Shown here one piece after another: positions 1 through 64,000 of a stretch of 64,000 nucleotides of DNA. The DNA is from Candidatus Methylacidiphilales bacterium (GTDB taxonomy: Bacteria; Verrucomicrobiota; Verrucomicrobiia; Methylacidiphilales; CAZTYG01). The stretch lies in assembly GCA_033875315.1 (NCBI GenBank), contig JANRJG010000015.1:1-64000 (forward strand). The letters are read 5' to 3'. The notes beneath the pieces are model-generated. The model did no database searches, had not been told where the DNA came from, and was given only the letters and a program-made list of their open reading frames with translations. The position numbers and the translations under genes were made by a program. The stretch's first letter is position 1, and each line of letters starts with the position of its first letter.

Positions 1-70
1 CGACGATACGGTGGCCTTTTTTACGCGCTGCAATGATCCGCTTCCTTAAATCTGCACTCAATGGGTTCAT
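1..70 (-). CDS. IS630-type transposase, N-terminal fragment cut by the window edge
   Basis: Reading the minus strand from an ATG at 70 gives 23 codons beginning MNPLSADLRKRIIAARKKGH and running out of the window. The pattern (LSADLRKRII, basic residues, then KGH) matches the start of the helix-turn-helix of IS630-family transposases, which would bind the element ends. Only the first helix is visible, so intactness and the DDE catalytic core cannot be judged. The flank at 71-140 contains several TA dinucleotides, the target IS630 elements duplicate, but no terminal repeat can be assigned with one end missing. It could also be a free-standing HTH protein of the same fold. Confidence 0.6.
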   Translation of the reverse strand, partial: MNPLSADLRKRIIAARKKGHRIV

Positions 71-139
71 CCCCAGTTTGGTACGGCATCGGACAGGGAT
101 TGTACAGTCTATTGTGCCTATCTAATCCGGAATTGCTCT

Positions 140-161
140 AATCCAAATGTCATGCCGTAGG
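140..161 (+). repeat. 22-bp dispersed repeat, copy 1
   Basis: The block centred on TGTCATGCCGTAGG recurs in the opposite orientation at 11589-11610 with 21 of 22 bases identical. Both copies lie in repeat-filled intergenic DNA. A more degenerate relative may lie around 25637-25680. Confidence 0.7.
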
Positions 162-231
162 ATTACTTCATCATGTATTCCCAATCATGGGTTTCTGCTT
201 CGCGTTCTTCGCCGCGTGAGGTCCCGTTCGG

Positions 232-250
232 CGTGACCAACGCGGTCACG
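232..250. repeat. Perfect 7-bp inverted repeat
   Basis: CGTGACC and GGTCACG flank AACGC; the outer flanks GTCCCG and CGGGAC also pair, which would give a longer imperfect hairpin over about 221-254. There is no T-run after it, so it is not read as a terminator. Confidence 0.6.
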
Positions 251-275
251 GGACGTCCTTCGTGGTGAACTGAAT

Positions 276-330
276 GGTTCCGGCTCGGCCCCGAACGCTT
301 ACGGGGGAGCCGGGAGCCTCGCCCTCCCGG
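276..330 (+). repeat. 55-bp dispersed intergenic block, copy 1
   Basis: Aligns without gaps to 25419-25473 with 43 of 55 bases identical (shared core pieces CGGGGG and TCGCCCTCCC). Both copies are intergenic and each is followed by a GTTCTYTC hairpin. Confidence 0.65.
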
Positions 331-340
331 TGATTTTGTC

Positions 341-365
341 GTTCTCTCGGGGGAATGGAGAGAAC
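341..365. repeat. GTTCTCTC/GAGAGAAC hairpin, copy 1
   Basis: GTTCTCTC, a 9-base loop containing GGGGG, then GAGAGAAC: perfect 8-bp arms. A near copy with one arm mismatch is at 25696-25718. No T-run follows. Confidence 0.65.
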
Positions 366-425
366 GTGCGCGAGTGGGCGTAAGAGAAACGAATGGAGGC
401 CAGTGCCAATTAAAGGCAAAGTGCT

Positions 426-1097
426 CTACAAGCGGGCGAGGAGTTGGGGGAGTCCGGCCAACTCCATGAGGAACGCCCCGGCGCCGGCCCGCACGGCCGG
501 ACGGTCGGCGTAGCGACCGAACCCAACGAAGAGGTCCACCACCGGTTTGGTCTCGAGATCGCTGGCCCCGTCCCCGACCATCACCACCTTGCCGGCTCCG
601 AGCCTGGCCCGGAGTTGCTGGATGACCAGCGGCTTGCCGCCACTGCGGGCGGCGGGGAATTCGGCGTCGAAGCCCAGATAGTTTCCTGCCTCATCGAAGT
701 AAAGGGGGACGGCATGCACTTCGGTGATGCCCAAGTGTGCGGCCAGGGGTTGAACGGCCGGGGCCAGGCCCCCGCTGAGGATGGCCGGGGTCCAGCCCGC
801 GCCGCGCAGCTCGGCCAGGACGCGCCCGGCATCGGGCTCGATGGTCTGGAGATACTTTTGCGCGATCGCGGCACAGGCAGCGGCCCCCGGGCGGATCAGT
901 TCGAGGCGGCGACGGAAGACATCCTCCAGCGGGATGGCGCCTTCCATGGCGAGGCGGGTCATGGATTCCACCTCGCGGAAAATCTCCGGTCCGGCGTCGC
1001 GGGCCAATTCGTCTATTCCCTCGATGGAAGAAAGGGTGCTGTCGCAGTCAAAGACAACCACCTTGACCGGGGTGTGGATGGGATCGGTGACGGGCAT
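426..1097 (-). CDS. serB: Phosphoserine phosphatase-like HAD hydrolase
   Basis: A 223-residue HAD-superfamily phosphatase. From the ATG at 1097 the nucleophile motif is DCDST (Asp17, Asp19), followed by SSIEGIDELA, which is typical of phosphoserine phosphatases of the SerB/PSPH type; motif II is the Ser of ILSGG, and motif IV is VGDGASDLE. Such enzymes remove phosphate from O-phosphoserine in the last step of serine synthesis in the cytoplasm. A TTG at 1136 would add 13 residues, but the ATG gives the usual short lead-in. The gene follows the histidine kinase gene by 66 bp on the same strand; no other serine gene is nearby, so the substrate rests on motifs alone. Confidence 0.75.
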   Translation of the reverse strand: MPVTDPIHTPVKVVVFDCDSTLSSIEGIDELARDAGPEIFREVESMTRLAMEGAIPLEDVFRRRLELIRPGAAACAAIAQKYLQTIEPDAGRVLAELRGAGWTPAILSGGLAPAVQPLAAHLGITEVHAVPLYFDEAGNYLGFDAEFPAARSGGKPLVIQQLRARLGAGKVVMVGDGASDLETKPVVDLFVGFGRYADRPAVRAGAGAFLMELAGLPQLLARL

Positions 1098-1163
1098 GGG
1101 GCAATCTACGTGCGCGTTTCCCGGGGGGAAATGCAAAAGCCACGCCCCGGGCCGGCCGGAACG

Positions 1164-2081
1164 TCAGACGGTGGGCGTGGCCAGAGGCAATTGGATACGG
1201 AACCCGGCTCCGCCGAGTTCCGACTTTTTCTGGCTGATCCGGCCGTGGTGGAGGACGACGGCGGCCCGGACCGAGGTCAGGCCGAGTCCGGTGCCGTTGG
1301 ACTTGGTGGTGTAGAATGGTTCGAAGACCCGGGCCGCGACCTTCTCGGGGATGCCGGGACCGTTGTCTTCCACCATCAGGAGGGCGTGGCCGTTCTCCCT
1401 GGAAAGGCGGACGCGGATGGCGACGTCATCCCCGGTCTCCGCGGCATTGAGCAGGAGATTGACCACCAATTGTTGCAGCAGGGTTTTCTCACAGGGTCCG
1501 GTCAACCCGGAAGTCAGATCGGTTTCGATGCGGGCCTTTTTGAGTGCGGGGTGTTTGCGGGTGATCGTGACCGCTTCCTGCACCACCTCGGCCAGGTCCT
1601 GCTGCACCAACTGCACCGCGAGCTGGTCCTTGCCAAAATCCCGCAGACCGCGGACGAGTCGGGCGATCTCCTGCAGGCTTTTCTTGATGTTTCCCGCCGC
1701 CTCCGGGCGGGCCATGCCGCCCTCGAGCATCTCCGCCTCCAACAGGGCGGAGGTGAGCATGTTGTTGATGTCGTGGGCCACGGAGGAAGCCATCACGCCG
1801 GCCAGGGATCGCCGGTCGGTCGAAAGCAGCAACTGCTGGTGTCGTGTCCTCCGGTAGTGGCCGATCCCCTCGACCAACCCGACACAGAGCGACGCGACCG
1901 CCATGAATCCCAGTCCCTTGACCGTTTGGTAAAACGCCGCCTCTTCCTGGGAGCGGGCCAGCGTTTCCACCAAGCGGTCACCCAGGATGATGTAGCCCGC
2001 TGTGATGATGAAAAAAATCAGGCCGTAGATCAAACCCCGCCGGGCCGAATGCCACCAAGTGATGCGCGCCAGCGAGAACAC
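1164..2081 (-). CDS. Orphan membrane sensor histidine kinase
   Basis: A 305-residue kinase with two predicted membrane segments (about residues 15-33 and 55-73) and almost no extracytoplasmic domain. The H-box is SSVAHDINNML with phospho-acceptor His103. The ATPase part has an N-box NLLLNAAE (208-215), G1 DNGPGIP (239-245), the F-box FEPFYTTK (253-260) and G2 GTGLGL (263-268), so all catalytic motifs are present. The HDINN form of the H-box and the compact ATPase resemble NtrB/HupT-type kinases. The start is a GTG, since the next Met is at residue 60, inside the second membrane segment. No response regulator lies in the window, so signal and target are unknown. Confidence 0.85.
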   Translation of the reverse strand: MFSLARITWWHSARRGLIYGLIFFIITAGYIILGDRLVETLARSQEEAAFYQTVKGLGFMAVASLCVGLVEGIGHYRRTRHQQLLLSTDRRSLAGVMASSVAHDINNMLTSALLEAEMLEGGMARPEAAGNIKKSLQEIARLVRGLRDFGKDQLAVQLVQQDLAEVVQEAVTITRKHPALKKARIETDLTSGLTGPCEKTLLQQLVVNLLLNAAETGDDVAIRVRLSRENGHALLMVEDNGPGIPEKVAARVFEPFYTTKSNGTGLGLTSVRAAVVLHHGRISQKKSELGGAGFRIQLPLATPTV

Positions 2082-2164
2082 CTTTGGATCTTATAGCGAA
2101 AACAAACGCTAGGAAAGCAGAAAGAGGCAGGGATTTATTGCAACTTAATGGATTCAACCAACCC

Positions 2165-2884
2165 TCACAAACGGTCGATCAAATGGAAAAACGCCTCCGG
2201 ATGGGAGAAGTCCTCGAAGACCGCGGAAGGCCCACAATCCCGGAGTTCATCGGCGGTGAATCCACCCGTGGCGACGGCAATCGTTTTGGCGCCAATGACC
2301 TTGCCGCAGGCCACATCGTGCGGGGTGTCGCCGATGACAAAGACGCGCCCGGGCGTGATGTCGAGCTTCTGTTCTTCCAGGGCGCGTTGCAGGGCGACCG
2401 GCCCGAGTTGGTTGCGGTCGTGGGAGTCGTCGGCAAAGGCCCCGAATTCGAAGTAATGCCAGACGTTGTAGTGGGCGAGCTTGAGTTCGGCACCGCGTCG
2501 CATGTTGCCGGTGAGGAGGGCGTTGACCAGGTCGGGGCGGCGGTGGGCTTCCTCCAGGATGTCGAGGACGCCCCGGTAGACCCAGCCGGTTTTTTCCGGC
2601 AAGAGACGGGCCAGGTGCTTGAGGTAGCATTCGACAAAATCGTGGAGGGACTCATCCGTGAGGGAAATGTGGTGCTTTTCCATCAACATCATGCCGATGC
2701 GGCGGTCGGTGCGGCCCTTGTAATCGACGTCCTGGAGGCTGGTCTCGATGCCGTGCAGTTCCTTCATGGCGGCCAGGAGGGCGTCTTCCCCGGCCCGGCC
2801 CGACCAGATGAGGGTGCCGTCGATGTCCCAGAGCAGGAGCTTGGTGGCCGTGGCAGTGTTGGGGCTGGAGTTGGGAGGTGTCAT
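2165..2884 (-). CDS. HAD-superfamily hydrolase, phosphoglycolate-phosphatase-like
   Basis: A 239-residue HAD hydrolase with nucleophile motif WDIDGTL (Asp20, Asp22 from the ATG used), a helical cap inserted after motif I, motif II in LLTGN, and motif IV VIGDTPHDV. This is the organisation of Gph/PGP-like phosphatases; the physiological phosphomonoester cannot be told from sequence. The ATG at 2884 (MTPPNSS) is preferred to a GTG at 2956 that would overlap the carboxypeptidase gene and add a low-complexity lead. It sits just downstream of that gene on the same strand and may be co-transcribed. Confidence 0.75.
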   Translation of the reverse strand: MTPPNSSPNTATATKLLLWDIDGTLIWSGRAGEDALLAAMKELHGIETSLQDVDYKGRTDRRIGMMLMEKHHISLTDESLHDFVECYLKHLARLLPEKTGWVYRGVLDILEEAHRRPDLVNALLTGNMRRGAELKLAHYNVWHYFEFGAFADDSHDRNQLGPVALQRALEEQKLDITPGRVFVIGDTPHDVACGKVIGAKTIAVATGGFTADELRDCGPSAVFEDFSHPEAFFHLIDRL

Positions 2885-2948
2885 CTGCGGAGAACGATGG
2901 GACTTGGAGGCTGCCAGTCGCAGGAGCGGGGTGTCACGCGGGAAATGT

Positions 2949-4436
2949 TCAAGCACTGACTTTGGCCGCCAGATGGGCCAGATGGGCTTCGGGGGTGACT
3001 TCCTGTCCGGTGGCGGCGCGCATCAGTTCCAACGGACGCAAGTGCATGCCCGGCTGGTGGATCTTTTCCCGCAACCAACCGAGCAGGCTGCCATACTGGC
3101 CGGCGGCCAGTTCCGCCGGCAACCGGGGAAGGTCGCGCGTGGCGGCGTTCATGAGCAGGGCGGCATTGAGATTGCCGAGCGTGTAGGTGGGAAAGTAGCC
3201 GAAGCCGCCCATGCTCCAGTGGATGTCCTGCAGGCAGCCCCGGCGGTCGTCGGGCACCGTCAATCCAAAGAGCTGATGGAAGGATTCGTTCCAGAACGCG
3301 GGCACGTCCGCTGCCTCCAGATCCCCCTCGATCAATCGCCTTTCGATGCGGAAACGCAGGATGATGTGGAGGTCGTAGGTGACCTCGTCGGCCTCGACGC
3401 GGATGAACGACCGCTCGATGCGGTTGACGTGTCGCCAGAGCGCTTCGGGGGAAGAGGCCTTCAACTGGGGGAAGTGGTGGACAGCGCGCGCGAACCAGTG
3501 CTCCCAGAACGCCCGGCTGCGGCCGATGTGGTTTTCCCACAGGCGGGACTGGGATTCGTGGATGCCGAGCGAGACCGCCGTCCCGCAGGGGGTGCCGTAA
3601 TGTTCCCCGGGCAGGCCCTGGTCGTAAAGGCCGTGGCCGGTCTCGTGCATGATGCCGTAGAGGGACGAGGTGAAATCATCGGTATCATAGCGGGTGGTGA
3701 GGCGGCAGTCGTTCGGCCCCAGCTCGGTGCAGAAGGGGTGGGCGGTGGTGTCGATCCGGCCGGCCTCAAAGTCGAAACCGAGCGCGGCGGCCACTTCCCG
3801 GTTGAGGGCCTGTTGGGCTTCCACCGGATAGGTTCCGGCGGGAAGTGGGGGAGCCGGGCGCGCATCCTGGGCGGCGGCGCCCTCCGCGACGAGCCGGCTC
3901 AGCCTCGGGGCCAGGCCTTCGAAAAGGGATTCAATGGTCGAGGCCGTGGTTCCGGGTTCGTAGGCGTCCAGCAGGGCGTCGTAGCGGGACTCGGTATAGC
4001 CCCAGAGGTCGGCCTTGCGACGGGCCAGTTCGACGAGTTGGGTCAGAAGGGGCTGGAAGGCGGGGAAGTCATTCCGGGCGCGGGCTCCGACCCAAGCCTG
4101 GTGGGCCAGGGCCTCGGTCTTGGAGCATTCTTCGACCAGGGCGGAGGGCAATTGGGTGGCGCGGTCGTAGGAACGGCGCCACTCGCGCACATTGACCGCG
4201 GCATCGGAACCGGCGGACAGGCCGGACGCTTCGCAATCGGCGATCCATCCGCCCACTTCATCGGCGGTCCAGAGGCGGTGGGAAAGACCGGCGAAGTGGG
4301 CCAATTGTTCGGCACGCCAGGCATTGGCTTTTTCCGGCATGTAGGTTTCCTGGTCCCAGTGGAGGAGGGAAGAGGTGGAGCCGAGCAGGGCCAGTTCACG
4401 AGTGCGCTTGAGGAGGGATGCGTAGGCGGGGGACAT
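2949..4436 (-). CDS. M32 family metallocarboxypeptidase (carboxypeptidase Taq type)
   Basis: A 495-residue cytoplasmic zinc carboxypeptidase that would trim C-terminal residues from peptides. The zinc site is MHETGHGLYDQG, with His264, Glu265 and His268, and the third ligand lies in HESQSRLWEN (Glu294). Other M32 signatures are visible: LHWDQETYMPEKA near the N-terminus (26-37), HPFCTELGPNDCRLTTRY (233-250) and the C-terminal GYFPTYTLGNLNAA. Length is normal for the family (about 500). There is no signal peptide. It is the first of two minus-strand genes and has no obvious functional partner. Confidence 0.93.
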   Translation of the reverse strand: MSPAYASLLKRTRELALLGSTSSLLHWDQETYMPEKANAWRAEQLAHFAGLSHRLWTADEVGGWIADCEASGLSAGSDAAVNVREWRRSYDRATQLPSALVEECSKTEALAHQAWVGARARNDFPAFQPLLTQLVELARRKADLWGYTESRYDALLDAYEPGTTASTIESLFEGLAPRLSRLVAEGAAAQDARPAPPLPAGTYPVEAQQALNREVAAALGFDFEAGRIDTTAHPFCTELGPNDCRLTTRYDTDDFTSSLYGIMHETGHGLYDQGLPGEHYGTPCGTAVSLGIHESQSRLWENHIGRSRAFWEHWFARAVHHFPQLKASSPEALWRHVNRIERSFIRVEADEVTYDLHIILRFRIERRLIEGDLEAADVPAFWNESFHQLFGLTVPDDRRGCLQDIHWSMGGFGYFPTYTLGNLNAALLMNAATRDLPRLPAELAAGQYGSLLGWLREKIHQPGMHLRPLELMRAATGQEVTPEAHLAHLAAKVSA

Positions 4437-4484
4437 GGAAGAAGTTTGAAGTGGATTGCCGGAGTGACAATGGAAATACCGGGA

Positions 4485-5792
4485 TCAAACAGGACGGTCC
4501 CGCTTTTTTTGTTGGGCCCAACACGCCAGCGCCAGAACGGCCATCAGCGCGGCAAAGGCCCAGGGCAGCCAGCGCAGGGAATCCACGAAATCCGCCTGGG
4601 CGCCCTGGGACTGGTGGGCCGCGCCATAAGCCAGACCAATCAGGCCGTAGCCGAGGTTGAAACTGAGGCCCTTGAAGCTCAGGACCGTGGCGCGTTGGGC
4701 CGAGTCCACCCGGGCGTTGATGGCCTGGGATAGGAAATAGGCCACCAGACCGAAGGTGGTTTGGAGCAGCAGGACAAACCCCAAGCTCCAGCGGTTGGTC
4801 AACCACACCATCCCGGCCAAACCCATCGTGGTGAGGAAGGTGGTGAGGGCAAACTTCCAGACCAGGCCCGGACGGCGGTCCATCAGGGAGGCCAGCGGAG
4901 AAACCGCCAGACCGAGGGCGCCGGAGGCCGCGGCGATGATCCCGAGCCAGGCCACCGGCCAGCCGGTGACCCGGAGGTATTCGCTCTCCAGGGTCAGGAT
5001 CAAACGGATGAAGCTGTCGTGCAGCAGGCCGGCGAGCAGGACGGCGACGATGAGGGGCTGGCCGAGAATCCAGCGTCCGGCGGCGAGGATCTGCAACCAG
5101 ACCGCGCGCACCGAAGGGGCCTGGGCCGGGGCTCCGGGCGGCTCGATCATGCGTGCCGTGACCAGGCAGGCCACAAGGGCTGATCCCAGGGTCAATGCCA
5201 CAGGCAGGCGCAGGGTGTGGGCCTTGGTCCAACCCGGATCCAGTCCGAACCATCCGGCCGCACGGTTGCCAAGATCCGGATCGTAAACGGCCGCCCCCAA
5301 CAACATGGCGAAGACAAAAGCCACGGACTGCCAGCGCATCAGGTTTCTCAGAACCGCCGGCCATTCGGCCTCGCGCCCCTCCGCTTTGAGGGAATCGTAG
5401 GCCAGCGCCTCGTCGGCCCCACTGGCGCAGGCCTCGGCCGCCCCGCTGAGGATGCGGTTGAGGGCGAAGGCGGCGAAGACGATCCAGGGATTGCCGAGCG
5501 GGACAAAGACCAACACACCCATCTCCAGAACCATCAGCCAACTGGCCAGGCAGACCATGCGCTTGCGGCCCCACCGGTCGGCCAGGGCGCCGGAGGGCAC
5601 TTCAAAAGCAACAATGGCCGCCGCCCAAAGGGTGTTCAGGATGGCGAACTGTTCGAGGGTCAGGCCGTAGTCGAGGAAGAGAATGGCCAGGACGGGGTAG
5701 TAGAAGCGCGCGCTGAAGAGAAGGCGGAACATCACGAAGAGCGTGATGTTCCGATCAGTGGACGGTGGACGGAAGTCGGTGAACGGTGGCAC
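4485..5792 (-). CDS. MFS transporter with a repeat-derived N-terminus
   Basis: A 435-residue major facilitator permease with about 12 hydrophobic segments and the motif-A loop GALADRWGRKR after TM2. The substrate is unknown. The start is doubtful: a GTG at 5792 has AAGG seven bases upstream, but the first 14 codons are then read from the 7-bp array at 5755-5789. The next choices are an ATG at 5732 (MFRLLFSARFYY), which trims the front of the first hydrophobic segment, or the GTG just before it. I infer that insertion of the neighbouring cassette replaced the native 5' end, and that translation now begins in the array. Confidence 0.8.
   Translation of the reverse strand: MPPFTDFRPPSTDRNITLFVMFRLLFSARFYYPVLAILFLDYGLTLEQFAILNTLWAAAIVAFEVPSGALADRWGRKRMVCLASWLMVLEMGVLVFVPLGNPWIVFAAFALNRILSGAAEACASGADEALAYDSLKAEGREAEWPAVLRNLMRWQSVAFVFAMLLGAAVYDPDLGNRAAGWFGLDPGWTKAHTLRLPVALTLGSALVACLVTARMIEPPGAPAQAPSVRAVWLQILAAGRWILGQPLIVAVLLAGLLHDSFIRLILTLESEYLRVTGWPVAWLGIIAAASGALGLAVSPLASLMDRRPGLVWKFALTTFLTTMGLAGMVWLTNRWSLGFVLLLQTTFGLVAYFLSQAINARVDSAQRATVLSFKGLSFNLGYGLIGLAYGAAHQSQGAQADFVDSLRWLPWAFAALMAVLALACWAQQKKRDRPV
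5726..5752. repeat. Perfect 11-bp hairpin at the edge of the repeat-bounded cassette
   Basis: GGAACATCACG, loop AAGAG, CGTGATGTTCC: perfect arms with a five-base loop. It overlaps the 5' part of the MFS gene and lies two bases from the left 7-bp array. It may be a structural or insertion-site mark, or an mRNA hairpin affecting MFS translation. Confidence 0.7.
5755..5789 (-). repeat. 7-bp tandem array, left flank of four-helix-bundle gene
   Basis: Five units on the plus strand (TCAGTGG, ACGGTGG, ACGGAAG, TCGGTGA, ACGGTGG); on the minus strand this reads as degenerate CCACCGT/CCACTGA. The same heptamer family occurs in the opposite orientation at 6197-6252. Confidence 0.85.
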
Positions 5793-5796
5793 TGTG

Positions 5797-6186
5797 TCAG
5801 GCCTTGATGGTATGGCAAAAAAGTGCCGACTGGGCCATCATGGCGCCCAGCTGGCGTCCAATTCCTTCCAGCACGATCACCAGCTTGCGACACTCCAATG
5901 TGGGAACATACTCACAGGCTTCAGCTGAGAGTAGCCAATGCAAACTTTCTTGGAGTTCACCGTCGGCATCGGTCAGCTTGCTTATGAAATGGGCTTCGTA
6001 TCTTCGCTTTGCCCAGGCTTCGGCAATGTTCGCTCCAATGGCACGGGAGGAACGACGGATTTGGCCGGTCAACGAATACGTTTCCTCTTTCGGCCATTTA
6101 TTTGAAATTCGAAAAACGTCCTGCTGGAAAGCAAACGCCTGTTTATATACCTCAAGGTCTCGGAATGATTGAATGGGTTTTTTCAT
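5797..6186 (-). CDS. Four-helix-bundle protein (S23 / IVP / bAvd-like)
   Basis: A 129-residue all-helical protein with the hallmark YSLTGQIRRSSRAIGANIAEAW near residues 37-58 and the N-terminal FRDLEVYKQAFAFQQDV. Proteins of this family are encoded in intervening sequences of some 23S rRNA genes and resemble the accessory protein Avd of diversity-generating retroelements; they form basic pentamers thought to bind nucleic acid. Function outside those settings is unknown. The ATG at 6186 (MKKPIQSF) is preferred; an upstream GTG at 6246 would translate the repeat array. The gene is boxed in by inverted heptamer arrays, unlike any other gene here. Confidence 0.85.
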   Translation of the reverse strand: MKKPIQSFRDLEVYKQAFAFQQDVFRISNKWPKEETYSLTGQIRRSSRAIGANIAEAWAKRRYEAHFISKLTDADGELQESLHWLLSAEACEYVPTLECRKLVIVLEGIGRQLGAMMAQSALFCHTIKA

Positions 6187-6196
6187 AAACCGCCCG

Positions 6197-6252
6197 CCGT
6201 CTACTGACCACTGTCTACTGTCTTCTGCCCACTGCCCACCGCCCACCGCCCG
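6197..6252 (+). repeat. 7-bp tandem array, right flank of four-helix-bundle gene
   Basis: Eight units: CCGTCTA, CTGACCA, CTGTCTA, CTGTCTT, CTGCCCA, CTGCCCA, CCGCCCA, CCGCCCG. Rotated, the consensus is CCACTGT/CCACCGC, the same family as the left array but on the other strand. It ends five bases before the stop codon of the OmpA-domain gene. Confidence 0.88.
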
Positions 6253-6257
6253 GCGGG

Positions 6258-7235
6258 CTAACGTTCCGCTTCAATGCGGATTTCCACGCGGCGGTTGAGC
6301 TTTTCCTTCTCGGCATCGCCGCTCTGCGGGACGATGGGCCGGGATTTGCCAAACCCCTTCGTGGCCAGCCCGGCGGCGGGAACCCCCCGGGCGATGAGGG
6401 CGTCGGCCACGGAACGGGCCCGCTGTTCGCTCAACTTCAAATTGTAGGCCTCGTCCCCGATCGAGTCGGTGTGTCCCTCGACGGTGATTTTCATTTTGAC
6501 CGCCCCGCGCAGGGCGTCGGCCAACCGCTGCACGGTCCCGGAGGCCGAGGGCAGGAGCACGGCGGAGTCGAAGGAGAACAACACGTCGTTGGAGAGACGG
6601 ATCAGGATGGGCTGGATGCCCGGGCGGGCGACCGCCCCCGGGGGACGGAGGTTGACCAGTTCGGAGATATCGGCCGCGGAGGGCAGCCGGGCGCCGGAAT
6701 TGGCGGCATCGGGGCCGCCTGACAAGCCGGAAGTGGACAAGACTTTGGTTGTTTCCGCCAGCGCGGCCGTGGTGGCGTCCTCGACCAGGGCCTGCGAGAC
6801 ACTGGGGATTTTCCCCTCGGGGGCGGCGGGCAGGGCGGTGAGGGCGTCGACGGGCGTGACGGCGAGGCCCGCGCTCAGGGGCATGGACGGTTCTCCGGTG
6901 AGCGAGGGTAGCGGGATGCGGGGGGCCTGCAGGGGGCCGCTGAAGGCCTCGATCTCGCCCGGGGCGAGGCTGGCCGGGCCGGACGGGCGCTGGGTGGTGA
7001 GTGCGGTCGGCTGGGGGATCTCCGGCTCGAGTCGGCGGGGGTCGATGGTGGCGCGTTCGAGGTTGAAGCGGGCCGGCTCAATCGGGTCGACCAAGGGAGG
7101 GCCGAAGTCCAGCAGGAGGCCGCGCGACCAGAGGACGATGCCGAGATGAAAAACAAGCGAGGCCAGAAGGGCCAGGAGCAACCACGACAGCGCGGGGTTG
7201 CGCGATTGGGGGGCGCGGGCCGTGGCGGCGGACAT
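6258..7235 (-). CDS. Inner-membrane-anchored protein with C-terminal OmpA domain
   Basis: A 325-residue protein with a short cytoplasmic N-terminus, one membrane segment (about residues 16-37, LSWLLLALLASLVFHLGIVL), a Pro/Ala/Gly-rich linker, and an OmpA/Pal-type peptidoglycan-binding domain at about 210-325 (VLFSFDSAVLLPSA, ITVEGHTDSIGDEAYNLKLSEQRA, GFGKSRPIVP, NRRVEIRIE). The N-terminal half is built like TonB (SxxxH motif in the membrane helix and a proline-rich spacer) but ends in a peptidoglycan-binding domain. It is last in the exbB-exbD-tonB run and probably ties the Ton motor to the cell wall. The start ATG is 70 bp downstream of tonB. Confidence 0.82.
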   Translation of the reverse strand: MSAATARAPQSRNPALSWLLLALLASLVFHLGIVLWSRGLLLDFGPPLVDPIEPARFNLERATIDPRRLEPEIPQPTALTTQRPSGPASLAPGEIEAFSGPLQAPRIPLPSLTGEPSMPLSAGLAVTPVDALTALPAAPEGKIPSVSQALVEDATTAALAETTKVLSTSGLSGGPDAANSGARLPSAADISELVNLRPPGAVARPGIQPILIRLSNDVLFSFDSAVLLPSASGTVQRLADALRGAVKMKITVEGHTDSIGDEAYNLKLSEQRARSVADALIARGVPAAGLATKGFGKSRPIVPQSGDAEKEKLNRRVEIRIEAER

Positions 7236-7305
7236 AGGACCAGTTAAGCCGCAAACAGCCCCGGCAACAAGGCCGCTTTCCTTGCCTGAATGAATGCGGG
7301 TGCGG

Positions 7306-7962
7306 TCAGTTCGCTTGTCGCAGGTCGAAACGGATGGGTTGGAGGGTGGTGGAAGGAACGGGAAGCCCGCCCAGTGTGGCCGGTTGGAAGCGGTAACGTT
7401 GGGCGGCCTTCATCGCCGCCCGGTCGAGCAGGGGATGGCCGGAGCTGCGCTGGACGCTGACCTCTTGGACGCTTCCGTCCGCGGTGATGGAAAGGCGCAG
7501 CAGGACCACGCCTTCCTGCCGCTGGCGCCGGGCTTGTTCGGGATAGGGTGGGGGCGTGTTGAGGTGGAACTGCGGACGGGGGACGGTGCGGACCCCTCCC
7601 GCGCCGCGGGTGGCCTCTTCCCCCGTGGCTGGGGTGGACTGGGCCGGGCGCTTTTCTGGTCTGGGTGTGGCCACAGGGGGCGGTTCCGGATCCGGCACGA
7701 TGACGGTGTTTTCTTCTTCGGGAACCACCGAACGGGAAACGGTGTCGGGCGGGGCGGGGGATTCCAACCAAACTTCCGCGCTCAAGGGAACCGGCCGGGC
7801 CGGACCGGCGGCGCCGCCGCTGCCCGGGTTCAGGGACAGCACCGGAGCTTGGATCAGCAGGGGCGATGCACCAAAAAAAAGAGCCAGATGGAGCAGGATC
7901 GAACCAGCTGCCGCGCACCAGGGCCGGGCTTGAAGCCCCTGCAGGCATTCCCGCATCGACAT
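7306..7962 (-). CDS. tonB: TonB-family energy transducer
   Basis: A 218-residue TonB: N-terminal membrane helix with the usual Ser and His (AAAGSILLHLALFFGASPLL, about 17-36), a proline-rich spacer (PEPPPVATPRPEKRP, about 92-106) and a C-terminal TonB domain (PPPYPEQARRQRQEGVVLLRLSITADG, then AAQRYRFQPA). It would carry the force generated by ExbB/ExbD to TonB-dependent receptors across the periplasm. It lies 5 bp from exbD, and a receptor gene is divergent from the operon, so a dedicated receptor partner is likely. ATG at 7962 or 7956 are both possible. Confidence 0.9.
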   Translation of the reverse strand: MSMRECLQGLQARPWCAAAGSILLHLALFFGASPLLIQAPVLSLNPGSGGAAGPARPVPLSAEVWLESPAPPDTVSRSVVPEEENTVIVPDPEPPPVATPRPEKRPAQSTPATGEEATRGAGGVRTVPRPQFHLNTPPPYPEQARRQRQEGVVLLRLSITADGSVQEVSVQRSSGHPLLDRAAMKAAQRYRFQPATLGGLPVPSTTLQPIRFDLRQAN

Positions 7963-7967
7963 CGCCC

Positions 7968-8384
7968 TCAGTCTGCTTTCTCCGTCCGGATGATCAATTT
8001 GACCAGGCCAAGACGGCGTGCTTCATCGAAGACCTCGACCACCCGACCGAACTCACACCCGTAGTCCGCCTCGACGATGAGGGTGGAATCGGGGGCGGTC
8101 TCCTTGAGTCCGGCCAAGCGCGCACTCAGGACGGTGCGGTCGACGGGCTCCCGGTTCCAGTGAAGGACCCCACGGGCATCGACCGAAACGGTCACCGTCA
8201 CCGGTTGGTCCGGCAGGGCGGCCGCCGAGCGGGCCTTCGGCAGGAGCAATTCGATGCCTTCCCCTTTCACCATGCTGAGCGATACCATCATGAAGGTGGC
8301 CAGGAGGAAAAACATGATGTCGATGAAAGGAATGATTTCCAGGCGGGGCCGACGGCCGTGGCGGGGGGATGGAATGGCGGGCAT
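7968..8384 (-). CDS. exbD: ExbD/TolR biopolymer transport protein
   Basis: A 138-residue ExbD-type protein: a short basic N-terminus, one membrane helix carrying the conserved Asp (IIPFIDIMFFLLATFMMVS, Asp at residue 22), and a periplasmic domain ending in LGLVKLIIRTEK. It forms the proton-driven stator with ExbB. It is the second gene of the operon; the 81-bp gap to exbB contains a short heptamer array. Confidence 0.92.
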   Translation of the reverse strand: MPAIPSPRHGRRPRLEIIPFIDIMFFLLATFMMVSLSMVKGEGIELLLPKARSAAALPDQPVTVTVSVDARGVLHWNREPVDRTVLSARLAGLKETAPDSTLIVEADYGCEFGRVVEVFDEARRLGLVKLIIRTEKAD

Positions 8385-8428
8385 CGGGATGGCGGAGTTT
8401 TTGGGGGTTGATTTCGGAGCCTATGAAG

Positions 8429-8449
8429 AAGAAACAAGAAACAAGAAAA
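8429..8449 (+). repeat. 7-bp tandem array in the exbB-exbD gap
   Basis: About three units of AAGAAAC between exbB and exbD on the plus strand, inside an A-rich run. It belongs to the same class of heptamer arrays as those at 5755 and 6197, with a different unit. Confidence 0.65.
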
Positions 8450-8465
8450 ACAAAAAGGCCCGGGC

Positions 8466-9080
8466 CTAGCCACCGCTGCGCGCTTTGACCACGAGCAATT
8501 CCAGATGGTTGGTGGCATCCTCCAGCCGGCGGCGGATGGTTTCCATGCGTGCGGTGAGGATATTGAGGGGGATGATGGCCACGATGGCCACACCCAGGCC
8601 GAAGGTCACCGCGATCAGGGATTCGGCGATGCCGCCCGTGATGGCGGACGTTTTCCCGGCCAGATCGGCGCCGCCGACGATGCCAAAGGCCCGGATCATG
8701 CCGATGACCGTGCCCAATAGGCCCAAGAGGGGGCCGAGGGTGACCGCCGTGTCGAGGACGACCAGACCACGATTGTACCGGTCGAGCTCGCGGCCGGCCG
8801 CTTGGAGGAGGGCATTGGATAAAGAGACATCACGGTGTTCCAAGCCGTAGGCCAGCACCCTCGCCAAGGGGTCGGAGGTGGTTTGGGCCTGGGTCGCAGC
8901 CTCGTCGAGGCGGCCTTTTTCGACCAAACCGAGGAGGGCCTCCACCGTCCCGGGTTGGCGCCGGCTGTGCTCCAAAAGAAGAAAAGCCAGCCGTTCCAGG
9001 ACCACCGCCCCGGTGACCAGAGAGAGCAGCAGAATGGGCCACATGATCGGCCCGCCTTTTAAAAACAATTCCATAGTCAT
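8466..9080 (-). CDS. exbB: ExbB/TolQ/MotA-family proton channel
   Basis: A 204-residue ExbB/TolQ protein with three membrane helices: about residues 11-30 (IMWPILLLSLVTGAVVLERL), 106-132 (LDTAVTLGPLLGLLGTVIGMIRAFG) and 141-172 (ITGGIAESLIAVTFGLGVAIVAIIPLN). The conserved TLGPLLGLLGTVIGM and GGIAESLIAT-like segments are present. It builds the proton channel that powers TonB. ATG at 9080 (MTMELF) is chosen over upstream codons because the longer frame runs back through the regulatory region into the receptor gene. First gene of the exbB-exbD-tonB-ompA-like operon. Confidence 0.92.
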   Translation of the reverse strand: MTMELFLKGGPIMWPILLLSLVTGAVVLERLAFLLLEHSRRQPGTVEALLGLVEKGRLDEAATQAQTTSDPLARVLAYGLEHRDVSLSNALLQAAGRELDRYNRGLVVLDTAVTLGPLLGLLGTVIGMIRAFGIVGGADLAGKTSAITGGIAESLIAVTFGLGVAIVAIIPLNILTARMETIRRRLEDATNHLELLVVKARSGG

Positions 9081-9090
9081 GATGTTTAAA

Positions 9091-9105
9091 TGAGATTCTA
9101 TCTCA
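9091..9105. promoter_or_regulatory. Operator-like palindrome 1 (TGAGATTCTATCTCA)
   Basis: A perfect 6-bp inverted repeat around TCT, placed between the divergent exbB and receptor genes. It shares TGAGA-N5-TCTC with a second site at 9129-9143. A 15-bp palindrome with TGAGA half-sites resembles Fur-family operators, which would fit control of iron-linked Ton genes; the protein that binds is not known. Confidence 0.5.
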
Positions 9106-9128
9106 AATAGTACTTGATTTATCGTTCT

Positions 9129-9143
9129 TGAGACGCAATCTCG
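9129..9143. promoter_or_regulatory. Operator-like palindrome 2 (TGAGACGCAATCTCG)
   Basis: Second TGAGA-N5-TCTC site, 38 bp from the first, one base short of perfect symmetry. It ends 7 bp before the receptor start codon, so binding there would also mask the ribosome-binding region; no good Shine-Dalgarno is visible. Confidence 0.45.
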
Positions 9144-9150
9144 CAAACGT

Positions 9151-11376
9151 ATGAAGATCCTTCCCCATTTCTTGATATGCGTCAAGGGCACTTTCGCCGT
9201 TTTTCTGATCACTGTTTTCTCCCTCGATGTGGGACGGATTTCCGCCGAGGTGACCGCCGCCGAAGGAAATTCGGGCCAGGCAGCCCTCCGCGAGCCTGTT
9301 TTGTTGGAGGGGGCGCAGATGCAGGAGGAAATCATCGTTCAGGCAGAATCGGAATACGACGCCCGGGTGCAGGATCGTTTTCTGCCTCCGGTGCAGGGGA
9401 CCAAGATCTACTCTGGCAAGAAAGCGTCGGTCTTGGATCTGGATGCCCTGCCCCAAGTGGTGGCCAACGATTACCGCCAGGCCTTGTCGTCGACCCCCGG
9501 CCTGCTCTACAGCGAGGAAAGCACCCCCCTGGTGAGTATCGGCTACCGGGGCATCGGCGACCCCCACCGGACCCAGTTCATGCAGGTTCTGAAAGACGGC
9601 GTGCCCATCCATGCCGACCCCTACGGCTATCCGGAAGCGTATTACACACCGCCCCTGGATGTGGTTGACCGTTTGGAATTCGTGCGTGGCGGCGGCGGAC
9701 TGATGTATGGCCCGCAGCCGGGGGGAGCCTTGAATTACGTCACCGCCATGCCGCGCACCGACCGGCCGTTTTCCGCCCGTAGCAGCCAGATCTTCGGCTC
9801 CGACGGATTGTACTCCACGTACAATTCGGTCGACGGCACCGTGGGACGGGTGGGTTACCTGGCCTACTACAACCACCGGGAAAGTGAGGGGTTCCGCTCG
9901 GCCAACAGCGACTATGTCCTGGATGGAGCGGCGGTGAAGTTCGTCATCGACGGGCAAACCGACACCCGATGGATATTCAACATGGACGCCTACGAGGAAG
10001 CACACGGCGAACCCGGAGGGCTGACCCTGGCGACCGGCCCGGGAACGGTGAACTACAATGCCGACCGTAACCAGGCCAGCCGTGAGTTCGACCGCTTCCA
10101 CCTGCGCCGCTATGTGCCATCCCTGGCCTTCGAGAAAGATTTCAGCGAAGAAACCCGCCTGGAAGTGCGGACCTGGGGCGGCTATTACGAACGCGGCAGC
10201 CGCCGCCAACGTGGCGGAGGATTCGGCACGGTCCCCACCGGTGCCGCGGCGCTGACCAACGACATCGAACTGCAGGAATTCTTCACCTGGGGCTTGGATG
10301 GAAGGGTGGCCCACGACTGGCAGGCCTGGGGCGGGAATCACACATTCTCCGGGGGCTTCACCACCTACTTTTCCCATTCACCCCGCACCGACCGCCGGGG
10401 CGGCAGTCCGGATGCCACCGAAGGCTTCCTCCGCCGCGATGCCCACCGGGGGACGGCCAGTGGCGCCGTCTTTGTGGAAAACCGTTTTGTCTTCGGTTCG
10501 CTGTCCCTGACACCCGGCATCCGGGTCGAGCAATTGCACCAGCGCGTGCTCTCCCGGCAGGTTGTGGCCCCCGTGTCCTCCCGCGAGGAACACCAGGACG
10601 AGACCGTTCCCCTGCTGGCCCTGGGCCTGGCCTATGACACCGGTAGAGACACAGAAGTTTACGCCAACGTTTCCCAAAGCTACCGTCCGGTGATCTTCAC
10701 CGAGGCCCTGAGTCCCGATCCGACCACCGTGGTGGCGGGCGACATCGAGTCGGGGAACAGCTGGACCTACGAGGTCGGTTGGCGGGGCACACCGGTGTCC
10801 TGGGCGCAGTGGGACACCAGCCTTTTCCTGATCGACCTCGACAACAAATACGGCACGGTCACCGTGGGTGGCGTGAACACGATCACCAGTGTGGGCCGGG
10901 CGATCAATTACGGTTGGGATGCCGCGGTGGAAATCGATCTGATCGGGCTCTACGACCAATGGCAACAGGATGATCTGGGTGCGCGGGCCGGCAAAATCAG
11001 CCTCTATGCCAACAGCACGCTCATGAGTTCGGAAATCCACGGGGGGGTTTCCGACGGGAAAGACCCGCAATACGCCCCGGACGCTTCCTTGCGCGGCGGG
11101 GTCATCTATCGGTGGCAGGACCGGGCCAAGGTGGCCTTCCTCGGAACCTGGGTCGGTGAACACTTTGCCAACGATTCGGAAACCGCCAACCGGCACATTC
11201 CCGCCTACATGGTCTGGGATCTGACCGCGGAAGTGAATGTCTACCGGGACCACGTCTCACTCCTTGGAGGCGTCAAAAATCTGCTGGACGAGGACTACTA
11301 CGCGCGCATCCGTGGCGACGGGATCGACCCGGCCTATGGGCGCAATTTCTACGTCGGCTTGAAGCTGCAATACTGA
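9151..11376 (+). CDS. TonB-dependent outer-membrane receptor (FecA-like)
   Basis: A 741-residue receptor. An N-terminal signal sequence (to about residue 32) is followed by a TonB-box-like EEIIVQA (59-65), a plug domain at about 90-200 (YRQALSSTPGLLYSEE, VSIGYRGIG, RLEFVRGGGGLMYGPQPGGALNYVT) and a 22-strand-type barrel ending in the aromatic VGLKLQY expected for outer-membrane insertion. The plug sequence and FGxVPTGAAALTN region resemble ferric-citrate/siderophore receptors, but the ligand is not certain. It is divergent from exbB over a 70-bp region with two matching palindromes, suggesting joint control with its own Ton motor. Confidence 0.9.
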   Translation: MKILPHFLICVKGTFAVFLITVFSLDVGRISAEVTAAEGNSGQAALREPVLLEGAQMQEEIIVQAESEYDARVQDRFLPPVQGTKIYSGKKASVLDLDALPQVVANDYRQALSSTPGLLYSEESTPLVSIGYRGIGDPHRTQFMQVLKDGVPIHADPYGYPEAYYTPPLDVVDRLEFVRGGGGLMYGPQPGGALNYVTAMPRTDRPFSARSSQIFGSDGLYSTYNSVDGTVGRVGYLAYYNHRESEGFRSANSDYVLDGAAVKFVIDGQTDTRWIFNMDAYEEAHGEPGGLTLATGPGTVNYNADRNQASREFDRFHLRRYVPSLAFEKDFSEETRLEVRTWGGYYERGSRRQRGGGFGTVPTGAAALTNDIELQEFFTWGLDGRVAHDWQAWGGNHTFSGGFTTYFSHSPRTDRRGGSPDATEGFLRRDAHRGTASGAVFVENRFVFGSLSLTPGIRVEQLHQRVLSRQVVAPVSSREEHQDETVPLLALGLAYDTGRDTEVYANVSQSYRPVIFTEALSPDPTTVVAGDIESGNSWTYEVGWRGTPVSWAQWDTSLFLIDLDNKYGTVTVGGVNTITSVGRAINYGWDAAVEIDLIGLYDQWQQDDLGARAGKISLYANSTLMSSEIHGGVSDGKDPQYAPDASLRGGVIYRWQDRAKVAFLGTWVGEHFANDSETANRHIPAYMVWDLTAEVNVYRDHVSLLGGVKNLLDEDYYARIRGDGIDPAYGRNFYVGLKLQY

Positions 11377-11494
11377 GGAAGGGAAAGGCCTTTTTCACCA
11401 CAAAGGCGCGAAGAGCACGAAGAGAAGGCTGCTTTATTGTAGACGGGGATTCCCATCCCCGTGGCTCGTTCAGATCTCGTTGCTCTTACTCGAT

Positions 11495-11529
11495 CTCGTG
11501 CTCGTTCTCTCCAATTCAGAGAGCACGAG
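11495..11529. repeat. Inverted repeat in a CTCGTN hexamer tract
   Basis: CTCGTGCTC at 11495-11503 pairs perfectly with GAGCACGAG at 11521-11529. The surrounding DNA is a degenerate 6-bp tract (CTCGTT, GCTCTT, ACTCGA, TCTCGT) that changes strand at the centre. A related GAGAAC/GAGATC hexamer tract is at 25709-25741. Confidence 0.6.
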
Positions 11530-11588
11530 AATGAGAACGAGTGCGAGAACAGTGGCAGATTAAATGCAAAATTCTCTAACAACCACGG

Positions 11589-11610
11589 CCTACGGCATGA
11601 CAGTTGGATT
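11589..11610 (-). repeat. 22-bp dispersed repeat, copy 2
   Basis: Matches 140-161 in reverse orientation at 21 of 22 positions. Confidence 0.7.
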
Positions 11611-11722
11611 CAGCATCACCGAATAGTGAACAAAAGAAATAGCCGCCCAACCCCTTTCTTTCTCCGTGTCCTCTGTGCCCTCTGTGGTTAGCCAACTGCA
11701 TACTCACGGCTAAAAGCGGTCC

Positions 11723-14131
11723 TCACTCGCGATAATCCGGGAAGCGCTTCCGCAATTCGAGCAACTTGGCATCGGCCTCGGTGGTCATGCCGGCCAGACG
11801 CTGGGCTTTCTCCGCCCGCCAGAGGGCGCGTGGCGTCAGAAGCGGGTCATCCATCAGCAGGGCCAGCGTGGCGTAGTATTTCGCCGCGTCCACGTAGTTC
11901 CGCCGGCCCATGGCGATGTCGCCCAGGAGCAGGCGACCGCGGGCGTTGAATTCGCCCTCGGGATTCTGGCGCAGGATTTGTTCGGCCAGGGTCTGGGCGT
12001 CATCGAAGCGGGCCGCCCCGATCAGGGCCTGGGCCAGGGGTTCGAGGACGGTGCTGCGGTTGGCTTCCTCGGGGAAGTCGAGCCGGAACTGGTTCCATTC
12101 CTTGATGGCGGCACCATGGTTCTGGATTTTGGACATGAGCAGGGCCAGTCCGAGTTGCGAACGCTTGCGCTGGGCCGGATCCTTGCTGGCGGCCAGGACG
12201 ATGCGGTAATAAACAGCCCCCGAACCCGGGTCATCGCCCTTGGCCAGTTCCTGGCCCAACCATTCGTAAACCGACAAAGCCACCGCCGGTGCCTTGGGGT
12301 TTTTCTGTCGCCAGGCATCGTAGGCCTCCACTTCCGTGCGCAGGCCGGGCAGGTCGGCCCGCAGCAAGGCCAGCCGGATCAACTGTTGGGTGGCCGGCCC
12401 GAAGTAACGCGCCGCATCCAGTTTGCGTGCCGCCTCCCAATTCGGCCGCGAAGCCTGGTCATCACCCAGTTGCTGGATGGCCCCGGCCAGCAGGTAATGG
12501 GCCTCCGGGGTGTTGGCGCTGTTGGGGAATTCCTTCAAATGGGCCTGGAGCAGGGAACGCATGGGGGCGAGCTTGCCCAGGCTTCCGGCCAGCAGGGCCG
12601 TCTGCCAGAGCGTGTTTTCGCGGTCTGCATCCTTGGGGAAATCCTGCACTCGGGCCGTCCAGGATGTGAAGGCGGCCTCGGGGTCCTTGTCACGCAGGGC
12701 GGCCTGTCCCTGCATCCAGAGCGCACTGCTGCGCAGGGAGGTCTTGGGAAAATCAGCCAGAAGCCGGTCGAAGGCCTTGCGGGCCTGGGGCCAGTCGCCC
12801 AGTCCGAGTGCGGCACGCCCCCACCGGAAGAGAACACCCTCGCGAACGACGGATTGCAGGGCGGCAAAGGCCTCCGTTTGCCCGGCCAGGTCGGCCAACA
12901 TCGGGGTGCAGGTTTTGAAGTCGCCACGGTCGAAAAAGGCCTCGGCCCGCAAAAGCTGGACGGTGGGCCGCCGGGTGGAATTGGGGAAGCCGCCGAGAAA
13001 GCGCGCGGTTTCCGGGACCAGGTCGGGGTTGTTTTGCCCGCGCAGGATGAGGATGCGGGCCCAGACCGCCGATTCCGCCATTGGATCGTTGGGAAATTCC
13101 TTGAGGAAGAAGTCGTATGCCTCCAACGCGGCCTGATCCTGTTTGGTGAGACGGGTGGACTCCGCCACCAGGAACAGGACCTGCGCGCGGGAAGCCTCGG
13201 GAAAGGCCGGTCGCACTTCGCGGTAGATTTCCAGCAGGCGGGCATGGTCGCCGGCGGCGAAGGCCGACTGGAGCAGGCCCAGGTGCGCCAGTTGTCTCCA
13301 GAAGTCGGGGGCGTTGGTTTTGCGGACGACTTCAAAGTTGGCCGCGGCCTCGCGCCAGGCGCCCGAGGCGTAGGCCAGATTGCCCGCACGGACGCCGGCC
13401 TCGGCCCGGAGGGCCGGGTCGCCGGTCCGGGCCAGGACCTCCTTGAAGGCCTGGCTGGCGATGGAGCTTTTCCCTTCGCTGGCCGCGAGCGTCCCCTGCT
13501 TCAAGCGTGCGTAATCGGCGTAGGGGTGTTCTTTCTTCTCCCGCACCAGGGCCTCGATGTTGGGACGGGCGAGGGCCAGGTCCTTGAGATTGTCGGCGGC
13601 CAGGACGGCCAGATAATGCGCGCGGAGTTGGAGTTCGCGCTCCGAGGCCGTCGCTCCGTCCTGCAGGGCGGGCAGCGCTTCCTTCCAACGGGCCTCGGCG
13701 GCCAGCATTTCGCCTTCAAGCAGGCGGGAAGGCGGTCGCCAGGGGGAGCCGGAGGCGGGGTATTGCTTCTGGCGCAGGGCCAGGGTGTTTCGGGCCTCCT
13801 CGAAGCGGCCCAGTTGGCGGTAACAGGAGGCGATTCGGAACAGGGCCTCCTCGGCACGATCACCCTGGCCGTGATAGCGCAGGACGTCTTCGTAGAGGAG
13901 GAGGGCGCGGCCCGGGTCCTTGGACTTCTCGAAGGAAAGCCCCTGCCCGATCAACTGGTCGGCGGCGGGCTGGAGATCCTCCAGGTTCAGAATCTGGGGG
14001 GTGGGCTCTGGGGCTGGGCGGGCTGCCTGGGCGTAGGTGGAAGGGGGGCAAAGGCAGATGGAAACGGGCGGTGAAAGGACCCCGACGAGAACCAAGGCCG
14101 AAGCTGCCGATCGCTTCTGGGTGCCGCGCAT
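11723..14131 (-). CDS. Exported TPR-repeat protein
   Basis: An 802-residue protein with a signal peptide (cleavage likely after AQA at 34-36) and then tetratricopeptide-like helical repeats along its whole length, for example EEALFRIASCYRQLGRFEEARNTL near 94-117 and RGRLLLGDIAMGRRNYVDAAKYYATLALL near the C-terminus. TPR solenoids are protein-binding scaffolds; there is no catalytic motif and no lipobox cysteine at the cleavage site. Its closeness to the Ton genes, and the frequency with which large periplasmic TPR proteins accompany such modules, suggests an envelope role related to YbgF/CpoB-like partners. The partner is inference. Confidence 0.8.
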   Translation of the reverse strand: MRGTQKRSAASALVLVGVLSPPVSICLCPPSTYAQAARPAPEPTPQILNLEDLQPAADQLIGQGLSFEKSKDPGRALLLYEDVLRYHGQGDRAEEALFRIASCYRQLGRFEEARNTLALRQKQYPASGSPWRPPSRLLEGEMLAAEARWKEALPALQDGATASERELQLRAHYLAVLAADNLKDLALARPNIEALVREKKEHPYADYARLKQGTLAASEGKSSIASQAFKEVLARTGDPALRAEAGVRAGNLAYASGAWREAAANFEVVRKTNAPDFWRQLAHLGLLQSAFAAGDHARLLEIYREVRPAFPEASRAQVLFLVAESTRLTKQDQAALEAYDFFLKEFPNDPMAESAVWARILILRGQNNPDLVPETARFLGGFPNSTRRPTVQLLRAEAFFDRGDFKTCTPMLADLAGQTEAFAALQSVVREGVLFRWGRAALGLGDWPQARKAFDRLLADFPKTSLRSSALWMQGQAALRDKDPEAAFTSWTARVQDFPKDADRENTLWQTALLAGSLGKLAPMRSLLQAHLKEFPNSANTPEAHYLLAGAIQQLGDDQASRPNWEAARKLDAARYFGPATQQLIRLALLRADLPGLRTEVEAYDAWRQKNPKAPAVALSVYEWLGQELAKGDDPGSGAVYYRIVLAASKDPAQRKRSQLGLALLMSKIQNHGAAIKEWNQFRLDFPEEANRSTVLEPLAQALIGAARFDDAQTLAEQILRQNPEGEFNARGRLLLGDIAMGRRNYVDAAKYYATLALLMDDPLLTPRALWRAEKAQRLAGMTTEADAKLLELRKRFPDYRE

Positions 14132-14324
14132 GGGGGTCAGACTACCATAGACACCCGGCCCGGGTCATATGAAAAGCCATGCATCAATCAACCTAATGGC
14201 CTTGCCCGCCCTGTTCGATTGAATTACGCTCCCCCCATAGCTCCGCAAGAATGTCACACAAATGCAACATTCGGGCTTTAATGCATCGCAAAATTGACTT
14301 TGTGCATACACGGTTCAACCGCTT

Positions 14325-15065
14325 ATGAAGAGCGAACGTGGAATAGCGAATAGCGGAAGTTCAGGCATAACGTCCGGCCCTCGGTGCCCTTGCCGGACGT
14401 CCTTTCCGCCATCTGCCATCCGCCGTCCGTCATCTGCCTTCACTCTGATCGAGTTGTTGGTGGTGGTCGGGATCATCGCCATCCTGCTGGCCCTCACCAT
14501 CCCCTCGATCACCGGACTGGCGGGATCGGCGGGCCGTAAGGGGGCGGTCAACGTTTTGCTGAACACCTTCGAACAGGCCCGGGCCTATGCCCTGGAGGGC
14601 AGCGTCAACACCTACGTCGGATTTGCCGACAAGAACTTTCCCGAGGAAGCCATGCGCTACCGGGCGTTCATCGTGTTTCGGGAGAAGACGGATGACGACC
14701 CGGCCGGCACGGGCGAGTATGTGCCTTTGACGAAATGGGAAACGCTTCCCAAAACCATCAGCTTCAAGAGCGAGAACCAGTCCCTGCTGGCGGACTATTA
14801 TCTGGCTTTGACCGACACATCCGTTCCTCGCCTGTCCTCGGGTGCGCAACTCCCCGTTCTGGCCTTCAATCCCAGCGGGGCCATCCAATCATTGCACACC
14901 ACTGCGAGGCTGCGGGTGTTTCTTTACGAGGGCTATTTTCTCAACAATCAGGACAACTTCGTCCGGCAAGCGGCTTTCCAGCGCTCCTCGAGCGGCTTGT
15001 TTGAATGCATCACCTTTTCCCGGTTCACCGGCCGCGCCCAAGTGGATGTGACGACGACACAATGA
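14325..15065 (+). CDS. Prepilin-like protein, Verru_Chthon cassette D type (GspH-like)
   Basis: A 246-residue type IV prepilin-like protein. The processing site is SSA^FTLIELLVVVGIIAILLAL with Glu5 of the mature protein intact, followed by a hydrophobic helix and a soluble head (YALEGSVNTYVGFADKNFPEEAMRYRAFIVF). The head pattern and place as first of four cassette genes match cassette protein D and resemble GspH/FimT minor pseudopilins. The leader is unusually long (about 38 residues) and is translated from repeats: GAATAGC twice at 14341-14355 and five heptamers at 14406-14440. No good ribosome-binding site precedes the ATG at 14325, so a later start cannot be excluded. The next gene overlaps by 4 bp. 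Confidence 0.82.
   Translation: MKSERGIANSGSSGITSGPRCPCRTSFPPSAIRRPSSAFTLIELLVVVGIIAILLALTIPSITGLAGSAGRKGAVNVLLNTFEQARAYALEGSVNTYVGFADKNFPEEAMRYRAFIVFREKTDDDPAGTGEYVPLTKWETLPKTISFKSENQSLLADYYLALTDTSVPRLSSGAQLPVLAFNPSGAIQSLHTTARLRVFLYEGYFLNNQDNFVRQAAFQRSSSGLFECITFSRFTGRAQVDVTTTQ
14341..14355 (+). repeat. GAATAGC heptamer, two units, in prepilin leader
   Basis: GAATAGC GAATAGC G, within the first codons of the prepilin D gene. Short, but the same 7-bp period as the longer arrays in this window. Confidence 0.5.
14406..14440 (+). repeat. 7-bp tandem array encoding part of a prepilin leader
   Basis: Five units: CCGCCAT, CTGCCAT, CCGCCGT, CCGTCAT, CTGCCTT. It is in frame with the prepilin gene and is translated PPSAIRRPSSA, directly before the FTLIE processing site. 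Confidence 0.85.
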
Positions 15066-15730
15066 CTACAAGTTTTCCGTTTTCAGTTCCCGGTTTTCAG
15101 TTCGCCGGAACAGGGCGTCGCGTCGTTTTCCAAAACGGGAAACAAAGCAGTCGCGCCGCCTTCACACTGATCGAAATCGCCGTTTCGATGGCCATCATGT
15201 CCTTTGCCTTGGTGGGCATACTGGGCTTGTTTCCCGTGGCCTTGGATACCGCACGGGACAGCAAGGCGGAGACACAGATCGGATTATTGGCCCGCAGGAT
15301 TGAGTCCGACCTTCGCACAAGCCAGCACTGGCAGATCAGTTCCGGGAACGGCAGCCAGACCCTCGATTGGTCAGGTGAAGTATTCAACTCCCCCAATCTG
15401 GATGACGTGGACGATCCACAAAAATACACGCGCATCACGTTCAGTTGCAGTTTGAATGGCACCGCATCACAAAAAGCTCCCGATGCTTATCTGGCCTACA
15501 GTCTGAATGACGATCTGGATTTGCAACCAAAAGGCACCCCGGTCAGCGCAACTGATTACTCAAACGGCCAGGCCGGGGCCGGTTATCTGGCCCGAGTCCG
15601 CACCGAGTACAATCCCGCAGCCTTCCCGGGCATGGTCTGTGTCCTGGTCGACTTGTCCGTGCCTGGTTCGGTCAAGGAATCGGATCGGCGAACCTACACC
15701 TTTTTCACCCTCCTTGGACGACGCCAATGA
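15062..15730 (+). CDS. Prepilin-like protein, Verru_Chthon cassette B type (GspI-like)
   Basis: A 222-residue prepilin-like protein with processing site RAA^FTLIEIAVSMAIMSFALVG, Glu5 present. The helix followed by GLFPVALDTARDSKAETQIGLLARRI resembles GspI/PilV minor pseudopilins, and the order in the cluster fits cassette protein B. The start overlaps the previous stop (ATGA). As in the first cassette gene, the leader (about 33 residues) is long and partly read from a heptamer array at 15071-15105. Likely membrane-inserted and processed by a prepilin peptidase encoded elsewhere. Confidence 0.83.
   Translation: MTTSFPFSVPGFQFAGTGRRVVFQNGKQSSRAAFTLIEIAVSMAIMSFALVGILGLFPVALDTARDSKAETQIGLLARRIESDLRTSQHWQISSGNGSQTLDWSGEVFNSPNLDDVDDPQKYTRITFSCSLNGTASQKAPDAYLAYSLNDDLDLQPKGTPVSATDYSNGQAGAGYLARVRTEYNPAAFPGMVCVLVDLSVPGSVKESDRRTYTFFTLLGRRQ
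15071..15105 (+). repeat. 7-bp tandem array encoding part of the second prepilin leader
   Basis: Five units: AGTTTTC, CGTTTTC, AGTTCCC, GGTTTTC, AGTTCGC. In frame; it encodes residues of SFPFSVPGFQFAG just after the start codon. The unit differs from the one in the upstream leader, so the two arrays arose independently. Confidence 0.85.
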
Positions 15731-16626
15731 TACCCATTCAAAGCAGAACAAGGATGTCGATCCAGCGGGGATTCTCCCTGGTGGAAATGCTGGTTGCCGT
15801 CACCGTGCTCAGCTTGCTCATGGTCATGTTGTTTGGATTTTTCGACCAAGCCACCAAAGCGTGGCAAAACAGCGAAAAAAAAATCGATGCCTTTCGTGAA
15901 GTGCGCGCGGCCCTGTTTTTTATACAACGCGACATTCAGCAAATCTTTGTCAGCACTAAAGTGCCTTGGTATCTGTACGGAGATCCCCGGTCGGGTGAAG
16001 CAGTCAATTTGGTCACGGACACCGGCAATTCCCCTCCCGCATCCTATGGGGACGTGATTTTCTTTTTTTCGAGCCAGTCGCCCGAATATCAAGAGGTGGG
16101 TAAAAACAAAAGCAATCTCTGCGCCGTGGGCTACTACCTCTCCTACCGCCCCGACTTGGGATCGGGTGGTCGGCGTTCCTACAAGCTTTACCGCTACTTC
16201 AAAAGCAGTGACGATGCTTGGAGTAGTGCCGGCCGCGGCCTCCTGCCCTTCCTGACTTCCGGCAGTTCCCTCTTTGTTTCCGCTACCACCAATGACGAAG
16301 TCATCGCCCGCAATGTCATCGGGCTGGAAATCCGTCCCCTCGTTTACACCCGTGACAGTGCCGGGCAGTTGGCCATTGACGGTCCGGGCACCGGCACAGA
16401 CTGGAATGATTACAGCTACACGGAACCCGTCTCGGGGCGCGCACGCGGCGGACGGAACGACCTGCCAGACCTCATGGAAATCAGTCTCAATGCCTTCAAT
16501 TATGACACCGCAGCGAAGCTGTCCGATCAGGATGCGTGGCACCGTGAAAGCAATCCGGATACGTGGTCGCCCCTTGGATCGCAGAATATTCAGACCTTCC
16601 GCACCCGGGTATCTCTAGCAAGATGA
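15727..16626 (+). CDS. Prepilin-like protein, Verru_Chthon cassette C type (GspJ-like)
   Basis: A 299-residue prepilin-like protein with a short normal leader and site QRG^FSLVEMLVAVTVLSLLMVML, Glu5 present. After the helix comes FDQATKAWQNSEKKIDAFREVRAALFFIQRDIQQIF, which strongly recalls GspJ (the W..s..k, R-A, and RDI positions). The start overlaps the previous gene by ATGA. It would be a minor pseudopilin in a tip-like complex with the other three cassette proteins. There is no repeat array in this leader, in contrast with the two preceding genes. Confidence 0.85.
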   Translation: MIPIQSRTRMSIQRGFSLVEMLVAVTVLSLLMVMLFGFFDQATKAWQNSEKKIDAFREVRAALFFIQRDIQQIFVSTKVPWYLYGDPRSGEAVNLVTDTGNSPPASYGDVIFFFSSQSPEYQEVGKNKSNLCAVGYYLSYRPDLGSGGRRSYKLYRYFKSSDDAWSSAGRGLLPFLTSGSSLFVSATTNDEVIARNVIGLEIRPLVYTRDSAGQLAIDGPGTGTDWNDYSYTEPVSGRARGGRNDLPDLMEISLNAFNYDTAAKLSDQDAWHRESNPDTWSPLGSQNIQTFRTRVSLAR

Positions 16627-19583
16627 AAATCGTAGTTTTCCAACGCATGGTGAACAGGGAACGGAACCACGGTGCTGCCATCATCAGCGTTCTCTTGGTT
16701 CTGACGGTTCTCACCGTCATGGTGGTGGCCTTTTTACAATCCATGCGGATCGACCGTTTGACCGCGCGTTCCTATTTGAATAAAACCCGGGCGGAGATGG
16801 TGGCGCGGGCTGGAACCCAACAAGCCATTCAAAGGCTGCGCGAGGCCGTGGCAGCGCGGGCCAATTTTGCCGTGGGCTATGAAGAACTGTCCGGTGGCCG
16901 TTTCGTGCCCATCGTTCGTTCCCATTCCAGCTACAACATCCCCACCAACCCCACATTTGAAAAGGTTTACCTGCTCTCGACTTCAACCAACAGCACGGCT
17001 CCGCCGGCTCCTCCTTCCTCTACTCTGGTGGACATCAACAAAAGCAGCCCGGCCGAGCCCGGTGGCTGGATCGGCTCTCCCGTCAGCAACGGCACCCTTT
17101 CCTACCGCACTCACCATGCCCCGTGGGTTTACATCCTCCAGGATCCCAATCTGACCCACCAACCCGACCCGGCACAGGCTGGCTACAACCCCTACATCGC
17201 CCGGTATGCCTACTGGATCGAGGATGAAAGCAGCCGGATTGACCTTGGAATCGTCGGCAACAAGGATGGCTCGGTCGGCGAGTTCGAGCGCAGTGCGAAT
17301 TCCCGCCTGCCACAGGACATCGACTTCGGGGCGTTGCCGTTGAGCAACGGAAGTCCGTTGGCTACGGGGAACTCCGCCGCCAATAGCAACCAAGAAATTT
17401 ATAATTTCTTCCGGGGTGCCGGGGCGGGCGTTCCGGACCTCTCACTGATCAATCGCGCTTCCACCGTCCTGGGATCAAACCTCTACGAAACCATGAAATT
17501 CTATGGCACCATGCGTTCGCTTTCCAACGAACTTAGCAGCTTCGGAACGCGTCGCACCAATCTGAACGCCGTGGTCACCAATGTTGGGCCGGGGGACGCA
17601 CTGGCCGCTCGTAAAATCACTGCGGATCTCGATGACATCATTTTTGCCATCACAGGTGCCCACAGCTTTGCCGGTGTGGCGCCGACGGACAGCGCTATCT
17701 TCGCCACTACGGGCAACCAAACATCCAGCAACGCGCCCTTACCTAATTTTGGCACACGCTTCTACTCAGGTGTTGTCACCTCGGCGCGTCGCGCGATCTA
17801 CCTGCGCAAACTGGCCGCCAACATCCGGGACTATATTGACACCGATAGCCAGCCGACATTCGTCAATGCGGGAGGGGTTGTCTCCTACGGAACCAAACCG
17901 ACCTTGAGTTGGAAATCGGGAACGGAACCGCAAGCCCTGGGCAAGGAGGCCATTCCTTACCTGCAGGAGCACATGTGGCGCGGCAAAGAAACAGCTTGGA
18001 GCCGGGTCAGTGCCAGCACCATCCAATACACGCTCGAATTTAGCCATTACTTCGAATTCTTCAACTGCAGCACCAAGGACTGGACCGCACCGACAGGCAC
18101 GTTCCTGCGGATCTACAACCAGCCTACCTGGATTGCGGGCACTTTCGCGTCGATCCGACCTGCGGACATCGAATTGGACTTGGGCGGCGAAGTTTTCCCC
18201 GCGGGAAAAGTAACCGTGGTGACCACTGATCCCTCCCCGCCGCCGGGTATGATCAGTTCGGTGGGCAAGACTATCATCAAAACTCCTCCCGCTTCCGCTT
18301 ACCGTTTCTCCGGCCGTTCCGATCAGTCCGCCATAATCAATGGGGCCAACGTCAGGGGTGTGGTGCGCTTGGACGGGCGCAATTCGCCATACACCGATTA
18401 CCAGAGCGAAATGGTCTTCGGTGTGCCTACGGGTTACTTGGATGCCTTTGCCTATCTGACCATATCCGCGAGTACGCAAGTGTGGGCCCACTCGGGCATT
18501 TATCCCAATTCGAATACATCGATTTTTTTTAGCTCTTCTATGCAGGGAAATAGCGCGGCTGACAGATCTGGGGACGCACGCACGCTTAGCGAGCATCTCG
18601 CGATGCGCGGAGGTTCAAGCTCTTTGGATAGCTCCAGTGGCACACAGACTCGATTTTATGGGGGAGTTGAAAGGGATCTTGTTCCTGCAGACCATAGTTT
18701 CGGCCTCGCTGCAATCGGATGGACAAAGCCGCCTGGTGGAAATGACCCTTTGGGTCGGGCTACCATTCCTTGGCCAGATTATAACATACTATTTGATGAC
18801 ACACCGAATTCTTCTATTGCGGTCGTTCGCGACGCACCAATGCAATCTATTGGTGAACTTGGAAACATATTTGATCCCATGCGAGTCGCTTCAACTCTGG
18901 GTGTTGACTACTCGCGGGGTGGTGGCCGCACGCTCCGCGTCGGGCAGTATGATGACGTCGGAGGTTCCGCCCGATATTCCACTGCCTGGAACAACGGGGC
19001 CTGGCGCCTTTGCGATCTCTTTTCCGCCGATGCCGATACCACCAAGTCTTTGTCGGACGCCACCGTGGCCGGAAAAATCAACATCAATGGGGTGCTCCGC
19101 GATAACGGACTCGCCCTCCGGGCCGCTTTGCGCAATTTGAAATTCAATGCCAGTCCGAACAGTGACCCCGGCACCAACGGGCAGTCTTTGACTAACTCCG
19201 AGATCGATCTCATCATCGACTCCATCAAATCCTACCTGACCAGCAACGGGCTGATGATGGAGCGGGGCGAACTCGGGCTTATTTCTTATTTCAACCCTTC
19301 AAGCGCCTCCCAGCCCAAATTTGCCGGTAAGAACATTGCGCAACTCAATGACCGGGCCCGCGAAGAGGTGTTCCGGCGGATGATCGAATTGATCACCACC
19401 CGCAGCGCGTCCTTCAGTGTCTATGTTTTGGCGGATGCGGTGCGCGAAAGCGCCACCGGCGTCATCACCCGCACCGCCCGTCACCGCATCCGCACCGGCG
19501 TGGAAGTAAAGCCCGTCATCGGCAGCAACCCGCTCGACAAAGCCACGGGATATGAAACGGAAGTCACTTATGAAAGTCCTTAA
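16623..19583 (+). CDS. Large GspK-like protein, Verru_Chthon cassette A type
   Basis: A 986-residue protein starting at an ATGA overlap with the previous gene. Its N-terminus (NHGAAIISVLLVLTVLTVMV, then AFLQSMRIDRLTARSYLNKTRAEMVARAG) is a prepilin-like helix that lacks Glu5, as GspK does, followed by the arginine-rich amphipathic helix seen in GspK/PilX proteins. The head is about three times the usual GspK size, with WIEDESSRIDLGIVGNKDG near 196-214 and a C-terminal part containing LSDATVAGKININGVLRDN that resembles the GspK helical core. The part at about 18510-18900 uses more AT-rich codons than the rest, suggesting recombination. Role: tip of a secretion or adhesion pseudopilus, by inference. 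Confidence 0.82.
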   Translation: MKIVVFQRMVNRERNHGAAIISVLLVLTVLTVMVVAFLQSMRIDRLTARSYLNKTRAEMVARAGTQQAIQRLREAVAARANFAVGYEELSGGRFVPIVRSHSSYNIPTNPTFEKVYLLSTSTNSTAPPAPPSSTLVDINKSSPAEPGGWIGSPVSNGTLSYRTHHAPWVYILQDPNLTHQPDPAQAGYNPYIARYAYWIEDESSRIDLGIVGNKDGSVGEFERSANSRLPQDIDFGALPLSNGSPLATGNSAANSNQEIYNFFRGAGAGVPDLSLINRASTVLGSNLYETMKFYGTMRSLSNELSSFGTRRTNLNAVVTNVGPGDALAARKITADLDDIIFAITGAHSFAGVAPTDSAIFATTGNQTSSNAPLPNFGTRFYSGVVTSARRAIYLRKLAANIRDYIDTDSQPTFVNAGGVVSYGTKPTLSWKSGTEPQALGKEAIPYLQEHMWRGKETAWSRVSASTIQYTLEFSHYFEFFNCSTKDWTAPTGTFLRIYNQPTWIAGTFASIRPADIELDLGGEVFPAGKVTVVTTDPSPPPGMISSVGKTIIKTPPASAYRFSGRSDQSAIINGANVRGVVRLDGRNSPYTDYQSEMVFGVPTGYLDAFAYLTISASTQVWAHSGIYPNSNTSIFFSSSMQGNSAADRSGDARTLSEHLAMRGGSSSLDSSSGTQTRFYGGVERDLVPADHSFGLAAIGWTKPPGGNDPLGRATIPWPDYNILFDDTPNSSIAVVRDAPMQSIGELGNIFDPMRVASTLGVDYSRGGGRTLRVGQYDDVGGSARYSTAWNNGAWRLCDLFSADADTTKSLSDATVAGKININGVLRDNGLALRAALRNLKFNASPNSDPGTNGQSLTNSEIDLIIDSIKSYLTSNGLMMERGELGLISYFNPSSASQPKFAGKNIAQLNDRAREEVFRRMIELITTRSASFSVYVLADAVRESATGVITRTARHRIRTGVEVKPVIGSNPLDKATGYETEVTYESP

Positions 19584-20430
19584 ACAACTACAGCAACCAC
19601 TCAAACCTCAAGCGGTGATTGTTTTGTTCAGTCTCGTTTTCGGAGGGTTTTTGGGTGCCTACACGGAAGACCAGGCGGAAAACGACATGCGGGACAAGGA
19701 ATTTGAAAGCGGTCGTGCCGCGGTCAAAGAAGAAGAATCCAAGACACGGGACGGCTTTGGTTATGTGCGCCTGTGGAATTTCTCCGCCTGGGATGCCGCA
19801 CCAGTGGCGGTTTGTGCCAGGGTCAAAGGCGCGGATGCCGAGCAACCCCCCACGCCGCTGACCTTCGAAATGGCGGCGGGCGAGACCAAGCGCTACCGGC
19901 GACTACCGGCTGGAACGTATGAGATCACGCTCCATCCCGCAGTGCGCCCGGATCTTTCCTCCCCCGATAGCGCGGGCAAGCCCCCGGATTGGAAGGCAAT
20001 GAAAAAGCTGGCGGTGATTGATACGGTGAAAATCGAGAAAGACCAGTGCATCACCCTTCTAGTCCAAGGCACAGGAAAGCCCCAAATCGAAGTCCTGGAA
20101 GAACCGCCCTCAGAACAAGCCGGGATTCACATCCGCCAGATGATCCCCGGGATCGAAGTGGGCTTCGGCTATTCCCAGGGAGGGACGGATAAAATCCTCG
20201 CGGACAAAATGGGGCAGGGAACCCGGTTTCTGCCCTGGCCCGGACCGGCGGAACGACGTCCCTTCTTTGTCAGCTTCCCGACGGAATTCGACACCATCGG
20301 ACGGAATGACTTCGAGTTGGATTTGCGTTTCTGTCCCGTGCACACGGTCATCATCCACAAAGACCGTTACGGACGCGTCAGCGCAACGGCCACGGAAGAT
20401 GGCCTCAAGGCGGCGCTGGCCTCCCAGTAA
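19570..20430 (+). CDS. Unknown membrane-anchored protein, fifth gene of the prepilin operon
   Basis: A 286-residue protein not recognised as any known family. An N-terminal hydrophobic segment (about residues 11-31, QAVIVLFSLVFGGFLGAYTE) is a signal anchor or signal peptide, then a charged stretch (RDKEFESGRAAVKEEESKTRD) and a beta-rich region (FGYVRLWNFSAWDAAPVAVCARV; LPAGTYEITLHPAV) that may be a small sandwich domain. Its start overlaps the end of the large cassette gene by 14 bp, so it is translated with the pilin cassette. A plausible job is assembly, anchoring or cargo binding for that complex. Confidence 0.7.
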   Translation: MKVLKQLQQPLKPQAVIVLFSLVFGGFLGAYTEDQAENDMRDKEFESGRAAVKEEESKTRDGFGYVRLWNFSAWDAAPVAVCARVKGADAEQPPTPLTFEMAAGETKRYRRLPAGTYEITLHPAVRPDLSSPDSAGKPPDWKAMKKLAVIDTVKIEKDQCITLLVQGTGKPQIEVLEEPPSEQAGIHIRQMIPGIEVGFGYSQGGTDKILADKMGQGTRFLPWPGPAERRPFFVSFPTEFDTIGRNDFELDLRFCPVHTVIIHKDRYGRVSATATEDGLKAALASQ

Positions 20431-20712
20431 ATAATTCCTTTTTTGTCTGATCTGTCTGGCCTGCCAGACACGACTTCGCGCACGGTGGGTGGTGCCCAAT
20501 TGGATTCGCCTCCCTTTTCGGGCAGGCAACTATCGCCCCCACACTTGCATTTTGCACGGTGGCGAATGTCAACCAATTGTAACCCGCCCGTCGTTGCGAA
20601 AAGGATTTCTACTCTTAAATTTTCCGGGGCTTATGAGAACGGTTCCTGCTCTCATTTCTGCCCGTCTTCCTTTTATAGAAAAACGCACCCTTGACCTAAC
20701 CAACATACGATA

Positions 20713-23700
20713 ATGAAAAACTGGCTCCATTCACTCCCACTCGCACTTCTGGCCCTCGGCTTCGGTTTTGGAACCGCCCAAGCCCAGACTTCATTCACCC
20801 CGGGTAACCTGATCGTCAACCGGGTCGGTAATGGAACGGCGCTTACTTCAAGTGCCACACCGGTTGCCCTTCTGGAGTACACACCCTCGGGCACGCTCCA
20901 GCAGACAGTGACCATTCCCTCTACTGGGAGCAATCAACAGACTGAAGCCGGAACTTCCACCGCCAACGGGTACCTAAACACCAACGGAACGCTCCTTGCC
21001 GTCCCCGGTTACAATCAAACTGAGGGAACGACAGCCATTCCCAACACCAACACGAAGGTTGTTCAGATCTTCGGCAGCAATGCCAGCGTGGCATCCCGAG
21101 TGGTGTTTCCCACTTCAGGCACGATTCCGTTTTCAGGCGCAGCGATCCGCAGTGCGGTCCCGGTGACTAGCAACACGTTTTACGCTACAGGTGGCGGCTC
21201 CGGGGTTTGGTACTACGATGGCACCAATTTCGTCAATACCAGTACCACAGCTACCAATCTCCGTGTTGTGAAAATTTTTAACGGAAATTTGTATTTTTCC
21301 ACAGGGGCCGGAACACGCGGCATTTATAAGGTCGGAAGCGGACTCCCCACTGGATCCGGTGTCACTTCGGCTACCGTTTTTGAAACGGGTGCTACTTCTA
21401 GCCCCTACGGCTTTTCAGTGAGTGCCGATGGAAATACGATCTACGTCGCCGACGACTCTACCATAGCTAGCGGGGGAGGAATTCAAAAATGGACTTTTAA
21501 CGGCTCCGTTTGGTCGAAAACCTACACCCTAGGAACTGGAACGGGCAGCACGGTCGGTGTCCGCGGCTTAACAGTCGACTACTCCGGCGCCAATCCCATC
21601 ATCTACGCAACCACCACGGACACCGCCAGTCGCCTTATCAAAATCACCGATACCGGGGCGTCGTCCACCGCCACCACCCTGGCCACTGCCCCCACCAACT
21701 ACGCCTTCCGTGGCGTCGATTTCGCCCCCACCTCCACCCCGGAAATCGTCGTCGAATCCCCGGTCAACACCGCCATCGCCTCCGGCGGCACACGCGCCCT
21801 TGGCAATAACACTGTCGGCGTGACGGTCAACGCCACCTTCACCGTCCGCAACACCGGAACGGCCGACCTCGTTCTCTCCAACATCGCCGTCTCCGGAGAT
21901 GCCGACTTCACCCTGGCCAGCTCCAACAACGCTACCATCGGCTCAGGCAGCAGCCAAAACGTCACCGTCAACTTCACCCCCGCCTCCGGAAGTCGCGCCG
22001 CGATTCTGACCCTGACCAATAACGATGCGGACGAAAATCCCTACACTATCAACCTAATAGGAACCGGCGTCGTCGGAGCCGTGGCCCCCACCGTGACCAC
22101 GCTAGCCGTCTCCTCGGTTGGCACCGGAAACGCCACCTTGAACGGCTCCATCTCCGCCGACGGCGGTGCCGCCCTGACCGACCGCGGCTTTGTCTTCAGT
22201 GACACCGTCACCACACCCACGATCGGCAACGGCACCCAAGTCCAGGCCAATCCGGCCACGCTGGGTAACTTCTCCGTCACCCAATCTGCGGGGCTGGTGG
22301 CCAACACGCTCTACTACCAACAGGCCTACGCCACGAACAACGCCTCCCTCACCGGCTATGGTGGGGTCCTGACCTTCACCACCCTCCCGAACGCCCCTAC
22401 CATCGCCGCTGCCACCAGCGTCTCGACCACCTCCTTCACCGCCAACTGGTCCGCCCCAACTGGTGGGAACGCCTCCTACACCTACACCCTCGAATTTGAT
22501 GACAACAACGACTTCTCTTCGACCGTGGTCTCAGTCAACCTCGCGTCCAATACCACCAGTTACCAAGTCACCGGGCTGACCGGCCTGACCACCTATTACT
22601 ACCGGATCAAAGCCGTCAACGTCACCGGTTCCTCGGACTGGTCCGGCACCGCATCGGCGACGACGACTGACAACGTGGTCAGCCTGACCGCCCTCGATGG
22701 AAACTACACGGAAAGCTTCGACACCCTTTCCAACAATGGCACCTCCAGCGTAACGCCCACGGGTTGGTTCTTCTCGGAAAATGGAACAGGCAGTCCCAAC
22801 AACACCTACGGCGCTGGTAATGGTTCGAGCAATACGGCCAACACCTACAGCCTCGGAGCCGACGGATCGACCGAGCGGGCCTTCGGCGGTCTCCAATCCG
22901 GCAGCCTCAACCCGACCGTCGGCACCAAGCTGACCAACAACACCGGGGTGAGCGTCAACGCCTTGGAAGTCGCCTACAGCGCGGAAACCTGGCGCGTGGG
23001 CAACAATACCCGCAGCGATGGTTTCATCTTCCAATACACCACCGGCAGCCCGACCTCTCTGATCGATGGTAATGTCACCTGGACCACCGTTCCGGAATTA
23101 AACTACACCAACAACAGTTCCACTGCGGGATCTGCGCCTTTGTCCGGAAGCAGCGCTCCGATCCAGACCGGGAACGTCACAGCCACCATCACCAACCTCA
23201 GCCTTGCCAACGGGGCCTCGATCTGGTTCCGCTGGCTGGACACCAATGCCGCCGACGCAGATGACGCCATCGGTATCGACGACTTCCGCGTCACGCCGAG
23301 GAACCTGGCCGCAGCCCCGGAAATTGTCCTGTCCGATGGGGTTAATACCATTCCCAATGGGGGCACGGATCCCGTTGGCAGCGTGAATGTCGGCAGCACC
23401 GCCACGGTGCCCTACGACATATTCAACACGGGAACCCTCGCCCTCAATTTGGGCAATGCCACCATCACATCGACCAGCAACGCCACCGCTACGGTGAACA
23501 CGCAGCCCGAATCGGTCGTGGACGCGGAGATCGGCATCACGTCGCTCTCGATTGATGTCACCCCGACTGCCGCCGGTCCGTGGTCCGTCACCGTCAGTCT
23601 CCCCAACGACGACCCCGATGAAAGCACGACCAGCTGGACCATCACCGGTAACGGGCGCAGTGTTGCTTCGGTCAGCCTCAACGCCACCAACACGCCCTAT

Positions 23701-25080
23701 AGCGAGAACTTCAACACCCTTGCCAATACGGCCAACACCACGTCCTCGACTCTTCCGTCTGGTTGGTATTTTGAGGAAAGCGGCTCCTCGGCCAACCTCC
23801 TCTACACCGTTGGCAACGGCTCCAGCGGAACCGGCGACACCTATAGCCTAGGCATCAATGGGGACAGTGATCGCGCCCTGGGCAGCCTACAATCCGGGTC
23901 CTTGATCCCGACCATCGGGGCCAAGTTCCAGAACAATACCGGCACCCCCATCACCTCTCTGGCCATTGCCTATACCGGCGAAACCTGGCGTTTTGGCTCT
24001 GGGAACAGTTCTGTCAGCGACCAGTTGAGCTTCCAAATCAGCACCGATGCCACTTACATCGGTGACATCGCTGCCACTTGGAGCGACGTCTCATCCTTAG
24101 ATTACAACAATGGGGGCAGTGCCGCGGCTACGAGTGGATCCCTCCAGCACTCCGGAAACGTCACCCATACCATCACCGGCCTGAACATCCCCGGTAACGC
24201 CACCTTCTTCATTCGATGGGTCGACGTCAACGCCGGTTCTACTTCCGTCACCGACGACGCCATGGGCATCGATGACTTCAGTATCACGGCCAACCCGAGC
24301 GCTTCCAGCACCCCGGAGATCACCCTCTCACGCAACGGCACCATCACCAATGGGGGCACGGACAACGTCGGCACCCTCAGCTACGGGGTGGCCAGTGAGG
24401 TCACCACCACCCTGACCAACGACGGAGATGCCGACCTCGTCTTCTCCGGCAACGTCACCGTGACGGGCAGCACCAATGCCAACGCCACCGTCACCCTCCA
24501 GCCCGCAGCCACCGTCACTGCTGGCAACAGCACCACCACCACGGTCAGCATCACGCCCACAGCCGCTGGGGCATGGTCGGTCACGCTCAGCCTCCCCAAC
24601 AACGACTCGGATGAAAATCCCGCCACCTGGACCATCACCGGCAACGCGCAAAGCCCCTTCCAAACCTGGAAGGATGGATACAGCTTCGGCGGCGGCAACA
24701 GCACCGCAGGTGGTGATCCGAACAACGATGGCCTGACCAACCTCGAGTCCTACGCCCTCGGGATTGATCCCGTGGCCGCATCACCCACCGGCGCCCGGTC
24801 CCGGTTGGCCGCCACCGTTGACACCGTCACCGCGGGCGGCCCGTGGTTTGCCATCACCCATCGCCGCCTCAAATCGGCCGCCGGCGTGACCATCAACGTC
24901 CGGTCGTTCACCACCCCGGGAGGATCCCCCACCACCCTGGTCCATGACGGCGTCAATGTGGTCAAGGAAGTGGCCAACAGCGATGTGGATGGTGACGGCC
25001 TGGTCGAATTGGTCCGCTACCGCGTCCTGCTCAACGCAGCCACCCGGCGCTTCTTCGACGTGAACGTGGTTGCCGAATAA
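20713..25080 (+). CDS. Giant secreted multidomain surface protein
   Basis: A 1455-residue exported protein: signal peptide (cleaved after AQA, 22-24), a propeller-like region to about residue 340, a choice-of-anchor D/HYDIN-type beta-sandwich (about 343-450), two fibronectin-III-like domains (about 456-653), then a tandem duplication of [lectin-like domain + anchor-D domain] (660-975 and 989-1312). The C-terminus has DPNNDGLTNLESYALGIDP (about 1335-1353), a likely calcium-binding linker, and a terminal sandwich ending FFDVNVVAE. No LPxTG, PEP-CTERM or Por-type signal is seen. It is followed by a strong terminator and preceded by the prepilin cassette, making it a candidate client of that system. 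Thr/Asn/Ser-rich throughout. Confidence 0.82.
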   Translation: MKNWLHSLPLALLALGFGFGTAQAQTSFTPGNLIVNRVGNGTALTSSATPVALLEYTPSGTLQQTVTIPSTGSNQQTEAGTSTANGYLNTNGTLLAVPGYNQTEGTTAIPNTNTKVVQIFGSNASVASRVVFPTSGTIPFSGAAIRSAVPVTSNTFYATGGGSGVWYYDGTNFVNTSTTATNLRVVKIFNGNLYFSTGAGTRGIYKVGSGLPTGSGVTSATVFETGATSSPYGFSVSADGNTIYVADDSTIASGGGIQKWTFNGSVWSKTYTLGTGTGSTVGVRGLTVDYSGANPIIYATTTDTASRLIKITDTGASSTATTLATAPTNYAFRGVDFAPTSTPEIVVESPVNTAIASGGTRALGNNTVGVTVNATFTVRNTGTADLVLSNIAVSGDADFTLASSNNATIGSGSSQNVTVNFTPASGSRAAILTLTNNDADENPYTINLIGTGVVGAVAPTVTTLAVSSVGTGNATLNGSISADGGAALTDRGFVFSDTVTTPTIGNGTQVQANPATLGNFSVTQSAGLVANTLYYQQAYATNNASLTGYGGVLTFTTLPNAPTIAAATSVSTTSFTANWSAPTGGNASYTYTLEFDDNNDFSSTVVSVNLASNTTSYQVTGLTGLTTYYYRIKAVNVTGSSDWSGTASATTTDNVVSLTALDGNYTESFDTLSNNGTSSVTPTGWFFSENGTGSPNNTYGAGNGSSNTANTYSLGADGSTERAFGGLQSGSLNPTVGTKLTNNTGVSVNALEVAYSAETWRVGNNTRSDGFIFQYTTGSPTSLIDGNVTWTTVPELNYTNNSSTAGSAPLSGSSAPIQTGNVTATITNLSLANGASIWFRWLDTNAADADDAIGIDDFRVTPRNLAAAPEIVLSDGVNTIPNGGTDPVGSVNVGSTATVPYDIFNTGTLALNLGNATITSTSNATATVNTQPESVVDAEIGITSLSIDVTPTAAGPWSVTVSLPNDDPDESTTSWTITGNGRSVASVSLNATNTPYSENFNTLANTANTTSSTLPSGWYFEESGSSANLLYTVGNGSSGTGDTYSLGINGDSDRALGSLQSGSLIPTIGAKFQNNTGTPITSLAIAYTGETWRFGSGNSSVSDQLSFQISTDATYIGDIAATWSDVSSLDYNNGGSAAATSGSLQHSGNVTHTITGLNIPGNATFFIRWVDVNAGSTSVTDDAMGIDDFSITANPSASSTPEITLSRNGTITNGGTDNVGTLSYGVASEVTTTLTNDGDADLVFSGNVTVTGSTNANATVTLQPAATVTAGNSTTTTVSITPTAAGAWSVTLSLPNNDSDENPATWTITGNAQSPFQTWKDGYSFGGGNSTAGGDPNNDGLTNLESYALGIDPVAASPTGARSRLAATVDTVTAGGPWFAITHRRLKSAAGVTINVRSFTTPGGSPTTLVHDGVNVVKEVANSDVDGDGLVELVRYRVLLNAATRRFFDVNVVAE

Positions 25081-25095
25081 GCGAAGGCTATCCAG

Positions 25096-25129
25096 AAAAA
25101 CCCGCAGGGATTTCTCCCTGCGGGTTTTT
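25096..25129 (+). terminator. Rho-independent terminator of the surface-protein gene
   Basis: Perfect 15-bp stem (AAAAACCCGCAGGGA pairing with TCCCTGCGGGTTTTT), loop TTTC, running into a T-run; 15 bp after the stop codon. It would also work in the other direction because of the A-run. Confidence 0.95.
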
Positions 25130-25418
25130 TGTTTTCACAAACAAGCCGCACGATCAAGGGGGTTCAAACCAAACCACATGGACTGGGCGACGGCTTCTTC
25201 GGGAGGGCGATCCGCCTGAGGCGGAAGGACACAGTGCCAAAGGCCCGCTGTGGCGGGAACACAGAGGTGGCTTGCGTTCCATTTGCAGTCACCCGAAGGT
25301 GAGCAGCCTTTCCGGTCATACCCAACTCATTCTTTCTCTGAGACCGCTGTGCTCTCTGTGGTGCAGCTGCATTTTTCCGGCTGAGGCTCCCGCCCGGCCG
25401 GTTTCGGGTCAACATGCC

Positions 25419-25473
25419 AGTTGCGGCTCAGCCCCGCACGCCTGCGGGGGAACCAGGGGCTTCGCCCTCCCAA
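25419..25473 (+). repeat. 55-bp dispersed intergenic block, copy 2
   Basis: Ungapped match to 276-330 at 43 of 55 bases. Confidence 0.65.
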
Positions 25474-25695
25474 GGGGTGCTTGCGCGCTTATACCAAATC
25501 ATGTTGATTGAGCCTGTTTCCATCGGAGGGTCGCCGCGTGAAACGCGGTCGCAAGACAGGCCCCGTTTGCTTGCATCACGGGGCGACCAGGCCGCACAGC
25601 GTGCGGCCCTCCGGGGCGCTTTCGCGCCTAATCAGTAGGATTCGGTATGATACCCAAATGATTGGGTAGAGCATTTTCCGTGAAATGAGCCACTC

Positions 25696-25718
25696 GTTCT
25701 TTCGGGGGTGGAGAGAAC
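25696..25718. repeat. GTTCTTTC/GAGAGAAC hairpin, copy 2
   Basis: Near copy of the hairpin at 341-365 with one arm mismatch and a GGGGG-containing loop, followed here by a GAGAAC/GAGATC hexamer tract. Confidence 0.6.
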
Positions 25719-25790
25719 GAGAACGAGATCGAGATCGAGCAGGAGAATCGAGTGGGAACTGCTGCCAATCTCCTGAATCCTCGTGATCCA

Positions 25791-26132
25791 TCATCGGTGC
25801 CGTTGTGCCTGGATGGTGGCCACGACCTGGGTCGCTTGGGTGCTGTCCATGCCCGTTGATGCCGCGAGTATTTCCGCAGCACGCTCTGGATTACCCTGTT
25901 CCAGAGCCGCAAGCATGGCCTTGCCTTCGGCGTCCGGAATGGCGTGATTGGCAACCCGAACCTCGGTGCGTGCGTTCGTCCAGGCTCCCGAATCAACAGG
26001 GCCCTGCAAGCGTGATTCGTGCCGACTGTGGAGCCCGATTCGAGCCATGGCACAGAGAATGATGCCCAGTATCAACCCCGCCCAAAACGGGTCGATGCCA
26101 TGGCTGTTAAAGAAGGTGTTTAATGAATCCAC
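25791..26132 (-). CDS. Small membrane protein of unknown function
   Basis: A 113-residue protein with one N-terminal membrane segment (about 15-33, DPFWAGLILGIILCAMARIGL) and a soluble C-terminal half (DAEGKAMLAALEQGNPERAAEILAASTGMDSTQATQVVATIQ) that looks like a small helical, UBA-like or ribosomal-L7/L12-like fold by pattern only. The start is a GTG without a clear ribosome-binding site. It lies 31 bp downstream of the amidase gene on the same strand and probably shares its transcript. No function can be assigned. Confidence 0.6.
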   Translation of the reverse strand: MDSLNTFFNSHGIDPFWAGLILGIILCAMARIGLHSRHESRLQGPVDSGAWTNARTEVRVANHAIPDAEGKAMLAALEQGNPERAAEILAASTGMDSTQATQVVATIQAQRHR

Positions 26133-26163
26133 TCAGGCAGAGGTTAACTGAAAACGACTCAGC

Positions 26164-27669
26164 CTACAAGCCCGTGTGCGCCGGTTCGGCAACGGGAAGT
26201 TCCAATTCAGGAACAGGATCCAGTGCGTTAGGGATTTCATGTGGCAAATCCGGGCCTGGATCCGTTGGCATTTCCCCGCTGGTCGCCGGAGGCGGCCCTG
26301 GCGCCTCAGAGGAACTGGTTGCGGCGGATGATTCTTGTCCGGGGCCCACAAAGGACCGTTGGTAGTGGGCGATGACGCCCTGGGCGACGTATTCCGCGTA
26401 TTCCCGGTGGATGCTCCGTTGCATCTTCCCGTCGAAATCTTTCTCCCCTTCGTAGTCCCCGGCCAGCATGCGTTTGAACATGGCGCGGTCGTTCATGTAG
26501 GGGCCCTCCACGAAAACCACCGGTCCGTCGAAGAGCCGGTTGGCCAGGAGGTTGCGGGCCCAGACGTAGGGATTGTCACCCGCCTTGGTGGCGACGTTCC
26601 AGGAATCGTAGTTTTCCGGTGGAAATCCCCAACCACGGGCCAGTGCTACTGCGATGTCATTGGCCACGGAAAGTTCCTCGTCGGCCGATCCCTCGAGCAA
26701 CTTCCGGAAAAGATGGAAGCGCTGGGCCTCGTCGGCCAGCTCGCCCTTGGTGTAGGCGCCATGGACGAAGATGACGAGTTTGTTGGCATTGAAGAGCCGG
26801 GGCCGGCTGAAGCGGCCCCAGGGGGCGGCGTTGTAGTGCAGGCAGAGGGTGAGGTCTGGTTTCAACGCCCGCACCCGCTCGGCCCGGGCCCCGATCTCGG
26901 CCGGGCGGTAGAAAAGGAGGTTGGTCCGGAGTTCATGGGTGCGGAGGAATTTGGCCTGGGTCAGGCGGGCCAGGGTGCGGTCATCCAGTGTGGCCATGGA
27001 TTGCATGGCTTCCTCGACCAGATCAGCGGGCCGGAGAGGGGTCACCGGTTCGAGGGAATCGCGGATCCAGGCGATCCTGGCCCCGGCTTCTTCGAGGAGG
27101 GGAGCAAGGTGTTGGGCCACGATCAGCGCCATGTCGCCTTCCTTGATCGGGGGATTGCCGCGGATCTTGAGGTTGCGTTCCTCGATGTCGGCCCAGGCGC
27201 CGCCGATGTGACCGGGGTCGAGGCCGATGGTCAGGCCGGCGAGCGGCTTTTCCGCCGAGGCCCCGGTCCATTCGGCCAGGGTGGTGCGGGCGAAGCGGAA
27301 GGCCGGTGCATGATCGCGGCGGCGGTCGCCGGGCTGGGCCCATTTCAAGGTCCAGAGAGGGCGTGTTTTCTCCGGTGTTTCATGAACGGTCACGCCATCC
27401 GGGTCCATGACCAGGTAGTCATGGATCGAGCCATCGGGGGAATAGAGCGGCAGCCGTTCCTCGAAAGCCGCCCGGGTGAGGGTGTGTTGGTGGCGGTCGA
27501 GCACCGGCCAAACGACGGTCTGACTGGTGCTGGCGAACTGGGCCGGGGCGGCTGAAATGGATAAAAGGAGGACGGAAGTAAAAAGCAATGCGTGCAGGAC
27601 CGGGGCGGACAAAGCTCTGGCCCCGGCGGCGGGGGTGGGTTCCGCAGTCGGGGTGAAAGCAGGAACCAT
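26164..27669 (-). CDS. N-acetylmuramoyl-L-alanine amidase (Amidase_3)
   Basis: A 501-residue exported cell-wall hydrolase. After a signal sequence (about 22-44) comes an N-terminal domain of unknown role and an Amidase_3 zinc domain: GLDPGHIGG (zinc His154), IKEGD (Glu177) and LCLHYNA (His278), then the region VFVEGPYMNDRAMFKRM. It would cut the bond between muramic acid and the stem peptide. The last 60 residues are Pro/Ser/Glu-rich and may tether or space it. The ATG at 27669 overlaps the previous stop by one base (TGATG); a GTG one codon earlier is also possible. It is third in a four-gene minus-strand operon. Confidence 0.85.
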   Translation of the reverse strand: MVPAFTPTAEPTPAAGARALSAPVLHALLFTSVLLLSISAAPAQFASTSQTVVWPVLDRHQHTLTRAAFEERLPLYSPDGSIHDYLVMDPDGVTVHETPEKTRPLWTLKWAQPGDRRRDHAPAFRFARTTLAEWTGASAEKPLAGLTIGLDPGHIGGAWADIEERNLKIRGNPPIKEGDMALIVAQHLAPLLEEAGARIAWIRDSLEPVTPLRPADLVEEAMQSMATLDDRTLARLTQAKFLRTHELRTNLLFYRPAEIGARAERVRALKPDLTLCLHYNAAPWGRFSRPRLFNANKLVIFVHGAYTKGELADEAQRFHLFRKLLEGSADEELSVANDIAVALARGWGFPPENYDSWNVATKAGDNPYVWARNLLANRLFDGPVVFVEGPYMNDRAMFKRMLAGDYEGEKDFDGKMQRSIHREYAEYVAQGVIAHYQRSFVGPGQESSAATSSSEAPGPPPATSGEMPTDPGPDLPHEIPNALDPVPELELPVAEPAHTGL

Positions 27670-28277
27670 CACTTCTGGATTTTCTTGAGGTCGAGCTTCA
27701 GCTCAACAATCTGCCCCGATTGCGCATTGATGCGGGCGGTGCCGATATCGATTTCCTTGTCACTTCCCGCAGCCTGGGCCCAGATGCGGGTGCGCCAGAT
27801 GGCCGGGGCGGCCGGGCCTTTGCCCTCCTTGTGCAGCCAGAGTTCGATGCTGCTGACCTTGACCTTGGACAACTCGGAGGATCGGTTGAGGATGTCGAGG
27901 ACGTCGGAGGAATCCTTGCGCAACTTGGCGGGCTCGATGACTTCTTCCAGCTTGTAGGCGGCGAGGCGTAGCTTGTCCACCTGGGTGTAGCCCTGTTCGA
28001 TGCGGGTGATGGTGTTGCCGGCCACGGTGACTTTGGTGCCATTCTGGTCGGCGTAGGGATCATAGAAGAGGATCTGCCACTCGATGGGCATCACGCCGAT
28101 GGAGCTTTTCTTGCCGCTGATCTGGACCAGAGATTTCTTGGCCTCGTCGTTGACCTCGCGGGCGGCCAGCTTCTGGGCGGCGAAGGCGGAAAGTCCCGCT
28201 GCTCTGGCCGAAGGAGCCAGGGCGAAGACAGGGACGAGAACCAGGGCGGCCAGAAGGGGGAAAGTGGGTGTTTTCAT
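27669..28277 (-). CDS. Unknown exported protein
   Basis: A 202-residue protein with a signal peptide (cleavage near SARAA, about 24-28) and a predicted periplasmic beta-rich body (PIEWQILFYDPYADQNGTKVTVAGNTITRIEQGY; WRTRIWAQAAG; IGTARINAQSGQIVELKLDLKK). The final INAQSG-type strand recalls PepSY-like domains, but that is a weak similarity. It starts at an ATGA overlap with the TauE/SafE permease gene and is followed at once by the amidase, so all three are translationally coupled. The function is unknown; the neighbourhood suggests envelope work. Confidence 0.72.
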   Translation of the reverse strand: MKTPTFPLLAALVLVPVFALAPSARAAGLSAFAAQKLAAREVNDEAKKSLVQISGKKSSIGVMPIEWQILFYDPYADQNGTKVTVAGNTITRIEQGYTQVDKLRLAAYKLEEVIEPAKLRKDSSDVLDILNRSSELSKVKVSSIELWLHKEGKGPAAPAIWRTRIWAQAAGSDKEIDIGTARINAQSGQIVELKLDLKKIQK

Positions 28278-29056
28278 AGTGAACCAGTAGCAAAGGCAAG
28301 GGCTGCGCGCAACAGGCTTTTCCCCCAGGCCAGTTCGAGTCCGGTGAGGAAGAGGATGACGTAGATGATCCGGGTGAAGACGGCGGGCGGACAATGGCGG
28401 TTGAGCCACTCGCCAATCAGGGTGCCCAGGATGACAAAAAGCGCCAGGCGGAGCGAGTAGCCGGCGGTGGTGCGGTTGATGACACCCAGGGCGAGGTAGC
28501 CCGGGACCTTGAAGAGATTGACCAGGGTGAAGGCGAGGACGGTGGTGGCGAGGAAGGCGCGCTGGGGGAGCTTGAGCGGGAGGAGATACATGGCGAAGAC
28601 CGGCCCGGCGGCATGGGCCAGGGTGGAAGTGAGGCCGGTGGCGAATCCGAAAGCGGACCCGCTGGTCCAACCGGGATGCACGGCGGCCGCGCCACGTTGG
28701 AGGGAGGCCTTGGTCCACTGCACCAGGCAGAAGAGGAGACAGATGGCGCCGAGCAGGCGTTGGAGAAGCTGGGCATCGATCTTGCCGAGCAGGAAGGTGC
28801 CGGCCCCGATGCCGAGCAGGCAGCCGGGCAGGCAGTAGAGGAGGGGTTTCCAGGACCAAGCCCCCCGGTAGAGCCAACAAGACACCCAGTCGGCCGTGAT
28901 GAGGAGCGGGAGAAGGACGCCGAGGGCGAGCTGGGGCGGAAGGGCCAGGGCCATGAGGGGGGTGGCGAGGATGCCGGTTCCCCCGCCGAAGCCGGCCTTG
29001 GAGATGCCCACCAGAACAGCCGCCAGGGCGGCGAGGGAAAACTCAGTCCAAGTCAT
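28274..29056 (-). CDS. TSUP-family permease (TauE/SafE)
   Basis: A 260-residue polytopic protein with about eight hydrophobic segments and the TauE/SafE pattern: AALLVGISKAGFGGGTGILATPLMA-like repeat near the N-terminus (LVGISKAGFGGGTGI) and its second copy around FGFATGLTSTLAHAAGPVFAMYLL. Family members export sulfur-containing organic anions such as sulfite or sulfoacetate; the substrate here is unknown. First gene of the operon with the exported protein and the amidase; the upstream 115 bp contains a GCGCGGAGGCGC repeat scrap. Confidence 0.85.
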   Translation of the reverse strand: MTWTEFSLAALAAVLVGISKAGFGGGTGILATPLMALALPPQLALGVLLPLLITADWVSCWLYRGAWSWKPLLYCLPGCLLGIGAGTFLLGKIDAQLLQRLLGAICLLFCLVQWTKASLQRGAAAVHPGWTSGSAFGFATGLTSTLAHAAGPVFAMYLLPLKLPQRAFLATTVLAFTLVNLFKVPGYLALGVINRTTAGYSLRLALFVILGTLIGEWLNRHCPPAVFTRIIYVILFLTGLELAWGKSLLRAALAFATGSL

Positions 29057-29171
29057 GGGGGGAACGGTTCGGGCGGTGCCGGGGAGAGTTCGCGCGCGGA
29101 GGCGCAGGGGCGCGGAGAGGGGTCGGGAAAATGCCCGGGATTGCGCTCATCCTGAGTGGGGGTCTATTAAG

Positions 29172-29960
29172 TTAGGGAGACTCTGGCGGTGTGGTTTGGT
29201 TGAGATCGATGCGGATGTCGATGCGGCGGTTGAGGGCCTGGTTCGCGGGGGTGTCGTTGGGGGCGATGGGGCGGGTGTCGGCCCGTCCGACCACGCAGAG
29301 CCGGAGGGGATCGACCTTGCCCTCATTCTGAAGGAAGAGCGCGGCCGCCCCGGCGCGGGCGGCGGACAGGTCCCAGTTGCTGGCGAAGCGCTTCTTGATC
29401 GAGTCACTGACCGGGACGTTGTCGGTGTGGCCCTCGATGAAAACCTCGAGACCGGCGAGTTCGTTGTTGAGCAGCGCGGCCACGGTGGTCAGGACGGAGC
29501 GGGATTCGTCGAGCAATTGGGCCTCGCCGGAACGGAAGAGGATCTGGTTGGCCAGGCGGATGGTGATGCGGCCGCGGTCGACGAAGACCGAGCCTTCCCC
29601 GGCCTTGAGGACGGAAGCGAGTTTTTCCTGCATGGCCCGGGCGGATTCCTCCTGCTGTTTGTCCTTGAGCAGGCGGGCGGCGCGTTCTTTTTCGAGGGTG
29701 AGGCGGGCTTCCTCCGTGCGGGCGAGTTGTTCCTCCTTGGTTTGGAGCTGGGTCTCGCGTTCATCGAATTGTTTGCGGAGCTGGCCGACCTGGCCCTGGA
29801 GGAGGCGCTCGCCATCGCGGAGGTTGCGGGCCTCATCTTTGAGCAGGGCGAGGCGGTCGCGCTCCTGGCGGCTCTGCAGAAGGGCGTAGCTGGAGAGGCC
29901 CAGACAGAGCAGGCCGAAGAAAGAGAGACCGAAAAAAACGCGCAGCGGGGCACGGGACAT
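29172..29960 (-). CDS. Membrane-anchored coiled-coil protein with OmpA/MotB domain
   Basis: A 262-residue protein: one membrane helix (about 8-29), a long heptad-rich coiled coil (about 32-115, with RQERDRLALLKDEARNLRDG and LRKQFDERETQLQTKEEQLA), then an OmpA/MotB-type peptidoglycan-binding domain (LFRSGEAQLLDE, FIEGHTDNVPVSDS, SNWDLSAARA, NRRIDIRID). The sequence of the last domain is closest to MotB-like proteins, but the membrane helix has no conserved Asp, so it cannot serve as a proton-channel stator. It probably spans the periplasm as a cell-wall tether. The ATG at 29960 (MSRAPLR) is preferred over a GTG at 29990. Confidence 0.8.
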   Translation of the reverse strand: MSRAPLRVFFGLSFFGLLCLGLSSYALLQSRQERDRLALLKDEARNLRDGERLLQGQVGQLRKQFDERETQLQTKEEQLARTEEARLTLEKERAARLLKDKQQEESARAMQEKLASVLKAGEGSVFVDRGRITIRLANQILFRSGEAQLLDESRSVLTTVAALLNNELAGLEVFIEGHTDNVPVSDSIKKRFASNWDLSAARAGAAALFLQNEGKVDPLRLCVVGRADTRPIAPNDTPANQALNRRIDIRIDLNQTTPPESP

Positions 29961-30077
29961 GCGGGTAGGATGCGGAAAAGCGGGCACCACGAAAAGGGGA
30001 AATGAGAAGGGTGGGCGGCCAAATCAAAGAGGCGATCCGCGTTGCCTGGGATGGAGAGTGCCGCATAACTTGGGCGG

Positions 30078-31394
30078 GTGATCAAGACTTGGGGATTGAC
30101 GCTGGTTCTGGTGCTGTCCGGGCTGTTTTGGGCGCTTTTTTTATTCAGGTTTCCTTTGGAGGAGCTGGCCCAGAAGCCTCCCCGGAGCGCCATCCAGGGT
30201 TGGGACAGCAGCTTCTATTACTATTGGCTCCGCTCGGCCTATTTTGAACGTCCGTTCGACTTCCGTCATTCCGCCACCATCACGCGAACCATGGCTGAGC
30301 CGGAGCGCGTGGCTTATCTGGCCCGGCCGGTGACCGCGACCGGGCGCCTGCCCAACAAGCTCGGGGTGGGGTGGGCGGTTTCCAGCTGGCCCTTTTTTGT
30401 CTTGGCGGACGGGATCGTGGTGGGATTGCAGAAGACCGGGTGGGCGCATCCGGCCCGGGATGGTTACAGTGCGATTTATCAGATCCTGTTGCTGGGCGGG
30501 CAGTTGATCTATGCGGCGGCCGGATTGTGTCTGGCTTGGCGAATTGTGTCCCGTTGGGTGGCAGGACCACAGGCCGCGGAAGGGGTGTTGTTGTGCTGGC
30601 TGGGTTCGTTTTTGTTCACCTATCAAACATGGCTGCTTTCCATGTCGCACAGCCTGGCTTTTTCCGCCTTGTGCTGGGCGTTCTGGTGCGGGCTGCGGAT
30701 TGTGGAAAAGCGGGCCGGGCCCGGGATCTGGTTGCAGATGGGGTTGGCCAGTGGATTGTTGGTGGTCACACGTTACCAATGCGCGGTTTACTTGCTTTTC
30801 CCGGCGGTGGCTGCCGTGATGGCATTGCGGGCGGGAAATCGCGGTGCGCGATTGGGTGCGGGGCTGGCCTGCCTGGGGGGAGGTGCGCTGTTGTTCCTGC
30901 AGATGCTGGCCTGGAAAATCGTTTACGGGCAATGGCTGTTGTATTCGTATGAAGGTGAGATTTTCCACTGGACCCGTCCACACGTCTGGGACGTCTTGTT
31001 TTCCCCGTTCCACGGTCTGTTCTACTGGTCGCCCTCCCTGCTGGTGGGGCTGGCGGGTTACCTGATGTGGGTAAGGCGGCATCCCTTTCCCGGCTGGGTC
31101 TGGACGGTTTCTATGCTGGCCACCCTCTGGGTCAATGCCGCCTGGGAAGAATGGTGGTTCGGGGCCAGTTATGGTTCCCGGGCGTTTGAGGGATGTGTGC
31201 TGTTTTTCATGCTCGGCACGGCCTGGTTGCTCCAGGTCCTGCAGAGCCGTTGGATCTGGCGCGCGGTGTTGGTGGGGGTGCTTGGCCTCCTCTCCCTGGC
31301 CAATGGACTGTTGTCCTATCGTGCGCTCAGAGGCAAGATGACCCTCGCACAGCCGGTGACTTATGCCGAGATGTGGAAGGCTATCTGGAAGTAG
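30078..31394 (+). CDS. Polytopic membrane protein, GT-C glycosyltransferase-like
   Basis: A 438-residue integral membrane protein with about ten hydrophobic segments. After the first helix a periplasmic loop carries GWDSSFYYYWLRSAYF, where an Asp in the first loop is what GT-C transferases (lipid-linked sugar users) use for catalysis; other loop residues (RPHVWDVLFSPFHGLFYWSP and WEEWWFGASYGSRAFEG) resemble Verrucomicrobia/Planctomycetes dolichyl-type membrane proteins. Assignment to GT-C is pattern-based. The GTG start has a weak GGGCGG before it. It is divergent from the OmpA gene and convergent with purL (13-bp gap). Confidence 0.6.
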   Translation: MIKTWGLTLVLVLSGLFWALFLFRFPLEELAQKPPRSAIQGWDSSFYYYWLRSAYFERPFDFRHSATITRTMAEPERVAYLARPVTATGRLPNKLGVGWAVSSWPFFVLADGIVVGLQKTGWAHPARDGYSAIYQILLLGGQLIYAAAGLCLAWRIVSRWVAGPQAAEGVLLCWLGSFLFTYQTWLLSMSHSLAFSALCWAFWCGLRIVEKRAGPGIWLQMGLASGLLVVTRYQCAVYLLFPAVAAVMALRAGNRGARLGAGLACLGGGALLFLQMLAWKIVYGQWLLYSYEGEIFHWTRPHVWDVLFSPFHGLFYWSPSLLVGLAGYLMWVRRHPFPGWVWTVSMLATLWVNAAWEEWWFGASYGSRAFEGCVLFFMLGTAWLLQVLQSRWIWRAVLVGVLGLLSLANGLLSYRALRGKMTLAQPVTYAEMWKAIWK

Positions 31395-31407
31395 GCGGGC
31401 ATCCCAT

Positions 31408-33675
31408 TCAGGATGCTTCCATCAGGTGCGGGATGGCTTGTTCGTAGGTGTCGCGGAGGGTGGCCACGTCGTAGGTCAGTTTTTCCGTTCCCACATTCAG
31501 GGCCAGGGTAGTGCCTTGGACGGTGCCGAGGCGGGTGGCTTCGATGCCAGCCTTTTGGAAATGGGACAACGTGGCTTCGACGTCTCCGGCGGCCACGGTG
31601 AGGATGGCACGGGCGCTGGATTCGTTGAACAAAACTACGTCTGCTCTTGGCGGTTGGCTGTTGGCTGTTGGCGAAGGCAGGCAGATTTCGGCACCCAAGC
31701 CTTTGTCGAAGGTGCACTCGGCCAGGGCGACGGCGAGGCCACCGTCGGAGCAGTCGTGGGCGCTCTTGACTTTGCCCGCATGAATCAGGCTGCGGACGGC
31801 ATCGAGGAATTTCTTTTCATGATTTAGGTCGACGCGCGGGGGCAGGCCCTGCTTCTTGCCATGGATTTCAAACAGGTAGGACGAGCCTCCCAATTCGCTG
31901 CCGACGCCGCCGACCAGGAGGATGGCGTCGCCGGCGTTCTGGAACGACGACGGGGTGATGTAGGCGGGGTCGTCGATCAGGCCGACGACGGCCATGGTGG
32001 GGGTGGGGTCGATGGCGCCCTTGGGGCTCTGGTTGTAGAGGGAAACGTTCCCGCCGGTGACGGGGACTTCGAGGGTGCGGCAGCCTTCGGCCAGGCCTTC
32101 GACGCATTCCCGGAGTTGCCAGAAGAGTTCCGGGTTGTGGGGATTGCCGAAGTTGAGGTTGTCGGTGGAGGCCAGCGGGGTGGCCCCGGACATGGTGACG
32201 TTGCGGCAGGCCTCGGCCACGGCGGCCTTGGCGCCTTCACGGGGATCGAGGTAGCAATAACGGCCGTTGCAGTCGACCGACATGGCTATGTACTTTGCCC
32301 CCTTGGGTGTTTCAATCCGGATGACGGAGGCGTCGGAGCCGGGGACGGTGACGGTGTTCTTCTGCACCTGGTGGTCGTATTGGCGGTAGACCCAACGTTT
32401 GGAGGCGATGCTGGGAGCGGCAAGGAGTTTGGGGAGGATGCCCGCGAGCTCTGCTCCCTTCGGCTCGGGTAGGTCCTTTTCCACGTCGAATTTCTGCACG
32501 TGGTCGAGGTAGGCCGGGCGTTTGGCCTCGCGATGATAAACCGGGGCATCGGCGGCCAGGGGGTGGGCCGGGATGTCGACGACGACCGTGCCGTGATTTT
32601 TGACGACCATGCGCTTGGTGTCGGTGACAAAACCGATCTCGGCGGCGTCAAGATCCCACTTGGCAAAGATATCCCTGACCACCTGCTCCTGACCCTTGCG
32701 GACGATGATGAGCATGCGTTCCTGGGATTCGGAGAGCATGGTTTCGTAAGGGGTCATGCCGGTTTCGCGCTGGGGCACCTTGGCGAGGTCGATCTCGATG
32801 CCGGAGTCGCCACGGCTGGCGGTTTCGCAGGTGGAGCAGGTCAATCCGGCCGCGCCCATGTCCTGCACGCCGACGACGGCTTCGGGGTGTTGGAAGAGTT
32901 CGAGACAGGCTTCCAAGAGGAGTTTCTCCATGAAAGGGTCGCCGACCTGGACGGCGGGGCGGTCTTCCTTGGATTCTTCGGTCAGGTCGCGGGAGGCGAA
33001 GGCGGCACCGGCGAGTCCGTCGCGTCCGGTTTTGGCGCCGACATAGAAGACGGGGTTGCCCACGCCGGTGGCCGCGCCCTTGCGGATCTGGTCGTGGCGG
33101 AGGATGCCCAAGGAGAAGGCATTGACGAGAGGGTTGCCGTTGTAGGAGGGGTCGAAATAGACCTCCCCGCCCGTGGTGGGGACACCGATGCAGTTGCCGT
33201 AGTGGGCGATACCGGCCACGACACCGGCGAAGAGGCGGCGGTTGGTGCGGGCTTCTTCCGAATCACCGGTGATGGGACCGAAACGGAGGGAGTTGAGATT
33301 GGCGACCGGGCGGGCGCCCATGGTGAAGATATCGCGGAGGATGCCGCCGACGCCCGTGGCCGCGCCCTGGAATGGCTCGACGGCGCTGGGGTGGTTGTGC
33401 GATTCGATCTTGAAACAGACGGCCATGCCATCGCCGATGTCGAGCACGCCGGCGTTCTCTTCGCCCGCTTTGACCAGGACGCGGGGGCCAGTGGTGGGGA
33501 ATTTTTTCAGTTCGGGACGGGAGTTTTTGTAGGAGCAGTGCTCCGACCACATGACGGAGAAAATACCGAGTTCGGTGAAATTGGGATCGCGTCCGAGGAT
33601 CTGTTGGATCTTGGCGTATTCGTCCGGCGTGAGGCCGTGCTGGGCGATGAGTTCGGGGGTAATCTGGGGGTCCAT
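31408..33675 (-). CDS. purL: Phosphoribosylformylglycinamidine synthase, large subunit
   Basis: A 755-residue small-type PurL, which with PurQ and PurS makes FGAM from FGAR, ATP and glutamine in de novo purine synthesis. Clear family signatures: [18 protein letters not shown] near 43-60, [27 protein letters not shown], and the C-terminal [15 protein letters not shown] and [24 protein letters not shown]. Near residues 668-675 an in-frame stretch [10 protein letters not shown] is encoded by three GTTGGCT heptamers, an insertion not expected in the family. purS and purQ lie upstream on the same strand but are separated from it by palindromic repeats. Confidence 0.97.
31653..31672 (+). repeat. 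GTTGGCT heptamer array inside purL
   Basis: GTTGGCT, GTTGGCT, GTTGGC: almost three perfect units. It is read on the minus strand as part of the purL frame (TANSQPP) and keeps the frame open. Confidence 0.85.
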
Positions 33676-33683
33676 GGGGAAGT

Positions 33684-33798
33684 TTTACCGTGAAGGGCGC
33701 GAAGCTCGCGAAGGTTTGGGTGTTATGGGTAAGAGGGAGGGTTCAGAATCGTGTTTAATGTAAAAAAACTTAGCGGCCTTCGCGTTCTTCGCGGTGAA
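33684..33798. repeat. Palindromic dispersed repeat between purQ and purL
   Basis: Left arm 33684-33714 (CGTGAAGGGCGCGAAGCTCG) pairs with right arm 33777-33798 (CTTCGCGTTCTTCGCGGTGA); the right arm lacks 9 bases relative to the left. The AT-richer middle has no gene. Same family as 34465-34576. Confidence 0.75.
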
Positions 33799-33801
33799 TA
33801 T

Positions 33802-34458
33802 TCATTTCAGCAGACTTTGAAAGATTTTCAGGCCGTCGGCGCTGCCCAGCAGGGGCTCGCAGGCGCGTTCGGGGTGGGGCATCATGCCGAGGACGTTCCC
33901 TTCCTTGTTGCAAACCCCGGCAATGTCGCCGAGCGATCCATTGGGGGCGCCGCCCGCATAGCGGAAGACGATCTGGCCGTGGTCTTCCATGGCCTTGAGC
34001 GTATCGGCATCCACACGATAGTTCCCTTCGCCATGGGCGATGGGGATGCGGAGGGTGTCGCCGTCCCGGGTTTGTTGGGTGAAGCGGGTCCGGCTGTTGG
34101 CCACGGAGAGGGTCACGGTTTCACAGATAAAATGGAGGCCGGTGTTGCGGACGAGGGCACCGGGCAGGAGCCCGGCCTCGCAGAGGATCTGGAACCCATT
34201 GCAGATGCCGAGGACGGTCTGGCCGCGGGCGGCGGCTTCCTTGACCGCAGCCATGATGGGCGAGAAGCGGGCGATGGCCCCGCAGCGGAGGTAGTCGCCG
34301 TAGGAGAATCCGCCGGGGACGATGACGGCTTCATCGGCATCGATGCGGGTGTCTTTGTGCCAGGCGTAGCGGACGGGCTGCTTCAGGACGTCGCGAACGG
34401 CGTGGAAGGCATCCTGGTCGCAATTGGATCCGGGGAATTGAAGAACGGCAAATTTCAT
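33802..34458 (-). CDS. purQ: Phosphoribosylformylglycinamidine synthase, glutaminase subunit
   Basis: A 218-residue class I glutamine amidotransferase, the ammonia-supplying subunit of the PurSQL complex. It begins [20 protein letters not shown], has the oxyanion/nucleophile motif VLGICNGFQ with Cys86, and the catalytic pair in MMPHPERA near the C-terminus (His about 196). Length is usual. The gene is flanked on both sides by palindromic repeats of the CTTCGCGGTGAA family, so it may need its own promoter or read-through from purS. Confidence 0.96.
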
Positions 34459-34464
34459 GGGAGG

Positions 34465-34576
34465 TTCACCGCGAAGAACGCCAAGGGCGCGAAGCTCAAT
34501 GCCTCAAAAGCTTTTAAAAACATGGTGGATATAAAAAGAAAAAATCCTTCGCGTTCTTCGCGAACTTCGCGGTGAA
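34465..34576. repeat. Palindromic MITE-like repeat between purS and purQ
   Basis: Arms 34465-34495 and 34546-34576 are inverted copies with 25 of 31 bases pairing (outer ends TTCACCGCGAAG and CTTCGCGGTGAA). The 50-bp middle is AT-rich with AAAAGCTTTT. It fills almost the whole 124-bp gap, has no coding capacity and would form a long hairpin in the mRNA. Confidence 0.82.
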
Positions 34577-34582
34577 TAAGTT

Positions 34583-34822
34583 TTATTGGATTTCGATTTT
34601 GTAATCTTCGATGACGGGGTTGGACAGCAGGTCCTTGGCCGCCTGCTCCAGTTTTTCCCTGGTTTTCTCCACGTTGGTGCCGGAGATTTCCAGTTCGATG
34701 TGCTTTCCGACGCGCACCGATTCCACGCACTCCATGCCGAGATGGTGGATGGCTTTGCGGACGGCGTCGCCCTGGGGATCGAGGATGGATTTTTTGGGAG
34801 TGACGGTGACGATGGCTTTCAT
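34583..34822 (-). CDS. purS: Phosphoribosylformylglycinamidine synthase, PurS subunit
   Basis: A 79-residue PurS, the small bridging subunit that holds PurL and PurQ together and channels ammonia. The sequence MKAIVTVTPKKSILDPQGDAV, then HLGMECVESVRVGKHIELEI and a C-terminal helix with VEKTREKLEQAAKDLLSNPVIEDYKIEI, matches the family in every conserved segment. The ATG at 34822 is used (a TTG two codons earlier is possible). First gene of the purS-purQ-purL series. Confidence 0.96.
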   Translation of the reverse strand: MKAIVTVTPKKSILDPQGDAVRKAIHHLGMECVESVRVGKHIELEISGTNVEKTREKLEQAAKDLLSNPVIEDYKIEIQ

Positions 34823-34884
34823 GGGCAAAGGGTGAATGTAACAGGGGCGTGGCGCGGGAGACGAGGAATTTTCGGGGGAAAAGA

Positions 34885-35937
34885 TTATTTCAGTTTTCGG
34901 ATTTGGGAATCGCCGCCGCTTTGCTCGACACTGCGGAGGATGGCGGGGTGGGGGCGGGATTCAACGCTGTTGAGATAGAGGCGGACATGTCTTTCCTGCA
35001 AAAGGTCGCCCAATTGGGCCATCCGTGGCGCGGCCACCGGGTCTTGGAAATCGGAGAACCAATAAATGGCATCCACGTCGAGGCGGCCGATGATGTATTC
35101 GAGGCCCTGGCCGGCGTCGGCGTCAGGACCGAGGAAAGGGGATTGCGGCAGCTTGCGCAGGATTCCGATGAGCGCGGGGGGGAAGTAAAACAGACCCTGA
35201 CCGCCTTCGAAATCCATCCGGTCGAAGGTTGCCGGAAAGGGGCGGGATTCGACCGAGCATCCGGGCACAAGGACCAGCACGTAGTCTTGGAATTGGCGGC
35301 CGATTTGCTCGATGACCTCCGGCAGGATGCCCTGCATGCTGCCGGAGACATCGAGGAGAACGCCGAGACGGTTGGCGTGGACGGAGAGGCCGAGGATATT
35401 GCCTGAGCCCGTGCGCCCCGCACCCCGGCCGTTGCCTGTGCCTCCGGTGCCGGTGCTCCCCCCGTGGGACAGGCGCGTGCCGGGGGAGGGTTGGCGCACG
35501 GGAAGAGAAAACGCCGAAGACGCCGGACTGGCCACGATATCGAGAGCCATGCCCTGCTGGATGACTTTCATTCCGTCGGAAACGTCAGGTGAAGCGCCGG
35601 GGTCATCGTCATGTCCCAAACCAGTGGTGGGCAGCGGGGAGGTTTCCCCGGCTGTCGGGGGATCGACGGCTTCGACGATCATGGGGGCGTGTTCGGAGGG
35701 CGGACCCGTCTGGAAGAGGGCCGAGGGAGGATGGGCCTGGATGACGACCCAGCCGCCAATGGCCAGGAGAAAGAGCGCGTGCAGGCCCAAGGAAAGCCAG
35801 AGACTGGGCTGGGTCAGGAGGTTGAGCGGTTTGGGCCTGGAGGCGCCCGTGACAGGACTGTACTTCCTGCGGATGGTGCGGCGCAGCAACCGCCCATAGA
35901 CGGAGAAGGGGGGGATGAACCGGGACCGCTTGCTCAT
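34885..35937 (-). CDS. Membrane-anchored VWA-domain protein
   Basis: A 350-residue protein: basic cytoplasmic N-terminus, one membrane helix (about 46-67, LWLSLGLHALFLLAIGGWVV), a Pro/Gly/Ser-rich periplasmic linker (about 70-180) and a von Willebrand A domain. The metal-binding MIDAS motif is LLDVSGSM (Asp196, Ser198, Ser200), and a later WFSDFQDP may supply the second Asp. The layout is TonB-like at the N-terminus, but it carries VWA instead of a TonB domain. VWA domains bind protein ligands through a metal ion; the partner is unknown. It sits downstream of lpxK (37 bp). ATG at 35937 is preferred over a TTG at 35958. Confidence 0.8.
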   Translation of the reverse strand: MSKRSRFIPPFSVYGRLLRRTIRRKYSPVTGASRPKPLNLLTQPSLWLSLGLHALFLLAIGGWVVIQAHPPSALFQTGPPSEHAPMIVEAVDPPTAGETSPLPTTGLGHDDDPGASPDVSDGMKVIQQGMALDIVASPASSAFSLPVRQPSPGTRLSHGGSTGTGGTGNGRGAGRTGSGNILGLSVHANRLGVLLDVSGSMQGILPEVIEQIGRQFQDYVLVLVPGCSVESRPFPATFDRMDFEGGQGLFYFPPALIGILRKLPQSPFLGPDADAGQGLEYIIGRLDVDAIYWFSDFQDPVAAPRMAQLGDLLQERHVRLYLNSVESRPHPAILRSVEQSGGDSQIRKLK

Positions 35938-35974
35938 GATGCCGGGGTGGGGTGGCAACGCTTCTGGCGGCTCT

Positions 35975-37138
35975 TCAAATGCCCGCCAGCTCGCGCACGA
36001 TGCGGTCGAAGGATTGGTTGGGGTCGAGGAGGCGGATTTCCACCCTGAGGAAGTAGACCGGGAGATTGCGGCGTTCCACGCGCGGAAACCGCACCGAGTC
36101 CTTCTCCGTGGTAAGCAGGGCCGTGCCGCCGCGGGCGATGGTCCGGTTGATGGCGTTCACCACCTCGTCCTCCGAGAAACGGTGGTGGTCGGCGTAATGG
36201 CGTCCGTAAATGAGTTTGGCCCCCAGTTTTTTCAAGCCTTCCTCGAAACTTTCCGGGACGGCGATGCCGGAGATGGCCCCGACGTTCCGGTCCTTCAGGT
36301 AATCGAGGGGCATGCGCTCGCCGGTATAGAGATCCTGGAGGTGGATCGGGACGTGCGCGCACTCGTAGAACGGTGCGTGTTTGTTGTACATCCGGATTTC
36401 CTGCTTCAATTCCGTCAGGTCGGACCCGTCGCATTTGGTCAGAAAAATGACATCTCCGCGGCTGAGATGGTCCTTGGGTTCGCGCAGTGTGCCCCGGGGC
36501 AGGATATGACGGTTGCCGAAGGGGGCCTGCCGGTCGATCAGGAGAACGTTCAGCCGTTCCTTGAAAGGAAGGTATTGATAACCGTCGTCGAGCAGGAGCG
36601 TGTCGGTGCCGAACCGTTCGATCGCGTATAGCGCGCTTTTGACGCGGTTCTTATCAACGAGGACGGCGACGTCATGGAGGTTGCAGGCCAGCATGAAGGG
36701 TTCGTCGCCGGATTTATCCGAGTCCATGAGCAGAGCCTTGCCATCGCTGACCAAGCGGGGCGGGGCGGGGGGCTGCCGGAGGATCCAGCGGTTCCAAATT
36801 TTTTTCCAGAATGGAACCGAGCTGCTTTTGTAGCCCCGGCTGAGTATGGCCACCTTGCGTCCGGACCGGGTCAGGCTGCGGGCGAATTGCTCCACGATGG
36901 GGGTCTTGCCGGTGCCTCCGACGGTGAGGTTGCCGATGCTGATGATCAGGCATCCGGTGGAGTGCCAGCGGAAAAGGCGCTGACAATAAAGCCACCAGCG
37001 CAGCCGCATCAGCCCTTCGTAGACCCGTGAAAGACCGAGGAGAAAGAAACGGAGCAGGGCGGCGCGCTTGCCGTAGCGGCGCTCGAGGATGACATCGATG
37101 GCGAATTGTTCCAGTCGCTCCAGGGGTTTATCTGCCAT
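35975..37138 (-). CDS. lpxK: Tetraacyldisaccharide 4'-kinase
   Basis: A 387-residue LpxK, the inner-membrane kinase that adds the 4'-phosphate to the lipid A precursor. A membrane-associated N-terminal region (about 25-65) precedes the P-loop [14 protein letters not shown] (67-80); later motifs include [27 protein letters not shown] and [15 protein letters not shown]. It is somewhat longer than the E. coli enzyme (about 330). Its presence shows that the organism makes lipid A. The VWA gene follows. Confidence 0.94.
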
Positions 37139-37420
37139 AAGTTTTCACGCTTGGGAGGGCGCTTCCCAGCATAGGGTGCGGAGGACAATCAACAAGCCTT
37201 GGTATGGCTTATTTACCCTCCGGGAAGCGGTGAAGTTAAGGTGGGCTAATCGCGGCTTTAAGAAGGCTGTCGGGCCCGCCCCTGTCAGAAAAGATGACAC
37301 ATTGGCAAAGAACCTTTATCTAGCATCTGGAGCTAATTATCTTGTCTCCACGGCGCGTTGGTTGTAAGGTCTAACCAGATTCCAAAAACAACAACCCGCA
37401 CACGCGGAGAAAGGTTCAAG
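37139..37420. other. Intergenic region between divergent genes
   Basis: The 282 bp between lpxK and an exported protein gene hold no credible gene. The half nearer the exported protein is relatively AT-rich (about 37285-37345) and is the likely promoter region, but no confident -35/-10 pair or operator was found. Confidence 0.5.
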
Positions 37421-37873
37421 ATGAAAACGGCGATGGTTACAGGATGGGTTCTGATGGTGATGGCGGCCGGTCTGACGGCCTCACCGGTGGTCCAGGCCAC
37501 CCATGGAGTATACCAAACTAACTACAAGGCCGGTCTGAACGAAATCGTGGTCAGCCGGACCCCGGCCGATCATATTCCGGTGCGGGCCGGGACGCAGCAT
37601 TCGTGGATCATCCAGGTGGTCCCGGCTTCCTACCCCCGCAGCATCCGGGAAGTATACACCCTGCCCGCCCCCGGACGCTGGGGTAATGTCGAAGGGGAAC
37701 AGGTTTCAGCGGACCGCAAGCAGTGCGTGGTGGAGGGGACCATCCAACCCGGACAAACCTACGCCTTCAACACCTGGGGCATGGATGCGGATGACCCGGT
37801 GGGGAACTACCGGATCAGCATCTACATCGATGACGTCCTGGTGAAGACTTTCAGCTTCGAGGCGGTTCGGTAA
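37421..37873 (+). CDS. Exported protein of unknown function
   Basis: A 150-residue protein with a clear signal peptide (MKTAMVTGWVLMVMAAGLTA, cleavage near VQA, about 24-26) and a single compact beta-rich domain (HSWIIQVVPASYPRSIREVYTLPAPG, then YRISIYIDDVLVKTFSFEAV) that looks like an immunoglobulin-like sandwich. The start has AGAAAGG ten bases upstream. Not recognised. The next gene, 81 bp on, is a nucleotide cyclase-like protein in the same direction; whether they are linked is unclear. Confidence 0.7.
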   Translation: MKTAMVTGWVLMVMAAGLTASPVVQATHGVYQTNYKAGLNEIVVSRTPADHIPVRAGTQHSWIIQVVPASYPRSIREVYTLPAPGRWGNVEGEQVSADRKQCVVEGTIQPGQTYAFNTWGMDADDPVGNYRISIYIDDVLVKTFSFEAVR

Positions 37874-37953
37874 CCGGAAGCTGTCGGAAGCCCGGCGGAG
37901 ACCGGGTTCCCAAGAGGCGGTCCATGTGCTACGGTCATGGACCGTTTTTTTAT

Positions 37954-38598
37954 ATGACCACACCACGTCTCCGCCGGTTGGGTTCGCTGAAGGAGTTGGA
38001 TGGGCTGCTTGACCGTCGCAACCGGGAGTCCGGGCCGACCGAAACCATCGACCGGCTGATCCGGAATCGATTCCTTTTCCAAGTCGCCGTCCTGGTGCTG
38101 GACATGGCGGATTTCTCGGTTTCGGTGCGTCGGAACGGAATCATTGCCCACTTGGCCCTGATCCGGCGGATGAATGTGCTGGCCGGCAAGGAAATCGTCC
38201 GCACTGGAGGCAGGGTGGTGAAATTTGAGGCGGACAATGCCTTCGCCGTATTCCCTACCATGGAGAAGGCGCTGGAGGCTTCGGTGGCCATCCAGGGCGT
38301 GGTGGCGGAAGCGGGCGGGTTGATGCGGGTTTCGATCGGATTGGGGCATGGTCCGATCCTTTTGACGCGAGATGATTTCTTCGGGGATGCGGTCAATATG
38401 GCGTCCAAACTCGGTGAGGATTTGGCGGGCCCGGGGGAGATTTTGCTGACCCGCGAAGCCAGAAAGCTGTTGAAAGGCCCCCGGGGGCATTTTGAAAAGT
38501 TGGATTTCCATGTCTCCGGCCTGCGGTTGCCCTGCTTCAAATGGATCGGACCGGTCCGGCCAACGAGCAGGAAGGTGAAGTCATCCACGGGACGTTGA
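37954..38598 (+). CDS. Class III adenylate/guanylate cyclase-like protein
   Basis: A 214-residue protein consisting almost only of a class III cyclase catalytic domain. Both metal-binding aspartates are present (Asp50 in VLVLDMADFS and Asp94 in VVKFEADNAFAVF), with Lys90 in the base-recognising position. The transition-state pair is altered: GDAVNMASKL has Asn148 but Lys152 where family members have Arg. It may therefore be weak or inactive. No sensor domain, HAMP or membrane segment is visible. The ATG at 37954 is preferred over one at 37924 that would add TTFFYM-like leader residues. Confidence 0.78.
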   Translation: MTTPRLRRLGSLKELDGLLDRRNRESGPTETIDRLIRNRFLFQVAVLVLDMADFSVSVRRNGIIAHLALIRRMNVLAGKEIVRTGGRVVKFEADNAFAVFPTMEKALEASVAIQGVVAEAGGLMRVSIGLGHGPILLTRDDFFGDAVNMASKLGEDLAGPGEILLTREARKLLKGPRGHFEKLDFHVSGLRLPCFKWIGPVRPTSRKVKSSTGR

Positions 38599-38688
38599 TA
38601 GAATGGCGGAAAAATGGACGCGAAAGGACGGGGGCGGATTTTCGTAGCACTTTCGTGGCTTGCGGCCAAACTGTCCTGAGTCATCCCC

Positions 38689-39072
38689 ATGAAAAACCCA
38701 ACCGCCTACCGGGAATTGGAAGCCACGGCGGAGCTCATCATCGAGGAGACCCTGGCCGAACTGCCGGCCGAAGTGGCGGTGCATGCGCGGCAGGTGCCGG
38801 TGTTGCTGCGGCCGGAGGCCGAGGAAGACTACGACACGGGGATACCCCGTGAAGAATTGATGGGTTTGTTTTCCGGACTTCCCCACGCGGAGGGTCCGTC
38901 CTCCGACCCCGAGGACCAGCCCCGGATCACACTTTTCCTGCGGACCATCTGGGATGAGGCGGGAGCCAATCGTGAGGACTATGCCGAGGAGGTGCGCCTG
39001 ACCCTGTTGCATGAACTGGGCCATTACCTCGGCTGGGACGAAGAGGAAATCGAGGAACGCGGGCTGGGTTGA
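38689..39072 (+). CDS. Small zincin-like metallopeptidase-family protein
   Basis: A 127-residue cytoplasmic protein with the zinc-binding motif LLHELGHYLGWDEEE (His108, Glu109, His112, and a nearby acidic cluster as the third-ligand region). This is the pattern of the minigluzincin-like 'metallopeptidase family protein' group (formerly DUF1025), whose substrates are unknown. It is 91 bp after the cyclase-like gene; the gap holds a degenerate scrap of the GCGAAAGGAC/CTTTCGTGGC repeat family. Convergent with the Nif3 gene (11 bp). Confidence 0.85.
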   Translation: MKNPTAYRELEATAELIIEETLAELPAEVAVHARQVPVLLRPEAEEDYDTGIPREELMGLFSGLPHAEGPSSDPEDQPRITLFLRTIWDEAGANREDYAEEVRLTLLHELGHYLGWDEEEIEERGLG

Positions 39073-39083
39073 CCGGTCTTGTC

Positions 39084-39842
39084 CTATAAACCACTCGGGA
39101 CATCGATAAAGAGCCAGGGGAGGTGGAAGCGTTTCGAGAGGTGGGAGGCCAGGGCTTTGACTCCAGCGGTTTCGGTGAGGTAATGGCCGCCGTAGATAAC
39201 ATTCAATCCCAGTTCATGCGCGACACCAAAGGTCCAGTGGGCCCCCTCGCCGGTGATGAAGGTATCGATGCCTGCCGCGGCAACTTTCACCAGCTCATTG
39301 CCGGCGCCGCCGGTGACTATGCCAATGCGGCGGACACGTTCCGGTCCTCCGGGGAGAACGACTGGACGGACGCCGAGGATCCCGCCCAAACGGGCGGCCA
39401 GGCCGGTGCGGGTGCCCGACCAGGAACCCTGACGGCCAATGAGCGTTCCCTTTTCCTCGAAGAAGGGGCGCGTGCGCAGCAAACCGAGGGACCGGGCCAA
39501 GAGGATGTTGTTGCCGAGGCGGGGATGGGCATCGAGCGGCAGGTGGGAGCTGTAAATGGCTAGGTTGCCCGCAAGCGCGGAGGCCAGCCACCGTCGCCGG
39601 TTGCCTGTGACCGGGCAGAGGGGGGACCAGCCGATGCCGTGGTGCACCAGGAGGAGGTCCGCGCCGGCGACGAGGGCTTTTTCGACTGTTAGGATATTGG
39701 CGTCGACGGCGGCGGCGATTTTTTTGACCGAGCCGTTGTTCTCCAGTTGCAGGCCGTTCAAGGCCCCGGGGAAATCCGCGATATCCCGGTGCCGCAAAAG
39801 GCGGTCGGTGTAGTCAACGAGGTTTGAAAGCGGGGTGGGCAT
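39084..39842 (-). CDS. Nif3-like dinuclear metal protein
   Basis: A 252-residue Nif3/YbgI-family protein. The metal-binding residues are visible in LLVHHGIGWSP (two His), SSHLPLDAHPRLGNN and the C-terminal FITGEGAHWTFGVAHELGLNVIYGGHYLTE. Family members form hexameric toroids with two metals per subunit; a GTP cyclohydrolase-like or nuclease role has been proposed but not settled. Length is usual. It is 17 bp downstream of the exosortase gene on the same strand, perhaps by chance. Confidence 0.93.
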   Translation of the reverse strand: MPTPLSNLVDYTDRLLRHRDIADFPGALNGLQLENNGSVKKIAAAVDANILTVEKALVAGADLLLVHHGIGWSPLCPVTGNRRRWLASALAGNLAIYSSHLPLDAHPRLGNNILLARSLGLLRTRPFFEEKGTLIGRQGSWSGTRTGLAARLGGILGVRPVVLPGGPERVRRIGIVTGGAGNELVKVAAAGIDTFITGEGAHWTFGVAHELGLNVIYGGHYLTETAGVKALASHLSKRFHLPWLFIDVPSGL

Positions 39843-39859
39843 GGGGTCAGGCTGCGGCG

Positions 39860-41419
39860 TCAGGGGGTTTTTGGCAATGCGGGCAAAGCGGGCTGCAGGT
39901 GTTTGTCCAGGAAGCCGAGGAAGGCTTGACGGGCCACGGCTGCGGAATCAAAACCCAGCAGAGTGGCATGAATGACACGCTGGCCGCGGTTGCGGCGGCC
40001 CTGGAGAGCGGAACGGATGCGTTCCCTGGGATCGTAATAGTCCACCCGGGGTCCGTTTGGGGCGCCAGGTTCCCCGTTGATGAGGAAGAACACATGGATG
40101 GGACGGTCCGACACGGTAAAGGTGTAGCAACGCAGCAGCAAGGGAAGTCCGTGGACGGCAATTTGTTCATCCCCGCCAGCTTCTACGAGCGTCGCACCTG
40201 CAGCCGGGAGGCAGATTTCCGGGGTGTGGCTGCGGGCCAGAGAGGCGCCCGACTTGCCGACGCCCCAAACCAATTCATAGACAAGCCACAGCTTCCCGTC
40301 TGGCTCATTCCAGCGCAAGGCCCGGCCTTCATCGTAGCGGAGGATGGTGCGCACGCGGTCGGGGATGGGGAGCGTGCGCGGCTCCGTGCCTCCGGACCAG
40401 CCCAGCTGCCAATTCACATCCGGCGGAAGGCCCCTTTCGCATGAACGGTACCAAAGTTCGGAGGCCAGGGGGGAAAGCACAAGCCAGACAGTGGCGAGAA
40501 TAAAAGCGATGGAGACGGACTTGTTCAGCTCCGGCCAGGGGGGGATTGTCTGGGTGGTGGGAGGCAAGGCTTTCGCCCGCAAGCCCCGGGCCAGCAGCAA
40601 CAAAAGCACGAAGGAAACACCGAGGATGGTGTAGCCCGCCGGGTCATGCCACAATTCGACCGCCTGCAACCCGCCATGGTGGGCGCTCCAGGCCAGGAAC
40701 AATCCACGACAGAGATTCAGCACAAAGCCGAGGCCGAGGGCGGACAGCAAGAGCAGGAAACGGCGCAAGGTGGAAAGGCGGAATAACTCGCCGACCACCA
40801 AGGCGGCCATGAGATTGGATTGGAAGGAGCGGATGCCGCTACAGGCCTCATCGACGCCGAGCGTGCCCCGGGCCAGGGCGATGGTGTTGCCACGTTGTTC
40901 GGCGAAGATGCCGCACCAGGTCAGGGCTTCGACGGTGGTGGCGGTGACCGCGCGGGTCATGGCTTGGACGACGCTGTTTTCGAGTCCACTGGGCCAGGGC
41001 ACGGCCAGGAGGAGGAGCAAAATAGGGACGGCAAAATGACGGGCCCATCGACCTCCACCTGCCAGTAGGAGCGACAGAAGCATGCCTCCGGCGCTCAATA
41101 GGCCACCCGCCCAGGCCAGCATGCGCCAATCGGGATTGGCCTCACGGAATATCCAGAGGGCGGGCCAGGGCAGGAAAAGGAAAAGGAAAAAGAAAAGAGG
41201 GGAGACCGTTCGGGCGGCTTGGGGTTGGGGTTGGTCCAACCAGCGGAGATGGAAGAGGTAGAGAGCCAAGGGCGGGATGAGCCACCCGTAGGAGTATTCC
41301 GGAAGAAATTCCCAATTCTGCCAAAGGTAGCATCCGTGGGTGAATAGGAGCGCCAGCAGGGCGATGCCCAGAGCCCAACCACTTCGGGAATGATCCTGCC
41401 GGGCTGGGGGGCGACTCAT
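39860..41419 (-). CDS. Exosortase fused to an EpsI-type C-terminal domain
   Basis: A 519-residue membrane protein. Residues 1-285 form a polytopic exosortase with all three catalytic residues: Cys193 in DEACSGIRSF, Arg238 in LNLCRGLFLAW and His258 in LWHDPAGY. Exosortases cut proteins bearing PEP-CTERM-like tails and pass them to the surface, usually together with exopolysaccharide genes. Residues about 300-519 form an EpsI-like periplasmic domain (SHTPEICLPAAG with His398, Glu401, Cys403). Fused EpsI forms are known in several exosortase classes; the class here is not assigned. No protein in the window has a recognisable sorting tail. A discoidin-like protein gene is upstream. Confidence 0.9.
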   Translation of the reverse strand: MSRPPARQDHSRSGWALGIALLALLFTHGCYLWQNWEFLPEYSYGWLIPPLALYLFHLRWLDQPQPQAARTVSPLFFFLFLFLPWPALWIFREANPDWRMLAWAGGLLSAGGMLLSLLLAGGGRWARHFAVPILLLLLAVPWPSGLENSVVQAMTRAVTATTVEALTWCGIFAEQRGNTIALARGTLGVDEACSGIRSFQSNLMAALVVGELFRLSTLRRFLLLLSALGLGFVLNLCRGLFLAWSAHHGGLQAVELWHDPAGYTILGVSFVLLLLLARGLRAKALPPTTQTIPPWPELNKSVSIAFILATVWLVLSPLASELWYRSCERGLPPDVNWQLGWSGGTEPRTLPIPDRVRTILRYDEGRALRWNEPDGKLWLVYELVWGVGKSGASLARSHTPEICLPAAGATLVEAGGDEQIAVHGLPLLLRCYTFTVSDRPIHVFFLINGEPGAPNGPRVDYYDPRERIRSALQGRRNRGQRVIHATLLGFDSAAVARQAFLGFLDKHLQPALPALPKTP

Positions 41420-41480
41420 GCCGACAAATTAGCCGTAGAAACGCCAGAGATCCAGCCGGAGTCCTGTGGCCAGAAGCCGA

Positions 41481-42788
41481 TCAGGGGCTGACGGGAGGGA
41501 CTACGACAACCTTCACGAGGGAAGGGTCTTCAGGGGTGATCCCACGCGGGTGGGGTTGGATCTGGGGGTCGTAGATACCAAAGACATGGAACTGGTTGAT
41601 CCGGAGGTTGCTGACCGGTGCCAGTTGATTCGTGGGGTTGTCGGGGATGAAGCGCATGATGAGGAAGCGGGCGGGCACGTCATCAAAGTTGTAGGCGATT
41701 CGGCCCGCACCCGTGCGCTCGAAACGGGCGATGTGGAAGGGGGGGTAGCGATCAAAGAAGGCCCGGTCGACTGAACGGACATCCGGGTGTTCGGCGTTGC
41801 GGTCGCCCTCGACTTTGAATTCCTCCAAAAGCTGGTTGCTGACATAGAACTCGAAGGTGCCCGGAGTGCCCTCAAAAAGGGTGCTGAGGCGGCGGATGGC
41901 CCGGACGTCGCCCAGATCCACCATCATGATGGGGGTGGCGTTGTTCGGGTTGAAGGCGTAGTAGGTCTCGCAGTTGTCATCAATGATCATCTCGGCATCC
42001 AGGGTGGCCTTCTTGGACTGCTGGTCCTGCTGGCCCTCGATTTCATTGATGTAGGTGATTTTGGCGCCGTAATAGATGCTGGAGAGGTTGTTGAGGATGA
42101 TGCGGTAGGGGGGGAGTTCGGTGCGGGGGACGCGGAATTTGGTGACTTGGTCGACCCGCCCGGGAGTGACGTTGCCGAACAGGCCCAGAGCCCCCACACG
42201 ACCCAAGCGGGTGGTCTTGAAGTCGATGCGGAAATAACGGGAATTGACCGGCGAAAACAAAGCGCGGTGGACGCCATCGCCGGCAAAGGCCTGGGAGGGG
42301 GATACCACTTTCCAATCGGATGAACCATCGGATTTTGGCCGACTGGCAGACGAAGAAACCGTGAAGCTGCCCTCGGAGTCAAAATTGAAAAAGTTGAACA
42401 CGCTGACTTCGGTCGTGTGGGGCAGTTCGAAGACGAAAGAGATGTCGTTTTTCTTGAGCGGGTAACTGATGCTGTGGTCGTCGGAAATGAGGGCATGTTC
42501 CGAGGTGTTGGGATCGGTGAGCCCGTTGGCAATATCGATCGAATAAATCGGCGTGGGCTCCGTGCCAAATACGCGGATGTTGGTGCCGATGCGGCCCCGC
42601 GCCATATTATACGGGAACTTGGTGGCATCGATATCAAAGGTGGACCGCTCGGTCGGGTCCGGGGTGAGAACCTGGTAGACCGCGTGCAATGGAGTGGACT
42701 CGAGCAAACAGCCGAGCATGGCTGCGCCCAACATCCACGAAGGCTTATAAGCGTGTAAACGCACGAAAGCATCCTCCCACACATCCAT
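41481..42788 (-). CDS. Exported protein with discoidin-like beta-sandwich domains
   Basis: A 435-residue protein with a signal peptide (about 10-38, to LHAVYQ from the ATG at 42788) and two regions with the look of F5/8 type C (discoidin) sandwich domains, for example YPLKKNDISFVFELPHTTEV...FNFFNFDSEGSF near 110-140 and MMVDLGDVRAIRRLSTLFEG with YVSNQLLEEF near 285-315, ending in ARFLIMRFIPDNP. Such domains bind sugars or surfaces. It is upstream of the exosortase gene on the same strand and divergent from the polysaccharide export genes, suggesting a cell-surface or matrix role. No sorting tail is seen. Assignment rests on strand pattern. Confidence 0.65.
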   Translation of the reverse strand: MDVWEDAFVRLHAYKPSWMLGAAMLGCLLESTPLHAVYQVLTPDPTERSTFDIDATKFPYNMARGRIGTNIRVFGTEPTPIYSIDIANGLTDPNTSEHALISDDHSISYPLKKNDISFVFELPHTTEVSVFNFFNFDSEGSFTVSSSASRPKSDGSSDWKVVSPSQAFAGDGVHRALFSPVNSRYFRIDFKTTRLGRVGALGLFGNVTPGRVDQVTKFRVPRTELPPYRIILNNLSSIYYGAKITYINEIEGQQDQQSKKATLDAEMIIDDNCETYYAFNPNNATPIMMVDLGDVRAIRRLSTLFEGTPGTFEFYVSNQLLEEFKVEGDRNAEHPDVRSVDRAFFDRYPPFHIARFERTGAGRIAYNFDDVPARFLIMRFIPDNPTNQLAPVSNLRINQFHVFGIYDPQIQPHPRGITPEDPSLVKVVVVPPVSP

Positions 42789-43092
42789 TCCGACTGCAAA
42801 CTTTTTTGTCGCCCGGGAAAAGGAAGGCGGCCCGGCGATGATCTTGGCTCGATTTATGCATCGGGCCGACTGGCACAAGAGCAGTCAAGTATCACGTCGA
42901 CAGCCCGGCATGCAATAAGCAAAAAATCTTGGAGCATTAACAGAATTAATATTTAAATCCTGGCCAGATGAGGTTGGAAAATAAGTAAAAAACCTGTAAA
43001 GACTATTTACATCTACCCTTCGAAGGGTTATTTTTCTTCTGTTATTCAGGCTGTGGGATTTAATGATCCTAGGAACGGCAGCGACCCAAACC
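42789..43092. other. Divergent intergenic region of the exopolysaccharide locus
   Basis: 304 bp, clearly more AT-rich than its surroundings (about 42915-43060), between the discoidin-like and barrel genes. It is the likely promoter region for both directions. It contains a hairpin at 43015-43028 followed by T-rich DNA. No gene and no convincing sigma-54 element were found. Confidence 0.6.
43015..43028 (+). promoter_or_regulatory. Leader hairpin ACCCTTCGAAGGGT with following T-run
   Basis: Self-complementary 14-mer followed by TATTTTTCTTCTG, about 65 bp before the barrel-protein start. It could be a weak intrinsic terminator acting as an attenuator of the export operon, or an operator. The stem is short, so this is tentative. 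Confidence 0.3.
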
Positions 43093-44418
43093 ATGAGAAT
43101 CGGAAACAAAAGGCTATTGCCGGTATGCGGCCTCCTATGCGGGGTGTCCATCGTTGTTTCCGTACTTCCGGATACCACCCAAGCAGTGGAAGGTGCCGCA
43201 GACGTGCCGGCCGAATTGACGACCACAGCCCCCTCCACTTCTGAGTTGGACCGGGTGGAAACCGTTTCTGACGGTTCCGATAAAAAGGATTCTCTCAAAG
43301 GCAATGCCCGGGTGGGAACGTCCACCGTTCGTCTCGTCGGGGGTTTATCCACCCAATTCAACGACAACATCAATTACTCCGAGAACAACCGCCTTTCGGA
43401 CTTCATCATCACTCCCGTGGTGGAACTCAACCTTCTCTGGCCGGTCACTGACCTCAACACCCTGACATTCGACATCGGGGCCTCCTACGACAAATACATC
43501 CAGCACCCCGAAGCCGACACCAAGGGCATCAACATCGCTCCCGACTCCAACATCAACTTCCGGGCCCAAGTCGGTGAGTATGTGGTTCTGAATTTTTTCG
43601 ACCGATTCAGCTTCCAGCAGACTCCCTTGGACGAGCCGACGATCAGCAACACGCTGGATTACTCCCGCTTTGAAAACACGGCCGGCGTCGAGCTCATCTG
43701 GAACATCAACAAGGCGCTGGAATACATCAGTCGGTACACCTACGGAACCTGGATCGCCTTCGATGATGCCTTCACCTTCCTGGACCGCGACACCCACACG
43801 ATTTCCAACAGCATCAAATTCGAGCTCAACCCCGCCCTCTACACCGGGTTGAACACGAATGTGATCATCACCGATTACAAGGAGTCTTTCCAGAACGACA
43901 ACATCATGCTCAAGGCCGGCCCCTTCGTCCGCGCCAAGGTGACCGAGAACACCGAGCTCGGTGGCGAGCTGAATTACGTCGTCGGCTGGTTTGATCGAGG
44001 CGATTCCGGAACAAGCAACAACCAGGATCGGGAAAACATCAACAACATCAATTTTGTCGGTGACATCACCAACCGGTTCAACGCCCGTGGCACCCAGAGG
44101 CTAACGGCTGGTTACGAATCGATTCTGGGCACGACCAGCAATTTCTACGATCTGGCCTATGCCCGCTACGATGTGGCCTGGCAGCTGTTCCCCCTTCTCT
44201 CCACGGACCTGCAGTTGTTTTACGAATACGGGGATGAATCCGGCAGCCGGCTGTCCGAGGCCTTCCAGCGGTACGGCGGGCAGATCAAGTTCTCCTACCG
44301 CGTGACGAAAAGCATCGTTTCCAGCATCGGCTACCGTTACACCGAGCGTGATTCCGACAGTTCCGGCCAGGATTACTACCAGAACGTGTTCATGTTTGAC
44401 ATGGACTACCGCTTCTGA
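43093..44418 (+). CDS. Outer-membrane beta-barrel protein of exopolysaccharide locus
   Basis: A 441-residue protein with a signal peptide (about 1-31) and, after an acidic linker, a chain of amphipathic strands (VRLVGGLSTQFNDNINYSENN, RAQVGEYVVLNFFDRFSFQQ, FEYGDESGSRL-like) ending in FMFDMDYRF, where the terminal Phe is the classic outer-membrane insertion signal. Barrels of this kind (capsule OmpX/OPX-associated or 'putative outer-membrane beta-barrel' EPS proteins) precede wza-like genes in many exosortase-linked loci and may form the outer pore. The ATG at 43093 (MRIGNKR) is preferred to one at 43063. Confidence 0.8.
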   Translation: MRIGNKRLLPVCGLLCGVSIVVSVLPDTTQAVEGAADVPAELTTTAPSTSELDRVETVSDGSDKKDSLKGNARVGTSTVRLVGGLSTQFNDNINYSENNRLSDFIITPVVELNLLWPVTDLNTLTFDIGASYDKYIQHPEADTKGINIAPDSNINFRAQVGEYVVLNFFDRFSFQQTPLDEPTISNTLDYSRFENTAGVELIWNINKALEYISRYTYGTWIAFDDAFTFLDRDTHTISNSIKFELNPALYTGLNTNVIITDYKESFQNDNIMLKAGPFVRAKVTENTELGGELNYVVGWFDRGDSGTSNNQDRENINNINFVGDITNRFNARGTQRLTAGYESILGTTSNFYDLAYARYDVAWQLFPLLSTDLQLFYEYGDESGSRLSEAFQRYGGQIKFSYRVTKSIVSSIGYRYTERDSDSSGQDYYQNVFMFDMDYRF

Positions 44419-44482
44419 GGTCTGCTCTTCTGGCGGACCGACACCCGAAAAAGATTTCATCCAAGCGTGAAGAGGCGCTAGA

Positions 44483-45220
44483 ATGGCTTCAATGGCACGT
44501 TTGCGTTTGATCGCCGCTTTGTGGATTGGTGGGGTCCCGTTCCTCCTGGCCGACCCGTCATCGCCATTGTCCTCGACTCCCCCGGGCCCCGAGCCTGTTG
44601 CGCCTGCCCTGTCCGTGCCTGCACCTGCGTCTGCGTCCACGACGCCGGATGCGATCGTCCCTGGAACGGATCTTCAAGTGCTGGACGACAAGAAGCCGCT
44701 CCAGGTCGGGGAACAATTCCTCTTTCGTGTGGTGGAGGACCGCGACCCTTCCGTAAGCCTGTCGGTCATGGAGTCGGGGGATGCCCTTTTCCCCTACATC
44801 GGGAGAGTCAAGGTGGCGGGCAAAACCTGCAAGGAAATTGCGGCCCTCTTGAAGCCCCTCCTGGAAAAAGACTACTACTACCGGGCCACCGTTTTCATCG
44901 CCCTGAATGAGACCAGTCTCGGGGCCCGGGGTTCCGTCTTCGTCTCCGGCGAAGTCAACAAGCCCGGCACGATCCAGATTCCCAAAGAACGCAGGCTGTT
45001 GGCCAGCGAGGCCATCATCGCCGCCGGGGGGTTCCAGCAATTCGCCGATGAGCGGAAGGTCCGAGTCATCCGCAAAAAAATAGGCGCCACCAATGGCAAG
45101 GCGACCGAAGAGCTCATCGTCGACGTGAAGGCCGTGCTCGACGAGGGCAAGGTGGCCAAGGACCTCGAATTACAGGCCGAGGACCGCGTGGTGGTCCGGG
45201 CCAAGTTGGTTAATTTTTAA
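44483..45220 (+). CDS. Wza-like polysaccharide export protein
   Basis: A 245-residue periplasmic or outer-membrane-associated export protein. After a signal peptide and a Pro/Ala-rich linker (about 24-65) comes a polysaccharide-export domain (PLQVGEQFLFRVVEDRD ... FPYIGRVKVAGKTCKEIAALLKPLLEKDYYYRATV, about 75-145) and an SLBB-type domain (GSVFVSGEVNKPGTIQIPKER, then ASEAIIAAGGFQQFAD). It would form the periplasmic channel for polymer export. It is shorter than E. coli Wza, has no lipobox Cys, and lacks the C-terminal barrel helix, in line with a separate barrel protein encoded upstream. Next gene 10 bp downstream. Confidence 0.9.
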   Translation: MASMARLRLIAALWIGGVPFLLADPSSPLSSTPPGPEPVAPALSVPAPASASTTPDAIVPGTDLQVLDDKKPLQVGEQFLFRVVEDRDPSVSLSVMESGDALFPYIGRVKVAGKTCKEIAALLKPLLEKDYYYRATVFIALNETSLGARGSVFVSGEVNKPGTIQIPKERRLLASEAIIAAGGFQQFADERKVRVIRKKIGATNGKATEELIVDVKAVLDEGKVAKDLELQAEDRVVVRAKLVNF

Positions 45221-45230
45221 GGTTTGATAC

Positions 45231-47357
45231 ATGGATCCATCCTTCAACGCCCCCGCACCCCAGGTGATGTCGAGCTGGTCGGCCAGTTTTTTCACCCGCA
45301 TGCACCGCTACAAGAGCCTGCTGCGCCGCCGTTGGTGGATCTTGGCGTTGGCGGTTGGCCTGGCCCTGGTTTGGCAGGCCTACCAGATCGCATCGGCCCC
45401 GGTCCGTTATGTTTCCCAGTCCCAAATGATGGTCAGCCCCCGGATCAGCCTGCCGGAGAAAGCGGCCTACCTCGAGGAATCGGCCCAGTTTTTTGGCACC
45501 CAGATGCGCCTGATGAATTCGCCGGAGATTGCCGCCCGTGCCACCAACCGCACCCGCACTCTCCAGCCCGACCTGCCCGAATCCTTCGCAGTCCTGCGCG
45601 TCGACCAGGTGCCGAAAACTTCCATCTTCCAATTGACCGCCACCGGTTCCGACCCCCGCTGGGCCCAGGCTTGGCTCAATTCGATCATGGAAGAATTTGT
45701 CCGCTACAAGGACGAAATGCGCCAGACCACATCCGACAAAACCCTGGCCTCGATCACCGAACAGCTCATCCGATTGGAAAAAGAGTTGGAGGCCCACGAG
45801 CGCTCGCTTTTTGACTACCAAAAAAACAACGACGTCGTGGTTATCCAGGAACAGGGCAACGCCGCGGCCCAGTATCTTTTGAACCTCGAACGGGAACAGG
45901 CCGACCTGAACAAGGCCCTCCAGCTTTTGGAGATGCTCACACTCGACCAGCGCCTTTCCGGGACCGATTCCACCGGCAAGGCCCGCACGGATACTAGCCA
46001 GGAACAAGACGGCAAGGCCGCAGAAAGGGCAAGCGACGCCGCCAACATGATTGCCGACAACTCGGCAGAGCAGGAGTACAAGAAGATCCGGCAGGATCTG
46101 CAACTGAAGAAAAACGAACTGGCCGAGTTGACCAAATACCTGCGCCCACGACACCCCAAGCTCATCAACCTCCAGGAAGAGGTCTCCCGGCAGGAATCCC
46201 TCCTCAGTCTTTACCGTGAACAGAGCATGCAGCAGATCAAAACCCACAAAGAGGCGCTGCAGATCAAGTTGGCCAACACCGCCAAATCTATCGAGGAATG
46301 GAGCGCCAAGGCCATCAAGGCAAACGAATCCATCGCCGAGTACAAACGCCTGCAGGCCGATGTCGAACGCACCAAATCTACCTACGAACGGATGGCCGAT
46401 ATGGCTCAGAACCTCGACATGTCGACGAACATGGACCAGTCCACCATCCAGATTCTGGAACGGGCCACCAAGGCCGGTGCCGTCCGTCCGAATGTGGCCA
46501 AGGGCTTGGGCAGTGGGGTCGTGGTCGGTCTGCTTTTGGGGGCGGGCATCCTCTTCCTGCTCGACCGTATCGATGACCGCGTCAATTCATTCACCGAACT
46601 GAAGGACCATTTCGAAGAACAGGTTCTCGGTCAAATACCCGAGGAACAGGCCTCGGATGGAAGACGTCTCGCGATCCTCTCGGCAGATGACGAGCGGCAG
46701 GTCTACTCCGAGGCCTTCCGCAACATCCGCTCCTCGCTCCTCTACATGGCGATCGAGGGGGAGAGGCCCCGTGTTCTCGCCGTCACCAGCGCCATCCCGG
46801 GCGAGGGGAAATCCACCATCAGTCTTAATCTGGCCACCACCATGGCTTTTGCCGGCTCGAAAGTGGTCCTGGTGGATGCCGACATGCGCAAAGGAGTCTT
46901 GCACGAGGACCTGGAAATGGAAAGCGGACCGGGCTTGTCCCAGGTTTTGGGCCAGAAAGCGGGTTGGAGGGACGTGATCCGCCCCTCGGGCATTCCCGGT
47001 CTGGATTTCATTCCCCGTGGGAAAACCAGTACCCAGGTCGGGGAAATGCTGATCAACCCCGTGACCACGCTCATGATCCGCGAACTCAAGGAGACCTACG
47101 ATTACGTGGTCATCGACACCCCGCCGGTGCTGGCCGCGGACGACACCCCCAGTCTATCGCCCAAGGTCGACGGGGTCATCATGGTCATGCGGGCTTCTTA
47201 CACCTCCTCCCGCCTGACCCGCAGCTCACTCGACATCCTCTACCACCGCCAGGTGCATGTGCTGGGCCTGGTCTTCAACTTCATCGACACCAACCTTCCG
47301 GACTACTACCACTACCAGTATTACCGCTCCTATTACAACACGCCGGGCAAAGCCTGA
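45231..47357 (+). CDS. Polysaccharide co-polymerase with BY-kinase domain (Wzz-Wzc type)
   Basis: A 708-residue bifunctional protein. The Wzz part has a first membrane helix (about 37-57), a long periplasmic coiled-coil region and a second helix (about 425-447, GSGVVVGLLLGAGILFLLDRI). The cytoplasmic BY-kinase has Walker A SAIPGEGKSTISLNLA (about 518-533), Walker A' KVVLVDADMRKG and Walker B YDYVVIDTPPVLA, followed by a tyrosine cluster LPDYYHYQYYRSYYNTPGKA at the extreme C-terminus, the expected autophosphorylation tail. It sets chain length and couples synthesis to export. No partner phosphatase is seen nearby. The gene converges on the glycosyltransferase run with only 6 bp between. Confidence 0.95.
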   Translation: MDPSFNAPAPQVMSSWSASFFTRMHRYKSLLRRRWWILALAVGLALVWQAYQIASAPVRYVSQSQMMVSPRISLPEKAAYLEESAQFFGTQMRLMNSPEIAARATNRTRTLQPDLPESFAVLRVDQVPKTSIFQLTATGSDPRWAQAWLNSIMEEFVRYKDEMRQTTSDKTLASITEQLIRLEKELEAHERSLFDYQKNNDVVVIQEQGNAAAQYLLNLEREQADLNKALQLLEMLTLDQRLSGTDSTGKARTDTSQEQDGKAAERASDAANMIADNSAEQEYKKIRQDLQLKKNELAELTKYLRPRHPKLINLQEEVSRQESLLSLYREQSMQQIKTHKEALQIKLANTAKSIEEWSAKAIKANESIAEYKRLQADVERTKSTYERMADMAQNLDMSTNMDQSTIQILERATKAGAVRPNVAKGLGSGVVVGLLLGAGILFLLDRIDDRVNSFTELKDHFEEQVLGQIPEEQASDGRRLAILSADDERQVYSEAFRNIRSSLLYMAIEGERPRVLAVTSAIPGEGKSTISLNLATTMAFAGSKVVLVDADMRKGVLHEDLEMESGPGLSQVLGQKAGWRDVIRPSGIPGLDFIPRGKTSTQVGEMLINPVTTLMIRELKETYDYVVIDTPPVLAADDTPSLSPKVDGVIMVMRASYTSSRLTRSSLDILYHRQVHVLGLVFNFIDTNLPDYYHYQYYRSYYNTPGKA

Positions 47358-47363
47358 CCCGGG

Positions 47364-48119
47364 TCACTTGCGTAATCGTGCTGATAGGAGCAGGCACTCG
47401 GCCAGAAAACGCTGGCCTGTGTAGAGCCAGCCGGCGGGAAAATCCAACCACAGGCCTTTAATGAGAAGGCAGTAAGCCGCCACCGCCAGGGGTGCCAAGG
47501 GAGTGGCCTTGCGCAGCCGGTCCTGGGGGGAAAGTTCATGCCATGGCGACTCCCGGAGTTTGTCTGCCTCCAAGGCGGCATACTTCAACTGGTTCGACCA
47601 CCAGCGCGAAAAAGGCTTCCGGTCATCGTGCAGGATCGGCGCGGTCATGGTTCCGCAGGGACCGTCCAGTTGAAGATCCTGGGTGTGTCCGTCCTGCCGG
47701 TATCGGGCCCGTCCGGTGCGGAAAAGGCAGATGCGCGGTGGCAGAAGGGACGCACGCAGGGGATGGCCTCCCTGGCAAAACAAAAGCGGAACCCGGTAGC
47801 CATCGATACCCGCATCGGGGTCCAATCGCTCCATCTCCCCGGGGAACTCCGGGCCGAGGCGGTAGTCGGCATCCAGGGCAAGAACCCAAGGAGTGCGGAC
47901 CAGGGACAGGCCGGCGTTCCACTGGTCCGCGTGGCGGTCGAACTTGCGCACATGGAAATCCACCCGCGGATTGGAGCGGCAGATCGCCTCGGTTTCGTCC
48001 GTGCTTCCGCTGTCCAGGATGACGATGCGTTCGGCCCAATGCAGGGCTTCCAGAGTGCGGGCGATGTTCGCCTCTTCATTCCAAGTTAGGATGACCGGGG
48101 TGACTTCAGCGGGTTTCAT
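47364..48119 (-). CDS. Family 2 glycosyltransferase (WaaE/KdtX-like)
   Basis: A 251-residue GT-A enzyme: VILTWNEEANIARTLEAL and the nucleotide-binding DSGSTDET early on, then a DADYRL in place of the DxD, and a C-terminal membrane-associated helix (LAPLAVAAYCLLIKGLWL). The overall pattern is that of short WaaE-type glucosyltransferases that add side sugars. Donor and acceptor are unknown. Start: the ATG at 48119 (MKPAEVT), giving a 14-bp overlap with the stop of the preceding gene. It is the last gene of the 15-gene run. Confidence 0.85.
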   Translation of the reverse strand: MKPAEVTPVILTWNEEANIARTLEALHWAERIVILDSGSTDETEAICRSNPRVDFHVRKFDRHADQWNAGLSLVRTPWVLALDADYRLGPEFPGEMERLDPDAGIDGYRVPLLFCQGGHPLRASLLPPRICLFRTGRARYRQDGHTQDLQLDGPCGTMTAPILHDDRKPFSRWWSNQLKYAALEADKLRESPWHELSPQDRLRKATPLAPLAVAAYCLLIKGLWLDFPAGWLYTGQRFLAECLLLSARLRK

Positions 48120-49233
48120 CGAGCAGGCTTTCAAAAACATCCATAAATTCATTCGCCACCTGGCGGCCTTTGAAGCGTTCAGCCGTCCGGATTGCTGACA
48201 GGCTCATTTCTTCCAGTCGTTTTTCGTCGACCAGGCAGTCATGGAGCCTGCCGGCCAGGGCCTCCGCCGGCTTGGGGCCGTGGTGGTTGAAGGACCAGCC
48301 GTTGGCGCCGGAACGGAGCCAGTCGGAAAAAACCGGGTTGCTGCTGACGACCGGAACACAGCCGCAGGCCATCGCTTCCAACGGGGCGATGCCCATGGCT
48401 TCGCCGGTGTCGGCCAGGCTGGGATAACAAAAAACGCCATGGGACTGATAGAGCTGGGCAAGGCGGCCGCCTTCGTGCACAGCCCCCGGGAGAACCACGG
48501 GCAGTCCCTGGGCCATGCTCTGCAGACGATTCAGGAACCGCTCCCCTCCCCCGCCTTCGGCTATGGCATGGGGCCCGGCGATTGTGAGCTGGAGGCCCGG
48601 AACATTCCCGTGCAAGAGCCGGAAAGCCTCCAGTAGAAGCTCCAGTCCTTTCTCCGGATGCAGCCGCCCGACGTAGAGAATATGCCGGGGTTGGCGAACG
48701 ACGGAGGTGTCCGGGTGGAACAAGGTTTCGTCAAAAGGATTGGGGATACAGCAAGTGCGGGGCACCCACAGCGGTTGTTGCTTCTCCACCGCGTGTGCGA
48801 TGGATCGGGTGGGAACTATGAGAAGATCCGCCCGGCGATACAGGCTCAATTGGTGCTTGGGATACCGGTTGACAGAAACCACCACCCGTCCGGCAGCGGA
48901 GCGGAACAGAGGGGCGATAACCGGGAGCCAAAAGTCATTGGTCACCAAGATGTCCGCATCGGGAAGCCGTGGAGTGGCTCGCACCGCATAGACCAAGTCG
49001 TAGAGCAGGCTGGCCCCCACCCAGCGTGGCTGGTCATAGCCACCCCAACGCACGATTTGAAATCCGCCGGTTGATTCGACTGCCGTCTGCCCTGGAAAAG
49101 CCCTGGAAAACAACGTGACCCCATGTCCGTCAGCGGCAAAAAAAGCAGCCAAGGACATCCAAGTCCGGATCATGCCTCCCCCACGAACCGGGGGTGCCGG
49201 GAAACAGGGGCCGGTGGCGATGGTGATGCGCAT
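48106..49233 (-). CDS. Family 4 glycosyltransferase
   Basis: A 375-residue GT-B enzyme with N-terminal glycine-rich PPVRGGGMIRTWMSLA (acceptor side), and the donor-binding half VGRLHPEKGLELLLEAFRLL, ...YPSLADTGEAMGIAPLEAMACGCVPVVSS, typical of GT4. It works on cytoplasmic lipid-linked oligosaccharides. It follows an 80-bp gap, the only sizeable break in the operon, so a minor promoter for the last two genes could lie at 49234-49313. Confidence 0.88.
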   Translation of the reverse strand: MRITIATGPCFPAPPVRGGGMIRTWMSLAAFFAADGHGVTLFSRAFPGQTAVESTGGFQIVRWGGYDQPRWVGASLLYDLVYAVRATPRLPDADILVTNDFWLPVIAPLFRSAAGRVVVSVNRYPKHQLSLYRRADLLIVPTRSIAHAVEKQQPLWVPRTCCIPNPFDETLFHPDTSVVRQPRHILYVGRLHPEKGLELLLEAFRLLHGNVPGLQLTIAGPHAIAEGGGGERFLNRLQSMAQGLPVVLPGAVHEGGRLAQLYQSHGVFCYPSLADTGEAMGIAPLEAMACGCVPVVSSNPVFSDWLRSGANGWSFNHHGPKPAEALAGRLHDCLVDEKRLEEMSLSAIRTAERFKGRQVANEFMDVFESLLDETR

Positions 49234-49313
49234 GGTCTATGTGGAACAGAAGGTAACAAAGTCAACGAGGCAAGACAGCTGTAGAAACGGGGGTTAACGC
49301 CAGCCTGAATGGA

Positions 49314-50522
49314 TCAATCCACGCTGACAAAATCGGGCCTGGGTCCTTGGTAAAGCACCCAACGGTAGAAATCCGCCATCTTGCTGGCAATGGCGTTCCA
49401 GTCGAGCTCCCGGGTGACATACTGCCGTCCTCGTTCCCCCCGCTGCCGGAGGTCTTCCGGAGAACAGGTCATGGCATCTGCAAGGGCCTGTCCGAGTGCC
49501 TCGGCATGTCCGGGAATCCACCAACCGCAGCGGTGTGTGACCAGCGGTTCCCATGGGGCGGCATGTGTCGTGATGACCGCTGTGCCAGAGGCCAGCGCTT
49601 CGGCCACGACGATGCCGAAATTCTCCTCCTTGGTCGGCAGCACCAAAAATTCTGCATGGTGCAGGAGGGCTTGCTTCATCTCCCCTTCCACATTGCCGGT
49701 CAAAGTAATGGAGTCGGGATCGGGATCTAGTTGCCGGATTTTCTCCAAAGCAGGAAGGCATCCTGTCAAATCAGGACCTGCCACGATCAAATGCCATGAC
49801 CGCCGGAGGGCGAAGGGCAGCCGCGCCCAGGCTTGTAGAAGATCATCCACCCCCTTCTTGGGATGCAACCTGCTGAGAAACAGGGCGAATCGCCGGCCTT
49901 GCAGCGGCGGCAGTTGGTCGTCCAACCAGGTGCGCAGCGGGATCTTTTCCCCGGGAAGCGGGACACCGTTGGGAAGAATGGCAATCGGTTGGCGGAAACC
50001 AGCCCGCCGGATGTCCATGGCTTCGGTATCCGAGGTGGCGTGAAAAGCCCCCGCCGTGGCCAGATCGCGCTGCTCCCGCAGCCGGTAAAGCCAGCGTTTG
50101 GCCAGCCGGTTGCGTTGCAGGGCCCAAGTGCCCAGCATGCCCCGGGGCGAAACGAGATAGGGTCGTGCATGGGTGCGGGCGGCAGTCGCGGCATCATGGT
50201 TGGGAAACATCCACAAACCATGATTGTGGACCAGGTTTGCCTGCTGGGCCTGTTGAAGGGCGGCCCGTGCATAAGCGGGCGACCATCCCCGCAGGGGACG
50301 GGAGAGCGCGTTGGGGTCAATCGCATGCAGGACACCCGCAGGCAGAACCGGGAGAGGGCCGTGTTCGGCGTAATCCAGGGTCAACAGCCGGACCGTCATG
50401 CCGCCTTTGGCCAAGGCTCGGGTGAGATGGGGCACCGACTGTGCCGGCCCACCGGTGTAGGGATTGACCGAGGCCACTGTTTGCAGCACAACCAGGGGCG
50501 AAACGCAGGTGGCGTTGCTCAC
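49314..50522 (-). CDS. Family 4 glycosyltransferase
   Basis: A 402-residue GT-B enzyme: PYTGGPAQSVPHLTRALAKGG at the N-terminal side and LSRLHPKKGVDDLLQAWARL ... LPTKEENFGIVVAEALASGTAVITT in the donor half, with the E-x7-E spacing of GT4. The start is taken as the GTG at 50522, which overlaps the stop of the amidotransferase gene (GTGA); the longer in-frame extension to 50585 would overlap it by 67 bp and is not supported. Sugar donor unknown. Confidence 0.87.
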   Translation of the reverse strand: MSNATCVSPLVVLQTVASVNPYTGGPAQSVPHLTRALAKGGMTVRLLTLDYAEHGPLPVLPAGVLHAIDPNALSRPLRGWSPAYARAALQQAQQANLVHNHGLWMFPNHDAATAARTHARPYLVSPRGMLGTWALQRNRLAKRWLYRLREQRDLATAGAFHATSDTEAMDIRRAGFRQPIAILPNGVPLPGEKIPLRTWLDDQLPPLQGRRFALFLSRLHPKKGVDDLLQAWARLPFALRRSWHLIVAGPDLTGCLPALEKIRQLDPDPDSITLTGNVEGEMKQALLHHAEFLVLPTKEENFGIVVAEALASGTAVITTHAAPWEPLVTHRCGWWIPGHAEALGQALADAMTCSPEDLRQRGERGRQYVTRELDWNAIASKMADFYRWVLYQGPRPDFVSVD

Positions 50523-52300
50523 AGGGATATCCGGTGGTGTTTGAGCCAATGGAAGAGGGAGATCAAGGCCACGCGTTGATACCACGTTTGCGCCAGTGGC
50601 CTGAACTCAAGCGGGATATAGTCGCGGAAATCGGCCAGAGGCCCGGCCAACCATGCATCGTAGGGCAGTGAAAAGCCCAGCTTGGAACGCTCGAACAACT
50701 CCCGGGGTAGCTCCGGCAGGCACTCGCGCAAGACCACTTTTCCTGGGTCATAGCGGCGGGCCACCGGCAGTGAAACCGCCGTCCGCCACAGAACCTCGTC
50801 CAGAAAGGGATGACGGAGTTCCACCCCGAGGGCCATGCTGCATCCATCCCCGTCGACCAGGAGTTGGTGCTGGAGGTATTGTTTGAATTCAAGACAGGCG
50901 ACCCGATTGCGCGGGTCCATTTGTTCAGGCCAGGGAAGTGTCTCCAGATGTGGCGGAACAGGTGGTTGACCGGTCATATGTTGGACGATGTCCTCAACCG
51001 TGGAAGAAGGGAAGATCCCGCGGTAACTTCGGTAAGCCCGCGGCCAGGTCGGTGCTCCAGAGATCCACTCGGCCAACCTTGCGGACCGGCCACTGCCGAG
51101 ATGGGGCAACATCGGGCCCAGTATAGGCCCGGCCCAGCGGGAAATCCGTGAAGCGCGGAGCAAGCGCACCATCAGGGGTATTCGGCGGAAACTGGGGTAG
51201 CCCCCGAAAAGCTCATCCCCTCCCAAGCCGGTAAGAACCACTTTGAGGTTCTGTTGTCTGGCGGCATGGGTGATGCAATACACATTGAAGCCGTCCATGG
51301 AAGGGCGGTCTTGGGCGCGAAGATGCTCCTGGAACAGGACGGGCAATTCCGCTGCACCCAAAGAGATGACACGGTGAGTGGCACCAAAATGTGAGGCTAT
51401 GGCAGACGCTTGGCGTGATTCCCCCGGCCCCACCCCGGCAAAGTCCAGGGTCAGGGTCTGGCTGGGTAAACGTCCGCCTGCCACCGCCGCCGCCAGAACG
51501 GCCGCCGAATCGATCCCCCCACTGAGGAAAAGTCCGACCGGGACATCACCAGCAAAGTGAAGGGCGACCGATTCCAGCCACGTTGACCGGAAATCCTCCA
51601 GCCGGGTGTTGCTTTCCCGGGAAAACGGCTGGATCTGTGAAAACAATCTTCGCTCGATCCGTCCGTCCTTCCAAGTCCAGGATTCACCGGGGGGCAGGGA
51701 TTCTACCCCGTCGATCAGGCCGGTCGTTCCCTCACAACCCCAAGTGAGAAAATCCGCCAGTCCCCGGTGGTTCAATCTGACTCCGCCGGGCAGAAGATGT
51801 CGCAGGGCCCGGAGTTCCGAGGCAAAGGCCAGTTCGCCGCCCGTACAGGCCACATGGAGAGGCTTCATCCCGAAGGCGTCCCGGGCCAGGAGGAGGCTTT
51901 GTTCGCGTTCATCCCACAAGGCCAGGGCAAACATACCCCTCAGGAGGGCCAGGGCGGGCCACCCGCGCCTGCTGAGCAAACGGAGCACGACCTCGGTGTC
52001 GGAGCGCGAGACGAAAACTTCCCCCTCTTTTTCCAATTCCTCCCGCAGGGCCGGGTGGTTGTAGATCTCGCCGTTGAACACCAGATAACGGACCCCATCG
52101 ACGGACATCGGTTGGGCGCCGGCGGGGGAGAGATCGACGATGGAGAGCCGGGTGTGGGCCAGCAGGGCCCGGCCGGAGGGGGCAAGGTAGGTGCCTTCCG
52201 CATCGGGGCCGCGGTGGCGCAGGGCGGCACACAAGGCAGGGGCGGCCTCACTGAGCCACCCTGCCGGATCACGGCCCAAATAACCCGCTATCCCACACAT
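50519..52300 (-). CDS. AsnB-type glutamine-dependent amidotransferase
   Basis: A 593-residue enzyme beginning MCGIAGYLG (Cys2 nucleophile of the glutaminase half; RLSIVDLSPAGAQPM, NGEIYNH, SRSDTEV) and carrying a synthetase half with the PP-loop FLSGGIDSAAVLAA (SGGIDS at 260-265). It resembles asparagine synthetase B, but members sitting in exosortase-linked polysaccharide loci are thought to amidate a sugar acid or similar acceptor instead. Its place between glycosyltransferases supports that. 13-bp overlap with the upstream gene. Confidence 0.9.
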   Translation of the reverse strand: MCGIAGYLGRDPAGWLSEAAPALCAALRHRGPDAEGTYLAPSGRALLAHTRLSIVDLSPAGAQPMSVDGVRYLVFNGEIYNHPALREELEKEGEVFVSRSDTEVVLRLLSRRGWPALALLRGMFALALWDEREQSLLLARDAFGMKPLHVACTGGELAFASELRALRHLLPGGVRLNHRGLADFLTWGCEGTTGLIDGVESLPPGESWTWKDGRIERRLFSQIQPFSRESNTRLEDFRSTWLESVALHFAGDVPVGLFLSGGIDSAAVLAAAVAGGRLPSQTLTLDFAGVGPGESRQASAIASHFGATHRVISLGAAELPVLFQEHLRAQDRPSMDGFNVYCITHAARQQNLKVVLTGLGGDELFGGYPSFRRIPLMVRLLRASRISRWAGPILGPMLPHLGSGRSARLAEWISGAPTWPRAYRSYRGIFPSSTVEDIVQHMTGQPPVPPHLETLPWPEQMDPRNRVACLEFKQYLQHQLLVDGDGCSMALGVELRHPFLDEVLWRTAVSLPVARRYDPGKVVLRECLPELPRELFERSKLGFSLPYDAWLAGPLADFRDYIPLEFRPLAQTWYQRVALISLFHWLKHHRISL

Positions 52301-53385
52301 CGTGTTTTTTCCTTGGTGAATCCTTCCAAGAGACGGTCCACCCGCTCTTGGAGTTTGTGGCGACCGAAATGGGAACGGACATACTCTTGCAAAAGCCGGG
52401 GCTGCCAGCGTGGAGGAGTGGCGCTGATCCCGGACAGCAGTTCGGATAGTCCAGCGGCCACAGCCGCGGGATCACGGGGATTGACCAAGACCCCGCATGC
52501 GGGTGCATCCACCGCGTCCCGAGATCCGTCAATGCCTCCCGCGAGTACGGGTTTCCCGTGCGCCATGGCTTCCAGGAAGACGATGCCGAAGCCCTCTCCG
52601 GTGCTGGGCATGACAAAGCCATCACAGGCGTCGTAGGCCAGGGCCCGTTGGCGCTCATCGATGCTGCCCAAAAAATGAACCCGGTCGGCCAGGCCGCGCA
52701 GGCGCGTCTCTTCTTGAAGGGATTCGCGATCTTCGCCATCGCCGGCAATCACGTAATGTACGTTCTGCCGGGCCGGACCGAGGGCGGCCAACGCGGTCAG
52801 GATCTCCCGGTGTCCTTTGTAGCGGTCGTGACGCAGGCGGGAGATGGTCAACAGAAGGATGGATTGGGAAGGAAGGCCCAACTGCCGGCGTGCTTCCTCC
52901 TGCGGTGTATGGAAATCGGGGAACTGCTCGACATGGTTGGGGAAAACTTCCAAGCGTCCGTCAAGTTCCGGAAGGTCGGCCAGAAGTCGGTCCCGGGTGT
53001 GGCGACTGACCGCGAGGACGCGCGCGGCCCGTTGCAGGGAGCGGCGTTCACCTCCCCTCCGGATATTCCAGCATTCGATGCCGTGGGCGAAGATCCAGCA
53101 GGGCACACCGTGTAGTTCCAGAATGGGCACGGTCCGCGCCAGCCCGACATGGGTGAAGAGGCAAAGATCCCAGCGCCGGAGCATGGCAGCTACCAATCGA
53201 AATGCGTAGGCAGCTTTGTGCAAGGGAGACGATGTCCCGGGGTAGGAGAGGATATGCACGCGGGCGGTGGAGGGAGAAGCGTGGAGGGCCGATGCGAGCA
53301 GGCGGCTGAATTGCTGGATGCCGCCGTGTTCCCGTGAGAAGTCTGGACAACAAAGCAGAATGTCGAGTGGTCTTTGATTGTTCAT
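52288..53385 (-). CDS. Family 4 glycosyltransferase
   Basis: A 365-residue GT-B enzyme: N-terminal REHGGIQQFSRLLASALHASP, donor half LLTISRLRHDRYKGHREILTALA and MPSTGEGFGIVFLEAMAHGKPVLAG, a textbook GT4 signature with the conserved Glu pair. Overlaps the previous gene by 4 bp and the amidotransferase by 13 bp. Confidence 0.9.
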   Translation of the reverse strand: MNNQRPLDILLCCPDFSREHGGIQQFSRLLASALHASPSTARVHILSYPGTSSPLHKAAYAFRLVAAMLRRWDLCLFTHVGLARTVPILELHGVPCWIFAHGIECWNIRRGGERRSLQRAARVLAVSRHTRDRLLADLPELDGRLEVFPNHVEQFPDFHTPQEEARRQLGLPSQSILLLTISRLRHDRYKGHREILTALAALGPARQNVHYVIAGDGEDRESLQEETRLRGLADRVHFLGSIDERQRALAYDACDGFVMPSTGEGFGIVFLEAMAHGKPVLAGGIDGSRDAVDAPACGVLVNPRDPAAVAAGLSELLSGISATPPRWQPRLLQEYVRSHFGRHKLQERVDRLLEGFTKEKTRCVG

Positions 53386-54542
53386 GCGCGCGTGGCGGTG
53401 ACCGCTTCTGCCAGGCCCCTGGCCGCCTGCTCATGGTTGTAGCGTTCCAGCGCAGAACGGCAAAAAGGAATCCACGAGGCAAGGATTCCGGGTTCCAAGG
53501 CTCGGGTCAGGGCACGGGCCAAAGACGCCACATCGCCTGCGGGAAAGACCAGGCCGTTGCGATCCAGTTGAATCAGATCCCGGGCACAGCCGGTGTGACT
53601 GCTGGCAATCACGGGCAATCCGCAGGCTAGCGCTTCCTGGATCGCCAATCCCCACGTCTCAGACGGACCGTAGCTGGGAAGCACCAGGAGATCGGTGGCG
53701 GCGTACACCACGGGCATCTGGCTCTGGTTCTGGAAAGGAAACACCCTCACCTTCGGGTCCGTGCCGATCTCGTCCCGGAGCCGGGTCTCCAGCGGGCCGG
53801 ATCCCACATAAACCAGGTGGGCGTTCTTGACGCCAGACATGCGAAAGGCCTGCAATAGGTCGAGCGGGCGTTTTTTTTCCTCGAATTTGCCGGCAAAAAG
53901 CACGACCCGGGTATCGGGGGGCAGACCCCATTCCAGGCGCAGGGAGGCGGCACCTTCCAAGACCGCCGGGGTTCGCTGGAAGCGCCCGTCATCGATGGTG
54001 TGTGGGCAGAAAAAGATGCGGTCCCTCCGGACGCCCCGGTTGAGAAAATACTCGGTATTAGCCTGGCCACAGGCCAGAAAGGCATCGAGGTGGCGGAAGA
54101 TCCAGCCCGCCGCCAGCCGTGCGGCTGCCGTCCGCAATCCGCGGGGCCGGGCCAGGTCGTGGGAGTCGCCGCGCAGGAGCAGGGGCGTCCGGTGTCGCTT
54201 CCGCGAAAGGATGAATTCACGCATGCTTTTCCAAGAATAACCCATCAACAAGACCGCCCCGGGATTCCAGGCGGCGACCCTTTCCTGTAATTCCGGGTTG
54301 TCAAGTCCGCCGGGATGGTGGGTGCCCGGATCGGTGGCGACGTTGGGCACGAATTCGTGTTCATATCCATCCAGCAGGGGAATATCCCATTGGAAAGACC
54401 GGGCGAAGCCGGGGTCATGGGTTTCCTTGACTCCGAAGTCCCAGAGGTAAAAGACCCGCAGGTCGGTGCCGTGCCCGGCCAGATAGCGGAACCAGGGGGC
54501 GTAGTATTGCACGGGATGCGAGGTGATGATGGCGATCTTCAT
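53382..54542 (-). CDS. Family 4 glycosyltransferase
   Basis: A 386-residue GT-B enzyme beginning MKIAIITSHPVQYYAPWFRYLA, with LFAGKFEEKKRPLDLLQAFR and LPSYGPSETWGLAIQEALACGLPVIAS in the donor half. The N-terminal SHPVQYYAPWF motif recurs in transferases of exosortase-type loci. The ATG at 54542 makes an ATGA overlap with the Wzy-like gene; the upstream in-frame extension is that gene's coding sequence in another frame. Confidence 0.9.
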   Translation of the reverse strand: MKIAIITSHPVQYYAPWFRYLAGHGTDLRVFYLWDFGVKETHDPGFARSFQWDIPLLDGYEHEFVPNVATDPGTHHPGGLDNPELQERVAAWNPGAVLLMGYSWKSMREFILSRKRHRTPLLLRGDSHDLARPRGLRTAAARLAAGWIFRHLDAFLACGQANTEYFLNRGVRRDRIFFCPHTIDDGRFQRTPAVLEGAASLRLEWGLPPDTRVVLFAGKFEEKKRPLDLLQAFRMSGVKNAHLVYVGSGPLETRLRDEIGTDPKVRVFPFQNQSQMPVVYAATDLLVLPSYGPSETWGLAIQEALACGLPVIASSHTGCARDLIQLDRNGLVFPAGDVASLARALTRALEPGILASWIPFCRSALERYNHEQAARGLAEAVTATRA

Positions 54543-56077
54543 ACGGCCAGGTTCCGCTTCTTGGCTTCGCCCGTCTTTTTGGCCCGGGCGGTGACAAAAA
54601 GGATCCATTCCCTGGTGGGGAGATCCTTCATGAAAACCAGGCCGAAGGCCAGCAGGCCGACGTAGGATTGGAAGAGGGAGGTGACCAGCACGGCCATGGT
54701 GTGCTCGGTTTGGAATGAGGAACTGACCACGAGGATGGTGGTCAGGCTGCGCAGGGAAAGGAAGGGATAGCCCTGGCTATAGTAAGTGATGGCCCCGGCT
54801 GCTGCCCCGGCCAGGAAACCCAATACGACGACACCCCAGAAACCGAAATTGGCAAAGCCCTCGTTGAAAAGTCCCCACCCGATGGTGGTGACCATGGTTT
54901 CCTCACGGGTTTGAATGCCGAAGTGGATGTTCAAGCGGCTGGTGCCTTCCAGGCTCCAGGGTTTGTCCGGGTGGATGAAGCGCGGGATCAGGAGTTCCGG
55001 GATGATGACGTAGGTGGACCCTAACATGAGATCCAGGCCGTTGTTGATCATGCTCTTTTCGTAAAGAAAGAGGTGCATCAGGCTGGCTCTTTGGAAGGCG
55101 GAGACTTTTTCTTCCTGTTCATCGGAACCCCCACCCTCCTGCATCGCCTCCACGGAAGAATCGAACCAGAACCGGTACATTTCAAAGGTTTCATCGACCG
55201 AGGTGATGAGAGACTCGCGGTTGGGGCCCCAATAATTGGCGCGGACCGGAGCCTTGCCCTGGTGGAGAAAAGCGATCAATGCAATGAAGAGACCGATCGC
55301 CAGCCAGGGGGGGCGCCGGGAACCCAGGGTGAACCCTCCGATGGCGATACAGGCCACACTGATCGCACTGATGAGAAGGAGGGTGGTGACTTGGATAAAG
55401 AAATTGAGGATCACCGCGAACAGAAAAACCCATTTGAGGTTGTTCTTGAGTTCGCCCGAGCCCCAATGCTTGCTGATGACAAAGAGGGCCAGAGTCGAGA
55501 CGCCGCCAAGGATGCCGCGGAGGATGGAAAAAATTCCAGAGGGGATGTCGATCCAATCATAAATGTTGTTCGCGTCCAGCAGGGCATCGAGAAAAATGGA
55601 GGCAATGAGGATGCGCTCGCCGCCCGTCTCATTCAGTTGGCGGCAGGAGGCCACCTTGGGTCGGAGGCGGTTCCCGGCCAGCAGCCAGCCGGCGGTGCCG
55701 CTGAGGAGCGCGGCGGCGACGATGGCTCCGGCGTCGAGGTGGTCCTGGGGTGAATGGACGGTGATGCCTGGATGCTGGCTGAGGAGGGGCATGCCAAAGG
55801 CCATGAACTGAAAAAAAACAAAGGCCGGGAAAACCGGAATCCCCGGGACCATGCCGCGGCTCCAGAGCAGGAGGGGGAGAAGGGCCCCGAAGGCGGTCAA
55901 ACCGTAACCGAGTTGGGTTTCGATGGCATAAGACTCGTGAACATTGAACCAATTGATAACCACCAAAACCGCGGCCAGCCAGAAAAGGGCGTGTACCTGC
56001 CGGTTGCTGAGCAGGACGGATTCGGTGACGCCCGCAACAACCGTTTCCGTGGGGTGGGACTTGGAAATGGTTCTCAC
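54539..56077 (-). CDS. Wzy-like polytopic membrane protein (putative O-antigen/EPS polymerase)
   Basis: A 512-residue integral membrane protein with about twelve hydrophobic segments and a large loop (about 270-350, DETFEMYRFWFDSSVEAMQEGGGSDEQ), the usual shape of Wzy polymerases, which lack a strong sequence signature. It is the only polymerase candidate in the locus. A GTG at 56077 (GTGA overlap with the preceding stop) is taken as start; a further upstream in-frame ATG would overlap by about 49 bp. No Wzx flippase is found in the window. Confidence 0.65.
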   Translation of the reverse strand: MRTISKSHPTETVVAGVTESVLLSNRQVHALFWLAAVLVVINWFNVHESYAIETQLGYGLTAFGALLPLLLWSRGMVPGIPVFPAFVFFQFMAFGMPLLSQHPGITVHSPQDHLDAGAIVAAALLSGTAGWLLAGNRLRPKVASCRQLNETGGERILIASIFLDALLDANNIYDWIDIPSGIFSILRGILGGVSTLALFVISKHWGSGELKNNLKWVFLFAVILNFFIQVTTLLLISAISVACIAIGGFTLGSRRPPWLAIGLFIALIAFLHQGKAPVRANYWGPNRESLITSVDETFEMYRFWFDSSVEAMQEGGGSDEQEEKVSAFQRASLMHLFLYEKSMINNGLDLMLGSTYVIIPELLIPRFIHPDKPWSLEGTSRLNIHFGIQTREETMVTTIGWGLFNEGFANFGFWGVVVLGFLAGAAAGAITYYSQGYPFLSLRSLTTILVVSSSFQTEHTMAVLVTSLFQSYVGLLAFGLVFMKDLPTREWILFVTARAKKTGEAKKRNLAV

Positions 56078-57396
56078 GCCGGTTTCTGTGTGGCGGTCAG
56101 CGATTGATCGAAGATCTGGCACTGCCGGACCGTCAGTGATTCGGCCAAAAAATCCCTCCGGAAAGCGGTCTCATTGCGACTGCCTGTCTCAAGAGCGGTC
56201 GGATTCCGTGCGGTGAGGGCCAGGGCCGAGGCCACGGATTCGGCACTCTCCTCCGGTGGAGCATTGGGACGGAGCGCGACACGGGTGCCGCAGCGGAGAT
56301 GTAGCAGGAGGTCTTCCAATACGCTCCCTTGGAATGCTAGGGAAAGCATGGGCTTTCCGGAGAGGAAGTAGGGGTAAATCTTCGAGGGCGAGTAGGCCAG
56401 GTCCTTGGAACCGAGGAGCAGGAGGACGTCCGCCCCGGCCTGCATGCGGAGGCTGTCGAGATGGCCTATGCGCTCCGGTTCTTCGGATACAAAATCCGCC
56501 AGTCCTTCTTCCCGGGCCACCGGCAGGACGGAGCATTGGGCCAATCCTGCCGGCGCATACGAAGTGCCGAGAAACTCGAAGCGCAAGCGTGCCGCCGCCT
56601 CCGGGTCTTGTTGCCGAAGCAGGCGCAACCCGGCAAAGAGGCATCGCAGCGCGTCGGGCATGATGGGCCCGGCGGCGCCGGTATAGACCACCCGGACCAA
56701 ACCGGGGCGGGCGGGGCTGGGACCGGGCTGTGGTGCTGTCTTCTTTGCCGCCTGCAGGTCTGTTTCGCTGACGCCGAAAGCGATGGTGTCACGCGGCTTG
56801 TCTCGCATCCAAGGATAGGAAATCTCCAGGTCTGTGAGGTAGCGTTTGGAGACGGAAATGAAACCGGCTGCGCGGCGGTAGATGGGTTCCTGGGCCAGTT
56901 GGGCCTGGAGATAACTGAAGTGGAACTTCCAGCCGCCGGGCGCCTTTCTAGCACCCGGTTGATAGTAATAATCGGTCAGCCAGGGATCCTGGATGTCGAT
57001 GACATAAGGAGTTCCGGTCAGGGCTTGCCACAGCGGGCCCATCGGATAGACGGCGAATTGGGTGGTGGAGAAGAAGACCAGATCAAAGCGTCTTTTTTTC
57101 AAAAGCGCCAAGCCCTGCAGGAACAGTGGCGCCCAGGCCCGCAGGGCCACATTGTGGATGCCGAAAGGGTGCGCCAGCGCCTGGGGCAGTGCTCCGCAGT
57201 AGACGACTTCGATGTCCTCCGGGACCGTCCGGCACAACTCCGGCTCAGGGAGAGCGTGCTGGCGTCTGGGGTGGACCGTCAGCACCACGGGGTTCCAGCC
57301 ATGTGCGCGGTAGTAGGGCAGGCTCATGCGCACCCGTTGCATGTCGGGTGCGTTGACCGGGGGGAAATGCGGGCTGATGATGAGAAGCTGCCTCAT
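56074..57396 (-). CDS. Glycosyltransferase, GT-B (family 4-like)
   Basis: A 440-residue protein with the N-terminal half of EpsF/GT4-like enzymes (LLIISPHFPPVNAPDMQRVRMSLPYYRAHGW, then VIDIQDPWLTDYYY) and a divergent donor half (VVYTGAAGPIMPDALRCLFAGLRLL; LLLLGSKDLAYSPSKIYPYFLSGKPMLSLA). The E-x7-E pair is less clear than in its neighbours. Overlaps both flanking genes by 4 bp. Confidence 0.8.
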   Translation of the reverse strand: MRQLLIISPHFPPVNAPDMQRVRMSLPYYRAHGWNPVVLTVHPRRQHALPEPELCRTVPEDIEVVYCGALPQALAHPFGIHNVALRAWAPLFLQGLALLKKRRFDLVFFSTTQFAVYPMGPLWQALTGTPYVIDIQDPWLTDYYYQPGARKAPGGWKFHFSYLQAQLAQEPIYRRAAGFISVSKRYLTDLEISYPWMRDKPRDTIAFGVSETDLQAAKKTAPQPGPSPARPGLVRVVYTGAAGPIMPDALRCLFAGLRLLRQQDPEAAARLRFEFLGTSYAPAGLAQCSVLPVAREEGLADFVSEEPERIGHLDSLRMQAGADVLLLLGSKDLAYSPSKIYPYFLSGKPMLSLAFQGSVLEDLLLHLRCGTRVALRPNAPPEESAESVASALALTARNPTALETGSRNETAFRRDFLAESLTVRQCQIFDQSLTATQKPA

Positions 57397-58013
57397 GGAC
57401 CGGGGGCTTGGAGTTCCCGGATGTCCCAGATCTGACCTTGGGGGTTGGCCACTTCCCGGGAGACGGGAAAAGTGAAGCTCTGTCCGAGGCGTTTCCAGAA
57501 AGCCGCATGGTTGCCCCAGCGGAAATGAGAGACCAGAAGGCGGCCACCCGGAGCCAAGTGGCGGTGGAAGCGCCTTGCGGTGGCCGCGGGGTCGACCGCG
57601 TAGCCCAGGCTTTCGTTGAAGACGATGAAGTTCCAGGCCCGCTCGGGGTTCCAGGATTCATAATTGGCGCGGAGGAATTGGCAGTGTCCCAACCCGAGGG
57701 CGCGCGATTTGGCCAATCCCTCCTCGGAGAGATCGACCCCCAGGTAATCGCTGACGCGTTCCGCGGGAATCATGGAGGCGAGACGGCCGCTGCCACAGCC
57801 CAGATCCAAAAGGGAAAACGTCCCCGGTGTGGCGAGGATGGTTTCAGTCAGCACGAGATGGCGGTTTTTTTCATCCTCGCCCCAGAAGTGGTCCCACGCT
57901 CCGCTGCGGTATTCCCGGTCGAGGAATTCCTGGGGCACGGGTTTGCCGCCTCCCCTGGGTCCCCGAATGAAGCGGTAATCGATGGCTTCCCATGCCCTGT
58001 GCAGCCAATTCAT
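57393..58013 (-). CDS. SAM-dependent methyltransferase
   Basis: A 206-residue class I methyltransferase: motif I FSLLDLGCGSGRLASM (66-81), acidic LGVDLSEEGLAKSRAL, and motif around WNFIVFNESLGYAVDP, followed by HRHLAPGGRLLVSHFRWG. It probably methylates a sugar of the polymer or a lipid-linked intermediate. The start ATG at 58013 (MNWLHRAW) overlaps the deacetylase stop; the longer frame upstream is a shadow. Confidence 0.83.
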   Translation of the reverse strand: MNWLHRAWEAIDYRFIRGPRGGGKPVPQEFLDREYRSGAWDHFWGEDEKNRHLVLTETILATPGTFSLLDLGCGSGRLASMIPAERVSDYLGVDLSEEGLAKSRALGLGHCQFLRANYESWNPERAWNFIVFNESLGYAVDPAATARRFHRHLAPGGRLLVSHFRWGNHAAFWKRLGQSFTFPVSREVANPQGQIWDIRELQAPGP

Positions 58014-58765
58014 GATGGGAATCCCTTTGCGTAGTGGAAGTACACTTCTTCCGGTCGCCTGAAAACCTGGAAAAATCCGCCGGGTAGACCTGGTGCCGCG
58101 TGTTGGCTGGCGTGGGCGGCCACCGCTGAGGCGCGCGACCTTCTTTCTTCCGGTCCGACGTAGTGGTAATGCCATTCCCGGCAACCCCGCATGGCCCGCC
58201 ACAGGGAAGGTGGCGACCAACGGGCCCAAACCGCGTATTCGAGCACCAGGGGACGGAGTTGGCTCTTTTCGATGGCAGCATAAAGCATGCGGCAGGCTGC
58301 CCGGTGTTCGCAACTGGGTTCGTCCCGCGCGGTCACCAGCACCATGGAGGGCCGGAGACTTTCCAGGAACGTGGCAAGTTCCGCCACCCGTCCTGGTTCG
58401 TTTTGTGCCAGCTGTTCCAGCCGCCCGTCGGGCCAATCGAAGAAATGCAGTCGCTCGGCGGGTATGCCCAAGTGGGTCGCGGCTGTCTGTTCCTCGATCC
58501 GCCGCACCCGGCGCAGCTGTTCCTCCGGCCAGGCAGGATCGCCGGGGTGGGAAGCCGCGCCATCCGTCAGGCAAAGGATGTGGATATCTCTCCCGCGTTG
58601 GCCGGCTTCCAACATCCATCCGCCGCAACCCAGGGCGGCATCGTCCGGATGCGGGGCGACGACCAGGATCGGACCGGGCCCGAAATCGGGCCAAGTCCGG
58701 CTGCCCCCCCGGATCAGGAGCCAAAGTAAGGATAGGAAGGGTCTTCGGACCAGGTCAGCAATCAT
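58010..58765 (-). CDS. PIG-L family N-deacetylase
   Basis: A 251-residue zinc deacetylase of the LmbE/PIG-L family. The metal motif is VVAPHPDDAALGCGG (His39, Asp41, Asp42) and a later zinc His lies in SCEHRAACR. A membrane-like N-terminal helix (about 9-20) may tie it to the inner membrane. Such enzymes in polysaccharide loci remove acetyl groups from N-acetyl sugars on lipid carriers. The start at 58765 gives an 11-bp overlap with the glycosyltransferase upstream. Confidence 0.88.
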   Translation of the reverse strand: MIADLVRRPFLSLLWLLIRGGSRTWPDFGPGPILVVAPHPDDAALGCGGWMLEAGQRGRDIHILCLTDGAASHPGDPAWPEEQLRRVRRIEEQTAATHLGIPAERLHFFDWPDGRLEQLAQNEPGRVAELATFLESLRPSMVLVTARDEPSCEHRAACRMLYAAIEKSQLRPLVLEYAVWARWSPPSLWRAMRGCREWHYHYVGPEERRSRASAVAAHASQHAAPGLPGGFFQVFRRPEEVYFHYAKGFPS

Positions 58766-59789
58766 GGAGCAATCCTTGGTAGAGATCGAGGTAACGTTCC
58801 ACGGCCGAGGTGGCACTGAAGCGGGCTTCCGCATCCCGGCGGCAGGCGGCGCGATCGATCAAAGACAAACGTTCCACCGCTTCGACACCCCCGTCAAGGG
58901 TGCGGAACAAGAATCCGTTCTGTCCCGGGTGGACGATCTCCGGGGCGGCGCCGCGCGGGCAGGTCAGCACCGGGGTGCCGCAGGCCAGGGCTTCGGCAAA
59001 GACGATGCCGAACGGTTCTTCCCACTGGATGGGAAGCAGCAGTGCGGCAGCCGAGGAGAGGAGTTCATTTTTGCGGAAATCATCGACCTCGCCGACCCAT
59101 TCCACCCCGTTCTTTCCCAGCTCGGGCTCGATGTGTTTTTGCCAAAAGGCCTGCCCGCCGGGATCCGAAGGGATGTTCCCGGCCAGAATGAGGCGGCGTC
59201 CGGCTTTGCGGGCGATGGCGATGGCGAGATCCGGGCCCTTGATGCGGTCGATGCGACTCAGGAAGACCAGAGGAGCATCGGCCGGTACATGCGGGCCGTA
59301 GGTGCAGGCGGCGGTTTCGACAAAGTTGGGAATGGTGGTCCAGTCACCACCGGCCTTCCGGCCCATGTCACAGATAAAGTCACTGCATCCGCTGAACCGG
59401 AGGCAGGCTCCGCCCAGCAGGGCGGCGATGCGCACCCCCGCGCCTCCGGTGTGGCGCTGGTAGGACATCACCATGGGTTGGCGGTCGGCCATGAGGGGCA
59501 GGAGGAGGGCCAGGCGGGAAAAGCTGTGCACCACGTCCGGTTGGAATCGCCGGGTGCTTTGGGCGAGGTGCGCAGCTTGTCGCATTTGAGATGTGAGTCC
59601 GGTGGTGCCGAGGTCGGGCCATGAAAACAGCCGGACGCCCGGGCAGGTGGAATCGGGATGGGCCACCAGGGCGACCGCGTGGCCCCTGCCGACCAAGCCC
59701 CGGGCCAGGGCGTCGATGATCCGTTCGATGCCACCGTAGCCGGTGGGGGGCACCGGAATCCCCGGATCGGCGGTGAGGAGGATTTTCAT
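58755..59789 (-). CDS. Family 4 glycosyltransferase
   Basis: A 344-residue GT-B enzyme: PPTGYGGIERIIDALARGLVGRGHAV at the N-terminus, LSRIDRIKGPDLAIAIARKAG and LPIQWEEPFGIVFAEALACGTPVLTC in the donor half, all GT4 landmarks. 4-bp overlap with the upstream gene. Resembles AviGT4-like enzymes. Confidence 0.9.
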   Translation of the reverse strand: MKILLTADPGIPVPPTGYGGIERIIDALARGLVGRGHAVALVAHPDSTCPGVRLFSWPDLGTTGLTSQMRQAAHLAQSTRRFQPDVVHSFSRLALLLPLMADRQPMVMSYQRHTGGAGVRIAALLGGACLRFSGCSDFICDMGRKAGGDWTTIPNFVETAACTYGPHVPADAPLVFLSRIDRIKGPDLAIAIARKAGRRLILAGNIPSDPGGQAFWQKHIEPELGKNGVEWVGEVDDFRKNELLSSAAALLLPIQWEEPFGIVFAEALACGTPVLTCPRGAAPEIVHPGQNGFLFRTLDGGVEAVERLSLIDRAACRRDAEARFSATSAVERYLDLYQGLLHDC

Positions 59790-61012
59790 CCGGCCAGGGC
59801 CTCCCGGACTGAAGCCAAGAATCCGGTCTGCTCAACCTCCCAACAGTAGCGGGTTTCGGCCAGCCGGCGGGCTTCCCGACGGGCATGGTCCACCCCGGCG
59901 GGGTTGTTGAAGTGGGCATCCACGGCCGCGGCGGTGGCATCGGGTTGTGCGGGGTCGGCCAGCAGGGCGGCCGAGCGTATCTCCGGGAAAAAAGCGGACT
60001 GGGCCGAAGTCGGACTGAGCCATTGCGGTATACCAGCGAGCAGATAGGCGAATATTTTATTCGTCAAGCAAAGGTCCCGGTTGGGGGGCTGGGATTCCTC
60101 CAGGGAAAGACCCATGTGGGCGTCGGCGGCCAGCCGCACCATTTCATCCGGAGGAGCGGGAGGAAGGACAAGGATCCGGCAGGGACGGGGTTCCCGTGCG
60201 GCCAGCTGTTGCAAATGCGCGATGAAGCCCGGGTCGGGAAATCCGCGCAGATGCAACTCGGCTGGGTGGCGGAGTCGGCCCAGCACACGGACGGCATTCT
60301 CCAAGCCCCGGCCCGGCCCGATGGTCTGGGAGAACCAGTAGAAACGGAGGGTTTCCCCGGGACAAAACGACGCCTGTCCGGGTGTGTGGGGGGCATCGCG
60401 CTTAGAAAAAACATTGAGGACGGGGCGGATGGGGCGGGTGGTGAATTCCCCCGCTGCGCGGGCGATGCCCGGCGAGGCGGCGGTCAGGTGGTGGCAAAGG
60501 GGGAGCCACTTGGCCAGGAGGATGCGCAGGGCCCGATGCTCGGCGGTATCGTTACGGGCGAAGCTTGTTTCCGTGGGATGAAAATCTTCCAGATCAAATC
60601 CCAGTCGGGCATGGTTGCGGCAGGCGGCCCCGGCGGCGGCGGCCAGGCCGGCCGGGCAGTGGCCGATGTATAGTTGCGCGGGTATGTGCGAGGCGGCAGC
60701 GGTAAGTGTGGAGGCATGGGCATGATGGGCGGTGGCGGCCCATGATGCGGGGATGGGGGTGGAAGTTTTCAGCCAGAAGCGCGCCAGGGCACGGCGTGCC
60801 TTGGCCTGGAGGTTGTGCGGCATCGGCACCCGGGTGACTTTCCACGAAACGGAGTCGAGGATCGACCGGTCCAGGGGCTCGACCGGCGGGTAGTGCCGCC
60901 CGCTGAGGACATGGATATCATACCCGGCTTCGTGCAAGGCTTGGGCCTCGCGGACCAAACGGGGAGTTGAGGCCAGGTGCCCCGGGGTGATCAGACAAAT
61001 CTTGGCGTTCAT
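59786..61012 (-). CDS. Glycosyltransferase, GT-B
   Basis: A 408-residue GT-B protein: MNAKICLITPGHLASTPRLVREAQALHEAGYDIHVLSG, then YWFSQTIGPGRGLENAVRVLGRL and GLSLEESQPPNRDLCLTNKIFAYLLAGIPQWLS. The donor half matches the type seen in EPS loci where an E-x-N-R signature replaces the plain GT4 motif. ATG at 61012 makes an ATGA overlap with the methyltransferase gene. Confidence 0.82.
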   Translation of the reverse strand: MNAKICLITPGHLASTPRLVREAQALHEAGYDIHVLSGRHYPPVEPLDRSILDSVSWKVTRVPMPHNLQAKARRALARFWLKTSTPIPASWAATAHHAHASTLTAAASHIPAQLYIGHCPAGLAAAAGAACRNHARLGFDLEDFHPTETSFARNDTAEHRALRILLAKWLPLCHHLTAASPGIARAAGEFTTRPIRPVLNVFSKRDAPHTPGQASFCPGETLRFYWFSQTIGPGRGLENAVRVLGRLRHPAELHLRGFPDPGFIAHLQQLAAREPRPCRILVLPPAPPDEMVRLAADAHMGLSLEESQPPNRDLCLTNKIFAYLLAGIPQWLSPTSAQSAFFPEIRSAALLADPAQPDATAAAVDAHFNNPAGVDHARREARRLAETRYCWEVEQTGFLASVREALAG

Positions 61013-61680
61013 GGGACCGGGGTGGCGGCGATCCACTGGTTATGGAGGGGTGGCCGGAATTCCGGCAGCCATCTCCGCCAAGCGGCTGGGCGGATGACCT
61101 CGGTTTGATAACCCCATTCCCGGAGGAGATGGAGGGATTCGATTTCGAGTTCCAGGGAGTGGGTTTCAATGAGCAGCCGGGCTTTGCGTTGTCGCAAAAT
61201 GGAGGAACCGCTGCGGAGGATACGGGCTTCCGCCCCCTCGGTGTCGATCTTGATGAGCACCGGGGCAGGCAGCAGTCGGGCCACTTCATCCAAGGAGACG
61301 GTTCCTTCCCGGTCGTCGATGAATTCCCCGCTGAGGGTGAGGGCAGGCGGCGTCCCGGGAAAATTCAAAAACAGGTTGCGCTTCATCCGTTCGCGACAGG
61401 CCTCGTCCGGTTCGTAGGCCAGGACGGGGGCAGTGGGATGGATTTTGGCAAACCAGAGGGAAAGCTCGCCCGAACCCGCGCCTATGTCGACGAAGGCATG
61501 CGCCCCCTTGGCCAGCCGGCGGAGCGAGGCATGCGTTTCCATTTCGTATAAACCGGCCCAGATCTGGGTCTCGAAGGCTGGATCGATTTCCAACCAAAGT
61601 CCGCGGTAGAGTCCGGAAAGGATGCGCCTGGGACGGGGGCCTTGTCCCAGGGGGAGGAGGGATTTGACGAAGGATTTCAT
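61009..61680 (-). CDS. FkbM-type methyltransferase
   Basis: A 223-residue SAM-dependent O-methyltransferase: motif I FVDIGAGSGELSLWFAK (63-79), LAYEPDEACRERMKRNL, and IKIDTEGAEARILRSG, which is the FkbM family signature. Probably methylates a sugar hydroxyl. Starts one base after the stop of the upstream glycosyltransferase; overlaps the downstream gene by 4 bp. Confidence 0.88.
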   Translation of the reverse strand: MKSFVKSLLPLGQGPRPRRILSGLYRGLWLEIDPAFETQIWAGLYEMETHASLRRLAKGAHAFVDIGAGSGELSLWFAKIHPTAPVLAYEPDEACRERMKRNLFLNFPGTPPALTLSGEFIDDREGTVSLDEVARLLPAPVLIKIDTEGAEARILRSGSSILRQRKARLLIETHSLELEIESLHLLREWGYQTEVIRPAAWRRWLPEFRPPLHNQWIAATPVP

Positions 61681-61681
61681 T

Positions 61682-62944
61682 TTAGGAACAACCTTTAAGT
61701 TTGGACAAGACCGATTCGCGCAGGGTGCGGCGGTAGTCGGACCATTGCCAGGCAGCGGCTGTGGCGCGGGCCGCCGGGCGCATGGCCCCAAGTTCCGGGC
61801 GGTGGTCGAGGGACCACTGCAGTGCCTGGATAAGGGCGTCCGTGCTGCCGGCTTCGATGAGGAGGCCGTTTTCCCGGTCGCGCAGAAGGTCGGTCGCTCC
61901 GGCCTTGGGGGTGGCCAGGACCGGCAGGCCGGAGGACCAGGCTTCTGTGGCCACCAGCCCGAATCCGTCGCAGAGGGTGGGAAAAACCAGGAGATCGGCC
62001 CGCTGGTATTCCAGCATGAGTTGGCTGCGGGGAATGGAGCCGCCGAATTCCACGCCGTCGGGAAGTGGATGGGTCAACCGGCGCGGCAGTTCAACGCGTC
62101 CGAAAATCCGCAAGCAGGCGTGTCGGTGGAAACCGCCCTTGCGCCAGGCTTCCAGGAGGTAGTGGGCGCCCTTCCTCATGCCAAAGGTGCCGGCCCACAG
62201 AATGACCATGGGTCCAAGGCCCCGCGTTCCGCCCGATACCGCCACCCCTTCTTCGACCGTCTCCGGGGCCCCGTAGGGAATAACGATCATCTTGGAGGTG
62301 TCGAGCCCGGCGGCGGCATAGGAATCCCGGCTGAAGCGCGAGGCGCAGACGCGGACGTCGGCCGCGGCCCATTCGGCGCGGCGGCGGGCGGTCCGCCGGT
62401 CTTCACGTTCGGCGGTATAAGCATGATAGGCCGTGGCCAATTCGGGAAGGACCTGCATTTCGCGTTCCAGAATGGACTGGACAAATAGGGGCTCGGGGGC
62501 GGGCAGCTCGTAAACGCAGGGAATACCGAGGGAGCGGGCCCGAGTGAGGGTCGCCAACGAGCTGTATTCAAAGCCATAGACCGCGCGCAGTCCCTGGGGA
62601 AGACCGGAAGCGACCAAACGGTCGAATCGGGTTTCGGACCATTCCCAAACCCGGTCGGTCAGACGTCCGTCGCGGTCGATCAGACCGGAAGCCAAACGCA
62701 GGAGCTCGCCGGTGGGGTGGGTTTCGATGTGGCTGAAGGGAATGCCGCCGTCGTTGCGGCGCTTCCAGCGGGCCTCGAGCGGATAACTGGCCAGCTTGGC
62801 CAGCCGGAAGAGGGCTCTTTGTCCGTGGGAGTTTGGACGGTGGACGAGGGTGGTGACCAAGCGGTCAAGAAGTCCGGCCTCGTGGAAAGCCAAGGCGGCT
62901 TGTTGGACGAAGGGGGCGACGGAAGGGTGGAAGACGCGGATCAT
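61682..62944 (-). CDS. Family 4 glycosyltransferase
   Basis: A 420-residue GT-B enzyme with SVAPFVQQAALAFHEAGLLDRLVT at the N-terminus, LWAGTFGMRKGAHYLLEAWRK and VFPTLCDGFGLVATEAWSSGLPVLATPKAGATDLLRD in the donor half (conserved Glu pair present). ATG at 62944 forms an ATGA overlap; the upstream in-frame extension lies in another gene. Confidence 0.9.
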   Translation of the reverse strand: MIRVFHPSVAPFVQQAALAFHEAGLLDRLVTTLVHRPNSHGQRALFRLAKLASYPLEARWKRRNDGGIPFSHIETHPTGELLRLASGLIDRDGRLTDRVWEWSETRFDRLVASGLPQGLRAVYGFEYSSLATLTRARSLGIPCVYELPAPEPLFVQSILEREMQVLPELATAYHAYTAEREDRRTARRRAEWAAADVRVCASRFSRDSYAAAGLDTSKMIVIPYGAPETVEEGVAVSGGTRGLGPMVILWAGTFGMRKGAHYLLEAWRKGGFHRHACLRIFGRVELPRRLTHPLPDGVEFGGSIPRSQLMLEYQRADLLVFPTLCDGFGLVATEAWSSGLPVLATPKAGATDLLRDRENGLLIEAGSTDALIQALQWSLDHRPELGAMRPAARATAAAWQWSDYRRTLRESVLSKLKGCS

Positions 62945-63972
62945 AGGCGGGAGGATTCGGCAAATCGGGCGGCGGTGTGGTGGTCCAGGAAATCCCACCA
63001 ATCGCGGTGGGCCGATGGCGAGCGGACCAGCCGCCAGAGGAGCCGGGGCCTGAGGAACAGCGTGACCAGCAGCCGGGCCAGACGCAAGGGGGATTCCCGG
63101 TGCCAGAAGAAAAAGGCGGCCGGGGTATAAAGGGCGGCCAAAAGAAGCGGGGCGGTGCATGGGGGCTTTTGGGAAACAGCCCACGCCCAAAGGTGCTCCA
63201 ACGTTTCCGTTTGTCTTGGAAATCGCTTCACGGATTGCCGCACGAACGTGGCGGCGAGCATGGCCTGCATTTCGGCCCATTCAGCACGATCAAACGAACG
63301 CGCGGTGGTGCGTGTGAGGGAAAAATGCGCTTTGGGCGTATTCACCAACACCAAGGGATGGGGGAACATGCGCTCGCGGAACACTTCCACCACAGCGATG
63401 GGCACATCGGGTGTCCTCCAGTCATCGCCCGGGCGCGAGCGGAGGAGGAGGGCGCTCTGGGAATGGAGAGCGCCGATGGACTGGAGTGGTCGGCCCCACG
63501 ACATCAGGGAGTGGGGCCCGCTGCCGTCTTCGATGGGCCAAGTGGTGGTGCCGGTGTCGGTGAACGCACCCTCTACCTCTTCCTTCCAGATCCGCATGTT
63601 GGCCCAGAAGACGACGACCTCCGGATGCGCCTCTGCGGCATCAAGCATGCTGCGAAGGAAGTCGGGTTCCCACCAGTTGTCATCCTCCAACATGGAATAA
63701 AAGGGAGCGGGGGAGCCTTGGAAAAAAAGGTTGAAGGTGGCCGTGCCTCCGAGATTCCTTGGGTGGACGTCCATCCGGATTCGGGGATCACCAAGCTCGC
63801 TGACAATGCGGGAAGGGAGTGGATCGCTGGGATCGTCATTGTGCACTTCGGCCGCCCATTGGGTGAAGGTTTGGGCCCGGAGTGAATCGAGTGCCCGTTG
63901 CAGAAGATGGGGTCTGCGGAAGGTGGGCACATAGACTTGGACGAGGGGTGTGGTTGTGTGGGAGGGCGGCAT
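62941..63972 (-). CDS. Family 2 glycosyltransferase
   Basis: A 343-residue GT-A enzyme: VYVPTFRRPHLLQRALDSLRAQTFTQW, then YSMLEDDNWWEPDFLRSM with an EDDN in the DxD place, and a C-terminal amphipathic, possibly membrane-associated segment (LLAALYTPAAFFFW). It is the first visible gene of the minus-strand run. Only 28 bp lie between its start and the window edge, so the operon and its promoter are likely further right. Confidence 0.87.
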   Translation of the reverse strand: MPPSHTTTPLVQVYVPTFRRPHLLQRALDSLRAQTFTQWAAEVHNDDPSDPLPSRIVSELGDPRIRMDVHPRNLGGTATFNLFFQGSPAPFYSMLEDDNWWEPDFLRSMLDAAEAHPEVVVFWANMRIWKEEVEGAFTDTGTTTWPIEDGSGPHSLMSWGRPLQSIGALHSQSALLLRSRPGDDWRTPDVPIAVVEVFRERMFPHPLVLVNTPKAHFSLTRTTARSFDRAEWAEMQAMLAATFVRQSVKRFPRQTETLEHLWAWAVSQKPPCTAPLLLAALYTPAAFFFWHRESPLRLARLLVTLFLRPRLLWRLVRSPSAHRDWWDFLDHHTAARFAESSRL

Positions 63973-64000
63973 GCGGGGGCATCAATCGGAGTGGATTTGC

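What the first reader, a model, noticed from the sequence alone, without database searches (positions are those of the whole stretch)
5755..6252. Single-gene cassette: four-helix-bundle protein bounded by inverted arrays of one heptamer family
The 129-residue S23/IVP-type gene fills a 498-bp unit. Left array (5 units, minus-strand CCACCGT/CCACTGA) and right array (8 units, plus-strand CCACTGT/CCACCGC) are the same 7-bp family in inverted orientation, 7 and 10 bp from the gene. The family is known from 23S rRNA intervening sequences and from Avd of diversity-generating retroelements, but here there is no rRNA, reverse transcriptase or repeat template. The geometry suggests a discrete mobile unit whose ends are tandem heptamers. 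This is the best candidate here for an undescribed element.
Basis: partly seen in the sequence, partly recalled or inferred. Interest (0 to 1): 0.78.

Follow-up and report, generated by a model that had tools for sequence, protein, structure and literature searches.

The report
IVS-like gene cassettes with repeat-array ends
The small gene is one copy of a bacteria-wide kind of one-gene insert whose two ends are mirror-image rows of a short repeat; each insert has its own repeat sequence but the same spacing, and apart from a few copies inside ribosomal RNA genes this kind of mobile element seems not to have been described.

Summary
At window 5755-6252 a 129-aa S23/23S-IVP gene lies between a 5-unit and an 8-unit array of one heptamer (TGGRCRG) in inverted orientation. 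In this window the inverted match alone is weak, but it is a family-wide rule. In related genomes 25/32 S23 genes have matching inverted arrays, against 1/27 toxin-gene controls and 3% of mismatched flank pairs; in a scan across many phyla 61/77 do. The period is nearly always 7 bp; the unit sequence is private to each insert. Units sit between operon genes in sense orientation (56 vs 9), about 5 bp after a stop codon.
Precise filled and empty alleles exist (Pseudomonas cysD-cysN, Nostoc plasmids). In Pseudoalteromonas, related units with the same two array types lie at unrelated sites and homology stops at the arrays. S23 is under purifying selection.
GxxExxY (PD-(D/E)XK) genes form a parallel class (28/29) with 8-10 bp spacing. 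One DGR avd gene is array-flanked. The Coxiella rRNA IVS shows the same anatomy in print.
Best reading: an IVS-like mobile cassette outside rRNA, with ends defined by spacing rather than sequence. How it moves is not shown. RNA-stem and reverse-transcriptase tests were negative.

The parts
5755..6252 (-). whole S23 unit (array - gene - array), oriented by its gene
   Evidence: unit geometry as in homologues
6197..6252 (-). upstream (5') array, 8 heptamers, TGGRCRG type on the strand reading toward the gene
5797..6186 (-). S23 / 23S-rRNA-IVP four-helix-bundle gene, 129 aa
   Evidence: PF05635 4e-26, TIGR02436 2.3e-25; PDB relatives 2GSC (8e-6), 2RLD
5755..5789 (+). downstream (3') array, 5 heptamers, same unit in inverted orientation
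6258..7235 (-). upstream neighbour, OmpA-family protein; its stop codon lies about 6 bp from the array
   Evidence: PF00691 2.7e-22; homologues in 11 relatives have no array or S23 after the stop
4485..5732 (-). downstream neighbour, MFS transporter (likely ATG start at 5732, 22 bp beyond the array)
   Evidence: PF07690 4.8e-15; start chosen by eye

Best explanation
The 498-bp feature is a mobile (or formerly mobile) single-gene cassette: the non-rRNA form of the S23-type 23S rRNA intervening sequence. SHOWN: (1) the unit is one S23 gene between inverted tandem arrays; (2) this holds across bacteria, with spacing (7 bp) and polarity (AG/GG at each step on the strand reading toward the gene, at both ends) conserved but unit sequence private to the insert; (3) units sit in sense orientation between operon genes, directly after stop codons; (4) filled and precise empty alleles exist, and related units with the same arrays occur at unrelated sites with homology ending at the arrays; (5) gene-less derivatives occur; (6) the protein is under purifying selection. 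INFERRED: the arrays are the functional ends. They are recognised by spacing and the RG step rather than by sequence, most simply in single-stranded form because 7 nt does not fit the B-DNA turn. The pentameric S23 barrel is the natural candidate reader (the comparison with TRAP, which reads RNA triplets at fixed spacing, is from my own knowledge). Array slippage then rewrites the spacer bases, so each insert acquires its own unit. Cutting and joining would come from host or unknown enzymes acting in trans. Sense orientation and placement at gene junctions follow from selection for harmless insertions and read-through expression.
For: Geometry and breadth. Controls: mismatched flanks 3%, pseudo-genes 1.8%, ParE genes 1/27 and 0/54 strong period-7 flanks. 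Polarity: AG 110 vs CT 24 arrays; AG/GT steps best kept 7 nt on (0.79/0.80 vs GA 0.53, AT 0.49), median array 34 nt, about 5 units. Operon placement: 56 vs 9, p=2e-9, median 5 bp after the upstream stop. Alleles: cysD-cysN about 98 empty, about 22 filled or partial of 120 Pseudomonas; Nostoc plasmid operon with two independent units at two junctions plus empties; cas6-S23-cas4. Same arrays at unrelated sites: L222/L237/L240 and L217/L230. Gene-less forms: L297, L300 and an array-ended insert inside S23 in L371. dN/dS median 0.20, none above 1. Coxiella IVS: inverted repeats plus tandem GACAGAT heptamers upstream of S23p (PMC4990558). Pentamer structure 2GSC (Lin et al. 2006 as cited in PMC10053308).
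Against: No transposase, no consistent target duplication (possible 3 bp ATG and 5 bp TTCTA in two Nostoc insertions), and no near-identical copies at clearly different sites among the Pseudoalteromonas units; the 7 copies in this genome are strongly diverged (the other six share 21-30% aa identity with the window copy). Array-only loci outnumber S23 units in this genome (about 18 vs 3 in 464 kb), so the arrays have a life of their own. The left and right arrays often drift apart (L286-L290). The period does not follow the S23 protein tree (16 changes vs 17.3 shuffled, P=0.23), which weakens the idea that S23 reads the spacing. No binding data.
Confidence: 0.62

Rival explanations
1. Arrays first: heptamer arrays are independent, slippage-prone intergenic repeats, some in inverted pairs. 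S23 (and GxxExxY) genes are passengers swapped between arrays by homologous or microhomology recombination, with no dedicated mobility function.
For: Many solo arrays in this genome; solo and fused arrays at the trmJ-suhB site; unit sequence replaced at one site (L215/L246); period not tied to the S23 tree; Xanthomonas GGGAATC heptamers reported in 70-75 inverted pairs and not associated with mobile elements (PMC4692102).
Against: In 464 kb of this genome only three array pairs had a strong inverted partner within 1.6 kb: an S23 unit, one pair inside a gene and one closely spaced pair. Different cargo classes have different spacing, S23 7 and GxxExxY 8-10. Left and right units match within a unit far more than between units.
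Confidence: 0.22
2. RNA-level unit: the arrays are kept as an RNA stem that loops out or is cut from operon mRNA by RNase III, as in rRNA IVSs; mobility, if any, goes through RNA and reverse transcription.
For: Sense bias in operons; Avd is a retroelement partner and one DGR avd is array-flanked; rRNA IVSs are RNase III-excised stems (PMC4990558).
Against: No excess of G-U-compatible mismatches on the sense strand (86 vs 92, p=0.71). No reverse transcriptase in this genome and no association among 40 relatives (5/18 vs 6/22). The two arms often diverge.
Confidence: 0.12
3. Chance repeats or an ordinary host gene with simple-sequence flanks.
For: The window's own inverted match is not beyond shuffles.
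Against: All controls; exact filled and empty alleles.
Confidence: 0.02

Closest known systems
23S rRNA intervening sequence (IVS) with S23p ORF, e.g. Coxiella burnetii, Leptospira
   Same: Same protein family; about 430-bp unit; terminal inverted repeats around one ORF; three tandem heptamers (GACAGAT, carrying AG) just upstream of the ORF in Coxiella (PMC4990558); sporadic distribution; thought to be a mobile parasite of unknown mechanism.
   Different: Lies between protein genes, not in an rRNA gene; ends are inverted tandem arrays with a private unit; far more widespread.
Avd / bAvd of diversity-generating retroelements
   Same: Homologous four-helix bundle (NF033474 1e-7, PF22296 1.4e-6 for the window protein); at least one DGR avd sits between inverted heptamer arrays.
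   Different: No RT, template repeat or variable repeat here; score far below the Avd cut-off (32 vs 80 bits).
STRR / heptamer repeats (cyanobacteria), TAACTGA repeats (Beggiatoaceae, PMC4679880), GGGAATC repeats (Xanthomonas, PMC4692102)
   Same: Intergenic tandem heptamers of the same style; Xanthomonas ones often in inverted pairs.
   Different: Described as solo repeats; in the passages read neither paper links them to S23 genes or to a mobile unit.
MITEs and insertion sequences
   Same: Inverted ends, gene-less derivatives, intergenic insertion.
   Different: No transposase in the unit, no conserved end sequence, no consistent target duplication.

Membership tests
S23 / 23S_rRNA_IVP protein family (PF05635, TIGR02436) | profile score above the curated cut-off | tested here: met
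   91.7 vs 33.8 bits; 88.9 vs 24 bits
23S rRNA IVS | S23 ORF between terminal inverted repeats | tested here: met
   family-wide
23S rRNA IVS | tandem heptamers next to the ORF (Coxiella) | tested here: met
   PMC4990558
23S rRNA IVS | located inside a 16S or 23S rRNA gene | tested here: not met
   neighbours are MFS and OmpA genes; no Rfam match at 4400-7300; a conserved 23S motif is absent from the loci held
23S rRNA IVS | excised from the transcript by RNase III | not testable with these tools
   no expression data; no wobble signature of an RNA stem
Diversity-generating retroelement | reverse transcriptase | tested here: not met
   no PF00078 match in the window's genome
Diversity-generating retroelement | Avd equivalog score | tested here: not met
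   32.2 vs cut-off 80
Insertion sequence / MITE | transposase in cis, or ends matching a transposase-bearing element | tested here: inconclusive
   none in the unit; ends differ between copies; the whole genome was not searched for transposases
Insertion sequence / MITE | target-site duplication | tested here: inconclusive
   3 bp ATG and 5 bp TTCTA in two Nostoc insertions, not consistent
STRR-type heptamer repeats | tandem heptamers in intergenic DNA | tested here: met

The most novel reading that the evidence does not exclude
S23 and GxxExxY cassettes belong to one general class of mobile elements whose ends are defined by spacing and polarity of a short step (7 nt for S23, 8-10 nt for GxxExxY) instead of by sequence, with cargo proteins that read the spacing. 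The rRNA IVSs, DGR avd genes and the scattered heptamer repeats of cyanobacteria and other bacteria would be relocated, domesticated and decayed members of this class.
Probability: 0.33. Interest if true: 0.88.

Novelty: new variant of a known kind. Interest (0 to 1): 0.75.

Why it matters
The S23 / 'four helix bundle' and GxxExxY genes are widespread and have no known function. Showing that most sit in array-ended inserts gives them a likely identity as mobile cassettes. It would also link three separate puzzles: rRNA intervening sequences, the origin of the retroelement protein Avd, and the heptamer repeats scattered in bacterial genomes. Ends that keep spacing but not sequence would be unusual for a mobile element and can be tested directly.

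Tried and rejected
RNA-stem selection: no sense/antisense wobble asymmetry. RT dependence: no RT in this genome, no association in 40 relatives. Period following protein clade: not significant. Known RNA family: none. Defence-system protein: no PADLOC hit for S23. Phage carriage: no S23 or GxxExxY hit in 50,697 phage records with one query each. Strict empty allele of the window site: OmpA homologues in 11 relatives lack arrays and S23 but also lack the MFS neighbour, so only weak support. The cas6-cas4, Calothrix and trmJ-suhB empties carry other intergenic sequence and give no clean junction. Two Calothrix plasmid copies (L135/L136) share flanking genes, so they are not evidence of movement. 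L089/L092 looked like a move but share synteny.

Full report
OBSERVATION. The S23 gene (5797-6186, minus strand, 129 aa) belongs to PF05635/TIGR02436. It is flanked by 5 heptamers at 5755-5789 and 8 at 6197-6252, the same unit (TGGRCRG on the strand reading toward the gene) in inverted orientation. The right array is far from chance. The left array and the match between the two are only moderately unlikely in this window (inverted score 10.5, best of 100 shuffles 11.0). The case therefore had to be made on homologues.

FAMILY-WIDE RULE. The window's genome has seven PF05635 genes. All have repeat arrays on both sides, each with a different unit, e.g. GTGATGRG (period 8), AGTTTTA, GTCCTTG and GTTCTC (period 6); by the inverted score five of the seven beat all shuffles, one ties and the window copy falls just short. 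In the order, 25 of 32 scorable loci have a strong inverted match between left and right flank (score >=13). The same lefts against rights of other loci give 3.3%, and direct orientation is at background. A control family of small genes in the same genomes, ParE, gives 1 of 27 (Fisher p=5e-9) and no strong period-7 flank in 54. A scan of bacterial and archaeal species brought 80 further loci from Verrucomicrobiota, Pseudomonadota, Bacteroidota, Planctomycetota, Lentisphaerota, Bacillota, Acidobacteriota, Desulfobacterota, Chlorobi, Campylobacterota, several candidate-phyla-radiation groups and others (by record title). There, 61 of 77 pass, against 3.0% of mismatched pairs and 1.8% of pseudo-genes from the same DNA; strong period-7 repeats lie in 79 of 154 flanks against 27 of 770 background segments. 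The query profile for that scan was built from array-flanked members, but the first sample was drawn by Pfam family alone.

WHAT IS CONSERVED AND WHAT IS NOT. The unit sequence is private to each insert; only its own left and right arrays match. The period is conserved (7 in 144 of 189 arrays, then 8, 9, 6), and so is the polarity: on the strand reading toward the gene, at both ends, AG recurs in 110 arrays and CT in 24. Within arrays AG and GT steps are the best preserved. The median period-7 array is 34 nt, about five units; the detection threshold influences this number. Mismatches between arms show no sense-strand wobble excess (86 vs 92), so nothing points to selection on an RNA stem. The period does not follow the protein tree.

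WHERE UNITS SIT. Where both neighbours point the same way, S23 points with them in 56 cases and against in 9 (p=2e-9). The outer array edge lies a median 5 bp after the upstream stop and 11 bp before the next start. The window unit fits: about 6 bp after the ompA stop and 22 bp before the likely MFS start.

ALLELES. In Pseudomonas about 98 of 120 species have cysD and cysN almost abutting (TAA-GGGGYTGTC-ATG in most of those inspected), while about 22 carry a unit there, including six in which S23 is partly or wholly deleted but the right array remains as cysN leader. In a Nostoc plasmid operon one unit splits GAGGTAATG|GGATTTG precisely, an unrelated unit lies at the neighbouring junction in three other plasmids, and empties at about 91-96% identity surround both. 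One of those S23 genes is itself split by a gene-less insert bounded by inverted arrays of the same unit type (L371). In Anabaena sp. 90 a unit lies between cas6 and cas4; a plasmid 98.8% identical over the aligned parts lacks it but has other sequence there. In Pseudoalteromonas 38 of 109 species carry S23, up to five per genome. At trmJ-suhB there are S23 alleles in both orientations, two alleles with the same arrays fused and the gene gone, alleles with solo arrays, and alleles with none. Decisive for mobility: L222, L237 and L240 have S23 genes 77-84% identical and the same two array types; L237 has flanks unrelated to the other two, and the L222/L237 homology ends at the arrays. L217/L230 repeat this with a shared upstream unit. 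S23 is under purifying selection (51 pairs, median dN/dS 0.20, none above 1).

RELATED UNITS. Genes of the unrelated GxxExxY family (PF13366, TIGR04256; PD-(D/E)XK fold) are flanked in 28 of 29 cases by inverted arrays with spacing 8-10 (lag identity 0.39/0.37/0.34 at 8/9/10; S23 arms 0.67 at 7), also mostly in sense orientation (16 vs 3) and often next to stop codons. Mismatched GxxExxY pairs pass more often (11.5%) because their units resemble each other. Genes matched by the bAvd profile, a mix that includes S23 genes, pass in 16 of 26. In a Bacteroidales contig (L057) a DGR-like locus (a candidate variable protein, Avd at 2e-18, an RT-like ORF with YVDD) has its avd gene between inverted heptamer arrays, with an S23 unit just upstream. 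In print, the Coxiella IVS, an S23p ORF within inverted repeats in 23S rRNA, carries three tandem GACAGAT heptamers before the ORF (PMC4990558); GACAGAT has AG in the expected strand.

MECHANISM. Shown: discrete, array-bounded, widespread, present or absent at precise sites, same unit type at unrelated sites, protein conserved by selection. Not shown: how it moves. My preferred inference is that arrays are ends read by spacing, most likely as single strands, with the pentameric S23 barrel (2GSC, 2RLD) as a candidate reader and with cutting and joining supplied in trans. The parallel GxxExxY class with its own spacing favours cargo-linked reading; the lack of clade structure in the period and the abundance of solo arrays speak for a larger role of array dynamics alone (rival 1). 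A reverse-transcription route lacks support.

KNOWN OR NEW. Searches of open-access full text found no paper linking S23 or GxxExxY genes to flanking arrays outside rRNA. Subscription literature was not searchable. Because rRNA IVSs with S23 ORFs, inverted repeats and (Coxiella) heptamers are known, I class this as a new variant of a known kind, and state the broader class as the novel case.

Noticed in passing
window 34465-34494 and 34547-34576; also about 33780-33800: Gene-less inverted pair of CGCGAAG-type arrays (TTCACCGCGAAGAACGCCAAGGGCGCGAAG, score 17.5) around a 52-bp core, and a further copy on the other side of the adjacent gene; same style as the ends of GxxExxY cassettes in this genome (L339).
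   Followed up: partly
window 25713-25752: Solo hexamer array GAGAAC/GAGATC, the same unit style as the arrays of the S23 cassette L006 elsewhere in this genome.
   Followed up: no
window 14399-14440: Heptamer array (CCATCTG/CCGTCCG) lying in what looks like the leader-peptide coding region of a type IV pilin-like gene (SAFTLIELLVVVGIIAIL).
   Followed up: no
L116:14190-14981 (G000 C15 98190-98981): Pair of inverted heptamer arrays inside one open reading frame, apparently tolerated in frame.
   Followed up: partly
L057:4001-8303: DGR-like locus with an S23 unit upstream of the candidate variable protein and an array-flanked avd gene before the RT-like ORF.
   Followed up: partly
L291 and L292: Pseudoalteromonas S23 genes at trmJ-suhB split by other small inserts, one with inverted ends of the CCCAAACCACCTCAA type.
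   Followed up: no
L203-L208: Pseudomonas cysD-cysN alleles in which S23 is partly or wholly deleted but the right array is kept as the leader of cysN, suggesting that the host has come to depend on it.
   Followed up: partly
L007: S23 unit between genes that look like rfbF and rfbG (O-antigen sugar synthesis), judged by eye; Pseudoalteromonas units also cluster within a few tens of kilobases.
   Followed up: no
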